Origin: Taibaiella koreensis
GTDB lineage: Bacteria; Bacteroidota; Bacteroidia; Chitinophagales; Chitinophagaceae
Assembly: GCF_003545715.1 (NCBI RefSeq)
Contig: NZ_QVNU01000005.1
Span: 310,001 to 374,000, forward strand
Direction: 5' to 3'
Length of the DNA: 64,000 bases
Position 1 is the first letter of the stretch. Each line of letters begins with the position of its first letter. This document shows, piece by piece, positions 1 through 64,000 of this stretch. Below the pieces are notes generated by a model. It worked only from the letters and a program-made list of their open reading frames with translations, searched no databases and was not told the DNA's origin. Both the position numbers and the translations under genes were made by a program.

Positions 1-778
1 GCTGGCTGGCATCGCTCCAGGCCTGATCCGGGTCCCGGTGGCTTTCGATAATGAGACCGTCGTAGTCGAGGTCCATGGCGTTCTGCGTTACTTCCTGGAG
101 TAAGTGCCGGTTGCCACAGATGTGCGAAGGGTCGATAAGAAAAGGCAGACCGGGAAAACGGCGCTTCATCTCGATCGCCAGCTGCCACATGGGCGCATTC
201 CTGAAATCGGTATGTCCATAAGCCGAAAAACCCCTGTGGATGAGGGCGACGGCTTCTATCCCGGCCTTCATCACTCTTTCCAGCGCGCCGGTCCACAGCT
301 CCATATCCGGGTTCACCGGGTTTTTGATCATTACCGGCAGTTGCACGCCCTGCAGGGCATCTGCTACTTCCTGCACGCTAAAAGGATTGGCCGTGGTACG
401 GGCGCCGATCCATACAAAATCTGCATCATGACGTAAGGCCTCCTCCAGCTGCTTTGCCGTAGCCACCTCAACGCCATAAGGCAGGCCGGTGAGCTCTTTG
501 GCTTTTTGCAGCCAGGGAAGGCCCTGTGCGCCTACGCCTTCAAAATTGCCCGGCCGCGTACGGGGTTTCCATATTCCGGCCCGCAATGCGTGTACCTTAC
601 CGGTTGCCTTAAGGCGCAATGCCGTCTCCACTACCTGCTCCTCTGTTTCTGCGCTGCAGGGCCCTGCTATGATCAGCGGGCTCCGCTGCAATAAGGTTGC
701 TGTTTCTCGTTGTTCTCCGGAAAACGTTTCCATGTCTATAGATAATTCATATGGACGTTGCATGCAACGCCAGGACAT
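1..778 (-). CDS. Bifunctional DAHP synthase / chorismate mutase, 3' part cut by window edge
   Basis: The reading frame on the minus strand runs off the left edge, leaving about 259 residues. It contains the motifs LIIAGPCSAE, RAGIWKPRTRPG, IGARTT, VALIHRGFSAYG and DPSHICGNR of the KDPG-type (class Ib) 3-deoxy-7-phosphoheptulonate synthases. These condense phosphoenolpyruvate and erythrose 4-phosphate at the start of the shikimate pathway. In Bacteroidota this domain is normally followed by a type II chorismate mutase domain, which would lie outside the window and is inferred. The gene follows trpA after a 75-base gap in the same direction, so it is probably the last gene of the trp operon. 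Start choice is uncertain: ATG at 778, 763 and 733 are all in frame, and the conserved part begins just after the last. Confidence 0.9.
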   Translation of the reverse strand, partial: MSWRCMQRPYELSIDMETFSGEQRETATLLQRSPLIIAGPCSAETEEQVVETALRLKATGKVHALRAGIWKPRTRPGNFEGVGAQGLPWLQKAKELTGLPYGVEVATAKQLEEALRHDADFVWIGARTTANPFSVQEVADALQGVQLPVMIKNPVNPDMELWTGALERVMKAGIEAVALIHRGFSAYGHTDFRNAPMWQLAIEMKRRFPGLPFLIDPSHICGNRHLLQEVTQNAMDLDYDGLIIESHRDPDQAWSDASQ

Positions 779-853
779 TCAAAGATAAAGCCTTTTGCGG
801 AGCTTGCATGAGCGCTGCGCTTTGTCTTGACCTGGATCAAGCAACGCTCTGTT

Positions 854-1627
854 TTAGAAAAAAGAATGGACGAAGTCCCTGATCACGATTTCTCCTTTAT
901 CGGGATACTGCTGCAGTACCCTGATCAGCCCGCTGCCCACGATGGCGCCGTTAACATAGGCACAAGCCTGGTCAAAACCCGGCTTGTCGCGAATACCGAA
1001 GCCCGCCATAACGGGACGATTCAACCGCTGTTCTTTGATAAATGAAAAATACCGCTTTGTTGCTTCATCAGGGCCAATACTACCGCCGGTAGTTCCTGCG
1101 GTCGTCACCATGTAGAGAAATCCGCTGCTACATTCATCGATCTCCCGCAGACGCTCCTGCGGTGTAAATGGGGTTACAAGAAAGATCATATTCAGCCCGT
1201 AGGCCTCCATAGCATGCTGCCATTCCCGGCGGTACTCTTCCAGGGGCAGGTCCGGAATGATCAAGCCATCGATGCCACAGGCCGCTGCATCCCGGCAAAA
1301 GCGGGATACGCCGTATTGCAGCAAAGGGTTCAGGTAACCCATCAGGATAAGCGGGACGCTAACTTGCTCACGGACATCCTTCAACTGGCGAAACAGCTCC
1401 TGCAGGTTCATACCATTAGCCAGCGCAACCGCACTGCTCTCCTGTATCACAGGCCCGTCGGCCAGCGGATCGGAGAAGGGTATCCCTATCTCTATCATAT
1501 CGGCGCCGGCAGCCTGTAAAGCTGTCAATACCGGCAAGGTATCCTGCAGGCGGGGATAGCCCGCGGTGCAGTAGAAGGAAAGCACCTTGTTTTCCTTTTG
1601 TTCAAATAGCGATTGGATACGGTTCAT
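854..1627 (-). CDS. trpA: Tryptophan synthase alpha subunit
   Basis: A 257-residue TIM-barrel protein of normal family length. It cleaves indole-3-glycerol phosphate to indole and glyceraldehyde 3-phosphate, and indole is channelled to TrpB. The signature IEIGIPFSDPLADGP contains the two expected catalytic acids, Glu46 and Asp57. The phosphate-binding motif is seen as GFGI near the C-terminus. The start codon overlaps the trpB stop in an ATGA arrangement (1624-1627), which suggests translational coupling and matches the 1:1 stoichiometry of the complex. Seventh gene of the trp operon. Confidence 0.97.
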   Translation of the reverse strand: MNRIQSLFEQKENKVLSFYCTAGYPRLQDTLPVLTALQAAGADMIEIGIPFSDPLADGPVIQESSAVALANGMNLQELFRQLKDVREQVSVPLILMGYLNPLLQYGVSRFCRDAAACGIDGLIIPDLPLEEYRREWQHAMEAYGLNMIFLVTPFTPQERLREIDECSSGFLYMVTTAGTTGGSIGPDEATKRYFSFIKEQRLNRPVMAGFGIRDKPGFDQACAYVNGAIVGSGLIRVLQQYPDKGEIVIRDFVHSFF

Positions 1628-2826
1628 AGCTGATGATTTTTAAAAGAAGCCGGCGCCGCCCTGATATAGGCATCCATATCCTTGTCGCCGCGGCCCGAAA
1701 GGCAAACCACGACCGGACCGGTATTACTAAATGAAAGCTTTTCCAGCGCCGCCAGGGCGTGCGCCGATTCGATAGCAGGGATGATACCCTCCATGCGCAT
1801 GAGCAGGAAAGCAGCCTGCAAGGCCTCTTCATCCGTGGCCTGCAGGAAGGAGGCCCGGCCGGTCTCATGCAGATGGGCATGCAGCGGACCAATACCCGGG
1901 TAATCCAGTCCGGCCGAAATGCTGTAGGGCTCTTTGATCTGCCCATCGCTATCCTGCATCAGCAAGGTCTTGCTGCCGTGGATCACGCCGGCGCTGCCTG
2001 TCGCGATCGTAGCTGCTGTATGACCGCTATCCACACCTTTCCCTGCTGCTTCCACGCCGATCAGCTGCACCTGCTCCTCTTCCAGGAAATGATAAAAAGC
2101 GCCGGCAGCATTGCTGCCACCGCCTACGCAGGCGATCACGGCATGTGGGCATGCGACGCCCTCCTCCGACAGTAGCTGCTGCCTGATCTCGCTGCTGATC
2201 ACGCTTTGGAAATGTGCCACCATATCAGGATAGGGATCGGGACCGATAACAGACCCGATTACATAATGGGTATCGGCCGGATAATGGATCCAATACCGGA
2301 TCGCCTCGTTAGCCGCGTCTTTCAAGGTCTTGCTACCACTGGTCACCGGTACTACAGTAGCGCCCAGCAGCCGCATTTTTTCAACATTGGGCTGCTGCCT
2401 GGCTATATCTGTTTCACCCATGAATACTGTGCATTGCATCTCCATTAAGGCTGCAACCGTGGCCGTAGCTACGCCATGCTGCCCTGCCCCCGTCTCGGCC
2501 AGTATATGTCGTTTACCCATGTGCCGTGCCAGCAATACCTGCCCTATCGTATTGTTGATCTTATGAGACCCTGTATGATTCAGGTCTTCCCGTTTCAGGT
2601 AGATCGTTGCCCCGTACCGTTCTGATAGCCGTGGGGCATAGTAAAGAGGAGAGGGTCTTCCTACATAGTCCCTGAGCAGGCGATCGTATGCAGCATTAAA
2701 ATCGGGATCGTCGCGCAAAGCCAGGAACTGTTGTTTTAATGCAACGATGTTCGTGCGGAGTATCTCCGGAATGTAAGCGCCTCCGTAATGTCCGTAGTAA
2801 CCATTTTCATCGATAGTGAAGTTCAT
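1624..2826 (-). CDS. trpB: Tryptophan synthase beta subunit
   Basis: A 400-residue PLP enzyme that joins indole and serine to give tryptophan. The PLP lysine is Lys89 in HTGSHKINN. The phosphate-binding loop CVGGGSNAAG and the C-terminal CLSGRGDKD motif are present. Length is that of the common TrpB1 form that partners TrpA. Its start lies three bases after the trpF stop, and its stop overlaps the trpA start. It therefore sits in a tightly packed block. Confidence 0.98.
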   Translation of the reverse strand: MNFTIDENGYYGHYGGAYIPEILRTNIVALKQQFLALRDDPDFNAAYDRLLRDYVGRPSPLYYAPRLSERYGATIYLKREDLNHTGSHKINNTIGQVLLARHMGKRHILAETGAGQHGVATATVAALMEMQCTVFMGETDIARQQPNVEKMRLLGATVVPVTSGSKTLKDAANEAIRYWIHYPADTHYVIGSVIGPDPYPDMVAHFQSVISSEIRQQLLSEEGVACPHAVIACVGGGSNAAGAFYHFLEEEQVQLIGVEAAGKGVDSGHTAATIATGSAGVIHGSKTLLMQDSDGQIKEPYSISAGLDYPGIGPLHAHLHETGRASFLQATDEEALQAAFLLMRMEGIIPAIESAHALAALEKLSFSNTGPVVVCLSGRGDKDMDAYIRAAPASFKNHQL

Positions 2827-2829
2827 ATA

Positions 2830-3450
2830 TTATCTGCGTAATTGGGTGATAAATGTGTTGAGTAATGCAATATCCTTGACACCGGGTGCGCTTTCAAAAC
2901 GGCTGTTCAGATCGATACCTGCCCAGGCCGGATGTTTGAAAGCCTTTACTTTGGCGGTATCGCCGGGTCCTATACCACCTGCAAGCCAGAACGGAAGCGG
3001 GATATCCTTGTCCTGCAGCAAGCGCCAGTCGAAAGCACGGCCACTGCCGCCAAAGCCTGCATCGGGTGTATCGAAGAGAAAAGCGTTGCAGCAATGCCGG
3101 TATCTTTCCAACCGATCAAAGTCAAACTGCCCGTGTACAGCAAACGCTTTCACTACAGGTCTTAAAGCTCCTATGCGCTCACAAAATGCGGGTGGTTCGG
3201 CGCCATGCAGCTGGATATAGCTTAGCTTGAATGCCACCGTGATCTCCCGGATATATGCTTCATCCTGATCAACAAAAATGCCGGTAAGTCCGGGCAATGC
3301 CGCTGCTGCGCAACGGCGTTGCAGGTCGGTATTGTTACCGGCATAGCGCTGCGAGCCGGGATAAAAGATAAGACCGAGCCGATCTGTCCCCAACCCGGCT
3401 ACGGCTTCCAGGTTGTACTTTTGGGTCAGTCCGCAAACTTTGATCTTCAT
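2830..3450 (-). CDS. trpF: Phosphoribosylanthranilate isomerase
   Basis: A 206-residue (beta/alpha)8 protein that converts N-(5-phosphoribosyl)anthranilate to the CdRP intermediate. It begins with KIKVCGLT, where the Cys is the expected general base. It has the QLHGAE motif, the FLFDTPDAGFGGSGRAFDW segment that carries the catalytic Asp and phosphate-binding glycines, and the WLAGGIGPG phosphate site. The start overlaps the trpC stop (ATGA at 3447-3450). It is a separate gene rather than the TrpC-TrpF fusion of enteric bacteria. Confidence 0.96.
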   Translation of the reverse strand: MKIKVCGLTQKYNLEAVAGLGTDRLGLIFYPGSQRYAGNNTDLQRRCAAAALPGLTGIFVDQDEAYIREITVAFKLSYIQLHGAEPPAFCERIGALRPVVKAFAVHGQFDFDRLERYRHCCNAFLFDTPDAGFGGSGRAFDWRLLQDKDIPLPFWLAGGIGPGDTAKVKAFKHPAWAGIDLNSRFESAPGVKDIALLNTFITQLRR

Positions 3451-4235
3451 GATTCCAGTGTTTTGACAAAATGAGCAAAAGCCTGCTCCGGCGCCGGTTC
3501 TTTCATGAATAAGCTGCCGATCAGGAAGCCATGATAGCCTACCTGGCGCAATAGCCTGACGTCGGCTGCGCTGCGGATACCGCTTTCAGATATCTTCAGG
3601 GCTTCCGGAGGCAGTTGAGGATATAAGGCGACCGAATGCTGCATATCGATTGTAAAGGCCTTCAGGTCCCGGTTGTTAACGCCCACTGCGGCAACATCGG
3701 GGCAATAGTGGCCCAGCTCTCCGGCGGCATGCACTTCCAGCAACACTTGCAGTCCCAGGGATACGGCCAGCCGGCTGAGGCCTTGCACCTGCCTGGGAGT
3801 TAGTATAGCGGCTATCAGCAAGAGCACGTCGGCCCCCATCGCCCTGGTCTCTACCACCTGGTACTCGTCAATAATAAAGTCTTTACGCAGGAGTGGAATG
3901 TGCTCATTGCGCCGCGCCCGGCTGAAATCATAGCTACCACCGCTGAAAAAATCTTCATCGGTAAGCACGGAAAGGGCGCTGGCGCCGTGCCGGGCATAGC
4001 CCGAAGTCACCTCGCTAACGTCGGCGGTGTCGTTGATCATTCCCTTTACCGGCGAGCGCCGCTTGAACTCGGCGATGATACCTGTCTTCTGCTCATCCCC
4101 GATAAAAGCATCAAAAGGGAGCGCCGGACGCTGCTGCAGGGCCATATGCTCCAGCCGGGAGACGGGGAACGCCCGCTTTTTGTACGCCACCTCCAGCTTC
4201 TTGTGCGCTGCTATCGTTTCCAGTATATTGTCCAT
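3447..4235 (-). CDS. trpC: Indole-3-glycerol-phosphate synthase
   Basis: A 262-residue TIM barrel that closes the indole ring from CdRP. Expected motifs are present: IIAEFKRRSPVKG near residue 55 (catalytic Lys), SVLTDEDFFSGG, LLRKDFIIDEYQV with the second Lys, a VGVNNRDLKAFTID segment, and the C-terminal SESGI and GFLIG phosphate-binding motifs. It starts three bases after the trpD stop and overlaps trpF by four bases. This supports a single transcript. Confidence 0.97.
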   Translation of the reverse strand: MDNILETIAAHKKLEVAYKKRAFPVSRLEHMALQQRPALPFDAFIGDEQKTGIIAEFKRRSPVKGMINDTADVSEVTSGYARHGASALSVLTDEDFFSGGSYDFSRARRNEHIPLLRKDFIIDEYQVVETRAMGADVLLLIAAILTPRQVQGLSRLAVSLGLQVLLEVHAAGELGHYCPDVAAVGVNNRDLKAFTIDMQHSVALYPQLPPEALKISESGIRSAADVRLLRQVGYHGFLIGSLFMKEPAPEQAFAHFVKTLES

Positions 4236-4238
4236 AAT

Positions 4239-5273
4239 TCAGTTGGTATTTATGATGTGGTTAAATGTCTCCAATGCCTTCCCCGAACGAAGCGCTTCGG
4301 CCGCCACGGCAAGGCAGTCAGAAAAAGGCTTTGCGGCATCAATTGTATGAATGGCCATGGCTGCATTGGCGATCACTACCTGTTGCTGTGCCGGCGTGGC
4401 CTCTTGCTGCAGCACCGCGCTGAAGATTGCGGCAGCGGTCTTTACATCTTTACCCGCATATAGTTCCTCCGCAGTAAGCTGCGGCAAACCCAAGGCAGCC
4501 GGCGTGATCACCTGTTGCGTCTCCGGCGTATAGAGGCGGGCCGGGCCGGTAAGGGAAAGCTCATCGTAGCCGTCGAGGCTATGCACGATCCGGTACTGCA
4601 GGGGGCTATCCTGCAACAGGTAATGAAACAGCCGCGCCGCCTCCAGCGTATTGACACCCAGCAGGAGGTAAGCGGGCTGGACCGGATTGGTCAGTGGACC
4701 CAGCAGGTTAAAGAAAGTGCGCAGGCCCAGGTTCTTTCTTATACCGGCCACACGCCGCATGGCAGGATGGAACAGTGGCGCATGCAAAAAACATATTCCC
4801 GCACGGTCCAGTTGCCGCATCAGTATATCGCGATCAGCGGTAAACCGGTAGCCCAGGTATTCCAGCACATTGGAAGAGCCGCTGACTGAAGTGGCCCCGT
4901 AATTGCCATGCTTGATAACGCGGTAGCCGCAGGCCGCGACCACAACAGCTGATAGCGTGGAAATATTGAAGGTATGCTTGCCATCGCCACCAGTACCTAC
5001 AATATCGATAGCATCTGTAGCGGGCAGACCAGGCTTGACCGCCTGTTCCAGCAATGCATCCCTGAAGCCGGCCAGCTCGGGTAGTGTGACCGGCCGCATC
5101 ATGAAGGCTGAGATAAATGCGGTCATCTGGCTTTCGTTGACCATGCCGCCGGTGATTCCCAGCAATACCTCTTTAGCCTCGGTATAAGAAAGCGTTTCGT
5201 AGCCATTCAGACGGTCAAGTACCTTTTTCATCATATAGGGTAAAGCGCCGTCGGGCAGAGATAATGTGTTCAT
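4239..5273 (-). CDS. trpD: Anthranilate phosphoribosyltransferase
   Basis: Transfers phosphoribose from PRPP to anthranilate. The GTGGDGKHTFNIST motif (PRPP binding) and the KHGNYGATSVSG segment (metal and anthranilate site) are clear. An upstream in-frame extension reaches 5333, but I prefer the ATG at 5271-5273. It forms an ATGA overlap with the trpG stop (5270-5272), like the trpC/trpF and trpB/trpA junctions, and gives a 344-residue protein of normal length. A further alternative start is the MMKK sequence about 12 residues in. Confidence 0.96.
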   Translation of the reverse strand: MNTLSLPDGALPYMMKKVLDRLNGYETLSYTEAKEVLLGITGGMVNESQMTAFISAFMMRPVTLPELAGFRDALLEQAVKPGLPATDAIDIVGTGGDGKHTFNISTLSAVVVAACGYRVIKHGNYGATSVSGSSNVLEYLGYRFTADRDILMRQLDRAGICFLHAPLFHPAMRRVAGIRKNLGLRTFFNLLGPLTNPVQPAYLLLGVNTLEAARLFHYLLQDSPLQYRIVHSLDGYDELSLTGPARLYTPETQQVITPAALGLPQLTAEELYAGKDVKTAAAIFSAVLQQEATPAQQQVVIANAAMAIHTIDAAKPFSDCLAVAAEALRSGKALETFNHIINTN

Positions 5274-5884
5274 AAGCTTAAATGGTTTGTTGAAGTGAGA
5301 CTTGAAGCAATAGCACCGGGAGGCGCCAGCCAACGCTGCATCATGCGCCTGCCTTCCCGTGTAAGGATGCTTTCGGGATGAAACTGTAAGCCCTTTACAT
5401 CGTAGTGCCTGTGCCGTAAGGCCATGATATCCCTCTGCTCATCTTCTGCAAGTACTTCAAGGCAGTCGGGTAACCTGTCCTTTGCTACGACCCAGGAATG
5501 GTAGCGGCCTACTTCGAATGGCTGTGGCAGGCCTTCAAGCATAACATCCTCCTTCAACCGGCGCACCGGTGTGGCAATGCCATGACAGACGGTCCCGAGC
5601 TGCCGCAGATCGGCGCCAAATACCTGTCCTATGGCTTGATGTCCCAAACATATGCCCAATATGCTTTTCGACGGAGCGTAACGGGCAATGAGATCGCATA
5701 GTATGCCCGCTTCACCGGGAAGGCCCGGGCCCGGCGACAGCAGTATCTTATCGTACCGGCCGGCTTCTGCAAGTGTAATGGCATCATTCCTCCTGACATC
5801 AGGTCGCTGGCCGCTAAGCTGGTATATCATCAGCGCCAGGTTGTATGTAAAGCTGTCGTAATTGTCCAGGATCAATATTTGCAT
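5270..5884 (-). CDS. trpG: Anthranilate synthase, glutamine amidotransferase component
   Basis: A 204-residue class I glutamine amidotransferase that supplies ammonia to TrpE. The triad is present: Cys79 in GICLGHQ, and His169 and Glu171 in QFHPES. The oxyanion loop reads SPGPGLP near residue 50. It could also serve p-aminobenzoate synthase, as amphibolic TrpG proteins do in some bacteria. Its place between trpE and trpD points to the tryptophan role. It is 37 bases downstream of trpE and couples to trpD. Confidence 0.95.
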   Translation of the reverse strand: MQILILDNYDSFTYNLALMIYQLSGQRPDVRRNDAITLAEAGRYDKILLSPGPGLPGEAGILCDLIARYAPSKSILGICLGHQAIGQVFGADLRQLGTVCHGIATPVRRLKEDVMLEGLPQPFEVGRYHSWVVAKDRLPDCLEVLAEDEQRDIMALRHRHYDVKGLQFHPESILTREGRRMMQRWLAPPGAIASSLTSTNHLSL

Positions 5885-5921
5885 ATAGTTTATTTTAGAT
5901 CATTATCAGGATTGTATACTC

Positions 5922-7319
5922 TTATTCCAAACCGATAGATTCCGCTGCATCGATGGCAGCGCGCAATCCCTTCAGCTTATGCGCCACCTCCTGCAGCTCC
6001 GTTTCCGGAACAGAGGCATTCACGATACCGGCGCCGGCGCGGTAATGCAGCCGGTTGCCCCGGCTCATAAAAGTGCGTATCATGATGGCCTGGTTCAGCT
6101 GCCCGTCAGGGCATAAAAACCCGATGGATCCGCCGTAGTAGCCACGACGGCTATGCTCATAGCGGTCAATCAGCTGCATAGCCCTATGTTTGGGTGCACC
6201 CGATAAGGTACCGGCAGGGAAAGTATCGGCGATCATCCCGATGGCGTTGCGATGTAAGGGGCGGCTACCCCTCACCTCGCTGACAATATGGGTCACATGA
6301 GCAAAACGCTGTGCCTTTTTGTAAAAGGCGACAGTAACCTCATCGTGGCTCTTGCCCAGGTCGTTGCGTGCGAGATCGACCAGCATAGTGTGCTCGGCCT
6401 GCTCTTTGGGATCGGCCATCAGGGCTGCGATCAGCTGCTCATCTTCTGCTTCGATGCCTGTACGGCGACAGGTGCCTGCAATGGGATGCATGATCGCCAC
6501 TTCATCTTTCACTTTCAGTTGCGTTTCGGGAGAAGATCCAAATAGCCTGTAATCGCCATAGTCGAAATAAAAGAGGTACGGCGATGGATTGACCATACGC
6601 AAAGCCCGGTATACATTGAAATCGTCGCCCCGGAACGGACGTGAGAACGACCGCGACAGCACGACCTGAAATACATCGCCACGCAGGCAATGCTCCCTGG
6701 CCCGGTCAACCTTTTCCATAAACGATGCTTCGGTCTCCTCTGCTTCTTCGGGCCCGGCTACATGGAAACCAAAGCCTGCTATATACGGCCGCCGCAATGC
6801 CGCTTCCAGCGCTGTAAAGCAGGGCTCAGCCTCATTATCGGTAAAATGAGCGGTCAGGTAAACGGTATGGTTGAAGTGATCGAATACGATCATATAGCGG
6901 TATACATGAAGCCTTGCAAGCAGTTCCGGCGCATCTTCGCTACGCTCCCGGAAAGTAATTTGCTCAAAGAGGCTTACCGCATCATAATTGATATGACCAA
7001 ACAGGCGCCCCCGGCAATATTCCTTTGCCACCGGCTCAAACGAGAACTGTTGCGGGAAGGCGGAAAGCGTTGCGCTTAAATCTGCACTCTGTTCTATCGT
7101 CCCGTCAGGGAAATGGCTTTCCGCCACGCCGGGGCTGATCTTAAGCCCGGCCACCGGCGTACAGCAGATGTAGGAATAGCTGTTTTCGTGCCCATTATAA
7201 TCGACACTTTCAAGCAGCACAGTATCGGGAAAAAGGTCGCGCAACCTCAGGTAAGCGCTCACGGGCGTTAAGGTGTCTGCGGGCAGGGCACGCAGCCGCA
7301 CACGAAAATGATACGACAT
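5922..7319 (-). CDS. trpE: Anthranilate synthase component I
   Basis: A 465-residue chorismate-utilising enzyme, the first of the tryptophan branch. The N-terminal LLES motif (residues 35-38) is part of the tryptophan feedback site of TrpE proteins and argues against PabB. The catalytic domain shows HPIAGT, LARNDLG, FPAGTLSGAPK and the terminal GAGIV motifs. It is the first structural gene of the operon. Transcription must pass the attenuator at 7351-7381 before reaching its start, about 30 bases downstream. Confidence 0.96.
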   Translation of the reverse strand: MSYHFRVRLRALPADTLTPVSAYLRLRDLFPDTVLLESVDYNGHENSYSYICCTPVAGLKISPGVAESHFPDGTIEQSADLSATLSAFPQQFSFEPVAKEYCRGRLFGHINYDAVSLFEQITFRERSEDAPELLARLHVYRYMIVFDHFNHTVYLTAHFTDNEAEPCFTALEAALRRPYIAGFGFHVAGPEEAEETEASFMEKVDRAREHCLRGDVFQVVLSRSFSRPFRGDDFNVYRALRMVNPSPYLFYFDYGDYRLFGSSPETQLKVKDEVAIMHPIAGTCRRTGIEAEDEQLIAALMADPKEQAEHTMLVDLARNDLGKSHDEVTVAFYKKAQRFAHVTHIVSEVRGSRPLHRNAIGMIADTFPAGTLSGAPKHRAMQLIDRYEHSRRGYYGGSIGFLCPDGQLNQAIMIRTFMSRGNRLHYRAGAGIVNASVPETELQEVAHKLKGLRAAIDAAESIGLE

Positions 7320-7350
7320 GATCCAGTAATTTTTTTGAAAAAAGGGAATA

Positions 7351-7381
7351 AAAAAAACCGGCCTGCGAACAGCAGACCGGT
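7351..7381 (-). terminator. Intrinsic terminator of the trp attenuator
   Basis: On the minus strand, ACCGGTCTGC, a five-base loop TGTTC and GCAGGCCGGT form a 10-bp stem with one G-T pair. A run of seven T follows. It lies between the leader peptide and trpE, where no upstream gene needs termination, so it is best read as segment 3:4 of an attenuator. Confidence 0.93.
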
Positions 7382-7442
7382 CAGGGAGTATTCTGATACA
7401 ACTTAGCGCATATCAGTGCTGTTCACGTGTTGCCATCGTGAA
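7367..7442 (-). promoter_or_regulatory. Alternative pairing segments of the trp attenuator
   Basis: Three short segments can pair in competing ways. TTCACG (7442-7437) pairs with CGTGAA (7427-7422), giving the pause hairpin 1:2, which spans the third Trp codon. GAACAGCA (7424-7417) is an exact complement of TGCTGTTC (7374-7367), which forms the inner terminator arm and loop; that pairing is antiterminator 2:3. CTGATA (7416-7411) can also pair with TATCAG (7398-7393). The layout follows the classic model: ribosome stalling at the Trp codons masks segment 1, frees segment 2 and blocks the terminator. The pairings are seen; the regulatory outcome is inferred. Confidence 0.8.
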
Positions 7443-7486
7443 AGCCACCAATATTGATTTGTAGTTGTAAGAAAAGAAGTCATCAT
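7403..7486 (-). CDS. trpL: trp operon leader peptide
   Basis: A 27-residue open frame beginning with two ATG codons and ending in TAA. It reads QYWWLSRW in the middle, so residues 13, 14 and 18 are Trp (codons at 7450-7445 and 7435-7433). Three Trp in 27 residues, two in tandem, is far above chance and is the hallmark of tryptophan leader peptides. The frame starts about 27 bases after the expected transcription start and ends 22 bases before the terminator stem. Translation reports charged tRNA-Trp; the peptide itself probably has no function. Confidence 0.9.
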   Translation of the reverse strand: MMTSFLTTTNQYWWLSRWQHVNSTDMR

Positions 7487-7519
7487 TTGAATAACAGGCA
7501 TAACAGCCCGTAATGGGGG

Positions 7520-7549
7520 CAAAGGTAGCGATCGTTTTCATTTGTCCAA
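7520..7549 (-). promoter_or_regulatory. trp operon promoter
   Basis: A perfect Bacteroidota -7 element, TACCTTTG (7527-7520), lies 19 bases after a TTTG -33 element ending at 7547. Transcription should begin near 7513, just upstream of the leader peptide. Confidence 0.8.
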
Positions 7550-7631
7550 ATTTTTTTTCAAAATTGTGCTATATTGCCATCCGGTTTTTTTGATTCATTA
7601 AAAAGTAAAAGCAGCTTCTGACGACCTGATA

Positions 7632-8237
7632 ATGACGAATTTCATTCCCATAGTACCCCTGGATATTATAGTATACCCCGATGAGATATTAACACTACGG
7701 CTTACGGATCCGAAACATACGCAACTGATCCGGGATTGCTACGAAGAGCAAAAGCAATTTGGCATTCCCCTTTTTCACGAAGAACAAATACGGGAGTATG
7801 GCACGCTGGCCGGGATCCTTACCATAGGAAAAGAGCAGGCTGACGGTACCCTGGAAGTGCGCATCAAGGGACAGCAGGTATTCCGTATGCTGGAGGAGGT
7901 GAAAAATCTGCCGGAAAAACCTTACTCGGGCGCTATTGTAAGCTATCCCGAAAATGACAAGATGAAGGTACACCCCAACCTGTCGAAGCTGATCCACGAT
8001 GAGGTCAAACGCCTGTATACCCTGCTGAACATAGAGAACCGCATGCCCGACGAAAAGCAGGAATGGTCGTCGTACGATATTGCTCATAAGCTGGGACTTA
8101 CCCGTGAGCAGGAGTACGATCTGCTCAGTATTTTCAACGAGGTGCAGCGAATGGAATACCTGCGACGCTACTTTAATTCTATTATGCCCGAAGTGGATGA
8201 CCTGGATATCCTGAAATCCAGGATCAACCTGAATTAA
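7632..8237 (+). CDS. LON substrate-binding-domain protein without protease
   Basis: A 201-residue protein resembling the N-terminal substrate-binding (LON, PUA-like) domain of Lon proteases. It starts with the FIPIVPLDIIVYPDE strand and has the YGTLAGILTI core typical of this domain, followed by a helical C-terminal part. No AAA+ or Ser-Lys protease domain follows, so it is a stand-alone LON-domain protein, a form common in Bacteroidota with unknown role. It is divergent from the trp operon and 68 bases upstream of coaX. Confidence 0.8.
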   Translation: MTNFIPIVPLDIIVYPDEILTLRLTDPKHTQLIRDCYEEQKQFGIPLFHEEQIREYGTLAGILTIGKEQADGTLEVRIKGQQVFRMLEEVKNLPEKPYSGAIVSYPENDKMKVHPNLSKLIHDEVKRLYTLLNIENRMPDEKQEWSSYDIAHKLGLTREQEYDLLSIFNEVQRMEYLRRYFNSIMPEVDDLDILKSRINLN

Positions 8238-8305
8238 ACCGTGTACTTTACCAAGGAGAACCAATTTTTCAATACCGTCTATTATTCATCCAAATCACTC
8301 GCTTT

Positions 8306-9031
8306 ATGCAACTATGTATCGACTGGGGTAATACCCGCGTCAAAGCTGCGCTTTTCCAGGAAAACAAGCTGGTAAAGGATTATAACTTTTCAGAAGAAGA
8401 AGCGCTGACCGGCCTTATAGAAGCTATCGACACCGAGCAGCCGCAAGCGGCGATACTGGCCTCGGTAGCCAATCATCCTCCCGAACTGAAAGTGCTGCTG
8501 CAGGAAAGAACCCGGCTCCTGGTGCTCACGGCACAAACAGTCCTGCCAATCATGAATGCTTACCATAGTCCCGAAACGCTGGGCGTCGATCGTCTTGCTC
8601 TGGCTACAGGCGCCAATAGCGAATATCCCGACACCAACAATCTTGTAATCGGGATCGGCACCGCGATCACTTATAATTTTGTGCATAAAAACAGGGCGTT
8701 CAGGGGTGGCAACATTACTCCCGGACTGGCCATGCGCTTCAAGGCGCTGCACGAATACACGGATAAGCTACCCCTGGTGGACGAGCATGGCGACCTGGTC
8801 CTGCTGGGCTACGATACCGAAACCAGCATCCGCAGCGGGGTGATCATGGGCATTGCAGCCGAGCTGGATGGTATGATAAATTTATACCGGGAACAATATC
8901 CCGACCTGAATGTCGTTTTAACGGGTGGTAACGCCCCGGTTTTTGCAGGCAAGCTAAAAAATCGGATATTTGCAGATTCTCTGCTTCTATTGAAGGGACT
9001 TAACACAATTTTACGACATAATGTGCGCTAA
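8306..9031 (+). CDS. coaX: Type III pantothenate kinase
   Basis: A 241-residue protein that phosphorylates pantothenate in coenzyme A synthesis. The N-terminal P-loop-like DWGNTRVK, the LGVDRLALATGA substrate motif, the GIGTAITYNFV strand and the GGNITPGLAMRFKALHEYTDKLP signature define the ASKHA-fold type III kinases. The C-terminal VVLTGGNA motif is present. Its stop overlaps the start of the next gene by 11 bases. Type III kinases are not inhibited by CoA (family knowledge). Confidence 0.95.
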   Translation: MQLCIDWGNTRVKAALFQENKLVKDYNFSEEEALTGLIEAIDTEQPQAAILASVANHPPELKVLLQERTRLLVLTAQTVLPIMNAYHSPETLGVDRLALATGANSEYPDTNNLVIGIGTAITYNFVHKNRAFRGGNITPGLAMRFKALHEYTDKLPLVDEHGDLVLLGYDTETSIRSGVIMGIAAELDGMINLYREQYPDLNVVLTGGNAPVFAGKLKNRIFADSLLLLKGLNTILRHNVR

Positions 9032-10331
9032 ACTAAAGACGCAATTTCTATTACTGACCGCTCTTTTAGCAACCGGTTCCGGGGTCAATGCCCAGTTGAA
9101 TGACGCCACAGGACCTAAGTCCACCAAAGAGAACTCCCCTTATTCCCGTTATGGCATCGGTGATCTTGGCAATCCCCGCAATGCACTGCTCCGGGGCATG
9201 GGTGGAACAGCCACGGCTTATAACGATCTCTACTCCGTCAATTCCTTTAACCCGGCCACGTACAGCTTCCTGAAGGTGACCACGCTGGAATTTGCCCTGG
9301 AGGGACGTTCCCGCAGCATTTTCATGAACGATGTCAGCACCTCGTCTGGCACGGCCACTATATCTTATGTCACCCTGGGCATTCCCCTGGGCAAATACGC
9401 CGGTATGGCCGCAGGTATTGCGCCTATGGCCAATACCTATTATAAGGCTTCCGATACCACCACTATCGATGGCATCGGCAGAACCGCCCGCCAATATGTG
9501 GGCTCAGGCGGCCTTCAGTATGCTTACCTGGGTCTTGCCGGACAATATAAAGGATTCAGCATCGGCTTTAATGCCGGCTATGTCTTCGGCAATACCTCCT
9601 ACACCAGCTCCCTGGAAAATCTGGATACGACATCGGTGCGCAATTCCTCCTTTTCCCGCTACAACAGCGTGGGCGGCTTGTATTGGAAAGGCGGCCTGTT
9701 CTACAAAGCCAAACTCAAAAAAGAGCAATACATCAATATCGGTGCTGCGATCACTCTGTCGCAAAAGCTGAACGGGTCGCAGGATGCCTATGACCTGGGC
9801 TACCGCTATACTTCCGATGGTACTGTAGTGGATACCCTATCGCAGTCCAAGCGTACCGGCATAAAAGGTAAGATCGAGCTCCCCGCCGAATATGCCTTCG
9901 GTGTACATTATGGCAAAAGCTTCAACTGGGACATAGGCGCCGATTTTGTCTACACCGACTGGAGCAGCTTCAGCAATTTTGGCGACCGTACCGGTGTAGG
10001 CAGCAATGCCTGGCGCGCAGCGGTCGGCGGCGAAATTACACCCGATCCGACCTCCCATAAACTCTTTGCACAAACCACCTACCGGCTTGGCGCCTATTAT
10101 GGCAAAGACTATATCGAGCTCAACGGGACCAATGTTGACTATGTAGGCGGTACTGTGGGTGCTTCTTTTCCGCTGAAACGTAGCTTCAGCCAGTTTGGCC
10201 GTATCAATATGGCGCTGGATATCGGTAAACGTGGTACGATACAGAATGGTCTTGCCCGAGAATTCTATGTGCGCTTTACCCTGGGCATTTCGTTGAACGA
10301 CATCTGGTTCCAGAAACCCAAGTACGATTAA
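9021..10331 (+). CDS. Outer-membrane beta-barrel protein (FadL/OmpP1-like)
   Basis: A 436-residue protein with a signal peptide (residues 1-24, ending VNAQ) followed by the NSPYSRYGIGDL motif and FNPATYSFL. These are common in Bacteroidota outer-membrane proteins related to the FadL/OmpP1 group. The rest alternates aromatic and small residues as in amphipathic beta strands. It overlaps coaX and precedes lptC by 23 bases. This coaX-barrel-lptC order recurs in Bacteroidota. The substrate is unknown. Confidence 0.75.
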   Translation: MCAKLKTQFLLLTALLATGSGVNAQLNDATGPKSTKENSPYSRYGIGDLGNPRNALLRGMGGTATAYNDLYSVNSFNPATYSFLKVTTLEFALEGRSRSIFMNDVSTSSGTATISYVTLGIPLGKYAGMAAGIAPMANTYYKASDTTTIDGIGRTARQYVGSGGLQYAYLGLAGQYKGFSIGFNAGYVFGNTSYTSSLENLDTTSVRNSSFSRYNSVGGLYWKGGLFYKAKLKKEQYINIGAAITLSQKLNGSQDAYDLGYRYTSDGTVVDTLSQSKRTGIKGKIELPAEYAFGVHYGKSFNWDIGADFVYTDWSSFSNFGDRTGVGSNAWRAAVGGEITPDPTSHKLFAQTTYRLGAYYGKDYIELNGTNVDYVGGTVGASFPLKRSFSQFGRINMALDIGKRGTIQNGLAREFYVRFTLGISLNDIWFQKPKYD

Positions 10332-10354
10332 CCGGGCACATTAGCCGCTGATAC

Positions 10355-10981
10355 ATGAAGCCATCCCGTTCCGGATATTTATCTTTTTCCCATAATGGAG
10401 CGCTCCGCAGACCCGGAGCAGCTCCATTTCTTTTGTGCTGCATCATGGTGGTCGCCCTGCTATCATTGGCTTCCTGCGAAAATGACCTGAGTAAGCTACC
10501 CGGTAAGAATAACCTGAAAGACCTGGACAATGACCGCGCTTCAGATGTCACCTTCGTTTACAGCGAAGAAGGAAAAGTAAAAGCAAAGCTTTACACCAAG
10601 GAATTCATCGGTAACGAAAACGCCAGGCCGCCCTACATCGACTTTCTCAAAGGGGTAAAGATGGACATGTTCGACGATAAGCTGCAGGTTGAAAGTACCA
10701 TTACGGCAAGGACAGCACGCTATTATACCCGCGACGAAAACGTGATCGCGCGCGATAGCGTTGTGGTCATCAACCGGAAGGGGGAAAAGCTGCAAACGGA
10801 GGAGCTGATCTGGAACAAAAAGCTTGAGCGCTTTTATACCGACAAGTTTGTGCGTATCACCAAGGACGACCAGATCTCCTACGGATCGGGCCTGGAAGCT
10901 ACCCAGGATCTTACTTATGTAAAAATCAAGAATCAGCGCGGTACCATACCGGTGGCCAACAGCGATTTCCCGTCAGAATAG
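10355..10981 (+). CDS. lptC: LPS export protein LptC-like lipoprotein
   Basis: A 208-residue protein with a hydrophobic N-terminus ending in a lipobox-like LASC (Cys41). An LptC-type beta-jellyroll domain follows: DVTFVYSEEGKVKAKLYT, IDFLKGVKMDMFDD, TARTARYYTRDENVIARDSVVV and LQTEELIWNKKLERFYTDKFVRI are typical repeats. LptC links the LptBFG ABC transporter to the periplasmic bridge that carries lipopolysaccharide. Bacteroidota LptC proteins are often lipoproteins. The true start may be nearer the hydrophobic stretch, since 30 residues precede it. Confidence 0.85.
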   Translation: MKPSRSGYLSFSHNGALRRPGAAPFLLCCIMVVALLSLASCENDLSKLPGKNNLKDLDNDRASDVTFVYSEEGKVKAKLYTKEFIGNENARPPYIDFLKGVKMDMFDDKLQVESTITARTARYYTRDENVIARDSVVVINRKGEKLQTEELIWNKKLERFYTDKFVRITKDDQISYGSGLEATQDLTYVKIKNQRGTIPVANSDFPSE

Positions 10982-11003
10982 CCACATTCCCGGGCGCTAC
11001 TTC

Positions 11004-11360
11004 TTATTCGCTATGCCAGTTGTCGAACAGTAACTGGAGATAGTGATTTTCCTCTACGGTGATTACCCCGTCGGCTTTGGTCAGATCCAGGGCAAATTGC
11101 AGCAGGTTGTTCCTTTCTTCGGGTGTGGCGTCGTCGTAAAAATCATCCATGTACTTCAGAAAATGCCGTTCCCACTCCTCAGGAGTAAGGCTGCTGATCT
11201 TTTCCATTTCCCGGTCCAGGTTGACATGAAATGGAAATTCCTGCTCCAGATAATCGCGTATCACCATATCTTCCGATGCCTTGAAGCGAAAATCGGCAGC
11301 GGCGAGGATCATCAGTAAATGGTAACCGGCAATGGTCTTGTTCGTTCTGTTATTCGGCAT
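11004..11360 (-). CDS. Small acidic helical protein, TerB-like
   Basis: A 118-residue acidic protein. It resembles the TerB fold: an N-terminal helix (GYHLLMILAAADFRFKASED), a middle helical pair, and a C-terminal LQFALDLTKADGVITVEENHYLQLL segment. TerB proteins carry this form of acidic motif (aDG.i...E...l). TerB-domain proteins are linked to tellurite resistance and membrane stress, but the function here is unknown. It converges with lptC and lies about 75 bases downstream of the alanine dehydrogenase gene. Confidence 0.55.
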   Translation of the reverse strand: MPNNRTNKTIAGYHLLMILAAADFRFKASEDMVIRDYLEQEFPFHVNLDREMEKISSLTPEEWERHFLKYMDDFYDDATPEERNNLLQFALDLTKADGVITVEENHYLQLLFDNWHSE

Positions 11361-11435
11361 TTGGTTGGTTTTCTTTGATAGAGCTTATGATTCAGGTTCG
11401 GGATTCCCGGCAGGTATATAAACGGAACTGTAATG

Positions 11436-12647
11436 TTATATGGGATTGGCCATCAAGAGATTCAGGTCGGTGTACTTGATGTCGAAGCGTCGTGCGATAG
11501 GCGCATTGGTCACACAGCCGCGGTACAGGTAAACACCGTTGCGGATACCAGGCTTGGCTTGCAGCAGGTGCTCGACACCGCCCATATCGGCGCATTCCAG
11601 CACAATGGGCATCAACACATTGCTAATGGCTCTGGAGGCGGTACGGGATACTCCAGATGCGATATTGGGAACGCAATAGTGGATCACATCATATTTTTTG
11701 AAGGTAGGATGCTCATGAGACGTGGCCCTGGAGGTCTCAAAGCAGCCACCACGATCGATGCTTACATCGACCACGATAGAACCCGATTTCATGTGGCTTA
11801 CCATTTCTTCGGTTACCACTACCGGTGTAACGCCGTTCACAGGCTTTAAGGCCCCCACCGCTACATCGGCATTTTTCAACTCGTTGCCCAGCTCTCTCGG
11901 ATCGATAACGGAAGTGAACAACCGGCGGCCGATATTATTCTGCAGGCGCATCAGGCGGTAAATCGAATTGTCAAATACTTTGACGGAAGCGCCAAGCCCC
12001 AGGGCTGTACGGGAGGCAAATTCGCCTACTACACCGGCGCCGATGATGACTACCCTGGCCGGCGGCACACCCGATATACCGCCCAGCAGGATGCCTTTGC
12101 CATTATGCACATTGCCCAGGTATTTGGCTGCGGTCAAAATGGCGGAGCTGCCCGCGATCTCGCTCATCGAGCGTACGATGGGATAAATACCGGAATCGTC
12201 TTTGATAGAATCGAAGGCAATGCCGATGATCCTCTTTTTCATTAGGACCTCCACCATGCTCGCTTTCAGAAAAGGCAGGTGTATGGGGGAAATTACCACA
12301 TGATTGGGCTGCAGCAGGGCGATCTCATCTTCCGATATCGGCGCCGACTTAATGATCATTTGCGCTTTGTACACTTCGGCCTTATCATAAACGATGCGCG
12401 CGCCTACTTCGCTGAAATCCGTATCGAAATAAAAAGAATGCTCCCCGGCATTGTGCTCCACTACGACTTCATGACCATTCTGCACCAAAATCGAAACGGC
12501 TTCCGGCGTCAGCGGCACCCTGTTCTCCTGGAAGGAAGTCTCTTTGGGGATACCAATAAACAAACGTTGCCTGCGCGGGACGATTTCCAGCGTCTCTTCC
12601 AGGGGTATATAGGAAAAAGAGGGCGAAATATGAGGTTTCGTAACCAT
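11436..12647 (-). CDS. ald: Alanine dehydrogenase
   Basis: A protein of about 403 residues that interconverts alanine and pyruvate with NAD. It has the N-terminal IGIPKETSFQENRVPLTPE substrate-binding motif, the Rossmann loop VVIIGAGVVGEFASRTALGLGASVKVFD, and DVSIDRGGCFETS near the C-terminus. An upstream extension to 12770 is open, but it is rich in hydrophobic and Cys residues unlike the family. The ATG at 12647 (MVTKPHIS) gives the normal length. Bacteroidota members branch near the NAD(P) transhydrogenase alpha subunit, so substrate range should be treated as inferred. Confidence 0.88.
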   Translation of the reverse strand: MVTKPHISPSFSYIPLEETLEIVPRRQRLFIGIPKETSFQENRVPLTPEAVSILVQNGHEVVVEHNAGEHSFYFDTDFSEVGARIVYDKAEVYKAQMIIKSAPISEDEIALLQPNHVVISPIHLPFLKASMVEVLMKKRIIGIAFDSIKDDSGIYPIVRSMSEIAGSSAILTAAKYLGNVHNGKGILLGGISGVPPARVVIIGAGVVGEFASRTALGLGASVKVFDNSIYRLMRLQNNIGRRLFTSVIDPRELGNELKNADVAVGALKPVNGVTPVVVTEEMVSHMKSGSIVVDVSIDRGGCFETSRATSHEHPTFKKYDVIHYCVPNIASGVSRTASRAISNVLMPIVLECADMGGVEHLLQAKPGIRNGVYLYRGCVTNAPIARRFDIKYTDLNLLMANPI

Positions 12648-12994
12648 ATGAGAAAGGAGGAGTAAGGTAGTGCCTTTTTTTAGATAATAAAAGCAAGTTT
12701 CTTTAAAAAATTTCAAAATGTTGCAGCAAAAATTATTCCAAAGTATAAGCAGGAACATCACAAGCTGCAAAATATAACAGCCTTAGCCAAAATGAGCCGT
12801 CTCCCCAGGTGCAGTAAAGGATCGCCCACCAGCAAAACGCCTGCTTCCAGCTGTTAAAAACCTTGTGCTTTCTTAGCCAGGTAACGATCTACGGGCTGCT
12901 TTTTTTATGCTTCTCCACGACTACTTTTCCGCACTGCACATTTTCTGCAGTGGCAAACTGGATCTTTAGTCTTCATTTAAAAAACCAAAACCGA
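12648..12994. other. Intergenic region between ald and the lanthipeptide-like gene
   Basis: No convincing gene was seen. It should hold divergent promoters for ald and the precursor gene. A short perfect hairpin, CACTGCA / TGCAGTG with a seven-base loop, lies at 12932-12952, about 43 bases before the precursor start. It could be a 5'-UTR structure. No perfect TAnnTTTG element was found for the precursor; TACTTTTC near 12922 is the closest. Confidence 0.5.
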
Positions 12995-13294
12995 ATGAAA
13001 AAGAAAGTATTAGGTGTAAAATTGTCTCTTAAAAAAATTACGATTGTTGCATTAGACAGTGAAAAAGGCGGCCGGGTTATCGGCGGTACCGGCGTTAATC
13101 TTTGTATCGAAACCTTAGACTGCCCTACAGCCAGGTTGTGCCCAACGAACGGTTGCCCTGTGGAAACAGCAGATGGCTGTGCTTTTACCCAAACATGCCA
13201 ACCCACCTGGCAACGGTATTGCTCCGTTCAGCTGTGCCCTACCCCGACTACAATTAAGAACTGCCCCTCTTTTACGCAGATCTGTCCGCTATAA
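12995..13294 (+). CDS. Orphan class I lanthipeptide-like precursor peptide
   Basis: A 99-residue peptide. Residues 1-31 match the leader style of Bacteroidota class I lanthipeptides: a MKKK start, a KLSLKKITIVALD core motif and a GG end. The 68-residue core holds ten Cys, and every Cys has a Thr or Ser two to four residues before it (for example ETLDC, PTARLC, PTNGC, TIKNC, FTQIC). That is the spacing expected for (methyl)lanthionine rings. Six Cys are followed by Pro. I chose the ATG at 12995 because it begins the recognisable leader; the frame stays open back to 12863. A strong terminator follows 12 bases after the stop. No dehydratase, cyclase, protease or dedicated exporter lies in the window. 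A disulfide-rich secreted peptide is the alternative. Confidence 0.75.
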   Translation: MKKKVLGVKLSLKKITIVALDSEKGGRVIGGTGVNLCIETLDCPTARLCPTNGCPVETADGCAFTQTCQPTWQRYCSVQLCPTPTTIKNCPSFTQICPL

Positions 13295-13306
13295 AAGCGT
13301 GAAAAG

Positions 13307-13327
13307 GCCACCTCCGGGTGGCTTTTT
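13307..13327 (+). terminator. Intrinsic terminator after the precursor gene
   Basis: GCCACC, loop TCCG and GGTGGC form a perfect 6-bp stem followed by five T. It separates the precursor from the permease gene downstream. Confidence 0.88.
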
Positions 13328-13446
13328 CCATATATACACATCTCTCCCGGATAGGGATTAGTCTCTTTCCCACCCACATCCGGAACGCCCTAAGTACAAT
13401 TTTCCTAACTTGCTGCCCTGTACCATGCTTTAATCACCCGGCGGCA

Positions 13447-14508
13447 ATGACCTTAAGCTATTTTATCCGTAAGATCCTGTATGGGCTTGCTGTCCTCTGG
13501 GGAGTGATCAGCCTCGTCTTCCTGCTGTTCAATGTACTGCCCGACGATCCGGCGCGACTTACGTTGGGACAGCGCAGCGATCTTGCCTCCGTAGCCCACG
13601 TGCGTAAGGAACTGAATCTCGACAAACCGGTATGGAAACGGTATGTGCTCTATCTCAACGATCTTTCACCTATAGGCTGGTATCATAAGAGTGAGGACAT
13701 GGGCGACAAGTACAAGCCCTATACCATACTGTCGCTGGGTAAGCGGCAGGCGCTCCTGGTGAAAAAGCCGTACCTGGGCCGCTCTTATCAGAGCAAGCGG
13801 CTGGTATGGGAGGTATTGGCCGATGCGCTCCCCGGTACGGTGATCCTGGCCTTCAGCGCCGTGCTCTTCGCTACTGTGGCCGGTATTGCCCTGGGTGTGC
13901 TGGCTGCGCTCAGGAAAGGCACCTGGCTCGACACATCGGCAATTGTAGCCAGCGTGGCGGGCATATCGGCGCCCTCTTTTTTTGCGGGGCTTATTATGGC
14001 CTACGTTTTCGGGTACCTGCTCAGCGGCATTACCGGCCTCAGCATGGTCGGCAGCTTATGGGATTACGACACTTTTGGCGGCCGGTTCCTTTCGCTCAGG
14101 AACCTGGTACTGCCTGCCCTTACCCTGGGCATACGGCCACTGGCCATCATTGCCCAACTTACCCGCAGCTCGCTCCTTGATGTATTGTCACAGGACTATA
14201 TCCGCACGGCTTATGCCAAGGGGCTGAAAAAACGCCAGGTCGTATGGCGGCATGCCTTACCCAATGCGCTCAACCCCGTAGTAACGGCCATTTCGGGCTG
14301 GCTCGCTGAGCTGCTGGCAGGCTCTTTCTTTGTAGAGTTTATTTTCAGTTGGAAGGGCATTGGCAAGCTCACCGTGGACTCGCTCGATAAGTTCGACTTC
14401 CCGGTGGTGATGGGGGCTATCCTGGTCACAGCGGCTATTTTTATTATCGTCAACCTGCTTACCGACCTGCTGTACACCCGCATCGACCCAAGGGTCAAGC
14501 TGCGCTGA
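13447..14508 (+). CDS. ABC transporter permease, DppB/OppB type, solitary
   Basis: A 353-residue inner-membrane permease. It starts with FIRKILYGLAVLWGVISLVFLLFNVLP (first membrane helix and DppB signature). It has a long periplasmic insert (about residues 40-120), five further helices, and the permease EAA-like loop in AYAKGLKKRQVVWRHALPNAL. It ends DPRVKLR, a normal end for this family. I chose the ATG at 13447; the upstream frame to 13318 overlaps the terminator. DppB permeases normally work with DppC, ATPases and a binding protein, none of which is nearby. It is the nearest transporter gene to the lanthipeptide-like precursor, but it belongs to a peptide-uptake family. Confidence 0.88.
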   Translation: MTLSYFIRKILYGLAVLWGVISLVFLLFNVLPDDPARLTLGQRSDLASVAHVRKELNLDKPVWKRYVLYLNDLSPIGWYHKSEDMGDKYKPYTILSLGKRQALLVKKPYLGRSYQSKRLVWEVLADALPGTVILAFSAVLFATVAGIALGVLAALRKGTWLDTSAIVASVAGISAPSFFAGLIMAYVFGYLLSGITGLSMVGSLWDYDTFGGRFLSLRNLVLPALTLGIRPLAIIAQLTRSSLLDVLSQDYIRTAYAKGLKKRQVVWRHALPNALNPVVTAISGWLAELLAGSFFVEFIFSWKGIGKLTVDSLDKFDFPVVMGAILVTAAIFIIVNLLTDLLYTRIDPRVKLR

Positions 14509-14512
14509 CCAC

Positions 14513-14671
14513 TTATACAGTCTCATTACCGGCCGTAGCATCAGCGTTATGGTACTTCGGGACCATTCAGGACATACTACGCTCGACGTTGCTTCCCTGA
14601 AAGCAGGCATATACCTGCTCAGGCTTATTGCAGGGGAAGAGCAGGCTATCTTTAAGTTTGTGAAGCAATAA
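14513..14671 (+). pseudogene. Remnant of a T9SS type A C-terminal sorting domain
   Basis: A frame with no proper start reads LYSLITGRSISVMVLRD, then LDVASLKAGIYLLRL and finally AIFKFVKQ before TAA. This is the pattern of a type A T9SS sorting domain (strand, LDVSsLpaGiYll, then k.fvk at the end). Only the last 50 or so residues remain. They begin right after the permease stop and in another frame, so the front of the cargo gene appears to have been lost. A strong hairpin terminator follows 20 bases later, as expected for the 3' end of a former gene. Confidence 0.7.
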
Positions 14672-14691
14672 AGCTTTCCGGAATACTATGT

Positions 14692-14734
14692 AAAAACAAT
14701 AGCCCGTCGCGACGAACGATGGGCTATTGTTTTT
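14692..14734. terminator. Bidirectional terminator
   Basis: A perfect 14-bp stem, AAAAACAATAGCCC / GGGCTATTGTTTTT, with a 15-base loop. A and T tracts on the two sides let it end transcription from both directions: the remnant on the plus strand and the T9SS gene on the minus strand. Confidence 0.9.
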
Positions 14735-14788
14735 AAAGACATATTTACGATACCCTGTAAGGTTATATGGATAAAAACGAAAGTATTC

Positions 14789-15688
14789 TTATCGGGTTAC
14801 CGTAAACTTGGCAACGGCCACCTGGTCGTCGGTATCGAATTGTAACATATACATGCCATTGCTCAAACCGGAAACATCCAGGCTGTATTCCCCGAGGCCG
14901 GTGGGTATGCTACCGAAGTTCCTGCTGGCAACGATCTTGCCGGTAATGTCCCGCACTACAGCCATAGCATGCGATGCCTTGGGAGCATCAAAGTTGAAGC
15001 TGATCTTACTGCCGGCAGGATTAGGATATACCGAGATAGCTGCCTTTTCTTTTTTGGCCAGCATTTCGCCGATGCTGTTGGCATTGGGGTTCCATATCAC
15101 TTTTACGGCAGCCCGGTTGTTCCCGTTCCGCACATCGGCGCCCTGAACAGGGTCCTCGCGATACTCGTTCACGCCTGCGCCTTCAGGCTGAACACCCAAT
15201 ACCTTAAAGAAGAATCCATAAGCCTGACCGGCTACAAGATCGGCGCGGTTCACTGTAGTGAAAGCGTTCGTTTCCCAGTCGCTCCATTTACAAAGTGCTT
15301 TAATCGAATCGGCCGAAAGAGTAAAAGGTGAGATGTGCCCGGCTCCGAGTTTATTAGTATTGGGGAAAACAAATATCACACTGGATGCGGCTATCGACTG
15401 GTCGTCTACAAAACTGAAGCCGCTGGCATTTACCGCGTCAGGAGTAGGAAAATTGTTGAAAGAGGAATAGAAAATAACGGTCTGTGTATTCGGAATGATC
15501 GCATCCGTATTGCAGCGGATACCGCAGCGAATAGCATTGGTATCCAGGTTGCCCGTAGCAGCGAGATTACTATTTTCAGCGGGCAAAGCAATGATCGCTT
15601 CCAGATCGATAGGGTCGTTGGCGGTTTGCGCCTGGCTGGCAGTGCAAAAAATACCCAGGGATGCAAGTGTAAGTAAGATTTTATTCAT
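14789..15688 (-). CDS. Secreted T9SS type A cargo protein, paralog 1
   Basis: A 299-residue protein with a signal peptide (residues 1-20, ending SQAQ) and a type A T9SS sorting domain over about the last 80 residues (SVYPNPAGSKISF ... YSLDVSGLSNGMYMLQF ... AKFTVTR). The middle domain is not recognised. It contains three Cys-bearing segments and a VIWNPNANSIGEML motif that recurs as VIWQAGTSIGELL in the neighbour at 15924. T9SS domains direct proteins through the outer membrane and are usually cleaved. The upstream region closely resembles that of the neighbour, which points to duplication. Confidence 0.85.
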   Translation of the reverse strand: MNKILLTLASLGIFCTASQAQTANDPIDLEAIIALPAENSNLAATGNLDTNAIRCGIRCNTDAIIPNTQTVIFYSSFNNFPTPDAVNASGFSFVDDQSIAASSVIFVFPNTNKLGAGHISPFTLSADSIKALCKWSDWETNAFTTVNRADLVAGQAYGFFFKVLGVQPEGAGVNEYREDPVQGADVRNGNNRAAVKVIWNPNANSIGEMLAKKEKAAISVYPNPAGSKISFNFDAPKASHAMAVVRDITGKIVASRNFGSIPTGLGEYSLDVSGLSNGMYMLQFDTDDQVAVAKFTVTR

Positions 15689-15797
15689 AGTCTTATTATT
15701 TACAGAAAATTACAAAATAAATATTATTCCAAAAATAATTTTCCTCTGACACAAATGCTCATCCGGCATTATTTTTCCTCGTTTATTTTTTTGCTTT

Positions 15798-15854
15798 ATC
15801 GCACATAACCGCACTTCCCGGTGATGATCGCCGGGAAGTGCGGTTATGTGCGAT
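15798..15854. repeat. 24-bp perfect inverted repeat
   Basis: Two 24-base arms (15798-15821 and 15831-15854) are exact reverse complements, separated by nine bases. The arm holds the unit GCACATAACCGCACTTCCCG. It is not followed by a T run on either strand, so it is not a standard intrinsic terminator. It lies between two paralogous T9SS genes read on the minus strand. It could be a REP-like palindrome, a transcript-stabilising hairpin or the remains of a miniature element. Confidence 0.85.
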
Positions 15855-15923
15855 CAGAGTACCGGTCTTGCAAAGGCGATGCTTCATTCAACCTATCTGC
15901 CTGCCCGGGACAAGCCGGTGACC

Positions 15924-16817
15924 TTACTTTCTCACAAACTTGCTGATGTAGATAGCATTGTCGGTAATTACCTGTAATGTATAATTGCCTACGGGTAGCT
16001 GCTCCACATTGCAGAAATATTGCCGAGTACCGCTGCTGGCACCACCCAGGGCTTTTGCATGTAAAACGCGCCCGTTCACATCTATCACCCTGGCTACTGT
16101 CGACCGGTTTGCCTTGCTGAATGTAAGCGCGAAATTGAGCTTGTCTGTAGTGGGATTGGGATAGACTTCCAGGGGGGTGTAACGCGTGCGGGACAATAGC
16201 TCTCCGATACTGGTACCAGCCTGCCAGATAACAGGCGTGTAGGACCAGTTATTGGTTTGATCGGGGTCGGTAAAGGTGCCCTCATTCCAATTGGGATAAG
16301 GCCTCATATGTGCGTACCATCCATAGGTTTGGCCGGAAACCAGCTCAGAACGGCGGTACAACATATCCTCGAACGGATTACCAATCCCGTGCTCTTCGAA
16401 ATACGGAATGTTCAATAAGCTCTCGATCGAATCGGTCGTAGGTACCCAACTGTTATCTAAATAAAAGATAGTCTTACCATTGGCCCCGGCATCGATATCG
16501 GAACCATCTAATGAAAATCCTCTATTGAAACTCATTTGCCCTTGTGCGTTCATCGTGCTCCAGGGTCCGAAAAAGGCAAAAGTATCTGCTGCCGTCAAAA
16601 TGCCACCGGAAGAATCGATGGTAAAAATGATAGCGCCCTGTATACTGTCGGCAGGCGCAGGGAGATTATTGATAACGCCGGTCCCTGAAATCGGTTTGCC
16701 GGGTGTCAGCGCCTGGTTTTCCTGCATAATCGCAAAAGGCTTGAGATCGATCTCCTGTGCATAAACGCTTGTTCCTGCCATTCCTAAAAGAGTTAAACTC
16801 ACTAAAAATTTCTTCAT
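15924..16817 (-). CDS. Secreted T9SS type A cargo protein, paralog 2
   Basis: A 297-residue protein with a signal peptide (residues 1-20, ending VYAQ) and a type A T9SS sorting domain in about the last 80 residues (LEVYPNPTTDKLNF ... VEQLPVGNYTLQV ... ISKFVRK). It has the same length and layout as the product of the next gene, including a tyrosine- and tryptophan-bearing segment before the sorting domain (SGQTYGWYAHM against AGQAYGFFFKV). The middle domain is unknown. The promoter region shares an AT-rich block with the paralog, including TTTGGA followed by an A/T-rich ATATT segment. Confidence 0.85.
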   Translation of the reverse strand: MKKFLVSLTLLGMAGTSVYAQEIDLKPFAIMQENQALTPGKPISGTGVINNLPAPADSIQGAIIFTIDSSGGILTAADTFAFFGPWSTMNAQGQMSFNRGFSLDGSDIDAGANGKTIFYLDNSWVPTTDSIESLLNIPYFEEHGIGNPFEDMLYRRSELVSGQTYGWYAHMRPYPNWNEGTFTDPDQTNNWSYTPVIWQAGTSIGELLSRTRYTPLEVYPNPTTDKLNFALTFSKANRSTVARVIDVNGRVLHAKALGGASSGTRQYFCNVEQLPVGNYTLQVITDNAIYISKFVRK

Positions 16818-17063
16818 AGTTTCTTTGTTTACAACAAATTAAAAAATAATATCATCCAAATCTAATCATTTTTGGATTGCTACCATTTTTTTTCGAATTT
16901 TTTTAAGGTACTTTTTATCAATTATTTTCACATTTTAAAACACCGTATCTGAAGGTAATTTCATTGCCGCCTTAGCACAGCATAGTCGCCTTTATATTAA
17001 TAACGCACTCTTACTTTCTACCTACCAGGCCAATGCTTAATTTTACCCTTAAAAGCCTCATCG

Positions 17064-17795
17064 ATGAACTACCGTATATTATTGTTGCTGGCTGGTCTCG
17101 GTCCGCTGACCCTGCAGGCGCAGGAGGACGAATGGAAAGAGGCCAGTAAGGAAAGCCAGGCTTATCATGAATACCGCATGAAGATCACGAAGCCGCCATA
17201 TGGCCTGGACAAAGTGCAAAGGATGATCGGCGCCATGCCTGAAGGCGCGGAAGACGATCCCAGGCGCCCGGCTGCAAAGACTTATCAGTCCCTTTCCTTA
17301 AGGGAAAAGTTCACCTATCACATGATCCTGGGAGAAAGCTATGCCCAGAATTGTGATGTGATGCCGCCTATACAGGAAGAGCAGAAAAAAATATTTGCCC
17401 AGCTTCCCGATCCTTTTGACGAGTATAGCTGGAGCGAGGGACAGGAGGCTTTTTTGCGAAAAAACCGCGACTCCGTCCTGGCATTCATCCGCGAATCGGT
17501 GATCCGCAGCAAGCATATGGGACTCAATTATAAAAAAGCAGTGCTGCTGGTCAATGGCTGGGAAATGATCCCTTTCCTGGTCAATACCTATAAAGCCGAT
17601 CCAAAGGATCATGATATCCTGAGCCTGATGCTGTTGCTGATGAAAGATGGTCAATACCAACCCTTACTGGCATCGGCTTCCTGGAAAAAGCTCTACGGCC
17701 CTGACGCCAGCTACCAAAGCTGGATCGAATACAATAAAGCCAATGAAGCGCTGATCCTGAAAAGGGTAATGGAATACTACCAAACCCGCAAATAA
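17064..17795 (+). CDS. Secreted protein of unknown function
   Basis: A 243-residue protein with a signal peptide (MNYRILLLLAGLGPLTLQAQ). The mature part is charged and mostly helical by composition. It is rich in Lys, Glu and aromatic residues, and has a segment KMPP-like in the middle followed by a C-terminal EALILKRVMEYYQTRK tail. I do not recognise a domain. It is followed after five bases by the FGE-like gene, so the two are very likely cotranscribed, which may mean a shared extracytoplasmic role. Confidence 0.7.
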   Translation: MNYRILLLLAGLGPLTLQAQEDEWKEASKESQAYHEYRMKITKPPYGLDKVQRMIGAMPEGAEDDPRRPAAKTYQSLSLREKFTYHMILGESYAQNCDVMPPIQEEQKKIFAQLPDPFDEYSWSEGQEAFLRKNRDSVLAFIRESVIRSKHMGLNYKKAVLLVNGWEMIPFLVNTYKADPKDHDILSLMLLLMKDGQYQPLLASASWKKLYGPDASYQSWIEYNKANEALILKRVMEYYQTRK

Positions 17796-17800
17796 AGAAA

Positions 17801-18631
17801 ATGCGGCTGATCATTTTTGCATGGCTCCTGCTCACGGCATGGTATGCTCCGGCACAGACCGATACTACCTGGATCGCTGTCCCGCCGGGAAACTATACTA
17901 TTGGCGGAAAAGGCCACTTGCTCAATCCACTGCGGCAGGTAACGACCAAAGGCTTCGCTATTGCGGCTACCGAACTCACCAATGCTGCTTTTGCCCGGTT
18001 TGTTGCCGCTACCGGCTATATTACCGACGCTGAGCGAAAAAAGGATGCGCTCGTGTTTGCGCCCGGCCTGGCAGAATTCAGGTGGCTGGCCGATAGTACG
18101 GCCTGCTGGCGCTACCCCAATGGTAAAAGCCGTGGCGGGATCGAACAAAAAATGGATCATCCCGTAACCACCATCAGCTACAGCGATGCTGTAGCCTATT
18201 GCCGCTGGGCCGGTCTGCGCCTGCCTACGCTGGAAGAATGGGAAATCGCCTGCCGGGCAGGTACCCTGACTACCTACTTTTGGGGAAACGCACAAAGGGC
18301 TATAGATCAATACGCCAACATATGGCACGGCCGCGATCACCTGCAGCCTGACAGCAGCGATGGCTACCAGTACACGGCGCCGGTGGCCCGTTTCAAGCCC
18401 AATCCCTGGGGTATATATGACCTGTATGGCAATGTGTTCGAATTCTGCACCGGCGCCCTGCCCACCGACAAGCCCGGCAGTAAAGTGGTCCATGCCCGCG
18501 GCGGCTCCTGGTGGTGCAGCAGGAATGCCTGCAATTTCTTCAACTCGGTCGATATCGGTACGGTCCATCTGCACGCCTCATTCAGCAACCAGGGATTCCG
18601 TACCGTTAAAGATGCCGCTTCTCTCCGCTAG
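17801..18631 (+). CDS. Formylglycine-generating-enzyme-like protein with both catalytic cysteines
   Basis: A 276-residue protein with a signal peptide (ending PAQ near residue 19) and one FGE-sulfatase (SUMF1) domain. Family landmarks include AIAATELTNAAFARFV, HPVTTISYSDAVAYCRWAGLRLPTLEEWE, GNVFEFC and the C-terminal GGSWWCSRNAC followed by SNQGFR. Cys239 and Cys244 have the same CxxxxC spacing as the copper-binding active-site pair of FGE, which converts Cys in sulfatases to formylglycine. Many bacterial members lack this pair, so its presence supports an oxidase. No sulfatase is encoded nearby. The export signal implies a periplasmic or extracellular target. Operon with the gene at 17064. 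Confidence 0.82.
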   Translation: MRLIIFAWLLLTAWYAPAQTDTTWIAVPPGNYTIGGKGHLLNPLRQVTTKGFAIAATELTNAAFARFVAATGYITDAERKKDALVFAPGLAEFRWLADSTACWRYPNGKSRGGIEQKMDHPVTTISYSDAVAYCRWAGLRLPTLEEWEIACRAGTLTTYFWGNAQRAIDQYANIWHGRDHLQPDSSDGYQYTAPVARFKPNPWGIYDLYGNVFEFCTGALPTDKPGSKVVHARGGSWWCSRNACNFFNSVDIGTVHLHASFSNQGFRTVKDAASLR

Positions 18632-18695
18632 CGATCACAGGAACGCCCAAGATAGCCAGCCAGCGCATTGTAGCAAGGGTTTTATTGAAATTGCT

Positions 18696-18703
18696 TACCT
18701 TTG
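18696..18703 (+). promoter_or_regulatory. Possible promoter -7 element
   Basis: TACCTTTG matches TAnnTTTG, 86 bases before the gene at 18789. No TTG at a good distance upstream was found, so this is a weak call. Confidence 0.4.
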
Positions 18704-18788
18704 TGGCCCTTTTCTATGCCTATATGGCAGGTGGGGCTTTTTTTGCACGGATTTTGCTTAAAATACAGAGTCAACTTTTTCTAAACCC

Positions 18789-19259
18789 ATGATTGTCCGG
18801 AGGATCTCTTATTTCACGTTTATTGTTGCCATGACCACCATGGCGACCGTGAGCTCCTGTAACCGGGCCAGGGAAAAGGCCAAACAATCGGTCAATTATG
18901 CCGGAGCGGTGGTAGGCAAAGGCTCTTCCGAGTTTTTGGACGGTGTGGCCGATGGCGTGAGCCAGAGCTTTGACTGCACCCTTGAGCTGGCCAAAGTGCT
19001 GCAGAGCAAAGGGGTCAAGGGCGGCAAATTCAGGATCACAACCAGTAACAATGGCCATGAGAATGTGGTCAGTGTTTACCTGATCTTTGACAAAGACTAT
19101 AAGGGGCCTGTTTCCGCAAGGATTTTTGACAGTAAAGACCAGGAATATGGCAGGGCTACTGCCAGCCTGGATGTGCGTGCCGGCAGCGCCGGCTTTACCG
19201 ACCTGGTATTCGACGAGCGCACCAATATTGAGCGCAAAAGCCGTATCCTGCTGGAATAG
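18789..19259 (+). CDS. Putative lipoprotein of unknown function
   Basis: A 156-residue protein. A hydrophobic N-terminus ends in VSSC near residue 24, which fits a lipobox. The mature part has a short helical section and a beta-rich C-terminal half (VVSVYLIFDKDYKGPVSARIFDSKDQEYGRA) that looks like an immunoglobulin-like or C2-like sandwich. No family is recognised. It lies 78 bases upstream of secA on the same strand and may be cotranscribed with it. Confidence 0.6.
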   Translation: MIVRRISYFTFIVAMTTMATVSSCNRAREKAKQSVNYAGAVVGKGSSEFLDGVADGVSQSFDCTLELAKVLQSKGVKGGKFRITTSNNGHENVVSVYLIFDKDYKGPVSARIFDSKDQEYGRATASLDVRAGSAGFTDLVFDERTNIERKSRILLE

Positions 19260-19337
19260 AGATGGAATAAAGAGGCGCATCCCTGTGCCCGGTTTCCGGT
19301 TCCATATCTATTTTCCATTCTTTTTAAAATCCAAACA

Positions 19338-22300
19338 ATGTTAGGTTTCATATCTAAAATATTCGGGGGTAGCAAGTCTGAAAAAGACGTCAAGAAGATC
19401 CTGCCCCTGGTTAAAGAGATCAATAGTCATTTCGAAAGCTATGCTTCGCTTTCCAATGACGCGCTTCGTCACAAAACGGTGGAATTCCGTGAACGTATTG
19501 CCCAGCATCTTTCCGATATCGACGCGCAGATCGCTGCCAAGAAAGCCGAAGCCGACGATAACGTCGAAGTAGACCTGCACCAGCGTGAAGCCATTTATGA
19601 CGAAGTGGACAAGCTGGACAAAAAACGCAATGAGCACCTGGAAGAAGTGCTTGAGAACCTGCTTCCCGAAGCCTTTGCCGTGGTGAAGGAAACGGCCCGT
19701 CGCTTCAAGGAAAATAAAGAGGTTGTCTCTACGGCTACGCCCCGGGATCGCGACCTGGCGTCGATGCGTGATTACCTGCGTATCGAAGGCGATCAATCCA
19801 TTTACAACAACTCCTGGTCTGCGGCCGGCGTAGAGGTAAGCTGGAATATGCTTCACTACGATGTACAGTTGATAGGCGGTTCGGTGCTGCACCAGGGTAA
19901 GATATCCGAAATGGCGACCGGTGAAGGTAAGACGCTGGTGTCTACCCTTCCCGCTTACCTCAATGCCCTTGCCGGACGTGGCGTACACGTAGTTACGGTG
20001 AACGACTACCTGGCCCGTCGTGACCAGGAATGGAATGGGCCCGTATTTGAGTGGCTGGGCCTTACAGTAGATTGTATCGATAAGCACCAGCCCAATTCGG
20101 AGCAACGCCGCAATGCTTACCTGGCCGATATTACCTATGGCACCAATAATGAATTTGGCTTCGACTACTTGCGCGACAACATGGTGCACAACCCCGAAGA
20201 AATGGTGCAACGTAAGCATCACTTTGCTATGGTCGATGAGGTCGACAGTGTATTGATCGACGATGCCCGTACGCCGCTGATCATTTCAGGTCCTGTGCCC
20301 AAAGGCGATGAACAGCAGTTCCATATCCTGAAGCCCCGGATCGAAAAGCTGCTGGAAGCCCAGCGCAGGATCGTGAACCAATCGCTGACCGAAGCGAAAA
20401 AAATGATCTCAGAAGGTAAGACCGACAAAGACAATGGCGGTCTGCACCTGTACCGCGCTTATCGCGGCCTGCCCAAAAACTCGGCGATCATTAAATACCT
20501 GAGCGAAGAAGGCAATAAGCAGATTCTGCAAAAAGCGGAGAATCACTTCATAGGCGAGCAGCAACGCAATATGCCCAAGGTCAACGAAGAGCTGTACTTC
20601 TACATTGACGAGAAGCAGAACAGCGTAGACCTTACGGAAAAAGGTATCGCGCTGATTACCGGCGCCGGCGAAGATGCCAGCTTCTTTATCCTTCCCGACA
20701 TTGGTTCGGAGCTGGCAGACATCGAAAAACAAGGCCTCCCTGCCGAAGAAAAAGCGGCGAGAAAGGATACCGTATTGCAGGAATACGCGGCTAAGGCCGA
20801 TCGTATCCACTCGGTGCAGCAATTGCTGAAAGCCTATACACTCTTTGAGAAAGATGTGGAGTATGTAGTGATGGACGAGAAAGTCAAGATCGTGGATGAG
20901 CAAACCGGCCGTATTATGGAAGGCCGCCGTTATAGCGATGGCCTGCACCAGGCCATTGAAGCGAAAGAGAATGTGACCGTGGAAGCGGCTACACAGACTT
21001 TTGCCACCGTTACCCTGCAGAACTACTTCCGTATGTACCATAAGCTGTGCGGTATGACCGGTACGGCCGAAACGGAAGCCGGTGAGTTCTGGCAGATCTA
21101 TAAGCTGGATGTGGTATCGATACCCACCAACCTTACTATTTCGCGTAACGACCGCCAGGACCTTGTATACAAGACCAAAAGGGAAAAATACAAGGCTGTA
21201 ATTGACGAGATCGAAGCCCTGCGCGGCGTAGGCCGCCCCGTGCTGGTAGGTACTACCTCGGTGGAAGTATCGGAGCTGCTGAGCCGTATGCTGCAGCAGA
21301 AAAAGATCCCTCACAATGTACTGAATGCAAAACAACACTCCCGCGAAGCCCAGGTAGTGGCGGAGGCCGGCCTTAGCGGCGCGGTGACTATTGCCACCAA
21401 TATGGCGGGCCGTGGTACGGATATCAAGCTGGGCGCCGGCGTGAAAGAAGCAGGCGGCCTGGCCATTATTGGTACCGAGCGCCACGAAAGCCGCCGTGTG
21501 GACCGCCAGCTGCGTGGCCGTTCAGGCCGCCAGGGCGACCCCGGTACTTCCCAGTTCTTTGTATCGCTGGAAGACGATCTCATGCGCTTGTTCGGCTCCG
21601 AGCGTATTGCCGCCATGATGGACCGTATGGGCCATAAGGAAGGAGAAGTACTGCAGCACAGCATGATCACCCGTTCTATCGAAAGAGCGCAGAAGAAAGT
21701 AGAAGAAAATAACTTCGGCATCCGCAAGAACCTGCTTGAGTATGACGACGTCATGAACACCCAGCGTGATGCAATCTATAAGCGTCGCCGTCATGCCTTG
21801 TTTGGAGAGCGCCTGGCCATCGATCTCGACAATGCCCTGATCGATGTTTGCGCCAACCTGGCCGCAGAATTCGGCAACGATCCCGAAAACCTAAAGATCG
21901 AAGTGGTGCGCCAGCTGGCCATCGAGCCCGAATTTGCCGATGGAGACTTTAAGAATACCGATCTGCTGGGCGATAAGCTATACCATCAAGCCAAGGATTT
22001 CTATCAGCGTAAAATGGATGGCCTCTGCGAGCATATCCATCCCCAGTTTGCCCAGATACTGGAGCAGCAGGGCGATCGCGTGGAAAATATCGTAATCCCC
22101 TTCACCGACGGCGTACGTGGCATGCAGCTGTACATCAACCTGCGTGAAGCGGTAGACAAGAAAGCCCGCCCTGTAGTCGATACCCTGGAAAGGAACATTA
22201 CCCTGGCCATGATCGACGAAACCTGGAAAGACCACCTGAGAGCGATGGACGATCTGCGCCAGTCGGTGCGCATGGCCTCTTACGAGCAGAAAGATCCGCT

Positions 22301-22655
22301 GCTGATCTATAAGTTTGAAGCCTTTGAGCTGTTCAAGAAGGCGCTACTTGAGATTAACCAGCACATCATTTCGTTCCTCTACCGCGCCGGTATCCCTATC
22401 CAGGAAGCGCCGCCCCAGGCTGCGCAAATGCCGCCGCAACGTACCGATATGAGCCAGCTGCATGATAACAAGGCACAGATCGAAGCCGCAGGCGAAGACT
22501 ATGCCGCCGATGAGAACGACTACTACCAGGAACCCGGCGCGCCGCCTGCAGTGAAGCGCCAGCCCGTAAGTGTTGAGCCTAAGATCGGCCGCAACGATCC
22601 TTGTCCCTGTGGTAGCGGTAAGAAGTATAAGGCCTGCCACGGCAAGCATTTGTAA
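19338..22655 (+). CDS. secA: Preprotein translocase ATPase SecA
   Basis: A 1105-residue motor ATPase that drives proteins through SecYEG. Walker A is seen as [10 protein letters not shown], Walker B as [18 protein letters not shown], and the helicase-like motif as [13 protein letters not shown]. The length is greater than the usual 840-900 residues, as is common in Bacteroidota, where an insert follows the first nucleotide-binding half (about residues 330-460). The end is the zinc-binding [17 protein letters not shown] that binds SecB or lipids. All T9SS and outer-membrane proteins in this window depend on this route for their first membrane crossing. Confidence 0.98.
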
Positions 22656-22676
22656 GACAAAAAGGTTTAAGCTATA

Positions 22677-22712
22677 GCAGGCAGCATCTTGAAGATGCTG
22701 CCTGCGCTTTTT
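22677..22712 (+). terminator. Intrinsic terminator after secA
   Basis: GCAGGCAGCATC, loop TTGAA and GATGCTGCCTGC form a perfect 12-bp stem. GC and five T follow. Confidence 0.92.
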
Positions 22713-22755
22713 ATGGAAAAATCTGTGATGGCCATCTTATGCTAAACCAGGTCTT

Positions 22756-23154
22756 ATGCGCCTCCTCTCCCTTTTCCTATTGTGCTGCAGCCTTGCTTAT
22801 ACCGCCGGAGCGCAGCAACCATCCGTAATACCGGCCGTTACCCTGTTTGGCGGTACCCGGCCAGAAACCTTACCAGCATTCCCCGGAGGTACGGCAGCGT
22901 TGCTCCGCTTCATTACTCAAAATTTGTACATCCCGGATGCATTGGAGGCATTTGCCGGCAGGATCATTATACGCTTCGATATCGACGAGCAGGGCCGTCC
23001 CGATGCGATAAGGATAATACGCTCGCCCGACCCGGCAATAGACAGCGCTGCTATAGCCATGGTCAAAAAAATGCCCCGCTGGGAGCCCGCTTTGCGGGAC
23101 GGGAAACCAACAAGATACACTTATCATCTTCCGCTGGTCATCCATACCCTATAG
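22756..23154 (+). CDS. TonB C-terminal domain protein
   Basis: A 132-residue secreted protein with a signal peptide (ending TAGAQ). A TonB-like C-terminal domain follows: FPGGTAALLRFITQNLYIPDALE, then GRIIIRFDIDEQGRPDAIRIIRSPDPAIDSAAIAMVKKMPRWEPALRDGKP. This is the standard Bacteroidota layout of the domain. It lacks the usual cytoplasmic anchor and proline-rich linker, so it may be a periplasmic TonB-domain protein rather than an energy transducer. Confidence 0.8.
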   Translation: MRLLSLFLLCCSLAYTAGAQQPSVIPAVTLFGGTRPETLPAFPGGTAALLRFITQNLYIPDALEAFAGRIIIRFDIDEQGRPDAIRIIRSPDPAIDSAAIAMVKKMPRWEPALRDGKPTRYTYHLPLVIHTL

Positions 23155-23258
23155 CCCGGCTGATTGACAAGTACAGATGAGACTCTTTCCTTTTTCTGAC
23201 TATCCGGATATCTATTCCTTTGTGTTTTCCGGCGCAATGAGCTTGTTCCATATTTACC

Positions 23259-23291
23259 ACTAAGGTTTCTACTAGTAGTTTCTTAGTTTTG
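23259..23291 (+). promoter_or_regulatory. Promoter with nested dyad before the methyltransferase gene
   Basis: TAGTTTTG (23284-23291) matches the -7 consensus TAnnTTTG, 19 bases before the gene start. It overlaps a nested dyad: an inner palindrome CTACTAGTAG (23269-23278) flanked by ACTAAG (23259-23264) and CTTAGT (23282-23287). A regulator bound there would mask the promoter. The operator role is inferred. Confidence 0.5.
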
Positions 23292-23310
23292 CAGAAATCA
23301 GTATAGAACC

Positions 23311-24129
23311 ATGCAGATGACTCCCGAACATTTTTTCGAGCTTTTTCTTAAAGAACTGGAACAGCGCGAAGAGATGCATCGTTATTACAAATTTCTCGGC
23401 AAAGCTTCGTCTTTTCATTTCCGTAAAAACTACTTCCTGGAACGGCTGCGGTACATTGCCGCACGCATCAACGATCCATCCAAAAAGGTCTGGGACTGCG
23501 GCTCGGGCTATGGTACTACGGCTTTATTCCTGGCCATGAACGGCATCAGCACACATGGTACCACATTGGAATTTTATTTTGAAACAGTGGCAAAGCGCTA
23601 CACTTACTGGAACCAATTTGGCAATGCCAACCTCTTTACCTGCTCTTATGAAAACCTCTTCGATAACCCACCGGCAGCTGTCAGCTACGATATGGTGATC
23701 GTACAGGATACATTGCATCACCTGGAGCCTATAGGCGATGCCCTCGCTATCTTTCATAAGGCGTTAAAGCCCGGCGGACAGCTGCTGGCCATTGAAGAAA
23801 ATGGCAGCAATGTGATTCAGAACATCAAGCTATACAAATACAGGGGCAATAAGCGTATTATAAAGCAGTGGGATGAGAAGCTCCAGAAAGATATCCTGAT
23901 CGGGAACGAGAATATCCGTAGCCTGGCTGCCTGGACAGCGCTGATGGATCGGGCGCATTTCCATATCGATCCGGCATCGGTACAATATGTGCGGTATTAC
24001 CTGCCCTACCGCTACCGCAATACCGATCCCGAAGAACTATTGCGTAAAGAGGCGGAAATGCAGCGCAGGAGCCGGTTTCGCCGCGAATACTTTTTCTTCG
24101 GGCTCAACTTTGTAGCCGAACGTAAATAA
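23311..24129 (+). CDS. SAM-dependent methyltransferase, class I
   Basis: A 272-residue protein with a Rossmann-type SAM site at residues 58-80 (VWDCGSGYGTTALFLAMNG). It has the VIVQDTLHHLEPIGDAL motif of class I enzymes and the LKPGGQLLAIEENGSN post-motif strand. About 55 residues precede the fold and a C-terminal helical extension of about 70 residues follows; both may select the substrate, which is unknown. No biosynthetic genes lie next to it. It stands alone between terminators. Confidence 0.75.
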   Translation: MQMTPEHFFELFLKELEQREEMHRYYKFLGKASSFHFRKNYFLERLRYIAARINDPSKKVWDCGSGYGTTALFLAMNGISTHGTTLEFYFETVAKRYTYWNQFGNANLFTCSYENLFDNPPAAVSYDMVIVQDTLHHLEPIGDALAIFHKALKPGGQLLAIEENGSNVIQNIKLYKYRGNKRIIKQWDEKLQKDILIGNENIRSLAAWTALMDRAHFHIDPASVQYVRYYLPYRYRNTDPEELLRKEAEMQRRSRFRREYFFFGLNFVAERK

Positions 24130-24168
24130 AAGAGAAGTCAAGTTTTTAAAACTTGACTTCTCTTTTAT
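24126..24168. terminator. Bidirectional terminator between methyltransferase and DUF4476 genes
   Basis: A long, nearly perfect stem of about 19 bp, with A and T tracts at both ends and the core AGAAGTCAAG / CTTGACTTCT, sits between two convergent genes. Confidence 0.92.
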
Positions 24169-24181
24169 CGGGCTTCCCTTG

Positions 24182-25294
24182 TTATTTAGGATTAATGATC
24201 TGCCGGAATTTTTCTTTCAGGAAAGAGGTCTTGAACAGGCTCTCGAGCCTGGGATAATTGCTCTGGTCGCTGGTTTGGGCATACAGCATCTTGACCACAT
24301 CAAACCTTCCCGATTGCGTATCCAGGTTGTTGGCAATAATGCGTACCTGTTCTGTAGTGAAACAAAGACGGCCCTTGCTTTTGGATAGTACTTTGATGCG
24401 GGCATCGTCGTCTGATTTATCCAGGATCTTGAGCGCAAAATTTTCAAAATCGTCGCTGCTCATGGCTGTCTTACAATCGCTGTTGGGCACGCCGGGATCA
24501 TTGGCTTCTGCTTTCGATGCTTTGCTATGTTCCGGAAAATCCGTTTCGTCGGTGATCGCTGCCAGATCACCCTCATCGGTCTTTACTTCTTTCTTCGGCG
24601 CCTTCTTTTTGGTCTTTGCCGGTTTGGGCACCGGAGGCAAAGGGTCGGATACAGCAACCGCCGGTGCGCTGCCAACGGCGGTCCCATCGCTGTTCAGCTC
24701 GACATTATCCAGAAAGCGATTGTCCTTTTTGGGTTCCTGCGCAACATCCGCTTCTTCCGTCTTTGCCGGCTTTGCTTTTGTCTTTTTCTTTTCGGGGCGG
24801 AAAGCCGGTATTTCGCCGTCGCCGGAAGCGGCTACCGGTGCGGTAGCAGCTATAGGAACTTCAGCTGCGGGCGCTGTATTGCTGGCCACAGGCGGCGCCT
24901 GCTGTTGTTCTGGTTCGGGTATATGATCTTCTTCCGGTTTGTTGCCCGATACGATATAGTTTTTTTGCTGGATATCGTAGAGCGCAAACTGCCGGTCATT
25001 TACCTTTTGCAGCACAAAGCCCCTGCTTCCCGATTCCGGAACATTGATCGCAAATTTCTGCGGCGGATAAGCATTCTGCTGGAACAATATCTCGATATAG
25101 CTTACGCCGGCCGCAAGGTTGGGAATAATACAGTAGTTCTTTCCCAGCCGGGGCTGCATCTGTCCTTCCAGCTTTACATAGAAGGGTGTTTGCTTATCGC
25201 CTTCGATATACACATAAGAATAATTACCGGCATAGACACTTTGTGCCAGCAGGCACATACCACATATAAGGCTGAGGATATACTTCATTTGCAA
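24182..25294 (-). CDS. Secreted DUF4476-domain protein
   Basis: A 370-residue protein. A signal peptide (ending YAGNY) is followed by a beta-rich N-terminal part of about 100 residues. A Pro, Ala and Lys-rich low-complexity linker (about residues 115-265) includes PAKTKKKAPKKE. The DUF4476 domain covers about the last 95 residues (DDFENFALKILDKSDDDARIKVL ... QVRIIANNLDTQSGRFDVVKMLYAQTSDQSNY). DUF4476 is a Bacteroidota domain of unknown function. The linker suggests a surface-exposed or cell-wall-spanning protein. Confidence 0.82.
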   Translation of the reverse strand: MQMKYILSLICGMCLLAQSVYAGNYSYVYIEGDKQTPFYVKLEGQMQPRLGKNYCIIPNLAAGVSYIEILFQQNAYPPQKFAINVPESGSRGFVLQKVNDRQFALYDIQQKNYIVSGNKPEEDHIPEPEQQQAPPVASNTAPAAEVPIAATAPVAASGDGEIPAFRPEKKKTKAKPAKTEEADVAQEPKKDNRFLDNVELNSDGTAVGSAPAVAVSDPLPPVPKPAKTKKKAPKKEVKTDEGDLAAITDETDFPEHSKASKAEANDPGVPNSDCKTAMSSDDFENFALKILDKSDDDARIKVLSKSKGRLCFTTEQVRIIANNLDTQSGRFDVVKMLYAQTSDQSNYPRLESLFKTSFLKEKFRQIINPK

Positions 25295-25322
25295 TCGTGT
25301 TAAATCGTTCTTCTTAATCCTA

Positions 25323-25823
25323 TCAGGCCAGCTCGATCAGGACCTCGCCTTTTTCCACGGCTTTGCGTTCGGTCACCTTGATCGCCTTTACCGTAGCATC
25401 GGCCGGCGCTTTGAATACATTCTCCATTTTCATGGCCTCCAGGATCAGTACGGGGTCGCCCTTTTTCAGCTGCTGTCCTTCTGTTACCATTACCTTCAGC
25501 ACCAGGCCGGGCATAGGTGCTTTAATCGCCTCTACTTTACGGGCATTGCCTATGTTCAGGCCCATTTTCTGCAACAGCTGATCGATAGGCTCTCTGATGG
25601 CCATCTCATAGTTGTTACCGTTTACCTTTATCTTAAGCTGCTTGGCTGCACGGTCCACATGATCGACCACGGCAAGATAGCTTTTACCATTGGCCAGAAT
25701 GCTGAAGGTACCGTTGGGCAGCTGTTTCATATCCCAGCCGATCTGCGTTTCATTTACGGTTACAACATCGTCAGATGCCGCTACTTCCAGCTCTGCGCGG
25801 TCGTTGATCTTGATTTTATTCAT
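25323..25823 (-). CDS. Biotin carboxyl carrier protein (acyl-CoA carboxylase type)
   Basis: A 166-residue protein. The C-terminal half is a biotinyl domain with EAMKMEN, where Lys132 is the expected biotin attachment site, and the [26 protein letters not shown] start. The N-terminal half resembles the beta-rich extension of small carrier subunits of propionyl- or methylmalonyl-CoA carboxylase complexes. No carboxylase subunit is next to it, so the partner enzyme is unclear. Confidence 0.88.
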
Positions 25824-25903
25824 ACCAGATGTAACAAATTACCTGCAAATGTAAGGTTTAAAAAGGGACCTTGATCCAGGCGGCTTTCATTATAACAAAA
25901 CTG

Positions 25904-25933
25904 TTTGAACGCGGTAAATTTTGAGTAATTTCG
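25904..25933 (+). promoter_or_regulatory. Promoter of the yebC-like gene
   Basis: TTTG (25904-25907) and TAATTTCG (25926-25933) are separated by 18 bases. They fit the Bacteroidota pattern with one mismatch in the -7 element, 33 bases before the start codon. Confidence 0.55.
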
Positions 25934-25966
25934 CACCCAGTTTCAAATCAATTCCTTCCAAATTTT

Positions 25967-26677
25967 ATGGGACGTATATTCGAAGTTCGTAAGTCCAAAA
26001 TGTTTGCCCGCTACGATCGTATGGCAAAAGGCTTCACCAGGGTAGGCAAAGAGATCGCTATCGCAGTAAAGAAAGGTGGCGCCGACCCGGCAACCAACCC
26101 TGCCCTGCGTCGCTGCATGCAGAACGCCAAGAGCATTAACATGCCCAAAGACCGCGTGGAAGCGGCTATCAAGAATGCCCTGGGCAAAGATACCAGCAAC
26201 TATGACGAAGTTTTATATGAGGGTTATGCGCCGCATGGCGTAGCCATACTGGTCGAAACAGCTACCGACAATACTACCCGTACTGTGGCCAATGTACGCT
26301 CCCACTTTAACAAGGGTGGCGGCACACTGGGCAATAGCGGTTCCGTAGCCTTCACCTTCCGCCACCTGGGTGTATTCAAGCTCAATCCTGAAGGATTGAA
26401 TCCCGACGAGCTCGAGCTTGAGCTTATCGATGCCGGCCTCGACGAGCTGGGTGAGGACAGCGAAGGAAATATCATTGTCCATTGCGACTTTGCCGACTTC
26501 GGCAATATGCAGAAGGCGCTCGAAGAAAAAGGGATCACACCGGTTTCTTCGGAGTTGGAATGGCTCCCGCTCAATACTGTGGAAGTAACCGAAGAGCAGG
26601 CCGATGATGTGTTCAAGCTGATCGAGCGCGTAGAGCAGGATGACGATGTGCAACGCGTTTTCCATAACATGGCATAA
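25967..26677 (+). CDS. YebC/PmpR-family protein
   Basis: A 236-residue protein of normal family length with the typical charged N-terminus (MGRIFEVRKSKMFARYDRMAKGFTR). The conserved NMPKDRVEAAIKNALGKDTSNYDEVLYEGYAPHG segment and the FNKGGGTLGNSGSVAFTF motif are present. YebC-family proteins are known as transcriptional regulators, and more recently as translation factors that relieve ribosome stalling at proline stretches. The thioesterase and glyA follow on the same strand. Confidence 0.95.
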   Translation: MGRIFEVRKSKMFARYDRMAKGFTRVGKEIAIAVKKGGADPATNPALRRCMQNAKSINMPKDRVEAAIKNALGKDTSNYDEVLYEGYAPHGVAILVETATDNTTRTVANVRSHFNKGGGTLGNSGSVAFTFRHLGVFKLNPEGLNPDELELELIDAGLDELGEDSEGNIIVHCDFADFGNMQKALEEKGITPVSSELEWLPLNTVEVTEEQADDVFKLIERVEQDDDVQRVFHNMA

Positions 26678-26710
26678 AAGGATACCAGATCAGGATACAG
26701 GTTTCGAACA

Positions 26711-27121
26711 ATGTATACTTCTACTACCCACATAAGAGTCCGCTACGGGGAAACCGACCAGATGGGCTACCTCTATTACGGGTTCTACGCGTTGTACTAC
26801 GAGCAGGGTCGCGCCGAGGCCATAAGGCAGCTGGGCTTTACCTACCGCCAGCTGGAGGAAGCAGGTGTGATGATGCCGGTAATCGAAATGAATGCCAAAT
26901 ACTTTCGTCCGGCATTGTACGATGATCTGGTGACTGTGAAGACCAGCCTGAAACAGCTTGACAGGGAAAGTCCGCAGATACAGTTTCATTCGGAATTGTA
27001 TAATGAAGCGGGGAAGCTGCTCAATGAAGGTGTGGTCACACTGGTCTTCTTTGACCCGAAAACCAGGAGAAAGATCCCGATGCCGGAAATACTCTATGAA
27101 AAACTGGCGTCTTATTTTTGA
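26711..27121 (+). CDS. Acyl-CoA thioesterase, hotdog fold (YbgC/4HBT type)
   Basis: A 136-residue single-domain hotdog protein. The start [28 protein letters not shown] holds the 4-hydroxybenzoyl-CoA thioesterase signature with the catalytic Asp (ETDQMG). The substrate is not predictable, and the family hydrolyses a range of acyl-CoA esters. It is 33 bases downstream of the YebC-like gene and precedes glyA by 26 bases. Confidence 0.9.
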
Positions 27122-27147
27122 TTGCTAATTCTAATCAATTCATATCA

Positions 27148-28428
27148 ATGCAAAGAGATACGGAGATATTTGGCCTCATCGGGGAAGAGCTGGATCGCCA
27201 GCGCCGTGGCCTGGAGCTGATCGCTTCCGAAAACCTGACCAGCCTGCAGGTAATGCAGGCGATGGGCAACGTGATGACCAATAAGTATGCCGAGGGCTAC
27301 CCCGGCAAACGGTATTATGGCGGTTGCGAGGTGGTAGATAAAAGTGAACAGCTGGCCATCGATCGTGCCAAGCAGATATTCAATGTGGACTATGTGAATG
27401 TGCAGCCGCATAGTGGCGCACAGGCCAATACCGCGGTGCAGTTTGCGGTGCTGAAGCATGGCGATGCCTTGCTCGGCCTTGACCTGAGCATGGGCGGGCA
27501 CCTGACGCATGGCTCTCCCGTTACTTTTTCGGGCAAAATGTACCAGGCACATCATTACGGTGTGCGTAAGGAAGATGGCCTCGTCGACTACGATGCGCTG
27601 GAAGCCAAAGCAATGGAAGTAAAACCTAAGCTCATCATCTGTGGCGCATCGGCCTATAGCCGCGATTGGGACTATGCCCGCATCCGGGCCGTAGCCGATA
27701 AGATCGGTGCGCTGGTGCTGGCCGATATCGCCCACCCTGCCGGTCTTATCGCCGCAGGATTGCTGAACGATCCATTCGATCATTGCCATTTTGTAACCTC
27801 TACGACGCATAAAACCCTGCGTGGACCCCGCGGCGGCATCATTATGATGCGCAAGGACTTTGAAAATCCCTGGGGCATTACCGGCCCTAAGGGTGAGATC
27901 AGGATGATGAGCCAGCTGCTGGATCTTTCCGTATTTCCTGGCCTGCAAGGCGGTCCTTTGGAGCACGTGATCGCTGCCAAAGCCGTATCCTTTTTCGAGA
28001 TACTGCAGGATGAATATAAGGCCTATGCCCGCCAGATGCAAAACAATGCGCAGGCAATGGCCAATGCCTTCCTGTCCAAAGGTTATGATATTATCTCGGG
28101 CGGCACCGACAACCACTTGCTGCTGATTGACCTGCGCAACAAGGGTATCTCGGGTAAGAAAGCAGAAAATACGTTGGTTAAGGCCGACATTACACTGAAC
28201 AAGAATATGGTGCCTTTCGACGATAAGTCGCCCTTCGTTACTTCCGGTATCCGGGTAGGTGTGCCAGCCATTACTACCCGTGGCCTCAAAGAGCAGGATA
28301 TGGTACAAGTGGTTACCTGGCTGGACAAGGTATTGATGTCGCCCGATGACGAGCAGGTAATCGCTGCTGTAAAAGGTGAAGTGAATGAATATATGAACGG
28401 GTTTGCCCTTTACCCTGAAATGGGATAA
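27148..28428 (+). CDS. glyA: Serine hydroxymethyltransferase
   Basis: A 426-residue PLP enzyme that interconverts serine and glycine with tetrahydrofolate. The PLP lysine lies in [14 protein letters not shown]. The SENLTS and [14 protein letters not shown] motifs are present. An in-frame TTG start at 27118 would add ten residues and overlap the thioesterase. The ATG at 27148 begins the conserved MQRDTEIF segment and is preferred. A terminator follows at 28452. Confidence 0.97.
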
Positions 28429-28451
28429 GGCACTTTTTCTGAAGATAAAGG

Positions 28452-28492
28452 AAGAGGTCCCAAAATGACGCCATTTTCGGACCTCTTTTCTT
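28452..28492 (+). terminator. Intrinsic terminator after glyA
   Basis: AAGAGGTCC pairs with GGACCTCTT. An inner AAAATG / CATTTT pairing extends the hairpin. A T-rich tract follows. Confidence 0.9.
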
Positions 28493-28605
28493 TTATAGTA
28501 TCTGCTTTTGATCTAGCAGGAGAATGCTACATTTCTAAACAAAGAAAATTCTTCACAAAAAATATAATATATAAACAAAAATTACGTTTAGCAAATCTGT
28601 AGCAA

Positions 28606-28613
28606 TAATTTTG
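28606..28613 (+). promoter_or_regulatory. Promoter -7 element before the gene at 28644
   Basis: TAATTTTG matches TAnnTTTG. Transcription would start near 28620, which rules out an earlier in-frame ATG at 28611 as a start. The -33 element is weak. Confidence 0.5.
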
Positions 28614-28643
28614 ACGATAATTAGTAATAATCTGCATTCTCAT

Positions 28644-29153
28644 ATGAAGAAAATAAGCTTCCCTTTGCTACTGACGCTATTCCTTGCTTCCGGCTATTGC
28701 AGCCATGCTCAAAATGGTCAGTATGACAAGGAAATGGTCTATGGTCAGGAACTGACGCTCGGTACCAATTCAACGATAAAGCCCGGCAAACTGAATAACC
28801 CCGGCGCCGACATGACGTACACCGTTGATACCAATGTAAATCATGTTGATTTTGGCCGGAAACAAAACAACCGGGGGCCTTTTAAAGTTCTTTTCCATTT
28901 CCTCCCCATCGCAGCCGACAATAAGTCTGCTTTTACCTTTAGAAAAAGGCAAATAACAGGGACCCATATTACCAAAAAAAGCAAAATTTCGGGCATTGAG
29001 CTCACTTCTAATGGTTTTGAGATTACCTACAAACCCAAGAAAGGCAAAACAGGGCTGGTAGATGATTATGTGATTGTACATACTACCAATGGAGACCTGA
29101 TCCTGTGGCTTACCGGCGAGATCATCGATCCCAAAAAGAAAGAAGGGCAATAA
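28644..29153 (+). CDS. Secreted protein of unknown function
   Basis: A 169-residue protein with a signal peptide (MKKISFPLLLTLFLASG, ending SHAQ). The mature part has a possible beta-sandwich pattern (MTYTVDTNVNHVDFGRKQNN ... FEITYKPKKGKTGLVDDYVIVHTTNGDLILWLTGEI). That faintly recalls DUF1573-type domains found in Bacteroidota lipoproteins, but the match is too weak to name. An upstream ATG at 28611 lies within the promoter and was rejected. Confidence 0.65.
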   Translation: MKKISFPLLLTLFLASGYCSHAQNGQYDKEMVYGQELTLGTNSTIKPGKLNNPGADMTYTVDTNVNHVDFGRKQNNRGPFKVLFHFLPIAADNKSAFTFRKRQITGTHITKKSKISGIELTSNGFEITYKPKKGKTGLVDDYVIVHTTNGDLILWLTGEIIDPKKKEGQ

Positions 29154-29181
29154 CCGATATATCATTTGAAATAAGAAACCC

Positions 29182-29209
29182 AAAATGCTCCTTCGCAGGG
29201 GCATTTTTT
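29182..29209 (+). terminator. Intrinsic terminator after the gene at 28644
   Basis: AAAATGCTCC, loop TTCGCA and GGGGCATTTT form a 10-bp stem with one G-T pair. T residues follow. Confidence 0.85.
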
Positions 29210-29306
29210 GTGTGCAGCGACCACCGGGCCATCCCGTCTGCCATTAAGCCGAGGAAATGGTTTCGTCAGGCCAAGGCCTGCAGGCGGGTATAGGTAAAGA
29301 TCCCCG

Positions 29307-30449
29307 TTACTGTACCGAACCCTTTAAACGGCCCTTCAGGTATTCATAGATATCTTTTTCGCCAGGCCCATCGTTTTTGTACAGTTGCAGAAAGCGTTTA
29401 TAATACTTCGTAGCCACAGCTGTATTGTCCAGGTTGGCTTCATAGATGCGCCCCATACTATACAGGCGCAGTATCCGGTGCGAAAGATAATAGGAGCTGT
29501 CGAGACAGGCCAATGCAGGTTTGTATTGCCTGAGGGATTCGTAATTGAGCGAGGCGCAGTGATAGTAGGTTTCCAGCATATCCGATTTTGCCATTGCAAT
29601 ACAGTCCTGCAGCAAGGCATTGCTTTTCTTAAACTCCTTTAACTCTGTGCAGGCCAGGGCTGCGTAGTAGGTTATATTTTCGGTCCCGACCTGGTTCTGC
29701 TTCAGGTAATCATAGATGGCAATGCAGTCCCTATAACGCTTCAGCTGGTAGCAGGCAGCGGTAATATAGCTGAATGAGGCCGGCGACACAACCTGCTGCT
29801 GCCGAAGCTGCGCTCCAATATCGACGGCACGTGCATAGCGTTTCAACGAATAGGCTGTCTTAGCAGCAAGCTCCAGTATTGCGGTATTCAGCGAGTCTGT
29901 TTGCAGGTAAGCATATATAATGGCATCCGCTATTTCATAATCCTTCTTTGCGATCCATTGTTCTGCAAGCGCTTCAGCTACCCACCCGTCTGTGGGATCC
30001 AGCTGATAGGCTCTGCTGAGCCAGGCAAATCCCGAATCGGCCTGACCCAGCGCATAAGCGGCCGTGCTCAGCTGCTTCCATAAAGACGCGTTACGGGGTC
30101 GCAACGGCAGCAGATGCTGATAGTGCAGCAAAGCCTGGCGGTATTGTTTTTGCTGCATCCGTATGCCCGCCAGGCTTTGCCGCGCCGGAACGGCATTGCT
30201 GTCCAGCAGCAAGATATGTTCATAGATTCCGGCGGCATCGTTGAGCTTGCCCGACTGTTGATACGCATAGGCCAGCAGGGAAAGGTCTTTCGGTTCGCTA
30301 CCATCGGCAAGCGGTTGCAGATAGGCGATCATTTGATCATATTGCTGCTCCTGCAGGTATTCCATTACCTTGCTACGGTCTATTGGCGGCTGGGCTTTTG
30401 CTGCGAGGCCTGCCAACAGTATGCCCATGCTGTACATTAAATATCTCAT
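29307..30449 (-). CDS. Secreted TPR-repeat protein
   Basis: A 380-residue protein with a signal peptide (residues 1-20, ending AKAQ). Tetratricopeptide-like helical repeats run the whole length, for example LAYAYQQSGKLNDAAGIYEHILLLDSNAVPA and the following RQSLAG... units. TPR proteins mediate protein contacts; the partner is unknown. Two operator-like dyads lie just upstream of its start (30468-30501). Confidence 0.75.
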   Translation of the reverse strand: MRYLMYSMGILLAGLAAKAQPPIDRSKVMEYLQEQQYDQMIAYLQPLADGSEPKDLSLLAYAYQQSGKLNDAAGIYEHILLLDSNAVPARQSLAGIRMQQKQYRQALLHYQHLLPLRPRNASLWKQLSTAAYALGQADSGFAWLSRAYQLDPTDGWVAEALAEQWIAKKDYEIADAIIYAYLQTDSLNTAILELAAKTAYSLKRYARAVDIGAQLRQQQVVSPASFSYITAACYQLKRYRDCIAIYDYLKQNQVGTENITYYAALACTELKEFKKSNALLQDCIAMAKSDMLETYYHCASLNYESLRQYKPALACLDSSYYLSHRILRLYSMGRIYEANLDNTAVATKYYKRFLQLYKNDGPGEKDIYEYLKGRLKGSVQ

Positions 30450-30467
30450 TCCTGTTCTTTTCCTAAA

Positions 30468-30501
30468 ACTATAAAATTAGTTTTAAAACTAAAAATTTAG
30501 T
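30468..30501 (-). promoter_or_regulatory. Two operator-like dyads, ACTA-N6-TAGT
   Basis: Two dyads, ACTA-TAAAAT-TAGT (30468-30481) and ACTA-AAAATT-TAGT (30488-30501), are 20 bases apart centre to centre, that is two helical turns. Between them lies a 16-base palindrome TTAGTTTTAAAACTAA (30477-30492). They sit 19 to 52 bases upstream of the TPR gene start, where a repressor would act. The layout resembles tandem operators such as those of BlaI/CopY-type repressors, but no such regulator is nearby. Confidence 0.5.
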
Positions 30502-30583
30502 TTTTCCTTGAGAAAACTTGCTCTTCCCGTCTGCCGGTACCGGGAGAAAGGTAAAAATTTTCTTTTTAACCACTGATTAAACC

Positions 30584-30611
30584 TTTGGGTACGCAGGAAG
30601 TCCTATATTTG
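30584..30611 (+). promoter_or_regulatory. Promoter of the gene at 30649
   Basis: TTTG (30584-30587), 16 bases, then TATATTTG (30604-30611), a perfect TAnnTTTG. The gene starts 37 bases later. Confidence 0.6.
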
Positions 30612-30648
30612 ATATATCACAAACCACATATTCTAAAATATCATCACT

Positions 30649-31170
30649 ATGAAAAAGATAATTTTTCTCTTTGCAATAGGCGGTTGTATGCTGACAGGCT
30701 TTCAATCAATGGCCCGGGTGGTAGCACTGAAGAACTACCCTGTCGCAGAAAAAAGCAGCGGGTCTTCCTACTTCAGCAAGGACAGATCGGCAGATTGGGG
30801 CAATAGCATGACCTATTCTTACCAGGTGGACCTGGGTTACCTGGCAGAAGGCCAGGTCTACGACTTCAAAATGCCGCTCAAGTCCGGCGCGACATATCCT
30901 AATCCGGGACCTAATTACTGGCTGAATGCCGGGGATGTGCTAGGCTACCTTATTCCCGAAGAAAGCGGCATTCAAACGCCCAATATGTTCAGGAATGTAT
31001 TCTCCGCTTCGGTCGATACCAAAGACCAGAAAGGCAGCTTTGAACAGGTAGTTAAAGTATCGACCAAATACGGTATGTTTTACTTTACAATAAAGGCCTT
31101 TGTTGTGGACGGCGCTGTACTACAGGCCCTGGCACATACCTCTCAGCCTGCATTACCCAAAGATAAATAG
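30649..31170 (+). CDS. Secreted protein of unknown function
   Basis: A 173-residue protein with a signal peptide (residues 1-22, ending SMA). The mature part is rich in aromatic residues and has beta-like segments (GNSMTYSYQVDLGYLAEGQVYDF, KYGMFYFTIKAFVVDGAVL). No family is recognised. It has its own promoter and terminator, so it is probably monocistronic. It is divergent from the TPR gene. Confidence 0.65.
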   Translation: MKKIIFLFAIGGCMLTGFQSMARVVALKNYPVAEKSSGSSYFSKDRSADWGNSMTYSYQVDLGYLAEGQVYDFKMPLKSGATYPNPGPNYWLNAGDVLGYLIPEESGIQTPNMFRNVFSASVDTKDQKGSFEQVVKVSTKYGMFYFTIKAFVVDGAVLQALAHTSQPALPKDK

Positions 31171-31198
31171 GACCGGATCATTTGGTCTTGTGTATAGG

Positions 31199-31234
31199 AA
31201 CGCCCGCTACGGAACGCCGCAGCGGGTGTTTTTT
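31199..31234 (+). terminator. Intrinsic terminator after the gene at 30649
   Basis: AACGCCCGCT pairs with AGCGGGTGTT (one G-T pair) across a 12-base loop. T residues follow. The stretch from here to 31454 holds no gene that I can support. Confidence 0.85.
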
Positions 31235-31454
31235 GGTTATGAGAGGCAACCATCTGCACAGGCAGCCGGGAACCGGAAACAATCGGCTGGTAATCTTTGA
31301 AACCTGGCTTGGGGAATCTGGATTTCAATTTCGTTTGGCAGGCATTTCTCAAGGGGAAAAAGCCGGACGCAGAGATTTATATCGGGGGAACACTATCCCG
31401 TTGAGAAATAGCTGGTAGCTGACAATGATTGAATCACGCTAAGTACGCGCCCTA

Positions 31455-32558
31455 TCAATAGGTCTTGTTCCAGCCCCAGGCTTCGGTCTTTTTGCCGATA
31501 TTGAAGAATTTATTCAGCTGGAAGCTTAAGCCCAGCTCGTTGTAAGCGCCGGCAGAAGCAAAATAGGACCGGGCGTAGTGCACCTGCAGCTTGTTGAGAT
31601 TGACGCCGGCGCCGAAGGAAAAGCCGGCCAGTCCTTTGGCATCCTGCGCGGCCAGCTCGCCGCGGCGGATATGGTTATAAGCGGCAGATACCGTGATACG
31701 CTTACCGAGGATAAGCTCTACGCCGAAGTTGAGGTGCCTGAATATCTTATCGGCAATATACTTTTTATTGCTTGTGGTATCTTCGGCTGTCGGCAGCAGG
31801 CTGTTGCTTACTTTGTCGGCCGGGTTGTTGTACCGCACATCCCATTCGTAAAGGTTGTGCCCTACGATGAAAATACGTAGGGGCAGGTTGCGTAGCTGCT
31901 TGCTGATGCCTACCTGGAGGTCGAAGGGCATAGGCTCCGACTGGGTTTCGGGATTGTATTTTTTCACCATTACCCCCATGTTCTTGGCAACAACGCCGAA
32001 GGTCCACAAGTTGGCGGTATCTTCATAAACGATGCCCACGTCGGCCAGCACGCCTATCGCCGAGCGGTCGCCCAGAATGGATTGTGCCCATTTGATCGTA
32101 GCGCCGTAGCGCCAGCGTTCCAGGTATTTACGGGAAGCGGAGAGATTGATTGAATAATCGGCGGCACGGATGTCGCCCAGGTTATTGCCCTGTATATCGG
32201 TATTCTGGAAAGAACCGTAGTTGTAGTATTGCACGCCGAAGCCGAAATCGGTATTCAACGGCTCTACATGGTAAGCGTACTGAAGATTGGCAATACCGAT
32301 GCCGGCGTAGTAAAGATTATAGTTCAACGCCAGCTGGTTGTGGTTGGCAGGGTTGAGCAGTGCCGGGTTTTGCAAGGTAAAGGTAACGTCGTTATCCGGG
32401 CTGGCAGGTACATAGCCGCCCAGGGCCGATACATGCGGGCTATTGCTCATGCGCAGGTATTCGAAAGCATGCTGCCCGCCTGTGATCTGGGCATAGCCCT
32501 GGAAGCCGGGTGATATGGTAAAAGCAAGAGCCGTAGCCAGCCGTATAAATTTACTCAT
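31455..32558 (-). CDS. porQ: Type IX secretion system protein PorQ
   Basis: A 367-residue outer-membrane barrel-like protein from the preferred start at 32558 (MSKFIRL). The signal peptide ends near GYAQ. The N-terminus ITGGQHAFEYLRMSNSPHVSALGG, the DNDVTFTLQNPALL motif and the GFGAGVNLNKLQVHYARS C-terminal part match PorQ. An upstream frame to 32633 adds residues unlike the family. PorQ is part of the T9SS envelope machinery; its exact role is not settled. The window also encodes several T9SS cargo proteins. Confidence 0.85.
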   Translation of the reverse strand: MSKFIRLATALAFTISPGFQGYAQITGGQHAFEYLRMSNSPHVSALGGYVPASPDNDVTFTLQNPALLNPANHNQLALNYNLYYAGIGIANLQYAYHVEPLNTDFGFGVQYYNYGSFQNTDIQGNNLGDIRAADYSINLSASRKYLERWRYGATIKWAQSILGDRSAIGVLADVGIVYEDTANLWTFGVVAKNMGVMVKKYNPETQSEPMPFDLQVGISKQLRNLPLRIFIVGHNLYEWDVRYNNPADKVSNSLLPTAEDTTSNKKYIADKIFRHLNFGVELILGKRITVSAAYNHIRRGELAAQDAKGLAGFSFGAGVNLNKLQVHYARSYFASAGAYNELGLSFQLNKFFNIGKKTEAWGWNKTY

Positions 32559-32594
32559 AAACCTTAGAACGGAATTACAGTACTTATATTGTAT

Positions 32595-32624
32595 AAAAAA
32601 GAAGCCCCTGCGGAACAGGGCTTC
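32595..32624 (-). terminator. Intrinsic terminator after fabI
   Basis: On the minus strand, GAAGCCCTG pairs with CAGGGGCTTC (one bulged base) and six T follow. It separates fabI from porQ. Confidence 0.85.
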
Positions 32625-32663
32625 CCTTGTCACCTCAATGTATCAGCTAAGCCGGCCATGGGC

Positions 32664-33488
32664 TTAGCTATTTGCTTTTTCCATATCGTCCATGATCTGG
32701 TGGCTCACGCCGGTGAAGGAAAAGCCTCCATCGTGGAACAGGTTTTGCATGGTCACCATCCGGGTCAGGTCGCTGAACAGGGTTACGCAGTAGTTGGCGC
32801 AATCTTCCGCGCTGGCATTACCCAGGGGCGACATTTTTTCGGCATAATGATAAAAGCCATCAAAGCCGGTAACACCGGAACCGGCCGTGGTCGGTACGGG
32901 CGATTGCGAAACGGTATTGACCCTTACTTTCTTTTCCCTGCCGTAATAGTAACCGAAGCTGCGGGCAATGCTTTCCAGCAGCGCTTTGGCATCGGCCATA
33001 TCGTTGTAGCCGGGGAAGGTACGCTGGGCGGCGATATAGCTGAGCGCTACCACCGATGCCCATTCATTGAGCGCATCCAGCTTCTTCGCGGTTTGCATAA
33101 CCTTGTGAAAAGACAGGGCGGAGATATCAAGGGTCTTCAGAAAGTTGTCGTAATTGGTAGCGTCGTAGGTAAAGCCTTTACGCATATTGGGCGACATGCC
33201 GATGGAATGCAGTACAAAATCGATCTTACCGCCAAAATGATCGGTAGCCTGGTTGAACAGGCTCTCCAGGTCGGCGACAGACGTCGCATCGGCGCCAATG
33301 ACAGGGGCATTATTACACAGGGCAGAAAGCTCTTTAATGCTACCCATACGCAACGCTACGGGAGCATTGGAAAGCACGATCTCCGCACCCTCTTCTACCG
33401 CACGCAATGCCACCTTCCAGGCAATAGAGCGCTCATCCAGCGCGCCGAAAACAATCCCTTTTTTACCAGATAATAATTGGTTAGCCAT
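32664..33488 (-). CDS. fabI: Enoyl-ACP reductase
   Basis: A 274-residue short-chain dehydrogenase-like enzyme that makes the last reduction of each fatty acid elongation cycle using NAD(P)H. The start GKKGIVFGALDERSIAWKVA is the FabI nucleotide-binding motif. The catalytic Tyr151 and the Tyr161-x6-Lys168 motif (YNDMADAK) are present. Length is normal for FabI. It is a single gene ended by a terminator. Confidence 0.95.
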   Translation of the reverse strand: MANQLLSGKKGIVFGALDERSIAWKVALRAVEEGAEIVLSNAPVALRMGSIKELSALCNNAPVIGADATSVADLESLFNQATDHFGGKIDFVLHSIGMSPNMRKGFTYDATNYDNFLKTLDISALSFHKVMQTAKKLDALNEWASVVALSYIAAQRTFPGYNDMADAKALLESIARSFGYYYGREKKVRVNTVSQSPVPTTAGSGVTGFDGFYHYAEKMSPLGNASAEDCANYCVTLFSDLTRMVTMQNLFHDGGFSFTGVSHQIMDDMEKANS

Positions 33489-33577
33489 AACAGATCTAAA
33501 ATAATTTGAGGGGGTAAAGGTAACGAAAAAAGAAAATGGTCAGCCAGTTTTATGAGGGTAAACTCCCGGGATATGGA

Positions 33578-34150
33578 TCATTTCTCTTTGTAGTCAAAAA
33601 CAGCCTGGCCATCTTCCGACAATTCAAACCTGCCGGATGCATCCTTTCTGAACGTTTCGAGGTAAAAGCAGCAGATGAGGATAAGAGCATTGATATTAAA
33701 AGCCCAGCCAATCCATAACCGATCTTCTCTATTATACAAGGCGCCTACACTCAGCAAGACCAATAATAAGATAACCCAGCTTAGCTTTAACCAGTCCAGG
33801 TATCGCTTCCTCCTTTTGCGCAGAAAATGGATGCCATAACCAACAAGAATGGTTATGCCTCCGATCAGCAGGATCAGCCTGCCGGCAGGCCAATGTTGTA
33901 TAATGAACAGCTGGCCCAGCCAGAAAAAACCGATACCGCTGTAAACGAATGGCCGTAGAGGGCTCTCGCGGAGCGTGCCTTCGGTATAGAGCCATAAGCC
34001 TCCCAATAGATGAAAGGCGCCAAATGCCCACCGGTAGGCAATATAGGCTTCGTCGGCCCAAATGCCAAAGTAGTATAAAACGTGGCTCGCCACGCTAAGA
34101 CAAAATAGTACCGGCAACAAAATACGCATGACTTTCCTTGTTCTGCTCAT
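33578..34150 (-). CDS. Membrane protein of unknown function
   Basis: A 190-residue protein with about six hydrophobic segments (for example ILLPVLFCLSVASHVLYYFGIW, AFGAFHLLGGLWLYTEG and LSWVILLLVLLSVGALY). A basic loop (GIHFLRKRRKRYLDWLKL) and a soluble C-terminal tail of about 20 residues are also present. It reads like an inner-membrane protein related to small seven-transmembrane sensors, but no family can be named. It may end the VanX/YARHG operon, separated by a repeat remnant. Confidence 0.6.
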   Translation of the reverse strand: MSRTRKVMRILLPVLFCLSVASHVLYYFGIWADEAYIAYRWAFGAFHLLGGLWLYTEGTLRESPLRPFVYSGIGFFWLGQLFIIQHWPAGRLILLIGGITILVGYGIHFLRKRRKRYLDWLKLSWVILLLVLLSVGALYNREDRLWIGWAFNINALILICCFYLETFRKDASGRFELSEDGQAVFDYKEK

Positions 34151-34205
34151 ATTTCCTTTTTAGTGTCCATCCGGATACAACTCGTCGGCCAGAAACGGCT
34201 GCTGA

Positions 34206-34268
34206 CCCGTCGAAGCATCATCTTTATCCTTTCAACAGGCTCAAGGAACGGCTTGGTTTCCTATATCG
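34206..34268. repeat. Degenerate dispersed repeat, copy 1
   Basis: Contains CCCGTCGAAG (34206-34215), TTCAACAGGCTCAAGG (34231 onward) and GTTTCCTATATCG (34256-34268). The same three blocks occur in the same order at 43846-43932. The middle block is a decayed form of the TTCGACAGGCTCAG-type dispersed repeat seen in many bacterial genomes. It lies just after the stop of the DUF2306 gene on the minus strand and overlaps that stop. Confidence 0.6.
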
Positions 34269-34950
34269 GGATAGTCAGATTCTTTTTTATTTCAGACTTG
34301 CTTTTGCGAAAGCTATAGTAAATAATCCATTCTGCCACCAGCAGGTTTCCTACCCAACCGAGCCAGGCCACCAGGCGGTACACTTCCATAGGCTTAGGCG
34401 CAAACAGCAGCACCAGTACCCATTTCCAGAGCCTGAGGCTGATCGCCGACAAGGTGAGTGCATAGCTGCGGTACATCCAACGACGATGCGCATCGAAATT
34501 GCCTTTGCGCGCTGCCCGGTAACCCAGGAAAGTGAACAACAGCCATAGTAAAGCCAGCAGGCAAAAAGCCGCCTGCGCCACCCAGCCGCCATTGCCGTAA
34601 TAGCCCATCAGCAGTCCGGAAGGCCCGGCCAGCACCAGGATAAGCCCGACATATACGCGGCCGCTCCAGCGATGCAGCACGGGAAAACGTTTGCGGATCA
34701 TGGGCGGGAATTGCAGTATACCCGTCAGCAATACGAAGATGCTGCTGTAGACATGGGTAAAAAAGGCCAGCTGGTAATAACCCCTGCCGGCTACGTCCTG
34801 CTTCACACGCAGGAAGGCTACATCGGGCCGTGCCGGTATATACTGCGAGGTGATGAGCAGCATGAGCCAGGTAAAAAAAAGCAGCGCCCCGTATACGGCA
34901 AGGCGTAGCAGGCCTGCGGTGCGGCGGGATGCGGTTAAGGGCAGGGCCAT
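34261..34950 (-). CDS. DUF2306 membrane protein
   Basis: A 229-residue membrane protein with about six transmembrane helices. It has the VFLRVKQD-like first loop, the FFTHVYSSIFVLLTGILQF helix, and KRFPVLHRWSGRVYV, which holds the conserved His and Arg of the DUF2306 family, followed by GNFDAHRRWMYRSYALTLSAISLRLWKW. The conserved His and aromatic residues suggest cofactor or lipid binding, but the function is unknown. Its start overlaps the end of the VanX-type gene by 16 bases, so it is cotranscribed. Confidence 0.8.
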   Translation of the reverse strand: MALPLTASRRTAGLLRLAVYGALLFFTWLMLLITSQYIPARPDVAFLRVKQDVAGRGYYQLAFFTHVYSSIFVLLTGILQFPPMIRKRFPVLHRWSGRVYVGLILVLAGPSGLLMGYYGNGGWVAQAAFCLLALLWLLFTFLGYRAARKGNFDAHRRWMYRSYALTLSAISLRLWKWVLVLLFAPKPMEVYRLVAWLGWVGNLLVAEWIIYYSFRKSKSEIKKNLTIPI

Positions 34951-35630
34951 AGGTAAACGGATAAAGGATAGTCTTTTTTACGATAATTGAAATGCCACCA
35001 TTCACCTTCATAAGGTTCAAAGCCGGCGCCGGTCATCAGCGCCCGCAGCATGGCCCGGTTGCTGTGCTGCAGCTTGCCCAGGGCAGCATAGTGGTAAGCA
35101 GCCCTTTCCGAAAAATCGTCGAAGTGTCCACCCATATCGAGCAGCTTCCCCGAACTATCGGCCAGACCTACGTCGACAGCCAGTCCACGATTGTGCATAG
35201 AGCCTTTGGCCGGGTCGGCCACGTAGCGTTTATCAGGCACCACATCATACATTTTCTGCTGGTAAGGCAAGGGCCTGTAGGCATCAAAGATCACTATCCT
35301 GAAGCCTGCGGCGCGCGCCTGCTTTCCCGCAGCCCTTAAAGCCATAGCCGCTTCGGGGCGTAGCAGGCAGCGGGCGCAATCGTATATCTTCCGGTGGGTA
35401 AAATTGGCCGTATCGGCATAGGGCATATCCAGCACAAAACCTTCGGCTGCGGCATCGATCGCTATCCATTCCTCCGGCAGCGTCACAACAAGGCTATCCT
35501 CCTCCAGCTGTATGCTGTTCTTCGCTGCGGAAGCCTTCACCATGGCGTCTTTAACATCCGGGTCTGTACAGGCAGCGCATAAGCTAGCCACGGCCAAAAA
35601 CATCGTAATATTCGCGGGCATTCTTCTCAT
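34935..35630 (-). CDS. D-alanyl-D-alanine dipeptidase-like lipoprotein (VanX/M15D)
   Basis: A protein of about 231 residues from the preferred start at 35630. A signal peptide with a lipobox-like LCAAC is followed by a zinc peptidase of the M15D family. DAYRPLPYQQ holds the catalytic Arg, GSMHNRGLAVDV has zinc-binding His and Asp, and EWWHFN has the catalytic Glu and third zinc His. Such enzymes cleave D-Ala-D-Ala dipeptide. No vancomycin-resistance genes are adjacent, so a role in wall recycling is likelier than resistance. It overlaps the YARHG gene start to end by 46 bases. Confidence 0.88.
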   Translation of the reverse strand: MRRMPANITMFLAVASLCAACTDPDVKDAMVKASAAKNSIQLEEDSLVVTLPEEWIAIDAAAEGFVLDMPYADTANFTHRKIYDCARCLLRPEAAMALRAAGKQARAAGFRIVIFDAYRPLPYQQKMYDVVPDKRYVADPAKGSMHNRGLAVDVGLADSSGKLLDMGGHFDDFSERAAYHYAALGKLQHSNRAMLRALMTGAGFEPYEGEWWHFNYRKKDYPLSVYLWPCP

Positions 35631-36540
35631 AGCGGAGCAGCAGTTCAATATTCTTTTTTTCAATTTCCGTAAATTCATGCTTCACATCGGTACTTACCGG
35701 CACATACCAGGACTGCCGGTCGAAATAGGCCCGCAGCTGCTGGTTCCTGAACGAATAGCCATGACGGGCATAAATGGTATTGCGCATCACGAAGAGGTCG
35801 GCCTTGGTCATATTGGCAACTTCCTTTGCCGTAAGCAGGTGGACAGAGGCATTGTAACGGCCTACCTCGTCGGTGGTGGTAAAGTAGCTATAGTCGTATT
35901 CCCTCGCATCTTCGTCCAGCTCGTATTCAATACGCTTGCCCTTCTTGTTCCAGTCTACATAACGGTTGTATTCGGGCATGAGCGCCGGGTCGTACCGGAA
36001 CAAGCTTTTCGTCAGCCTGAATCTTCTGCGGGGTATTCGTACCTTTTTATAGGCCTCCCAGGTGCCTGACAGCACGGAATCGCCCTGCACAACGGAGCAA
36101 TAAAATACACCGTCATATTTATCATCGCCAGGCTCTTTCAATACGAAATGGTACGTACTGCTATCTTTCCTCACTGTCCCTGCAAAAGGCCGGTCGTTAC
36201 CGGCAACTACACTGTGGCCGGACACACTGTCTTTATTTACCTTTTCGATCACGATATTGATCTTATTGGTATAGTCCCAGTAAAATCCCTCACCGGCTGT
36301 AACCTCCCCGACACTGGTTTCGGGCTCGAACATACCCACCCAATAGCCGGGAACGTCGGCCTCGCTACCAACAGTTAAAAGGGTGTTCCCCGGCCGTTCC
36401 AGGGGTTTTGCCACCGGAGCGGCCGGCCCTGCTGCGGAAGGCAGTTCTGCAGGCGGATCTTTACTGTCGTTTTTTACTGCTGTGCTACAGGCAGCTATGC
36501 ACAGCGAGAAGCATATCAAACAGGTTGTTTTTTTCGTCAT
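35584..36540 (-). CDS. YARHG-domain lipoprotein
   Basis: A 318-residue lipoprotein from the start at 36540. Its lipobox reads CIAACS, followed by an Ala and Pro-rich stretch and a beta-rich middle part with FRLTKSLFRYDPALMPEYNRYVDW. The C-terminal YARHG domain is seen as NMTKADLFVMRNTIYARHGYSFRNQQLRAYF. The domain is thought to bind peptidoglycan or its precursors (a weak family inference), which would fit its overlap with a VanX-type dipeptidase. A longer start at 36561 is possible. Confidence 0.85.
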   Translation of the reverse strand: MTKKTTCLICFSLCIAACSTAVKNDSKDPPAELPSAAGPAAPVAKPLERPGNTLLTVGSEADVPGYWVGMFEPETSVGEVTAGEGFYWDYTNKINIVIEKVNKDSVSGHSVVAGNDRPFAGTVRKDSSTYHFVLKEPGDDKYDGVFYCSVVQGDSVLSGTWEAYKKVRIPRRRFRLTKSLFRYDPALMPEYNRYVDWNKKGKRIEYELDEDAREYDYSYFTTTDEVGRYNASVHLLTAKEVANMTKADLFVMRNTIYARHGYSFRNQQLRAYFDRQSWYVPVSTDVKHEFTEIEKKNIELLLRYEKNAREYYDVFGRG

Positions 36541-36671
36541 ATGCGTAGGGTTATCTTTCAAAAATACAGAATCCGGTCCGGCAGCAGAGCCCTTTTATTC
36601 CCTGATCATTAACAAAAAGAATACATGGAAAAAAGTTAGCAAAAAGATCATTCCCGAACGCATAAAATCAA

Positions 36672-36703
36672 TTTCAAACATTAATATAAAAAACTTACCT
36701 TTG
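36672..36703 (+). promoter_or_regulatory. fusA promoter
   Basis: TTTC (36672-36675), 20 bases, then a perfect TACCTTTG (36696-36703). The start codon lies 42 bases further on. Confidence 0.65.
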
Positions 36704-36744
36704 CACCCTCAAATTTAATCTTAAGTTTTTTAATCTAAACTGTC

Positions 36745-38895
36745 ATGGCAGATTTACGCTTACAGCGCAATTTCGGTATCGCCGCGCACATCGATGCGGG
36801 TAAGACCACTACCACAGAACGTATTCTGTATTATACCGGCGTTAACCACAAGATCGGTGAGGTACACGAAGGTGCGGCTACAATGGACTGGATGGCTCAG
36901 GAGCAAGAGCGTGGTATCACTATTACTTCTGCAGCTACAACTTGTTTCTGGAATTTCCCTACTATACAAGGCAAACCTATTCCGGAGTCTAAAAAATATA
37001 AATTCAACATTATCGATACTCCGGGCCACGTGGATTTTACCATCGAGGTAGAACGTTCTATGCGTGTGCTGGATGGTCTGGTTGCATTGTTCTCTGCAGT
37101 TGACGGCGTGGAGCCCCAGTCTGAAACTGTTTGGCGCCAGGCTAACCGTTACAAAGTTCCCCGTGTTGGTTTCGTAAACAAAATGGACCGTATCGGCGCC
37201 GACTTCCTGATGGTGGTACAGCAGGTACGCGACATGCTGGGTGCAAAAGCAGTTCCCCTGCAATTGCCTATCGGTGCAGAAGACGACTTTAAAGGTGTGG
37301 TAGATCTCATCACCATGAAGTCTATCGTATGGGATGATTCTACCCAGGGTATGACTTACACCGAAGGCGAGATCCCTGCCGATATGCTGGAGGAAGCACA
37401 ACAATACCGTGCTGAGCTGGTTGAAGCTGTAGCTGAGTATGATGATATGCTGATGGAGAAATTTTTCGAAGATCCCAATTCCATTTCTGAAGTGGAGATT
37501 CACGAAGCTGTTCGTAAAGCAACATTGGATCTGAGCATTATTCCCATGCTTTGCGGTTCTTCTTACAAAAACAAAGGTGTGCAGAAAATGCTGGATTGCG
37601 TGATCCGCTACCTGCCTTCTCCACTGGACGTTGAAGCGATCACTGGTACAGATCCTGATGATAACGAAAAAGTATTGGTACGTAAGCCTGATGCAAAAGA
37701 ACCTTTCGCTGCACTGGCTTTCAAAATCATGACCGATCCTTTCGTAGGTCGTCTGGCGTTCTTCCGCGTGTATTCCGGTGGACTCGATGCCGGTTCTTAT
37801 GTACTGAACGTACGTTCCGGTAAAAACGAGCGTATCTCCCGTATCATGCAGATGCACGCCAACAAGCAAAACCCTATCGACCGCATTGAAGCAGGTGATA
37901 TTGGTGCCGCTGTTGGTTTTAAAGATATCAAAACCGGTGATACCCTTTGCGATGAAAAAAATCCCATCGTTCTGGAAAACATGTTCATCCCCGATTCCGT
38001 AATCTCTATCGCTGTTGAGCCCAAAACTCAGGCCGACGTTGAGAAAATGGGCATGGCCATTGCTAAACTGGTAGAAGAAGACCCTACGCTGCGTGTTAAA
38101 ACCGATGAAGAAACCGGTCAAACGGTACTGAGCGGTATGGGCGAGCTTCACCTGGAAATCATCGTTGACCGTATGCGTCGCGAGTTTAAAGTGGAAGTAA
38201 ACCAGGGCGCTCCCCAGGTAGCTTACAAGGAAGCCCTCACCATTAAGGTGGAACACCGTGAAGTGTACAAAAAGCAATCAGGTGGTCGTGGTAAGTTTGC
38301 CGATATTCAGTTTGAGATCGGACCTGCTGATGAAGAATTCCTGGCTCAGGACAAAGGCCGCTTCCAATTTATAAACGATATCTTCGGTGGATCTATCCCC
38401 AAAGAATTTGTACCTGCTATCCAGAAAGGTTTTGAAACCTCTATGTCCAGTGGTGTACTGGCTGGTTTCCCATTGGAAAACATGAGAGTGCGTGTATTTG
38501 ATGGTTCTTTCCACCAGGTCGATTCCGACTCTATGTCTTTCGAGCTTTGCGCCAAACAAGCGTATCGTGAAGCAGGCCGTAAAGCCAAGCCGATCATCCT
38601 GGAGCCGATCATGAAAGTAGAAGTACTGACGCCCGATCAATACATGGGTGATGTAACTGGTGACCTTAACCGTCGTCGCGCTATGCTGGAAGGTATGGAT
38701 ACCCGTAACAACCTGCAGGTAATTAAGGCGAAAGTGCCCCTGAGCGAAATGTTCGGTTATGTAACCCAGCTGCGTTCCCTGTCTTCAGGCCGCGCTTCCT
38801 CTACCATGGAGTTCAGCCATTATGCACAGGCTCCTAAGAATGTTGAGGAAGAAGTAGTGACTAAAGCCAAAGGCAAGAAAGCTGCCGAAGCTTAA
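36745..38895 (+). CDS. fusA: Elongation factor G
   Basis: A 716-residue GTPase that moves tRNAs and mRNA through the ribosome. All G motifs are present: [13 protein letters not shown] (G1), [13 protein letters not shown] (G2), DTPGHVDF (G3), [10 protein letters not shown] (G4). Domain IV reads [15 protein letters not shown], and the tail is a normal [28 protein letters not shown]. Its codons favour T-ending forms such as GGT, GCT and CGT more than the neighbouring genes, as expected for high expression. Tandem hairpins follow. Confidence 0.98.
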
Positions 38896-38912
38896 TCCAA
38901 TCCTTATTCTTA

Positions 38913-38977
38913 CAAGCAGAATTCTACATTCTGCTTGATACAAAGCTCCCGGCTTCCTGCCGGGAGCTTTTCCTTTT
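38913..38977 (+). terminator. Tandem terminator hairpins after fusA
   Basis: A first perfect 10-bp hairpin, CAAGCAGAAT / ATTCTGCTTG, lies at 38913-38937. A second 12-bp hairpin, AAAGCTCCCGGC / GCCGGGAGCTTT, lies at 38942-38970 and is followed by a T-rich tract. Confidence 0.88.
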
Positions 38978-39044
38978 TACCCGGACGGCGCTTACCCAAG
39001 GTCTCCTGCACAGCCTTCGTCTAACTATTTAAATCCCCCATCCC

Positions 39045-39650
39045 ATGTCCCACAAATACGGTTTGCTGGTGGCCTTGCTATGCCTGTTTGCCTCCTGCGA
39101 GTGTGAGCGTTACCAATGTCCGGGCTATTCTGCCAACCCGGTACCCCCGGGTGGAATCTTCCGCTACCGGAATGCGCAAACGGGCACACCGCTGTCTATC
39201 GAAGTAAGCAGCAAAGATTTTTCGGAACCCTACGGCAAGAATGAGACCGTGCTGGCGTTTTCCTGTCAGAACGATTGTATGGCGACGGCCAGTGTGGAGG
39301 CTGCTACGGTAACGACTGCCGGTGCGCCGCCCATAAGCCTGAAGCTGAACATGGCCAGCTACTACGAAGGCAGGACCTATAGCAATACACAGTTGCACTA
39401 CCTGCTCAACGATATGGAAAGCGCGTTTACCCTTCAGCCCGAGTTGCAAGCCGGCCATACCGGAGAAGACGGCAGCTGGTATGCCGATACGCTCAGAGAA
39501 GTGAACACCGGACTGAAAGTATATCCCAGGGTACTGATCCAGACCAGGAAAACAAGCGGCGGCGGCGACGCTATTGTAAAGACCTACTGGGATACCGATG
39601 GTCTTGTCGGCTTCGGCCTGGCCAACGGCGATACCTTTTGGCGCGAGTGA
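39045..39650 (+). CDS. Putative lipoprotein of unknown function, tandem paralog 1
   Basis: A 201-residue protein. The N-terminus ends in a lipobox-like FASC, followed by five more Cys. It shares the YPRVLIQTR motif and the end pattern (GLVGFGLANGDTFWRE) with the next gene, so the two are a tandem duplicate pair. The rest is beta-like with no known domain. Confidence 0.65.
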   Translation: MSHKYGLLVALLCLFASCECERYQCPGYSANPVPPGGIFRYRNAQTGTPLSIEVSSKDFSEPYGKNETVLAFSCQNDCMATASVEAATVTTAGAPPISLKLNMASYYEGRTYSNTQLHYLLNDMESAFTLQPELQAGHTGEDGSWYADTLREVNTGLKVYPRVLIQTRKTSGGGDAIVKTYWDTDGLVGFGLANGDTFWRE

Positions 39651-39680
39651 TCATTTACCGGTAATTAAAATCCGATAGCC

Positions 39681-40304
39681 ATGAAAAAGTATTTATTCCT
39701 TTTCCTCTTGCCTCTGCTTTTGGGCGCTTGTCGCAAGACCCTTCAATGCCCCGCTTTCGATGAAGCAGAACGAAGCCGATGGCTTTCCCAGGCAACTGGC
39801 AGTGCCATCATCTTTGAGCGGGAAACAGACCATTTCCTTATCCGATTTTCCGTAGCGGACAATAGCGCCAGCAGCGCTTACCAGGAGAAACCGAGAAACA
39901 GCGGTATCGGTTATTATAACAAGGATTGCAAGGCTAATAGTAGCCTCAGCACGACAACCGGCGACGCATCGGCGGGCATAACAGCATACACCCTCTCGAT
40001 TACCTCCGAGTTCATGGAGGATAAAGAGCAGTTCCGTAGCTTAAAGTACGAGATCGGCGATTTCAACGGCGGGTTTGATCTTCTTCCTGCGCTCAGCATG
40101 CCGGTAGTGGAGGCCAATGCCCAAAGGGACAGGGATAGCATCGTCGACAATATGGTCCTGGGTACCAAGACCTACGAACGCGTACTGATCCAGACCCGAA
40201 GCAACGCCGATACGGCCGGGAAAATCATCAGGAAAGTGTACCTGGCGCCCGGCTATGGCATTGTGGGCTTTGTGAGCAAAGGCCAACGTTACATACGTCA
40301 ATGA
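39681..40304 (+). CDS. Putative lipoprotein of unknown function, tandem paralog 2
   Basis: A 207-residue protein with a lipoprotein signal (LLLGACRK). It shows a faint similarity over its whole length to the preceding gene, clearest in YERVLIQTR and GIVGFVSKGQRYIRQ. The pair is separated by 30 bases and lies between fusA and lolA. Function unknown. Confidence 0.65.
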   Translation: MKKYLFLFLLPLLLGACRKTLQCPAFDEAERSRWLSQATGSAIIFERETDHFLIRFSVADNSASSAYQEKPRNSGIGYYNKDCKANSSLSTTTGDASAGITAYTLSITSEFMEDKEQFRSLKYEIGDFNGGFDLLPALSMPVVEANAQRDRDSIVDNMVLGTKTYERVLIQTRSNADTAGKIIRKVYLAPGYGIVGFVSKGQRYIRQ

Positions 40305-40466
40305 TGACAGGCAACCTTTTTTCATAATAAAACGTTATTAGATAGTGATTACTTAAACTTTTGGCCCGGTATTTGTTCTTTATTCTGCAATTTTGCAGCC
40401 CCAAACGGGACCGGTGGCAGACACCGAATGTTTATTAATCTTATTGTCTTAAAACAACAAACAAAT

Positions 40467-41111
40467 ATGAAAAAGTTCCTTGCTTTAATGCTGACTGCGA
40501 CCACTTTTCTTTCTTTTACGGCCGGTGCACAGGATGCCAAAGCCAAAGCCGTACTGGACAAAGTGAGCGCCAAATTCAAGGGCATGAGCAGCCTGAAAGC
40601 CAATTTTTCCCTTAATATGGATGATGCCAAAGGCAAGTCGAAAGGCTCTAAAAGCGGCACCTTCCTGATGAAAGGTAACAAATACCGCGTGAACATGACC
40701 GGTCAGCAGATCATCAGCGATGGCAAGACTGTGTGGACTTACCTGCAGGCCAACAAAGAGGTACAGGTCGCTTCCTACGATCCCAATGCCCAGAGCATTT
40801 CGCCAGCCAAACTGTTTTCCGGTTCTTATAACAGCGAATACAAAAGCGTTTATGGCGGAGAAAAGACAGTAGGCGGCAAGAAAGTAGACGTGATCGAAAT
40901 GACACCGGTAAACGCCCGCGCTTTCAAGAAAGTAGTGCTGTACGTCGATAAATCCTCTTCAATGATCACCGGCGGCACCATGTTTGATAAAAATGGCGGC
41001 TCTTACGGTTATTCCATTTCCGGTGTGACCCCCAATGCCGCCGTATCGGATGCTGAATTTACCTGGGATGCCAAAAAGAATCCCGGCGTTGAAGTAGTGG
41101 ATCTGCGCTAA
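40467..41111 (+). CDS. lolA: LolA-like outer-membrane lipoprotein carrier
   Basis: A 214-residue periplasmic protein from the preferred ATG at 40467. A signal peptide (ending TAGAQ) is followed by a LolA fold: KFKGMSSLKANFSLNMDDAKG, GTFLMKGNKYRVNMTGQQIISDGKTVWTYLQANKEVQVASYDP and SISPAKLF. LolA carries lipoproteins from the inner to the outer membrane. An upstream ATG at 40428 would add residues before the signal peptide. Confidence 0.85.
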   Translation: MKKFLALMLTATTFLSFTAGAQDAKAKAVLDKVSAKFKGMSSLKANFSLNMDDAKGKSKGSKSGTFLMKGNKYRVNMTGQQIISDGKTVWTYLQANKEVQVASYDPNAQSISPAKLFSGSYNSEYKSVYGGEKTVGGKKVDVIEMTPVNARAFKKVVLYVDKSSSMITGGTMFDKNGGSYGYSISGVTPNAAVSDAEFTWDAKKNPGVEVVDLR

Positions 41112-41133
41112 ATATCAAAAATTCACAATACAG

Positions 41134-41159
41134 AAAGACTCCGCATGGGGTCTTTTTTT
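41134..41159 (+). terminator. Intrinsic terminator after lolA
   Basis: AAAGACTCC, loop GCAT and GGGGTCTTT form a 9-bp stem with one G-T pair. T residues follow. Confidence 0.85.
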
Positions 41160-41273
41160 ATGCCTTTTAACATAAATAAGTAATCATAAAACAACATATA
41201 AAATGTTTACCAACTTTTAGCTATATTAGACCTGTCTTTATTGGCGTAACCGACCAGCAAACCACCTGAATCC

Positions 41274-43736
41274 ATGAAATGTAGGTTGTTCTTTTCTGTC
41301 CTTTTGTTTTCAGTTATGATCGCAAAAGCACAGAACGAAAATAATATCTGGTGCTTTGGCAACAATACAGGATTGAACTTCAACAACACACCACCTACCC
41401 TCTTCCAGAATAACCTGGCGGTGCTGGAAGGTTGTGCATCGGTTGCGGATGCGGCAGGCAACCTGCTTTTCTATACCAGCGGGGCTATCGTCTACGACCG
41501 GCTGGGCAATGTGATGCCCAATGGAACCGGTCTGATGGGTAATGGCCCTTCCTCCGGTCCCATTAGTGTGTCCAGCAAAGAAGGTGTAGCCATTGTACCT
41601 CATCCTCAAAACCCTAACCAGTATTACCTGTTCTGCACCGCCGCCATTGAAGATGGAGCGCCTTATAATCTTTATTATTCTATTATCGACATGAGCCTGA
41701 ACGGTGGCTTGGGAGACGTGGATGTTACCCACAAAAACTTTATCCTGACCAGTGCTTCCGACGAGGCGATCACCATTGTAAGGCATGCTAGCTGCCATAG
41801 CTTCTGGTTGCTGAATATGTCCAATAACACCAATAGTAAAACCCTACGGGCATTTGCCATCACACCTGCCGGTATTGCTCCTGCACCGGTCATTACTGCC
41901 CTTCCCTATGGCATTGCCAATAATGCTATCGTTGCTACCCGTAATGATTCCCTGCTGCTGTTTACAGGAACCCAGATCTTCACGGCGTCTTTCAATAAAG
42001 CCAACGGACAACTGAGCAATATACAATCTTTCTACACTCAGGCCTCTACTCCCGATGTGCTGGAATTTTCGGCAGACGGCAGTAAGCTATATGGCTGCGG
42101 TGTCAACACGGGTCTCATACAGTTTGATTTCGGTTTATGGCCCGGCCTGCCGGCAGTGGCGGCATCTGAGACAACGATCTACAGCAGCAATGTACCGCTG
42201 ATGGGTATGCGTATAGGACCGGACCACAAGATCTATGTACGGCCGGTATATACCAACCTTATCGGTGTGGTCAATAATCCTAATGCAGCCGGCGCCGGCT
42301 GTAATTTTGTAGCCAGCGCCCTATCGTTGCCTGCGTATGCCAATCCCCCCGGTTACCCGATTCCCGCCTTTACCGAATTTCCCCATGCCTTTCTGCCACT
42401 GTTGCCACCCGATACTTTTCCGGGTCATATCAAGGATACGACGCTGTGCCTGGAGACACCGGCGCTGCTGCAATCAGACACCGGCTATACCCATTATCTC
42501 TGGAATACACTGGATACGACCCCTTCGATAACAACAGGCATGGCCGGCACCTACTGGGTAAAGCGAAGCAAGGACTGCTCGCTGTACATAGACTCGTTTT
42601 ACCTGCACGCCGTTACCACCGATACGCTCCCTGTTTCGGCCAAGGACACCAGCCTTTGTGGCGCCGGTCCGCTGACCCTGTCGCCGGCAGGAAGCTATAG
42701 CAGCTACTTGTGGAATACAGGCGATACCAGTGCGACGCTTAACGTATCCTTGTCCGGTCATTACCGGCGTTATGCCATGGCACCCTGTAAAGTATACGTG
42801 GACTCTTTTACCGTGCAGTTCAACCCCAGCGATACCAGCTATCATTATACCGACAGCACACTGTGCTTTGCGGCATCTGTAACACTTCAGCCCGGCAACG
42901 ATCTGAGTCATTTTTTATGGAATAACAGTAGCACGGGCCCGGCGCTTACGGCAAGCCAGGATGGCCTTTACTGGCGCCGCAGTTACGACGCCTGCCGGTT
43001 GCACGTGGATTCTTTCGACCTGCATTTCATCAGCTTCACCCTGGACCTTGGCAACGATACCCTGTTATGCCCGGGAGATACGCTGCTGCTGCAAGCGCCG
43101 GCCATTACCGGCGCGACCTACCGCTGGCAGGACGGCAGCAGCGATACCCGCTATACGGTAAGCCGGCAGGGATGGTATGCCGTAACCGCTTCGGTAAAAC
43201 AATGTAGTCTGACCGATTCGATCCGGGTAACCTACAGGGAACGGCCCAGCCTGGCTATACGGCAACCAGACACCACTATTTGCAGAGGGAGCAGCCTGCT
43301 GCTGGAGACCATTGCTACCGGCGAGGGATCCTATTTATGGAACGATGGCAGTACGGAGGCGACGCTCCCGGTCAACGCACCAGGCACCTATACTGTTCAG
43401 TATATCAACCCTTGCATTTCGCTGTATGACTCAGTAACCATCGATGATGTTGACTGCCATTGCATCCCCTTTGTCCCCAATGCTTTTTCACCCAACGGCG
43501 ACGGAAACAACGATCAGTTCCGTATCCGTTTAGCCTGCCCCTTGCTTCTGTTTCAACTGCATATTTTCAACCGCTTCGGACAGGAGCTCTTTGTCACAAC
43601 GAGTCCTGACCAGGGATGGGACGGGACCCAAAACGGACACCCCGTCGATCTGGGCACCTATTTCTACTATCTGAAATATACCGCCCCCGATGGTACATCG
43701 CATAAACAAAAAGGAGACCTGACACTCCTGCGATAA
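41274..43736 (+). CDS. Large secreted protein with T9SS type B sorting domain
   Basis: An 820-residue protein. A signal peptide (ending IAKAQ) is followed by a beta-propeller-like front half (NNIWCFGNNTGLNFN, a WD40-like start common in these proteins). Repeated immunoglobulin-like segments with YLWNT and LCPGDTLLL motifs come next, about 80 residues apart from residue 370 onward. The end is a type B T9SS (gliding-motility-associated) domain: FVPNAFSPNGDGNNDQFRI ... FNRFGQELFVT ... GWDGTQNGHPVDLGTYFYYLKY. Likely a surface or secreted adhesin-type protein; the exact role is unknown. Confidence 0.85.
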   Translation: MKCRLFFSVLLFSVMIAKAQNENNIWCFGNNTGLNFNNTPPTLFQNNLAVLEGCASVADAAGNLLFYTSGAIVYDRLGNVMPNGTGLMGNGPSSGPISVSSKEGVAIVPHPQNPNQYYLFCTAAIEDGAPYNLYYSIIDMSLNGGLGDVDVTHKNFILTSASDEAITIVRHASCHSFWLLNMSNNTNSKTLRAFAITPAGIAPAPVITALPYGIANNAIVATRNDSLLLFTGTQIFTASFNKANGQLSNIQSFYTQASTPDVLEFSADGSKLYGCGVNTGLIQFDFGLWPGLPAVAASETTIYSSNVPLMGMRIGPDHKIYVRPVYTNLIGVVNNPNAAGAGCNFVASALSLPAYANPPGYPIPAFTEFPHAFLPLLPPDTFPGHIKDTTLCLETPALLQSDTGYTHYLWNTLDTTPSITTGMAGTYWVKRSKDCSLYIDSFYLHAVTTDTLPVSAKDTSLCGAGPLTLSPAGSYSSYLWNTGDTSATLNVSLSGHYRRYAMAPCKVYVDSFTVQFNPSDTSYHYTDSTLCFAASVTLQPGNDLSHFLWNNSSTGPALTASQDGLYWRRSYDACRLHVDSFDLHFISFTLDLGNDTLLCPGDTLLLQAPAITGATYRWQDGSSDTRYTVSRQGWYAVTASVKQCSLTDSIRVTYRERPSLAIRQPDTTICRGSSLLLETIATGEGSYLWNDGSTEATLPVNAPGTYTVQYINPCISLYDSVTIDDVDCHCIPFVPNAFSPNGDGNNDQFRIRLACPLLLFQLHIFNRFGQELFVTTSPDQGWDGTQNGHPVDLGTYFYYLKYTAPDGTSHKQKGDLTLLR

Positions 43737-43769
43737 AAAATACCGGCGTGCAATAAGATCGTACGCCGG
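43735..43769 (-). terminator. Terminator after hutI (minus strand)
   Basis: On the minus strand a 9-bp stem, CCGGCGTAC with GCACGCCGG (one G-T pair), is followed by TATTTTTTAT. It would end hutI transcription reading toward lower coordinates. Confidence 0.75.
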
Positions 43770-43809
43770 CGGCACAAAAGGAAGTTGTTTCTATTTTGCT
43801 GACGGTGCT

Positions 43810-43883
43810 GCTATAGGAAGCAAACGTATCCGCCAAGCCCTATAGCCCGTCGAAAGGACAAGCTATAGCGTAGTGCTTCGACG
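43810..43883. repeat. Interlocking inverted repeats
   Basis: GCTATAGG (43810-43817) pairs with CCTATAGC (43839-43846). CTATAGC (43840-43846) also pairs with GCTATAG (43862-43868). CGTCGAA (43848-43854) pairs with TTCGACG (43877-43883). The last two pairings interlock (A-B-A'-B'), a pseudoknot-like order. The region lies between a plus-strand T9SS gene and hutI. Confidence 0.6.
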
Positions 43884-43932
43884 AGCCCAGCAAGCGGGAT
43901 GAGGGCAATGTTGCGCCATGTTTCCTATATCG
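43846..43932. repeat. Degenerate dispersed repeat, copy 2
   Basis: Same three blocks as at 34206: CCCGTCGAAAGG (43846 onward), GCTTCGACGAGCCCAGC (43875 onward) and GTTTCCTATATCG (43920-43932). In both places the block order and orientation are the same, and the element lies downstream of a minus-strand gene. The spacing differs (74 bases from first to last block against 50). Confidence 0.6.
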
Positions 43933-43965
43933 AAGCAGCCAGATATATTTTCGGCGAAGGTAGCA

Positions 43966-45195
43966 CTATACGAGCACGCGTTCGATCCAGTTCTCGCCGA
44001 AGCTGTAAGGCAGGTAGGCGACCGAAGGTGCCGGCCGGGTAAGGATCAGGCGGGCTTTCTTACCCACAGCAATGGTACCCATTTCCTGCTCCAGCTCCAT
44101 AGCAGCCGCGCCGTTAATGGTTTGCGCATTGATCGCCTCCTCAGGTGTCATGCGCAATTGCGTGCAGGCCAGCGACAGCAGGAAATTCATATTGCCGGAG
44201 GGGCAAGAACCGGGATTGTAATCGGAAGCCAGCGCTACGGGCAAACCGGCATCGATGAGCATACGGGCCGGCTGGTAATGCATATTGAGAAAGAAAGCCG
44301 CACCAGGCAATAAAGTAGGAATGGTATCGCTTCCCTTCAACGCTTCGATCTCTTCTTCACCCATGCTTTCCAGGTGATCGACGCTGACGGCTTTGTGCTG
44401 CACGCCCACCTGAACACCACCCGAACGATGCAGCTGGTTGGCGTGGATCTTGGGCTTGAGGCCGTGCTTCCAGCCGGCTTCCAGCAAACGGGCGGTCTCG
44501 TCGACGGAGAAAAAGCCTTTTTCGCAAAAGACATCCATATAATCGGCGAGACCTTCACCGGCCACGCGGGGCAGCATTTGGTCTATGATGAGCCGGAGAT
44601 AACCTTCATGGTCTTCCCGGTATTCTGGCGGAAAAGCATGTGCTGCCAGAAAGCTCGCCTTTACCGGTATGGCTGCCTGCTCTTTCAGCCGGCGGATCAC
44701 CCGCAGCATTTTCATTTCACCTTCAAGGCAAAGGCCGTAGCCACTCTTGATCTCGATAGCGCCGGTACCTTGCGCGATCACGGCTTCAAGCCGCTGTACC
44801 GACTGCTCGTACAGGAGGCCTTCATCGGTTTCATTCAGCTTTTTTGCAGAATTTAAGATACCGCCGCCCCTGCGGGCAATCTCTTCATAGCTCAGTCCTT
44901 TGATACGGTCTACAAATTCCTGGTCGCGGGGCGCCGCAAATACGAGATGGGTATGCGAATCGCACCAGGCCGGCAACACGATCCTTCCTTCGCCATTGAT
45001 CACCTCGTCGGCCTGTATGTCGCCGGGGATCTGTGCCATGCTGCCAAAGCTATGGATGATGCCGTTCTCGATCAACAGCCAGGCCTCTTTTATAGAAGGC
45101 AGGTCGGCCATAGCTTTACCGGCTACCCTGGCTTTACGGTCAGTACCAGGCTCTGTCTGTACCAGTTCTTTTATGTTTTCAATCAGTATGCGCAT
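43966..45195 (-). CDS. hutI: Imidazolonepropionase
   Basis: A 409-residue amidohydrolase of the histidine degradation pathway that opens imidazolonepropionate. The HTHLVFAAPRDQEF metal motif, IEIKSGYGLCLEGEMKMLRVI, HANQLHRSGG and the ASDYNPGSCPS motif are typical. No other hut genes are in the window, so it is either a stray gene or its partners lie elsewhere. Its context gives no further clue. Confidence 0.93.
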   Translation of the reverse strand: MRILIENIKELVQTEPGTDRKARVAGKAMADLPSIKEAWLLIENGIIHSFGSMAQIPGDIQADEVINGEGRIVLPAWCDSHTHLVFAAPRDQEFVDRIKGLSYEEIARRGGGILNSAKKLNETDEGLLYEQSVQRLEAVIAQGTGAIEIKSGYGLCLEGEMKMLRVIRRLKEQAAIPVKASFLAAHAFPPEYREDHEGYLRLIIDQMLPRVAGEGLADYMDVFCEKGFFSVDETARLLEAGWKHGLKPKIHANQLHRSGGVQVGVQHKAVSVDHLESMGEEEIEALKGSDTIPTLLPGAAFFLNMHYQPARMLIDAGLPVALASDYNPGSCPSGNMNFLLSLACTQLRMTPEEAINAQTINGAAAMELEQEMGTIAVGKKARLILTRPAPSVAYLPYSFGENWIERVLV

Positions 45196-45464
45196 GAATA
45201 TACTTTAAGCGTAGAAGGACTACAGGAAAAACAATTTTACAAATAAACGAAAGAAGCCGGAAACGGTAAAAATTATGGAGATCAATTGTATCCTGTGGAG
45301 CAACACCGTGGATTTCTACGGTCGTCTGCAAGCCTTCCCAACCGGATGGATACATACCGACCCAGAGTATTTAATGTAAAATTGAAATAGTTGAAAAAAT
45401 TAATATTCTTATTATGAAAAAAGCTATAATTTCCGGATAATTGTTCACCAAACATTTAAAAACT

Positions 45465-47081
45465 ATGAAAAAAACATTATTGCTTGCCGCTTCCTTTCTC
45501 TGTATAGGAAGCCTCATGGCGCAAACGGTCAATGTGGCCTTTCAGCCCGATGCCACAACAGGTGAAGATGCCTATATCTGGAGCCTGGATGGAGGTTGTG
45601 TTTTAACCGGCACGCCGCCGCCTTTCGGCACCAACACGCCGGCAGATGTCAACTTCGGCAATGCCATACAGCTGCCTTATATGGATTGGACCTGGAATGC
45701 AGCCAACTGTCCAAATGGTACCATAAGATCGGTGATCCGGTTTTCCCAATTGAACACGATACCGTCCAACTCCATTATCAACAATGCCACTTTGCGTTTA
45801 TATGGTGTGCAGACATCGGAGTGGGGCCCCAATTCCTGGCCCAGCACCAATTCTGGCTTCTTTGCCAACCCCGGCTGGCTGAGCAGGATCACAGCACCCT
45901 GGAACGAGTCGACGATCACCTGGAACAACTTTAACGCCAATACCAATGGCAACATTACGACGGCCGGCCAGGTCGCCATTCCGCCATCCGCCTCTGAGTG
46001 GGGATGGAACCCGGCGATCAACGTGACGCCCCTTGTTCAAAATATTACCAATGGTACCTTTCCCAATTACGGCTGGCAGATGTCGCTACAGACGGAAGAT
46101 ATATACAGGGCTGTTGTATTTGCCTCCAGCGATCATACGGTTCCCGCATTGAGGCCCCGGCTGGAGATCAACTATACAAGATGTGCCGATTTCGAACATT
46201 GCTTCAGCTCCATGAATGTCGACATCCACAACTTTACCGCATTGAATCCGCTTCCAGGATATACCTACACCTGGGATGTCAACGGCAATTTGTATTCCGG
46301 CACTTCCATTACCGTCAATTTCGCTTCGCTGGTCCTTCCCGTGGGCGCTACCACTTTCGATGTGACCTTGACGGCAACGGGCAACGGCAATGTCTGCACA
46401 AAAACAAACACCATCTGTCGCTATAACAGCAATAGCTTCCAGGGCTCCTGCGCCGCTTATACCGTGTGCACCAAAACCACCGCGCCCAATACCTTTGTAC
46501 TGCAGGCTATATTCCCATTATCTTCGCCAAGCACAACCCAATATGCCTGGGCCGGCAATTTTACAAACGCTGTTGTAACCTACCCCAATGGCATCAATGG
46601 CAATATGGCGGTTGTAACCTTCTCGGCACCACCACCGCCTAACTTCGGATGGGCAGCTGAGCTTGGCGTGGTCCCCATCAGCGGCCCTTTTAGTTATATC
46701 TGCCGCAGCCAGATAAAATTGTGCTACACCTACAACCCACCACGCCCTGCCAAAGAGACCAGCGATCCCAACGATGGCAGCATACCACAGTATACCGAAA
46801 TGGTACCACCGGACGTTATACAAGGCGCCACTTCAAGGGTATTCCCCAATCCTACAACCACAGGATGGACGCTCGAGGCCGTGAAAGCTACCCGTAACGA
46901 TAAGATGACTACTTCTGTTTTTGACATCACCGGAAAGCTGATCTATAGCCAGGAGCAAGCCTTAAATCCCGGTACGAATAAGATCAATATCCCGGGCAAC
47001 AATATTCCTCCGGGCATTTATATTCTAGAAGCAAAACAAGGCAGCGTTTCTTTCAAGGAAAAGATCGTAAAAATACAATAG
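45465..47081 (+). CDS. Secreted DNRLRE-domain protein with T9SS type A sorting domain
   Basis: A 538-residue protein from the preferred start at 45465 (MKKTLLLAAS). A signal peptide (ending MAQT) is followed by a DNRLRE-type beta domain (about residues 20-245), seen as DATTGEDAYIWS, NATLRLYGV, PWNESTITWNNF and LRPRLEINY. A PKD-like region follows (PGYTYTWDVNGNLYSG). The end is a type A sorting domain: FPNPTTTGWTLE, FDITGKLIYSQEQ and IPPGIYILEAKQGSVSFKEKIVKIQ. DNRLRE domains occur in surface adhesins and enzymes of this phylum. The upstream frame to 45441 was not used because the signal peptide starts later. Confidence 0.85.
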   Translation: MKKTLLLAASFLCIGSLMAQTVNVAFQPDATTGEDAYIWSLDGGCVLTGTPPPFGTNTPADVNFGNAIQLPYMDWTWNAANCPNGTIRSVIRFSQLNTIPSNSIINNATLRLYGVQTSEWGPNSWPSTNSGFFANPGWLSRITAPWNESTITWNNFNANTNGNITTAGQVAIPPSASEWGWNPAINVTPLVQNITNGTFPNYGWQMSLQTEDIYRAVVFASSDHTVPALRPRLEINYTRCADFEHCFSSMNVDIHNFTALNPLPGYTYTWDVNGNLYSGTSITVNFASLVLPVGATTFDVTLTATGNGNVCTKTNTICRYNSNSFQGSCAAYTVCTKTTAPNTFVLQAIFPLSSPSTTQYAWAGNFTNAVVTYPNGINGNMAVVTFSAPPPPNFGWAAELGVVPISGPFSYICRSQIKLCYTYNPPRPAKETSDPNDGSIPQYTEMVPPDVIQGATSRVFPNPTTTGWTLEAVKATRNDKMTTSVFDITGKLIYSQEQALNPGTNKINIPGNNIPPGIYILEAKQGSVSFKEKIVKIQ

Positions 47082-47098
47082 GCCGCCAGCCCATCGAC

Positions 47099-47132
47099 AA
47101 AAGCAGCTTGCTATTGCAGGCTGCTTTTTTTT
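47099..47132 (+). terminator. Intrinsic terminator after the gene at 45465
   Basis: AAAAGCAGC pairs with GCTGCTTTT across a 12-base loop. A T run follows. Confidence 0.9.
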
Positions 47133-47628
47133 ATTGAGAAACATCTTAAGGGCAAACCCGTTTCAGGCGCTGAGTTCGCCGGTAGCATGTGCATTATTTC
47201 TTCTTCTATATCCAACCGGGAGCATGCAGCAGACCGTCTTCCCGTTTAACAACCAAATTGCCACCATCTCTGGCCGGAGTTGCGCGTTTCCATCCCGTAA
47301 ACCCGGGATATCCTGCCAAAGCCTGCTCCGCCTGCAATAAGTGTTATGATGTAACCAAGGTACACGTGATAGAAGGGCATTATTTAAAAAACAAAACGGG
47401 ATCTTGACCGGCGCAAAAAAGGAATCCTTTTTGCCGTAAGCATAAGAACAGGTTAAGCATACATAAAAAGAGCAACATTTTCCAATATGATGTCATGTTA
47501 AAGCCTGATCTTTAACGTTTGCAAACACAGGGAAAGCCATTTTATCATGCTGTTCCTTTGTTAATTAATGTAAACAACATGTCAACATCCGGCATATTTC
47601 CTTATTTGCATACTAATTTATTAACACT
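47133..47628. other. Intergenic region, no clear gene
   Basis: About 500 bases with no convincing gene; the short frames present look random. It contains a T-rich and A-rich hairpin near 47411-47434. The last 150 bases turn AT-rich and should carry the promoter of the large T9SS gene downstream, with TATTTGC near 47604 as a weak candidate. Confidence 0.5.
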
Positions 47629-50370
47629 ATGTCTAAGTCATTTCTGAGCGCCTGGATAGGAGCAGCAATCCTCGTATTCTTCTTCGGGAAAAGCCAGGCG
47701 CAGCTGCTCCCGCCCAATCAGCCGGAACAGGATGCCTGCGGCGCCTTGCAGCTTTGCGGCAATTCTTTCTTTACGCCTTATAGCTACCAGGGCATCGGTA
47801 TCGTAAGCGACCTGCCCAGCTCGCCTTGCGGCGGTGGTATTTTTAATCCCTGCGGTGAAGATAACGTTGTGTGGCTGAAGCTGGTGGTCAGTGCGCCGGG
47901 TAGCATTGTGTTCACCATAACGCCGGTAGTTACGGCAGACGATTATGATTTTGCGATCGCCAATATCACGAACGGCAATTGCAACAATATAACCCAGGCG
48001 CAAGTAATCCGCTGCAATTTCAATAATAATGCTCCCGTATTCAATAGCGGTGTGGTAGGCCTCAACAGCACCTCTACCCTGACCCAGGTAGCCGGCGGCA
48101 CTACAGGAAGCTCGTTCCTGCAGCAGATCACTGCGGCGGCCGGCGATGTGTACCTGATCATGATCAATAACTTTGGCGCCGGCGGCGGGCCCAGCTCCGG
48201 CTTTACGATCGACTTCACCGGATCTACCGCCACTTTTTTCGACAATACCCCACCCCATTTCAGCAATCTGGCGCCGGCATCGCCCTGTACGTTCAAGAAT
48301 AAAGTTACCGTGCACCTGAATACCCAGATCGCCTGCAGTTCTATTGCCGCCAATGGCTCCGATTTCCAGCTCAGTCCTTCCGGCACAATTGCTAGCGCTT
48401 CGGGCGTCAACTGCTCCGGCACCAATGGTTATACCCAGGACGTGGTGGTCAATTTTTCACCGGCATTGCCTCCCGGCAATTATACCCTGCGGGCTAAGAC
48501 CGGAACAGACAATAACACCCTGCTCAACCTCTGCAATACCGCCCTGTCCCTGCCCGATTCCCTTACGTTTACCGTACCACCGGCAGCACAGTACAGCAGC
48601 GCGTCCCTGGCTTGTACCACATTGACGGTACAAACCAATATACCCATCAAATGCGCTTCTGTAAGCGCCAATGGCTCCGATTTCCGGATCACGGGGCCCG
48701 GACCAGCAGTCGTTACCGCAGCCACTGCTGTAGGCTGTGTGAATGGCTATAGCAATACCATTACCCTGAACCTTGCTAACCCCATCACGGCCTCGGGCGT
48801 CTATACACTGGCGGCGCAGAACGGCAGCGACGGCAATACCCTTGAAGACAGCTGTGGCACTTTCCAGGCAATAGGAAACAGCATTACCTTTAATGCGAAA
48901 GCCAGACCTGTGCTGCAATTGAGCGACACACTGGTAACCTGCAGCAATACCGGCGTGGTGTTGCCCCTGGTGATCGCCAATAATGACCCAACCTTAAATT
49001 ACAACTATCAATGGACGCCTGCCGGCGGCCTCAGCGATGCCACCATCGCGCAGCCCCTGGCCAATCCTGCCGGCGATCTCCGCTATGTGGTTACGGTAGG
49101 CAGCAACGATCCGACCATGTGTACGGCCAGGGATTCGGTATGGGTACACAACCTGATGGGCTTCGACATTCTAAACAATGATACCACGATCTGCGAAGGC
49201 GCCTCTGTAACCATCAATACGGTGGGCAGCGACGAGTATGCTTATATATGGACGCCGGCCACCGGCGTTTCGGATCCGCATAGCAAGAACCCGGTGCTCA
49301 CACCGGCAGCGTCTACCACGTATACCCTGGTGGCTTCGCATGCAGGCTGCAACGACAGTGCGGAAGTAATCGTGATCGATGTGCAGCCCAATCCTACCAA
49401 TATCAAGCTGCAGGCCGACCGCACCGAAATGTGCCGTGGCGATCAGATCGCTATTCATGCCCTGGTAGAACCACTTAGCTTCACTTTTACTTATACCTGG
49501 TCGCCGGCCGACGCATTGCTGTACGCCAGCGGCCCCAACAATGTCTTTAGGGGCAGCACTTCTGCTTACGTATCGGTTACGGCTGCAACACCTATTGGCT
49601 GCTCGGCAAAGGACAGCATTAAGATCACCGTATTCCCCGGCGATTTTGCAGCGCTCAACACCACCGATACCGGCTATTGCCCGGGAGGTGAGGTACAGCT
49701 GCAGGCCGAAGGCGGCGTGTCTTATTCCTGGGATCCTGCCTATGGTCTTAGCGCTACGGATATTCTCAACCCTGTAGCTTCACCGCAGACCACAACCCAG
49801 TACCGCATGATCGCAACGGATATCCATGGTTGTACCGATACCCAATTCGTCCGGGTTGCTGTGTATCCTCAGGCGGTACTGGATATGCCGGACAGTGTAA
49901 ACATCTATCCCGGCGAAAGCTATACCATTGACCCGGGAACCAATTGCCATTATTTTGCCTGGTTCCCACCCTCGGGACTTAGCGCTACCAATATAGCCAA
50001 CCCGGTAGCACAACCAGAAGTAAGGACAAGGTATTTCGTCAACGCTACAACAGAACGGGGCTGCACCCTGCGTGATTCGATCGACGTGCTGGTAAAGGAA
50101 ACGGTGATCGATATGCCCAATGCCTTCCACCCGGGCGGCAGCAACCCGCTGTTCAAACCCTCGAAGCGCGGCATCGCCAGGCTGAAGTCGTTCAATGTGT
50201 ACAACCGCTGGGGGCAAAAGGTATTTGAAAGCACAGATATCAACAAAGGCTGGGATGGTACCTACAACGACAAGCCACAGCCAATGGGCGTTTATATCTA
50301 CACCATCGACGCCGTTACCGATGCCGGTAAGCCTTTTACGCGGGAAGGGAATGTGACTTTGATACGGTAG
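47629..50370 (+). CDS. Large secreted protein with T9SS type B sorting domain
   Basis: A 913-residue protein. A signal peptide (ending SQAQ) is followed by a first domain with QDACGALQLCGNSFFTPYSYQG, a form common at the front of such proteins. Two similar domains of about 110 residues (ANGSDFQLSPSG and ANGSDFRITGPG units, residues 215-425) come next, then several immunoglobulin-like units with TWSPADAL and SWDPAYGLSATD motifs. The end is a type B T9SS domain: MPNAFHPGGSNPLF, FNVYNRWGQKVFES and GWDGTYNDKPQPMGVYIYTIDA. Likely a surface-exposed protein. The next gene begins 56 bases downstream. Confidence 0.85.
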   Translation: MSKSFLSAWIGAAILVFFFGKSQAQLLPPNQPEQDACGALQLCGNSFFTPYSYQGIGIVSDLPSSPCGGGIFNPCGEDNVVWLKLVVSAPGSIVFTITPVVTADDYDFAIANITNGNCNNITQAQVIRCNFNNNAPVFNSGVVGLNSTSTLTQVAGGTTGSSFLQQITAAAGDVYLIMINNFGAGGGPSSGFTIDFTGSTATFFDNTPPHFSNLAPASPCTFKNKVTVHLNTQIACSSIAANGSDFQLSPSGTIASASGVNCSGTNGYTQDVVVNFSPALPPGNYTLRAKTGTDNNTLLNLCNTALSLPDSLTFTVPPAAQYSSASLACTTLTVQTNIPIKCASVSANGSDFRITGPGPAVVTAATAVGCVNGYSNTITLNLANPITASGVYTLAAQNGSDGNTLEDSCGTFQAIGNSITFNAKARPVLQLSDTLVTCSNTGVVLPLVIANNDPTLNYNYQWTPAGGLSDATIAQPLANPAGDLRYVVTVGSNDPTMCTARDSVWVHNLMGFDILNNDTTICEGASVTINTVGSDEYAYIWTPATGVSDPHSKNPVLTPAASTTYTLVASHAGCNDSAEVIVIDVQPNPTNIKLQADRTEMCRGDQIAIHALVEPLSFTFTYTWSPADALLYASGPNNVFRGSTSAYVSVTAATPIGCSAKDSIKITVFPGDFAALNTTDTGYCPGGEVQLQAEGGVSYSWDPAYGLSATDILNPVASPQTTTQYRMIATDIHGCTDTQFVRVAVYPQAVLDMPDSVNIYPGESYTIDPGTNCHYFAWFPPSGLSATNIANPVAQPEVRTRYFVNATTERGCTLRDSIDVLVKETVIDMPNAFHPGGSNPLFKPSKRGIARLKSFNVYNRWGQKVFESTDINKGWDGTYNDKPQPMGVYIYTIDAVTDAGKPFTREGNVTLIR

Positions 50371-50386
50371 TCTTGTAGTACTATAC

Positions 50387-50423
50387 ATCAAAGCCCGGTG
50401 TCAAAGAGACACCGGGCTTTGAT
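50387..50423 (+). terminator. Perfect 16-bp hairpin at the start of the gene at 50427
   Basis: ATCAAAGCCCGGTGTC, loop AAAGA and GACACCGGGCTTTGAT form a perfect stem that ends three bases before the ATG at 50427. It has no long T tract, so it may act on translation or RNA stability as well as, or instead of, termination. Confidence 0.8.
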
Positions 50424-50426
50424 CTT

Positions 50427-51035
50427 ATGAAGATAACTTTCTTTCTTATACTTGCTTTTCTCCTTTGCTTGCCGGGTGGGCTTTCCAGAGCTATCGGCAA
50501 CCAGGCGTTTTATGAGAAGCGGCTACAGGAAATCATACAAACAAAAGATACCTTCATCGCCTATTACCGAGATTGTTCCTGCTGCATTAGCGGGTTGGAA
50601 GCTTCGGGCTATTTCCTTTACAGGGAAGGTAATGATTACTATTTTGAATATTACCGCTGGAAAGAAGGGAAATTGATCTCCAGGTTCAAAACCAGGAAGA
50701 AGTCCAGAGAAGCCCATACTATCTTTAGGTACGCCGCCAACAATTATGATTCCCTGTCACAATACCAGGGGCGTATTGCGTTTACCATTCCTGTAAAAGT
50801 TACCGTCAAAACAGATTCAATACATACTGAAAGCTATGTTGAGCCGCAAGAACTCCTCCATGGCCCTTATGGCTATTATCTTATCGCATTTGGCGACAAA
50901 AGAATACTAACCACATTAAAGGGGCCTAACGATATCGGGTATTATTTCAGCAGAAGCGTGCCTGTAGGAACGTTCTTGCTTATTTTGAATATGCTGTACT
51001 ACAAATACAGCTTTGACAAGTTTCTGGACAGCTAA
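50427..51035 (+). CDS. Secreted protein of unknown function
   Basis: A 202-residue protein with a signal peptide (residues 1-19). The mature part is rich in Tyr, Phe and Arg, and has a Cys-Cys pair (RDCSCCISGLEASGYFLYREG). Two hydrophobic stretches lie near the end (GPYGYYLIAFGDKRI and VGTFLLILNMLYYKY). No family is recognised. Its end overlaps the LuxE-like gene on the other strand by four bases. Confidence 0.6.
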   Translation: MKITFFLILAFLLCLPGGLSRAIGNQAFYEKRLQEIIQTKDTFIAYYRDCSCCISGLEASGYFLYREGNDYYFEYYRWKEGKLISRFKTRKKSREAHTIFRYAANNYDSLSQYQGRIAFTIPVKVTVKTDSIHTESYVEPQELLHGPYGYYLIAFGDKRILTTLKGPNDIGYYFSRSVPVGTFLLILNMLYYKYSFDKFLDS

Positions 51036-52030
51036 ACTACCATCAAGCTGCAGCCTCTCAGGGCCGAATGATCCAGCCGGCCCATCACCTCGAAGCTACC
51101 GTCTGTCGCTATTCTGGCAATATCATCGGTGGCGATGAACGCACAGGAGTGGACGTTGGCCAGATCGATCACGTTGAGGCAGCCGGCGCCCCGGGTGCTG
51201 ATCTCGAAAGGATCGTTCTCGTCGCGCACCCTTACCTGCATGGTATCTGCTGCCCGGTAAATACCGTCGCCTTTCGAATAGGCCTGCGACAATAACTCGG
51301 TCATACCGTATTCGGAATGGATGTGCTCCAGCTGCCATTGCCGGCATAGAAACTGGTGGACCTGTTCCCGGGTCCATTCTTCCCGGCGGCCTTTCATACC
51401 GCCGGTCTCCATAACAATGACGCCCGACAGGTCCATGGGATAATGCTCGGCGAAATCAAGAAGCGCGAAGGTGACACCCAGCAGGATAATGCGTTGCCCC
51501 TTTGCTTTCAGCTGCCCGAGCAGGCTTGCCAGCTGTTCCCATTCATTAAGGTAGAAACCACTTTCAAACCGGCCGCTCCGGCGGATGAGCTCATCGGCCA
51601 TGTACACAAGGGAGGAGTTGCCACGCTCCAGATACGAGGGCAACAGGCATAGGAATACATAATCTTCCGGTGCCCCGTAGTACTGTACAAAGCCCTGCAG
51701 GAAGCATTGCCGGTACAGTGAAGCATCCTTCACCAGGTGCCTGCTGTTTTGTGTGGTTGTGGTACCGCTGCTTTCAAAGATCACCTCCCGTGTAAAGCTG
51801 CCGGAAACGACGGTATGTGTTTTAAAAAAAGATATCGGGAGGAAAGGGATATCGTCACAGGCCTTTACACCTGCTGGTGTGCGTCCGATAGCGTCGGCAA
51901 ATGCGCGGTACACGGTGCAATGCTCATATTGGTAGTGAAACAGGGCCAATGCATAGCTGTCGAAATGCTGCGGCGTGATCTGCTGCAACCAGTTATCCTC
52001 ACGAATAATATGTTCAATATTGAGTGACAT
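51032..52030 (-). CDS. LuxE-like acyl-protein synthetase / acyltransferase
   Basis: A 332-residue protein of the LuxE family of adenylating enzymes. These activate fatty acids as acyl-AMP and pass them to a Cys or other partner. The nucleotide-binding SSGTTTTQNSRH motif (about residues 87-98) and the METGGMKGRREEWTREQ motif are diagnostic. Bacterial luciferase genes are not nearby. It may act in lipid or pigment synthesis, perhaps with the ketoacyl-synthase-like gene 4 kb away, but this is speculation. Read against the gene at 50427. Confidence 0.8.
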   Translation of the reverse strand: MSLNIEHIIREDNWLQQITPQHFDSYALALFHYQYEHCTVYRAFADAIGRTPAGVKACDDIPFLPISFFKTHTVVSGSFTREVIFESSGTTTTQNSRHLVKDASLYRQCFLQGFVQYYGAPEDYVFLCLLPSYLERGNSSLVYMADELIRRSGRFESGFYLNEWEQLASLLGQLKAKGQRIILLGVTFALLDFAEHYPMDLSGVIVMETGGMKGRREEWTREQVHQFLCRQWQLEHIHSEYGMTELLSQAYSKGDGIYRAADTMQVRVRDENDPFEISTRGAGCLNVIDLANVHSCAFIATDDIARIATDGSFEVMGRLDHSALRGCSLMVV

Positions 52031-52140
52031 TTACTAAATTTGGAAAAGAATAGAATCGGTTACTGGTCGGCTGGTCGCCAGGTATGCTTCATGAGCGAAG
52101 CGATATCCGGCCGGAAGCCGTAATAAAGCAATTATCAAAG

Positions 52141-52623
52141 ATGAAAAGGCAAATATTTCTGTTGTTGAGCCTGGCCCTTTTTTTAGCCTCCTGCACCAAG
52201 CAGCCCAAGGATTATCCACCGGAGCCGCAAATTTACTATCTATCTTTGAGACCGCAGCAGGTAAACCTTAACGATACTGCGGGCGTGCTCATAGAGCTAA
52301 AATTCACCGACGGCGACGGCGATATCGGTACCGACCGCAGCGGCGAAACCAAAAATATTTTCCTGAAGGATTCAAGAGATACCTCTTCTTCGCCCTTCAC
52401 GCTCCGCCAGCCTTTTCCCTATATTGAAGATTATATGCGCCCGACCAAAGGTGGCCTGGAAGGATTCCTTTCGATCAACATGGGGCGGCAATTCTTTTCT
52501 GTAACCGACTCGCTGCACTTGGCCCTGCGCAAAGACACACTCTATTTCAACATTTATGTAGAGGACGATGCAGGGCATAAGAGCAACGTAGTGCAAACCG
52601 ACCCGATATACCTGGAATTCTAG
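52141..52623 (+). CDS. Putative lipoprotein of unknown function
   Basis: A 160-residue protein from the preferred start at 52141, with a lipoprotein signal (LFLASC). The mature part has a beta-sandwich pattern including ELKFTDGDGDIGTDRSGE, which resembles the calcium-binding loops of bacterial surface Ig-like domains. No family is named. It precedes the DUF4175 gene by 30 bases and is probably cotranscribed. Confidence 0.65.
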   Translation: MKRQIFLLLSLALFLASCTKQPKDYPPEPQIYYLSLRPQQVNLNDTAGVLIELKFTDGDGDIGTDRSGETKNIFLKDSRDTSSSPFTLRQPFPYIEDYMRPTKGGLEGFLSINMGRQFFSVTDSLHLALRKDTLYFNIYVEDDAGHKSNVVQTDPIYLEF

Positions 52624-52653
52624 CTGCCCGCTGCAATAAAGGAGATTTTCCCC

Positions 52654-55600
52654 ATGAACAATTACGATCTACTGATACAGCGGCTGGATGCTTTCACCAG
52701 GAAGTACTACCTCAATCAATTAATGCGCGGCAGCCTTATTTTCCTGTCTTGCCTGCTGATATACCTGCTGCTGGCAGGTGTAGGCGAATATTTTCTTTAT
52801 TTCCCCTCCTGGCTTAAGCTCACCATCATAGGCCTGCTGCTGGTGGCCGGAAGCCTGAGCCTGGTCGCATGGATCGTAATACCCTTACTAAAGATACGCA
52901 AGCTCGGAAAGGTCATTTCCCATGAGCAAGCGGCCCGCATCATCGGCATTCATTTTCCCGAAGTAAGCGACAAGCTGCTCAATATCCTCCAATTGCGTCA
53001 CAATCAGAATAACGCAGAAAGCAGGGAGCTGATCGAGGCGAGCATCGATCAGAAAGCCGGCCAGATCGCGGTTGTTCCTTTTACCCAGGCGGTCGACCTC
53101 AGCCGCAACCGGAAATACCTGCCCTACCTGCTGGTACCTGTATTGGCCGTGATCGCGATCCTCTGGCTTGCTCCCAATGTATTCCGGGACGCTTCGGATC
53201 GCCTGATGCAGCCTTCCAAAAATTTTGCGCCGCCGGCGCCGTTTGCATTTAAAGTGACGTCAGGCGATCTGAAGGTGCCACTTTACGGCGACTATACCCT
53301 GGAAGCCGAAGTAAAGGGCGATAAGCTGCCCGACCAGGTCTATGTACAGGTTGGCCGCGAGCAGCTTGAGATGCAGAAGATCAGCAAAACAAAATACAGC
53401 TATACGTTCAACCGCGTGGGCCAGCCTGTCGATTTCAAGCTTACGGCAGCGAGCGTATCGTCCGACGCCTATAAGCTGTCTGTGATCGAAAAGCCACAGC
53501 TATTGTCTTTCCAGGTACAGATCGAATACCCCGCTTATACCGGCAGGAAAAACGAAGTACTGCAAAGCCTGAGCGATATGACAGTACCTGCCGGTACCGT
53601 ATTCCGCTGGACATTAAAGGCCCGTCATACCGATGCCATCAGCATGCGCATGGGAACGGCAGGGAACAGTATACCCTTAAACCGGGCGGCACAGGATACC
53701 TGGACCAGCAGTGCCCGCTTCTTAAGTGACACAGCCTACACGTTGCTCTTGTCCGGCAAACAAATGCCGAAAGCCGACTCCTTCCGCTACCTGGTACAGG
53801 TGATCCCCGACCTCAATCCCCAGGTACAGCTCCAGGAAATGAAGGACAGCGTCAGCGGACAGCAGCTATTGCTTACCGGCAATGCCAGCGATGATTATGG
53901 CGTATCCCGCCTGTATTTTCACTATACCATTTACGATGCGCGCAAACAAGTGGTTTCAGAAAAGAACATAGCCCTTAAGGCCGGCGGCGCGGTCATTCCG
54001 TTCCAGCAATATTTTGACCTGGGCACACTGAACCTGCTGCCCGGCCAGGAAGTCAATTATTATGTCGAAGCCTGGGACAATGATGCGGTTCACGGCAGTA
54101 AAAGCGGCCGCAGCGAGGTGCATACCTATCGCATGTACGACCTGAAACAGCTGGATTCGGCTATGGATCAGCATTCCAGGCAAATCAACCAGGGTCTGAG
54201 TTCCAGCGCCGACCAGGCGCGCAAGCTGCAGCAGGAGATGAAAGATATGCAAAGCCAGCTACTCCAGTCGGAGAGCATGAGCTGGGAAAAGCAGCAGAAC
54301 CTTAAGTCGCTCGCCGACAAGCAGGAGCAACTGAAAGACCGGGTGGAGTCGATCAAGAAGCGATTTGACGAGCAAAAGAAGCAAAGTGAGCAAAAACAAT
54401 ATAGCGAAGAGGTTAAGGATAAGCAGGAGGCCGTACAAAAACAGCTGGACAACCTGCTGAATAAGGAGCTGGCAGAGCAGCTGCGCAAGCTGCAGGAGAT
54501 GATGAAGCAGATGAACCGCGACAATGCCTTCCAGAACCTGCAGCAGATGGATCAGCAGAACAAGCTGTTCAATATGGACCTGGAACGTATCCAGGAACTG
54601 ATGAAGAAGCTGGAGATGCAGATGAAGATGGAAGACCTGGCCAATAAGCTGGAAGGGCTGGCCAAACAGGAACAGCAATTGCAGCAGAACACCGACGCCA
54701 GCCGCAAAAGCGACGATGCCCTGTCGAAAGACCAGAAGGCGATCAGGAACGACCTGAAAGAAGCCATGCAGCAGGATATGAAGGCCATCGACAAGCTGAA
54801 CAACGAGCAAAAGCGCCCCGAGAAGACGGATGATATGAAAGAGATGGGCAAGGAGGCCGACAACAATATGCAGCAGAGCGACCAGCAGCTGCAGCAGAGC
54901 CAGAAGCAAAAGGCCAGCCAGGCGCAGAACAAGGCGCAGCAGAACCTGCAGCAAATGGCCGCAGCCATGAAAAAAATGTCGGCCGGCATGGATGCCGAGC
55001 AGATCGATATCGACATTAAGGCCACGCGCCAGATACTGACCAACCTGATCCGTTTTTCCTTTGACCAGGAGCAGCTGATGAATAAGGTGAAGCAAACGCC
55101 CATGTCGAGTCCGGCTTATATAACCAACTCCCAGGAGCAAAATCGTCTGAAGGGAAACGCGCGTATGATCAGGGATAGCCTTTTTGAGCTGAGCAAACGC
55201 GTGTTCCAGATCGCGGCGGGCATCAATAAAGAGACCACCGACATGGAGCAAAATATCAACAGCACCATCGCCTCACTGGAAGCGAGACGGCTGGGTGAAG
55301 CGGTTACACGGCAGCAATATGCCATGACCAGTGCCAACAACCTGGCCCTGATGCTGAATGAGCTGCTGGAAAATCTACTGCAGCAGCAGGCACAGTCAAT
55401 GTCGGCCGGCAATGGTAGCTGTTCCAAGCCCGGTGGCATGAATCCCAAGCCCGGCAAGGGCGGCAGCGCCGGCCAGATGATGAAAGACATCATTACCGGG
55501 CAACAGCAGATGGGACAAAGCATGAAACAAGGGAAAGGACAACAGCAAGGCAAGGGACAACAGCAGGGTGGACAGAAACCCGGAGGACAACCCGGAAGCG

Positions 55601-56094
55601 GACAAAGCGGCAGCGGGAATGGTGGCAACGGAGAGGGCGACGAAGGCAATCCTTCAGATGCCGAGCAAATAGCCCGGCTGGCACAGCAGCAGGCAGCCCT
55701 GCGCCGGCAGATACAGGAATTATCGAGCATGCTCAACAGCAAAGGGCTTAATGGCAATGCCCGTGAATTGCGCGCCATTCAGGAGGAGATGGACAAAAAC
55801 GAGACTGACCTGGTTAACCGCAGAGTAGCCTCCCCGCTGTTCCGGCGGCAGCAGGAGATCATGACCCGGCTACTTGAAGCCGAAAAGTCGATCCGCGAAC
55901 AGGAAGAAGACGATAAACGCAATGCCAATGCGGGCAAGGATGAGCAAAGACCCATGCCCCCCGAATTGCAACAATACCTGCAAAGCAGGCAATCCCTGCT
56001 CGACCTGTATAAGACCGTACCACCTGCACTACGGCCATATTACAAAAAAATGACTGACGACTATATGAAGCAGGTGAAGCAGCCTGCCAATTGA
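52654..56094 (+). CDS. DUF4175 family membrane-anchored coiled-coil protein
   Basis: A 1146-residue protein. Three membrane helices lie within the first 185 residues (LIFLSCLLIYLLLAGVGEYFL, LTIIGLLLVAGSLSLVAWIVI, YLLVPVLAVIAILWLAP). An Ig-like middle part follows up to residue 490. A very long glutamine- and lysine-rich coiled coil spans residues 495-830, followed by a Gly and Gln-rich low-complexity stretch (residues 925-1000). The tail is charged. The order matches the DUF4175 family of Bacteroidota. A structural role at the envelope is likely, but the function is unknown. Confidence 0.82.
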   Translation: MNNYDLLIQRLDAFTRKYYLNQLMRGSLIFLSCLLIYLLLAGVGEYFLYFPSWLKLTIIGLLLVAGSLSLVAWIVIPLLKIRKLGKVISHEQAARIIGIHFPEVSDKLLNILQLRHNQNNAESRELIEASIDQKAGQIAVVPFTQAVDLSRNRKYLPYLLVPVLAVIAILWLAPNVFRDASDRLMQPSKNFAPPAPFAFKVTSGDLKVPLYGDYTLEAEVKGDKLPDQVYVQVGREQLEMQKISKTKYSYTFNRVGQPVDFKLTAASVSSDAYKLSVIEKPQLLSFQVQIEYPAYTGRKNEVLQSLSDMTVPAGTVFRWTLKARHTDAISMRMGTAGNSIPLNRAAQDTWTSSARFLSDTAYTLLLSGKQMPKADSFRYLVQVIPDLNPQVQLQEMKDSVSGQQLLLTGNASDDYGVSRLYFHYTIYDARKQVVSEKNIALKAGGAVIPFQQYFDLGTLNLLPGQEVNYYVEAWDNDAVHGSKSGRSEVHTYRMYDLKQLDSAMDQHSRQINQGLSSSADQARKLQQEMKDMQSQLLQSESMSWEKQQNLKSLADKQEQLKDRVESIKKRFDEQKKQSEQKQYSEEVKDKQEAVQKQLDNLLNKELAEQLRKLQEMMKQMNRDNAFQNLQQMDQQNKLFNMDLERIQELMKKLEMQMKMEDLANKLEGLAKQEQQLQQNTDASRKSDDALSKDQKAIRNDLKEAMQQDMKAIDKLNNEQKRPEKTDDMKEMGKEADNNMQQSDQQLQQSQKQKASQAQNKAQQNLQQMAAAMKKMSAGMDAEQIDIDIKATRQILTNLIRFSFDQEQLMNKVKQTPMSSPAYITNSQEQNRLKGNARMIRDSLFELSKRVFQIAAGINKETTDMEQNINSTIASLEARRLGEAVTRQQYAMTSANNLALMLNELLENLLQQQAQSMSAGNGSCSKPGGMNPKPGKGGSAGQMMKDIITGQQQMGQSMKQGKGQQQGKGQQQGGQKPGGQPGSGQSGSGNGGNGEGDEGNPSDAEQIARLAQQQAALRRQIQELSSMLNSKGLNGNARELRAIQEEMDKNETDLVNRRVASPLFRRQQEIMTRLLEAEKSIREQEEDDKRNANAGKDEQRPMPPELQQYLQSRQSLLDLYKTVPPALRPYYKKMTDDYMKQVKQPAN

Positions 56095-56217
56095 GGCCGT
56101 TACCTTTTTTAAAAGGCTTTATCTTATCTTTGCCGCCTTGGCGGGAAACCCTAACTCGTATCCCGGATTTATCCGGTTTAATTGAGAAATATTACTGAAA
56201 ACCCCAGGAAACAATAA

Positions 56218-57348
56218 ATGCAAGCAGTATATATTACCCGTATGGCAAAATACCTGCCATATGATCCGGTGAGCAATGAGGACATGGAATCGGTGTTGGG
56301 TATGGTCGACGGGAAGCCTTCGAAGGTAAGGGCGCTGATATTGAGAAATAACGGCATCAAAACAAGATATTATGCATTCAGGGAGGGGCAGAAGTCCTTT
56401 TCCAATGCGGAGCTCACAGCCGAAGCGATCAAAGCGCTGTTCAAAGAAGACAGCATGTTGGATGAGGTGCAGCTGCTGGCCTGTGGCACCACCTCTCCCG
56501 ATCAAACCCTTCCTTCTCATGCTTCCATGGTGCATGGCCTGCTGGGCGTTCCTCCTCTTGAGCTGTTCTCTTTTTCAGGTGCGTGCAATACCGGTATGCA
56601 ATCGTTCAAATATGCTTTTCTCTCCGTTGCTTCCGGTGATACGGATAATGCAGTATCTACCGGTTCGGAGCGTATGTCCAAATACCTTACTTCCGACAAG
56701 TTCCAGGCTGAGATCGACAAAGCACATGAAATAGAAGAGAACGGCTACATTGCTTTTGAAAAGGATTTTCTGCGATGGATGCTGAGCGATGGCGCCGGCG
56801 CCGCCTTTTTTCAGAACAAGCCAAACCCTGATGGGCTTTCGCTGCGGGTAGAATGGATCGATATGACCTCTTTTGCCGGCGAAATAGAAACCTGTATGTA
56901 CAGCGGCAGTATCAAGGAAGGCGATCAGCTGATCGGCTATAATGAGCTGCCTACGGATGAATGGCTTACCCAAAGCGTGTTTTCTATGAAACAGGATACC
57001 CGGCTGCTGGGAGAACATATTGTTCCGCGCGGCGTGGATTTCCTGGAACAGGTGATGAAAAAACGGAGTTTCGATACCCGTGAGATCGACTGGTTCCTGC
57101 CTCATCTTTCCTCCGAATTTTTCCGCAGGAAGATATCCGAAGAGCTTGAGCGCCGCAATATACCGCTGCCGCTTCACCTGTGGTATACCAATCTTGACCG
57201 CCTGGGCAATGTAGGATCGGCTTCTCCTTACTTTATGCTGGAAGAGCTGATGAACCAGGATAAGCTGAAAAAAGGGCAAAAAGTATTCCTGATGGTACCG
57301 GAAAGTGCACGTTTCTCTTACACTTATGCGCTGCTAACGGTAGTCTGA
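56218..57348 (+). CDS. Beta-ketoacyl synthase III-like enzyme
   Basis: A 376-residue thiolase-fold enzyme of the FabH group. The full Cys-His-Asn triad is visible: Cys123 in FSGACNTGMQS, His296 in FLPHLSS and Asn331 in LGNVGSAS. It is longer than FabH (about 320 residues). It resembles the FabH-like synthases that make dialkylresorcinols and flexirubin pigments in Bacteroidota, such as DarB, but no partner genes of those clusters are in the window. Chain initiation in a secondary fatty acid pathway is the best guess. Confidence 0.78.
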   Translation: MQAVYITRMAKYLPYDPVSNEDMESVLGMVDGKPSKVRALILRNNGIKTRYYAFREGQKSFSNAELTAEAIKALFKEDSMLDEVQLLACGTTSPDQTLPSHASMVHGLLGVPPLELFSFSGACNTGMQSFKYAFLSVASGDTDNAVSTGSERMSKYLTSDKFQAEIDKAHEIEENGYIAFEKDFLRWMLSDGAGAAFFQNKPNPDGLSLRVEWIDMTSFAGEIETCMYSGSIKEGDQLIGYNELPTDEWLTQSVFSMKQDTRLLGEHIVPRGVDFLEQVMKKRSFDTREIDWFLPHLSSEFFRRKISEELERRNIPLPLHLWYTNLDRLGNVGSASPYFMLEELMNQDKLKKGQKVFLMVPESARFSYTYALLTVV

Positions 57349-57399
57349 TCGTTATTAAAAAACATGGTTGTTGGCCATTAGCCGGCAATCTATACAAAG

Positions 57400-57442
57400 T
57401 AAGGGCCTGGCTCCAATCCAATTGGAACAGGCCCTTATTTTT
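57400..57442. terminator. Terminator after the ketoacyl synthase gene
   Basis: TAAGGGCCTG pairs with CAGGCCCTTA, and an inner CCAAT / ATTGG pair extends the stem. T residues follow on the plus strand. It lies between convergent genes. Confidence 0.88.
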
Positions 57443-57456
57443 ACAGACAACAATCC

Positions 57457-57957
57457 CTAAATATTCTTTTCGACATATGCCTTCAGGGTCTTCTTTTTCT
57501 GCATGTCAGCATAAGCTTCTACCTGTTTGTTTTCCGCCAGCTTTTCCTTATTGTGCTCATAATAGCTGATAACGCTTTCGAGCCCTTTCAAATTACCATT
57601 TAGCTTGTCCTCCGGCTTTTTGCTTTCCAGCGTGTATTTGGTCCAGCCGCTCATAAAGATCATCAGCAAAGTGGGGGTCTCCCCTACAAAGTTGATGATA
57701 CCTGGCGCCAACTGGAGCTTTACGTCGGGGCTGCCTGCGATCCATTGCATCAGGAAGGCGCCGGCAGCCTGTTGCTGCGGCGAGGCCGGATCGTAAGGTG
57801 TGGCCATCAGCCAGTCGATACACTGCAGCACATTCTTATTATACTGCGCATAGTCTTCGGCTTTGGCCGGCTTAAAAGATTGGGGAACGCCATTATCCTG
57901 GGCATTCCCAATGGAGGTTGCTGCCGCCAGCAGCAGAACGGTGAGGATCTTTTTCAT
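57457..57957 (-). CDS. Secreted protein of unknown function
   Basis: A 166-residue protein from the preferred start at 57957 (MKKILTVLLLAAATSIGNAQ signal peptide). The mature part is helical and includes QCIDWLMATPYDPAS, INFVGETPTLLMIFMSGWTKYTLE and a Lys-rich tail. No family is recognised; similar small secreted proteins occur across Bacteroidota. It converges with the ketoacyl synthase gene. Confidence 0.6.
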   Translation of the reverse strand: MKKILTVLLLAAATSIGNAQDNGVPQSFKPAKAEDYAQYNKNVLQCIDWLMATPYDPASPQQQAAGAFLMQWIAGSPDVKLQLAPGIINFVGETPTLLMIFMSGWTKYTLESKKPEDKLNGNLKGLESVISYYEHNKEKLAENKQVEAYADMQKKKTLKAYVEKNI

Positions 57958-58167
57958 TTTGGTGTTTGGTATTTTTATACAAATATGGAAAATACCGGCT
58001 ATAAAGCAATGCCGCTGCAACTATTATTCACGTACACTTTTTCATTCTCAATGGAAAGGGTGCATATCAGCCCTTCGTACGGCAGGTAGAATCACCTGTT
58101 TAGGCCGGCAATTTCCCTGCGACAATACATTTATTGTAGATTTGTCTTTTAACCAAATCCACCTGAA

Positions 58168-58860
58168 ATGCTGTCGATCCCATCGTCTATTATACATATA
58201 GCGAATTTGCTGCCGGAGCAGGACCTTCCCCAGATCGATTTTCTCCTTTCCCAGATCCCGTTTGAAGATGGCAAAAATACCGCCAGCGGCGCCGCGCGCG
58301 AAGTGAAGAACAATATGCAGGCCAGCCGCGAAGAGAATGCCCATAAACGCCACCTGCAGCAACTGGTGTTCCAGGCAGTGGCTGGTCATCCGTTGATCCA
58401 GTCGGCGGTAATGCCTAAAAATATCCTGCCGCCGATGATCAGCAAATACCACGACGGCATGGCATACGGCTGGCATACCGATAGCCCCGTAATGACCATT
58501 GACTACACGGTAAGAGCCGACCTCAGCATGACCTTATTCCTGACCGCTCCCGAAAGCTATGAAGGCGGCGAGCTGGTGATCCACACGCCAAGCGGATACG
58601 TCCCCTACAAGCTGCCCAAAGGCGATGCGATCATTTATCCGACCACCAGGCTGCACCGGGTTAATCCTGTGACTTCGGGCGAGCGCATCGCCTGCGTTAC
58701 CTGGATGCAATCGCTGGTAAAAGAGACAGAAAAAAGAGAGCTGCTGTTCCAGCTGAAGCACGTCCAGGAGCAGATCGCGGCAAAAGACCTGCAATCGGAA
58801 GAGAACCTGTTGCTGATGCAGGTGTATAGCAACCTTATGCGCATGTGGACGGATCTTTAA
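58168..58860 (+). CDS. Fe(II)/2-oxoglutarate dioxygenase, PKHD type
   Basis: A 230-residue oxygenase of the PKHD-type hydroxylase group (PiuC/YbiX). The iron ligands are His103 and Asp105 (GWHTDSP) and His163 (LHRVNPV), with Arg173 expected to bind 2-oxoglutarate. Length matches the family. Known members are linked to iron uptake or siderophore-related loci. No TonB-dependent receptor is adjacent here. Confidence 0.9.
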   Translation: MLSIPSSIIHIANLLPEQDLPQIDFLLSQIPFEDGKNTASGAAREVKNNMQASREENAHKRHLQQLVFQAVAGHPLIQSAVMPKNILPPMISKYHDGMAYGWHTDSPVMTIDYTVRADLSMTLFLTAPESYEGGELVIHTPSGYVPYKLPKGDAIIYPTTRLHRVNPVTSGERIACVTWMQSLVKETEKRELLFQLKHVQEQIAAKDLQSEENLLLMQVYSNLMRMWTDL

Positions 58861-58865
58861 TGAAA

Positions 58866-58915
58866 GAAGCTATCTAAAAGCTGATTATCCCCTGGGGCAG
58901 CAATCAGATAGCTTC
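58866..58915. repeat. Imperfect hairpin without T tract
   Basis: GAAGCTAT (58866-58873) pairs with ATAGCTTC (58908-58915), and an inner CTGATT / AATCAG pair follows after a bulge. No T run follows, so it is more likely a transcript 3'-end structure than a standard terminator. It follows the PKHD gene by five bases. Confidence 0.55.
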
Positions 58916-59047
58916 GGCGCTTACCGGCCTTGGGACCGGGTCACAATCCGTGTTTGTTTTATAAGCATCATTACACTCAGCTCCCGCAAAGGTTAGCATT
59001 CTGCTTTACATCAGCAACCCCCTTTTTCGTACCTCTTCTTTATACTA

Positions 59048-59081
59048 CAAAAGCCTTGTCCCGCTCCGGGCAAGGCTTTTG
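59048..59081. terminator. Bidirectional terminator
   Basis: CAAAAGCCTTG / CAAGGCTTTTG, an 11-bp stem with an inner CCCG / CGGG pairing, between the PKHD gene and the GlxA-like gene. Confidence 0.85.
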
Positions 59082-59102
59082 CATCCATAAAACGTACAGC
59101 AA

Positions 59103-60086
59103 TTATACCGCCACTACGTCTTTGTTGTATTTATTTTTGTATTCGATAGGAGACAGGCCTGTGATCTTTCTGAAGGTGGTACGGAAAGCTTTGACATCGG
59201 CATAGCCCACATCATACATCACTTCATTAATATTCTTGCGACCGGATTCAAGGTCCTTCTTGGCAGCCTCGATCTTTACCCGCTGAATATATTCGGTTAC
59301 CGTATTGCTGGTAGCCTTCTTGAAGCGGCGCTCCAGGCTGCGACGACCAAGGGCAAACATGCCGGCCAGCTGATCCACGGTGATCTTGTCTTCGAAATTA
59401 TGCTCGATATACTCCTGTGCTTTCTTGATCGGCTCGTCTTCATGGGCCTTCTGACCACTAAAGATGATAAACGGCGATTGGCTGTCGCGATCGATATCGA
59501 TCATAAAAGCCTTTGAGATGAGGATCGCCATATCGCGGCCGGCATGCTTCTCTATCAAATACAATAACAGGTTCAGATAGGAATAGGCGCCGCCGCTGGT
59601 ATAGATACCATCGGACTCTGTCATGATCTTGTCGTCGACCAGGTGGGCACTGGGGAACATAGTCCTGAATTCATTGGCAAAGCGCCAGTGCGTAGCGCAC
59701 TGCTTGCCGTCGAGTAAGCCTGTCGCCGCCAGGAAAAAGGCGCCGATACAGAAGCTGGCCACTTCGGCGCCATTGCGGTACTGCTCTATGATCCAGGGCA
59801 GGAAGGCTTTGTTGTGCTCCCGCACCTCGTTGTGATCACCGAACAGCGCCGGGATAAAGATGATGTCTGTCTTTTCGACTTCAGACACCAGAACATCGGG
59901 CTTGATGGTAAAGAGCCCGTTGCGCTGGCTGGCTTCATAATCGAGGCCTACAAACCGGATATCAAACAATGGCTCCCGGTCCACGCTGCTCAGAAAGGAA
60001 TTGACCTCCGAAAAGATCTGGTGCGTGCCTTCAATATTGGTAATGCTGCAAGTCCCGCTGGGGACGAGGATTGAAATGTGCTTCAT
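59103..60086 (-). CDS. GlxA-type transcriptional regulator (DJ-1/PfpI plus AraC)
   Basis: A 327-residue protein with two parts. Residues 1-190 form a DJ-1/PfpI-like domain with VASFCIGAFFLAATGLLDG, where Cys is at the nucleophile elbow. The last 100 residues form an AraC-type helix-turn-helix domain (ITVDQLAGMFALGRRSLERRFKKATSNTVTEYIQRVKIEAAKK ... INEVMYDVGYADVKAFRTTFRKITGLSPIEYKNKY). Members sense stress or small molecules. It is divergent from the two DoxX-like genes, so it may regulate them. Confidence 0.88.
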   Translation of the reverse strand: MKHISILVPSGTCSITNIEGTHQIFSEVNSFLSSVDREPLFDIRFVGLDYEASQRNGLFTIKPDVLVSEVEKTDIIFIPALFGDHNEVREHNKAFLPWIIEQYRNGAEVASFCIGAFFLAATGLLDGKQCATHWRFANEFRTMFPSAHLVDDKIMTESDGIYTSGGAYSYLNLLLYLIEKHAGRDMAILISKAFMIDIDRDSQSPFIIFSGQKAHEDEPIKKAQEYIEHNFEDKITVDQLAGMFALGRRSLERRFKKATSNTVTEYIQRVKIEAAKKDLESGRKNINEVMYDVGYADVKAFRTTFRKITGLSPIEYKNKYNKDVVAV

Positions 60087-60426
60087 AAGGGTTAAGATGG
60101 TATAAAGGCTGTCGCAATCACCGCCTTAGATTGCCGTGCAGACACCCTTTCATTATTGGTTATTGGTACTATTTTTGCATTGATAATAATCAACGAAATT
60201 AATTAAACAAAATGAGATTGTCATATGAATGTAACCGGCCACACGCACCATTGCTCATGCGACAAGCCAGGGATAAAGACCTGAAACACGCGCCAGAAGC
60301 GATAAACGGATAAGCAGTGGCGTATATTGTTTAGGCATTTTTTAACAGGAATATCTTTACACCAAATCAAACGACTTTATCACAAACAGCATTTTCAAAC
60401 CTTTTTTTTCATCTAAAACAAAGCAC
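60087..60426. other. Divergent intergenic region, putative regulatory sites
   Basis: The 340 bases hold no clear gene (a 33-codon frame at 60212 is unlikely). On the plus strand TATTTTTG (60170-60177) fits the -7 consensus, with TTTC 18 bases upstream. TTGATAATAATCAA (60180-60193) is an imperfect dyad with TTGAT and ATCAA arms. This is a plausible site for the divergent regulator. Confidence 0.5.
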
Positions 60427-60807
60427 ATGAAACCCAAAACAGTCCGTACCCTTTACTGGATCTTTGCCATTCTTTTTTCGCTCCTGATGCTTATGGACGC
60501 CATAGGTGGTATTACCCTGCAGCAGGCCGGGATCGATGCGCTGCAGCAATTAGGCTATCCCATCTATTTGCTACGCTTCTTCGGTGTATTAAAGATACTC
60601 GGCCTTATCGCGATACTCGTGCCCGGCTTTCCCAGGCTGCGGGAATGGGCCTTCGCAGGCTTTGCCTTTAACTTCATCGGCGCCTTGTTTTCCTGGTCGT
60701 CGGTAGGTCAGGCGTCCAATGTCATTTTTCCTGTCATCGCCCTGGTATTGCTGGCGCTGATCTATTTCTTTAACCGGAAGGCGGCGATGCCAGCCATAGC
60801 CGCTTAG
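60427..60807 (+). CDS. DoxX-like membrane protein 1
   Basis: A 126-residue protein with four membrane helices. It matches the DoxX-like family: LYWIFAILFSLLMLMDAIGGI, YPIYLLRFFGVLKILGLIAILVPGFPRLREWAFAGFAFNFIGALFSW and a final helix. The LGLIAILVPGFPRLREW stretch is typical. It is 43 bases before the second copy. DoxX-like proteins are membrane proteins of uncertain function, some tied to thiol or quinone metabolism. Confidence 0.85.
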   Translation: MKPKTVRTLYWIFAILFSLLMLMDAIGGITLQQAGIDALQQLGYPIYLLRFFGVLKILGLIAILVPGFPRLREWAFAGFAFNFIGALFSWSSVGQASNVIFPVIALVLLALIYFFNRKAAMPAIAA

Positions 60808-60850
60808 CCCTTATTCCATCCATACATTACTCACCTAATTTTCCTCTTTT

Positions 60851-61234
60851 ATGAAAAAGATCAATATCGCCTACTGGATCTTCACGATACTACTGGCTGT
60901 CCTGATGGGCGCCGGCGCCATACCCGACGTGCTGAGCACACCGGATGCCGTAAAAATAGTTTGCGACCATTTGCATTATCCTGCTTATTTCCTACCCTTC
61001 ATCGGCGTGGCCAAGATCCTGGGGGCTATAGCGATTCTCGTACCCGGCTTCCCACGACTGAAAGAATGGGCCTATGCGGGCCTTACCTTCGATATTACCG
61101 GCGCTATTTATTCCAGCATAGCAGTAGGCGATCCGCCTTCGGCCTGGGTATTTACGATCATCCTCGGCTATGGTCTTATCTTTGGCTCCTATATCTTTTA
61201 TCACAAGCGCCGCAAAGCGATAGCATCGCGGTAG
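60851..61234 (+). CDS. DoxX-like membrane protein 2
   Basis: A 127-residue paralog of the preceding gene with the same four helices: AYWIFTILLAVLMGAGAIPDV, YPAYFLPFIGVAKILGAIAILVPGFPRLKEWAYAGLTFDITGAIYSS and a final helix. The pair probably arose by tandem duplication and may form a heteromer. Both are read away from the GlxA-type regulator, and a terminator follows. Confidence 0.85.
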   Translation: MKKINIAYWIFTILLAVLMGAGAIPDVLSTPDAVKIVCDHLHYPAYFLPFIGVAKILGAIAILVPGFPRLKEWAYAGLTFDITGAIYSSIAVGDPPSAWVFTIILGYGLIFGSYIFYHKRRKAIASR

Positions 61235-61246
61235 GACTATTACAAC

Positions 61247-61282
61247 AAAAAATGGCCGGCAAATAATGCCGGCCATTTTTGT
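61247..61282. terminator. Bidirectional terminator between doxX-like and ftsH genes
   Basis: AAAAATGGCCGGC / GCCGGCCATTTTT, a perfect 13-bp stem with a seven-base loop, between convergent genes. A T tract lies on each side. Confidence 0.93.
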
Positions 61283-61298
61283 TGTCAGTTATTTGATA

Positions 61299-63389
61299 TT
61301 AGCTGTCTGCTGTAGTATCTGCTGCTGCGTTGTTGTCCTTGGTATTTGCCGTAGCATTTTCCTTGTTCTTCAGCGCCTCGCTCACGGGCAGACTGTCGGC
61401 AGCCGGCAGCACATCGGTTGCCTGGTTGTCGTCGTAAGGACGTTTGCCGATGAGCCGTTCCAGGTCGTCTTTGAACAACACTTCCTTCTTCAACAGCTCC
61501 TGCGCCAGGTCGCTCAACGCCGTCATATGCATACGCAGCAACTCCTTTGCCCTTTCATATTGGGTTTCGATCATGATGCGTACTTCGCGGTCAATCATCT
61601 CGGCAGTCGCCTCGGAGTAAGGCTTGCTCATCGTATATTCCTGCTGCGAGTCGTGGAAAGAAACATTACCGACCTTACCATTCATACCATAGATGGATAT
61701 CATGGAATAGGCCATTTTGGTGATGCGTTCCAGGTCATTTTGTGCGCCCGTAGATATCCTGCCGAAAATAAGCTCCTCAGCCGCACGGCCACCGAAGAGA
61801 CCTACCAGCTGGTCGTTCATTTGCTCAGTAGTATACAGGAACTGCTCTTTGGGCAGGTACTGCGCATAGCCCAGGGCGGCTACGCCACGGGGCACGATCG
61901 ATACCTTTACCAACGGATGCGCATGCTCCAGGAACCAGCCGCATACTGCGTGGCCGGCTTCATGGAAGGCAATAATCTTTTTCTCCTCGGGAGAAATGAT
62001 CTTGTTCTTTTTCTCAAGACCACCGATCACACGGTCGATGGCATCGTTGAAATCCTGCATCCGTACCTCGCTCTGTCCTTTACGGGCAGCGATAAGCGCC
62101 GCTTCGTTGCAGATGTTGGCGATATCGGCGCCGGCAAAGCCAGGTGTCTGGGAAGCCAGCTTTTTGATGTCGAGATCGGCCGCTTTCTTGATGGGCTGCA
62201 GATGCACGTTAAATATTTTTTCCCTTCCATTCACATCGGGCACGTCGATCGAGATCTGGCGGTCGAAGCGGCCGGGACGCAGCAGGGCGCTGTCGAGTAC
62301 ATCGGGACGGTTGGTCGCCGCCAGGATGATGATGCCACTGTCGCCGCTGAAGCCGTCCATTTCCACGAGCAGCTGGTTCAGGGTATTTTCGCGCTCGTCG
62401 TTGCTCATGACGGCATTTTTGCCACGGGCACGGCCTATAGCGTCAATTTCATCAATGAATACGATACAGGGCGCTTTATCTCTGGCCTGCTTGAACAGGT
62501 CGCGCACACGGCTGGCGCCTACGCCTACAAACATCTCCACAAAATCGGAACCCGACATGGAGAAGAAGGGCACCTGAGCTTCACCGGCAACGGCTTTGGC
62601 CAGCAGGGTCTTACCGGTACCGGGAGGGCCTACCAGCAGCGCTCCTTTGGGTATCTTACCACCAAGGGAAGTATATTTTTTCGGATTTTTAAGGAAATCC
62701 ACGATCTCCATTACCTCTACTTTGGCTTCATCCAAACCGGCAACATCGTTGAACGTGATATTGACCTTGGTCCCTTTTTCAAAAAGCTGCGCTTTGCTTT
62801 TACCAATGCTGAAGATACCGCCACCGGCACCGCCACCCGCTGGTCCCATTTTACGGAAAATGAGCACCCACATAGCGATCAGGATAATGAGCGGTAGCAG
62901 GGCCGTGCTGAGGAAATCGCGGAAAAAGCTACCCCTGTTTTCCACCTCAACGGGGACCTGGGGCTTGCCTTCGGCGGCATATGCCTTCATTACATCCTGA
63001 AAGTTGCGGTCAAACACATCGTAGGAGCCGATATTGAACTTAAAGTCGGGCTCATCGGCATTGCGGTTGTTGAACATGGGGTTACGCTGGTTGGCATTGG
63101 CCGGCGCATCATGACGATAGAGGTATACTTCGGCGATCTCCTTATTTACGATCACCACTTTCTTTACGTTGCCTTTATCCAGGTAGTTTTGCCTGAACTC
63201 CAGGAAAGAGGTCTTCTTTTCTGAAGACTGGATATTGCTGCCAAAAATATTGAGTCCCAGCAGGGCAACGACAATAAGGCCGTAAATCCAGTACATGTTG
63301 AATTTAGGGCCTTTCCGTTTCGGGTTGTTATCATAACCGGGCGGCAACCCACCGCCCTGTCTGTTTTTATTATCTTCCATAATCTCCAA
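61299..63389 (-). CDS. ftsH: ATP-dependent zinc metalloprotease FtsH
   Basis: A 696-residue membrane protease. Two N-terminal membrane helices ([18 protein letters not shown] and [17 protein letters not shown]) flank a periplasmic domain. The AAA+ module has Walker A GPPGTGKT and Walker [14 protein letters not shown], with RPGRFDRQI as the second region of homology. The protease site is HEAGH, with a distal Asp ligand expected. It degrades membrane and regulatory proteins. It follows rsfS, as in many Bacteroidota. The start could be three residues later (MEDNKNRQ). Confidence 0.97.
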
Positions 63390-63520
63390 GATTGTTTACT
63401 GCTCTTCCCGCATTATTTTATGGGAAGCAATAAACGGTAAACTGTACGCCTGCCCTACTGTGGTCCGATCCGGAACAGGAAGGGCGCTATCTAAATATAA
63501 AAAGCCGGTCTGGGGGAATG

Positions 63521-63925
63521 TTAAGCCGTAGCAGGATGTTCCATTTTTTCAGCGTCCAGCCACAACCCCTCCAGATCGTAAAATTTACGTTCGTCCCGCT
63601 GAAAAACGTGCACTACAATATTGACGTAGTCGACCAGGGTCCACAACTGCCCCGATTCCATATGATAAGGCTTTTCCTCGCAGGCCTTCCTTACTTCCTC
63701 CTCTACGTTAGCAGCGATCGCATTGATCTGTATATGCGACTGCGCCTCGCACAAAATAAAAAAATCTGCCACCGCTTCATCGATCTTCCTGAGATCCAAT
63801 GAAACGATCTGCTCCCCTTTTTTATCCTGGATGGCTTTAATGATGGTTTTGAATAATCTGCTGTTGCGGTTAAGGCGTATATCAGACTTGATACGGTTTT
63901 TCAGTGAACTGATGATTTTCTCCAA
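63521..63925 (-). CDS. rsfS: Ribosome silencing factor RsfS
   Basis: A 134-residue protein. The motif SLDLRKIDEAVADFFILCEAQSHIQINAIA and the C-terminal GQLWTLVDYVNIVVHVFQRDERKFYDLEGLWLDA are diagnostic. It binds ribosomal protein L14 (uL14) and blocks joining of the ribosomal subunits in starvation. It is 131 bases upstream of ftsH on the same strand. The first 20 residues are more variable than the family core, so the start may be a little downstream. Confidence 0.94.
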   Translation of the reverse strand: MEKIISSLKNRIKSDIRLNRNSRLFKTIIKAIQDKKGEQIVSLDLRKIDEAVADFFILCEAQSHIQINAIAANVEEEVRKACEEKPYHMESGQLWTLVDYVNIVVHVFQRDERKFYDLEGLWLDAEKMEHPATA

Positions 63926-64000
63926 TGCTTAGTGCGAATATGCGTTATTGAATTATATTGCGTTCAAAATTAAGGAATCTTTTTGGCACAAAACGTAGAA

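Follow-up and report, generated by a model that had tools for sequence, protein, structure and literature searches.

A gene of 99 codons in the genome of Taibaiella koreensis most probably encodes the precursor of a class I lanthipeptide, one of ca. 127 such precursors that are scattered over the genome, share a leader of the LxLxKx5L...GG type, carry diverse cores rich in Cys, Thr, Ser and Pro, and would be modified in trans. The gene (Table 1) lies within the window, i.e., the whole 64-kb stretch of DNA that was analyzed (G000:C19:310001-374000, G000 being the source genome of 5.94 Mb in 24 contigs, 99.65% complete).

Table 1. Features of the precursor gene in the window (positions of the window) and upstream elements of the pseudoknot class elsewhere in the source genome (contig:position)
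Feature	Position	Strand	Basis or remark
Operator-like dyad ACTGCA-N7-TGCAGT, perfect copy	12933..12951	+	One of 15 perfect G000 sites among the matches listed
-7-like promoter box GATCTTTA	12961..12968	+	9 nt after the dyad; read from the sequence
Class I lanthipeptide precursor candidate gene	12995..13294	+	ATG start, 99 aa plus stop; leader model; orthologue, apparently under purifying selection
Leader peptide, LxLxKx5L motif, Gly-Gly end, residues 1-31	12995..13087	+	NF038153 match over residues 1-31; leader alignment
Core peptide, 10 Cys, each with Ser/Thr x(2-4) upstream	13088..13291	+	Translation, shuffles, orthologue
Terminator-like hairpin past the stop codon	13301..13328	+	Fold: 12 pairs, z-score -6.06
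Pseudoknot-class upstreams, G000	C22:109006, C10:634318, C16:208280, C24:82787, C10:140740, C21:37754		
Pseudoknot-class upstreams, G000, continued	C24:53271, C1:21482, C1:21072, C10:620781, C10:1355324, C19:38302		

The precursor gene and its neighborhood

The ORF, on the plus strand with an ATG start and 99 amino acids, is as had been described from its letters alone: the translation contains ten Cys, and Pro comes directly after six of these. Its leader had been attributed to the class I lanthipeptides of Bacteroidota, and it does match NF038153 (lant_leader_L1a, the curated NCBIfam model of the class I lanthipeptide leader) with 25 bits, above the cut-off of 22. The Pfam scan of the precursor gave two weak matches alone, both at chance level (E of 0.22 and 7.7), and none to Nif11. 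The claim that every Cys of the core has a Ser or Thr upstream was also borne out: with two to four residues in between, it holds for 10 of the 10 Cys. When the same core was shuffled 20000 times, the mean was 4.6 and a fraction of 0.00015 reached ten; in the opposite (downstream) direction 6 of the 10 Cys have a Ser or Thr at x(2-4). For this test the leader was split at the first GG, so that the tested core has 73 residues and includes RVIGG.

As the sequence-only reading had stated, there is neither LanB, LanC nor a C39 exporter within the 64-kb window, since the genome matches to PF04738, PF14028, PF05147 and PF03412 all fall outside it. The presence of LanB and LanC in the same gene cluster is a usual, if not strictly defining, trait of LanA genes, and its absence from the window counts against our interpretation. 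The gene does have a leader of a recognized class I family and a core with Ser/Thr before Cys, and LanB and LanC are found in the same genome. The term “orphan” applied to this gene is therefore right for the neighborhood and wrong for the genome, where the search recovered two LanB, four LanC and a C39 exporter, i.e., enzymes located elsewhere in the genome, one of the two options that had been offered. Two of the outcomes named beforehand as refuting the lanthipeptide reading, a leader that matches no lanthipeptide family and a genome devoid of LanB/LanC, were thus looked for and did not occur.

A simple consensus terminator scan detected nothing near position 13300, although the fold there shows a strong hairpin, and no Rfam family matched anywhere in the window at gathering scores. 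Two sigma-70-type promoter matches were set aside because they start at the ATG or sit on the other strand. Further along the window (14789-16817), two adjoining minus-strand ORFs of 299 and 297 aa have signal-like starts and C-terminal regions that look similar by eye; they are perhaps duplicated secreted proteins.

A genome-wide repertoire of precursors

The search for further precursors with the same leader, which had been proposed as a check, revealed that the window gene is one of 127 in the genome. NF038153 produced 129 matches in G000 at E values up to 10, 93 of them above the cut-off, and we read the ORFs in the stretches around all 129. Only C16:548973, part of an HtpX-like protein, and C16:155127, truncated by a stop after 26 aa, were left out; the other 127 are short genes (50-109 aa) made up of a leader and a core, with three or more Cys in the core in 125 cases and a median core of 46 residues and 6 Cys. 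A profile built from 50 of the G000 leaders gave 133 matches in G000 at E up to 0.01, a count that is partly circular since the rows of the profile come from G000 itself. At a joining distance of 3 kb the precursors fall into 94 loci, 70 of which are single genes, and 117 of the 127 are more than 10 kb away from any LanB or LanC of the same contig (distances were measured within contigs). The largest groups are two tandem sets of five, at G000:C10:1373359-1375240 and C19:277182-278753. For 65 of the 127 cores, a similar core exists elsewhere in the set (E up to 1e-4).

Across the 127 cores, 591 of the 809 Cys have a Ser or Thr at x(2-4) upstream and 409 have one downstream, the shuffles giving 367 (sd, 13) in both directions. 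The corresponding counts in a control of 202 ORFs from outside the set, each at least 200 aa long and taken from 20 stretches, were 252 and 250 of 802 Cys. Ser/Thr before Cys is the usual direction for lanthionine rings, and the bias of the 127 cores has this direction. It should be noted that the downstream count also exceeds the shuffles (409 versus 367), which counts against our interpretation.

The leader has a patchy distribution. Among 60 genomes of the family Chitinophagaceae, six have matches to the leader model with E values of 0.001 or below (88 in the source genome, then 46, 7, 3, 3 and 1), and the own-leader profile, by which alone the genomes G060 and G061 were scored for leaders, gave 133, 75 (G060), 73 and 0 (G061) at E up to 0.01 in four genomes of the genus. 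Of all 62 genomes, 11 have LanB and 12 have LanC. The seven leader-positive genomes all have LanB, four genomes have LanB without a leader match, and no LanB-negative genome has the leader. In G061 (same genus, 99% complete), precursors, LanB and LanC are all absent.

Modification and export genes

Each of the two LanB ORFs of G000, one on contig C16 (1074 aa) and one on C20 (922 aa), has the N and C dehydratase domains in a single frame, which rules out a split LanB like that of the pinensin type. Residues 37-1042 of the C16 enzyme align to the solved dehydratase 9g04 and residues 450-908 of the C20 enzyme to NisB; at the positions that we take to be the elimination residues of NisB, both LanB show the same letters by eye. 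Downstream of the C16 LanB, there are genes for a C39 peptidase-ABC exporter, an HlyD protein and a cNMP-binding regulator, and one precursor is found 1 kb upstream. The sole further C39 match in the genome is a free-standing 161-aa protein on C10. The four stand-alone LanC ORFs (402-444 aa) have no other Pfam domain, keep WCYG and CHG in all cases and have a precursor within 1.2 kb each. Two TPP riboswitches (L053:9056-9150 and 11110-11199, minus strand, 59.6 and 68.9 bits) flank a precursor-LanC pair on the same strand.

From these genes a route to the product can be proposed. A LanB, most likely that of C16, would act in trans, recognizing the shared leader and dehydrating Thr and Ser of the core, and a LanC would close the thioether rings onto Cys; for the window gene this is most likely the cyclase encoded on C19, singled out solely because both genes have the upstream dyad described below. 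Cleavage after the Gly-Gly and export of the product would then fall to the C39 peptidase-ABC exporter encoded next to the C16 LanB. The ring chemistry is thus a prediction from sequence. As for what the peptides do, our guess would be secretion for antagonism or signaling.

Upstream elements

The dyad found before the window gene recurs, with up to 2 mismatches and within 250 nt, upstream of 35 of the 127 precursors (13 of them with perfect copies; shuffles, 1.1). The match assigned to C10:1416645 (at -206) belongs to its divergent neighbor C10:1417049 and was excluded, leaving 34 precursors with the dyad between -90 and -45. In 29 of the 34, there is a -7-like box, always exactly 9 nt downstream of the dyad (shuffles, 2.7), by a pattern that is loose and was picked after inspection of the sequences; the Bacteroidota -7 consensus is TAnnTTTG. 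Because of this fixed spacing, we read the dyad as a putative operator and set aside the alternative of an RNA hairpin.

With up to 1 mismatch, there are at least 37 dyad sites genome-wide in G000, at least 39 in Taibaiella helva (G001; Chitinophagaceae by the NCBI taxonomy, and the same genus as the source), at least 15 in G060 and at least 7 in G061. Among the matches listed, 13 of the 15 perfect G000 dyads are located before lanthipeptide precursors, one before a microviridin-family precursor and one between divergent genes, and of five further 1-mismatch sites inspected in G000, none precedes a leader-like gene. The matches listed for T. helva include eight perfect dyads; the four that were read directly precede three lanthipeptide precursors and the microviridin orthologue, and the other four are, by coordinates, 41-44 nt from leader matches. 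A 1-mismatch dyad is also found before the T. helva orthologue of the window gene (G001:C34:131878-131896), before the LanC gene on C19 and before the 92%-identical T. helva orthologue of this LanC. Two results count against our interpretation: neither LanB is preceded by the dyad (up to 2 mismatches) and among the four LanC, one has it, and in G060, with its 75 precursors, the dyad counts are near background. Since no LanB has the dyad and G060 is near background, control by the dyad is neither complete nor genus-wide. As a candidate for the dyad-binding protein we considered the cNMP-binding regulator encoded after the HlyD gene on C16.

The microviridin/marinostatin-family precursors are orphan genes at L177:1793-2005 (G000:C10) and L190:10011-10226 (G001:C27), scoring 48 and 47.6 bits with NF033738 (cut-off, 26). 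They have the same perfect dyad and similar neighbors in both genomes, and by eye no ATP-grasp gene was recognized near them. The one perfect G000 dyad without a RiPP-like gene (L178:1826-1844; G000:C10:1507325) separates a divergent gene pair, both members of which have signal-like starts.

Another class of upstream element, which keeps the letters GAACA, CCC, GGC and GACAGG and can form an H-type pseudoknot, was found at 12 precursors (Table 1). Thirteen upstreams have GACAGG, and C17:416223 was dropped from the alignment because the other conserved letters are missing. Five of the 11 pairs are changed on both sides, and the covariation score was 0.328, against 0.202 (sd, 0.024) for shuffles and at most 0.129 when slid. 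No Rfam family matched these elements at E up to 5 in the eight loci scanned, which hold 10 of the 12. This class is perhaps a new cis-regulatory RNA.

Conservation and movement of the gene

The window gene and its T. helva orthologue encode the same residue at 76 of 98 aligned positions, with a dN of 0.13 and a dS of 1.45 (NG86), i.e., a dN/dS of ca. 0.09, and the core alone gives similar values (dN, 0.12; dS, 1.60). To judge by this comparison, the gene appears to be under purifying selection. All 10 core Cys, 11 of the 12 Thr and both Ser are kept in the orthologue. A search of G060 and G061 at E up to 1e-4 yielded no orthologue. At the DNA level, the similarity to T. helva is confined to the ORF plus ca. 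63 bp upstream, the neighboring genes differ, and in the window a hairpin follows the stop codon; the gene and its promoter region therefore seem to move together, and the DppB-type permease next to the gene is not a constant neighbor.

These data bear on the other option that had been offered, a disulfide-rich peptide. The lanthipeptide-type leader would then serve only for export and Gly-Gly cleavage by C39, and the peptide would mature without dehydration, which would agree with the lack of a modification enzyme nearby, the even number of Cys (ten) and the C39 exporter in the genome. We consider this unlikely because the orthologue preserves Thr and Ser of the core along with the Cys, and because Ser/Thr precede Cys more often than they follow it; the co-occurrence of leaders and LanB across genomes and the dyad common to precursors and a LanC gene also speak against it. 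Decay after duplication, which would make the scattered genes degenerating copies and the window gene one that is no longer made or modified, is highly improbable given the dN/dS of the window gene, the dyad and promoter-like box kept in T. helva despite differing flanks, and the open cores behind 127 of the 129 leader matches, even if the scattered layout, the movement of the genes and one truncated precursor (C16:155127) would fit such decay. The suggestion that the gene belongs with the DppB-type permease, which adjoins it in the window, can practically be dismissed, as a strong terminator-like hairpin separates the two genes and the T. helva orthologue, similar in the gene and ca. 63 bp upstream only, has unrelated neighbors in the stretch compared.

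Comparison with known systems

As a class I lanthipeptide precursor, the window gene can be compared with several described systems. Class I clusters of Bacteroidetes have LxLxKx5L...GG leaders and C39 proteases (PMC7268733), and the leader motif, the Gly-Gly end and the C39 protease are alike here, where the gene passes NF038153. The systems presented in that source are clusters, whereas for 117 of our 127 precursors the contig has neither LanB nor LanC in the surrounding 10 kb. Two Bacteroidota LanB were active in Escherichia coli when given a Bacteroidota GluRS/tRNA-Glu pair, according to PMC9993889. The Chryseobacterium and Runella lanthipeptides in that account also depend on Bacteroidota LanB/LanC and were shown to be dehydrated, ring-bearing peptides; they come from compact clusters with one LanA, the portion drawn on here describing no scattered repertoire. 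The lanthipeptides of Pedobacter lusitanus NL19 (PedA15.2), as cited in PMC12328550, are class I and from Bacteroidota, as here.

The closest layout is that of the prochlorosins and synechococsins (ProcA/ProcM and SyncA/SyncM), for which PMC10783134 gives up to 83 scattered precursors per genome. Both they and the Taibaiella set have many scattered precursors with GG leaders, conserved leaders, diverse cores and few enzymes. In contrast, prochlorosins have class II LanM and Nif11-family leaders (PMC10783134), and Taibaiella has class I LanB, stand-alone LanC, another leader family and 127 precursors. The resemblance is in layout alone (127 precursors, 94 loci, 2 LanB and 4 LanC), and membership of the prochlorosins was rejected since there is no Nif11 leader match and no class II synthetase LanM is apparent, the four LanC-domain ORFs of 402-444 aa having no other Pfam domain. 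The best reading of the repertoire is thus a prochlorosin-like layout with class I enzymes and leader. In the open-access literature, which does not include the original articles on P. lusitanus NL19, none of the titles found describes a scattered class I repertoire, and none of the papers combines Taibaiella with lanthipeptides. We find it reasonably likely, with less assurance than for the window gene itself, that Taibaiella holds a class I equivalent of the prochlorosin system, with ca. 127 precursors (more than the 83 of PMC10783134) modified in trans, in which a dedicated operator joins about a quarter of them, a LanC and a microviridin-family precursor in one cross-class RiPP regulon.

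The puzzle of why some bacteria keep dozens of lanthipeptide precursors per few enzymes has been posed mainly by the class II enzymes of marine cyanobacteria. If true, a class I example from Bacteroidota would allow one to ask independently how general a strategy these repertoires represent. LanB and LanC that may accept very diverse cores would be a further gain, useful for making cyclic peptides, and the shared operator would provide a handle on the regulator, on how the set is switched on and on the role of the peptides.
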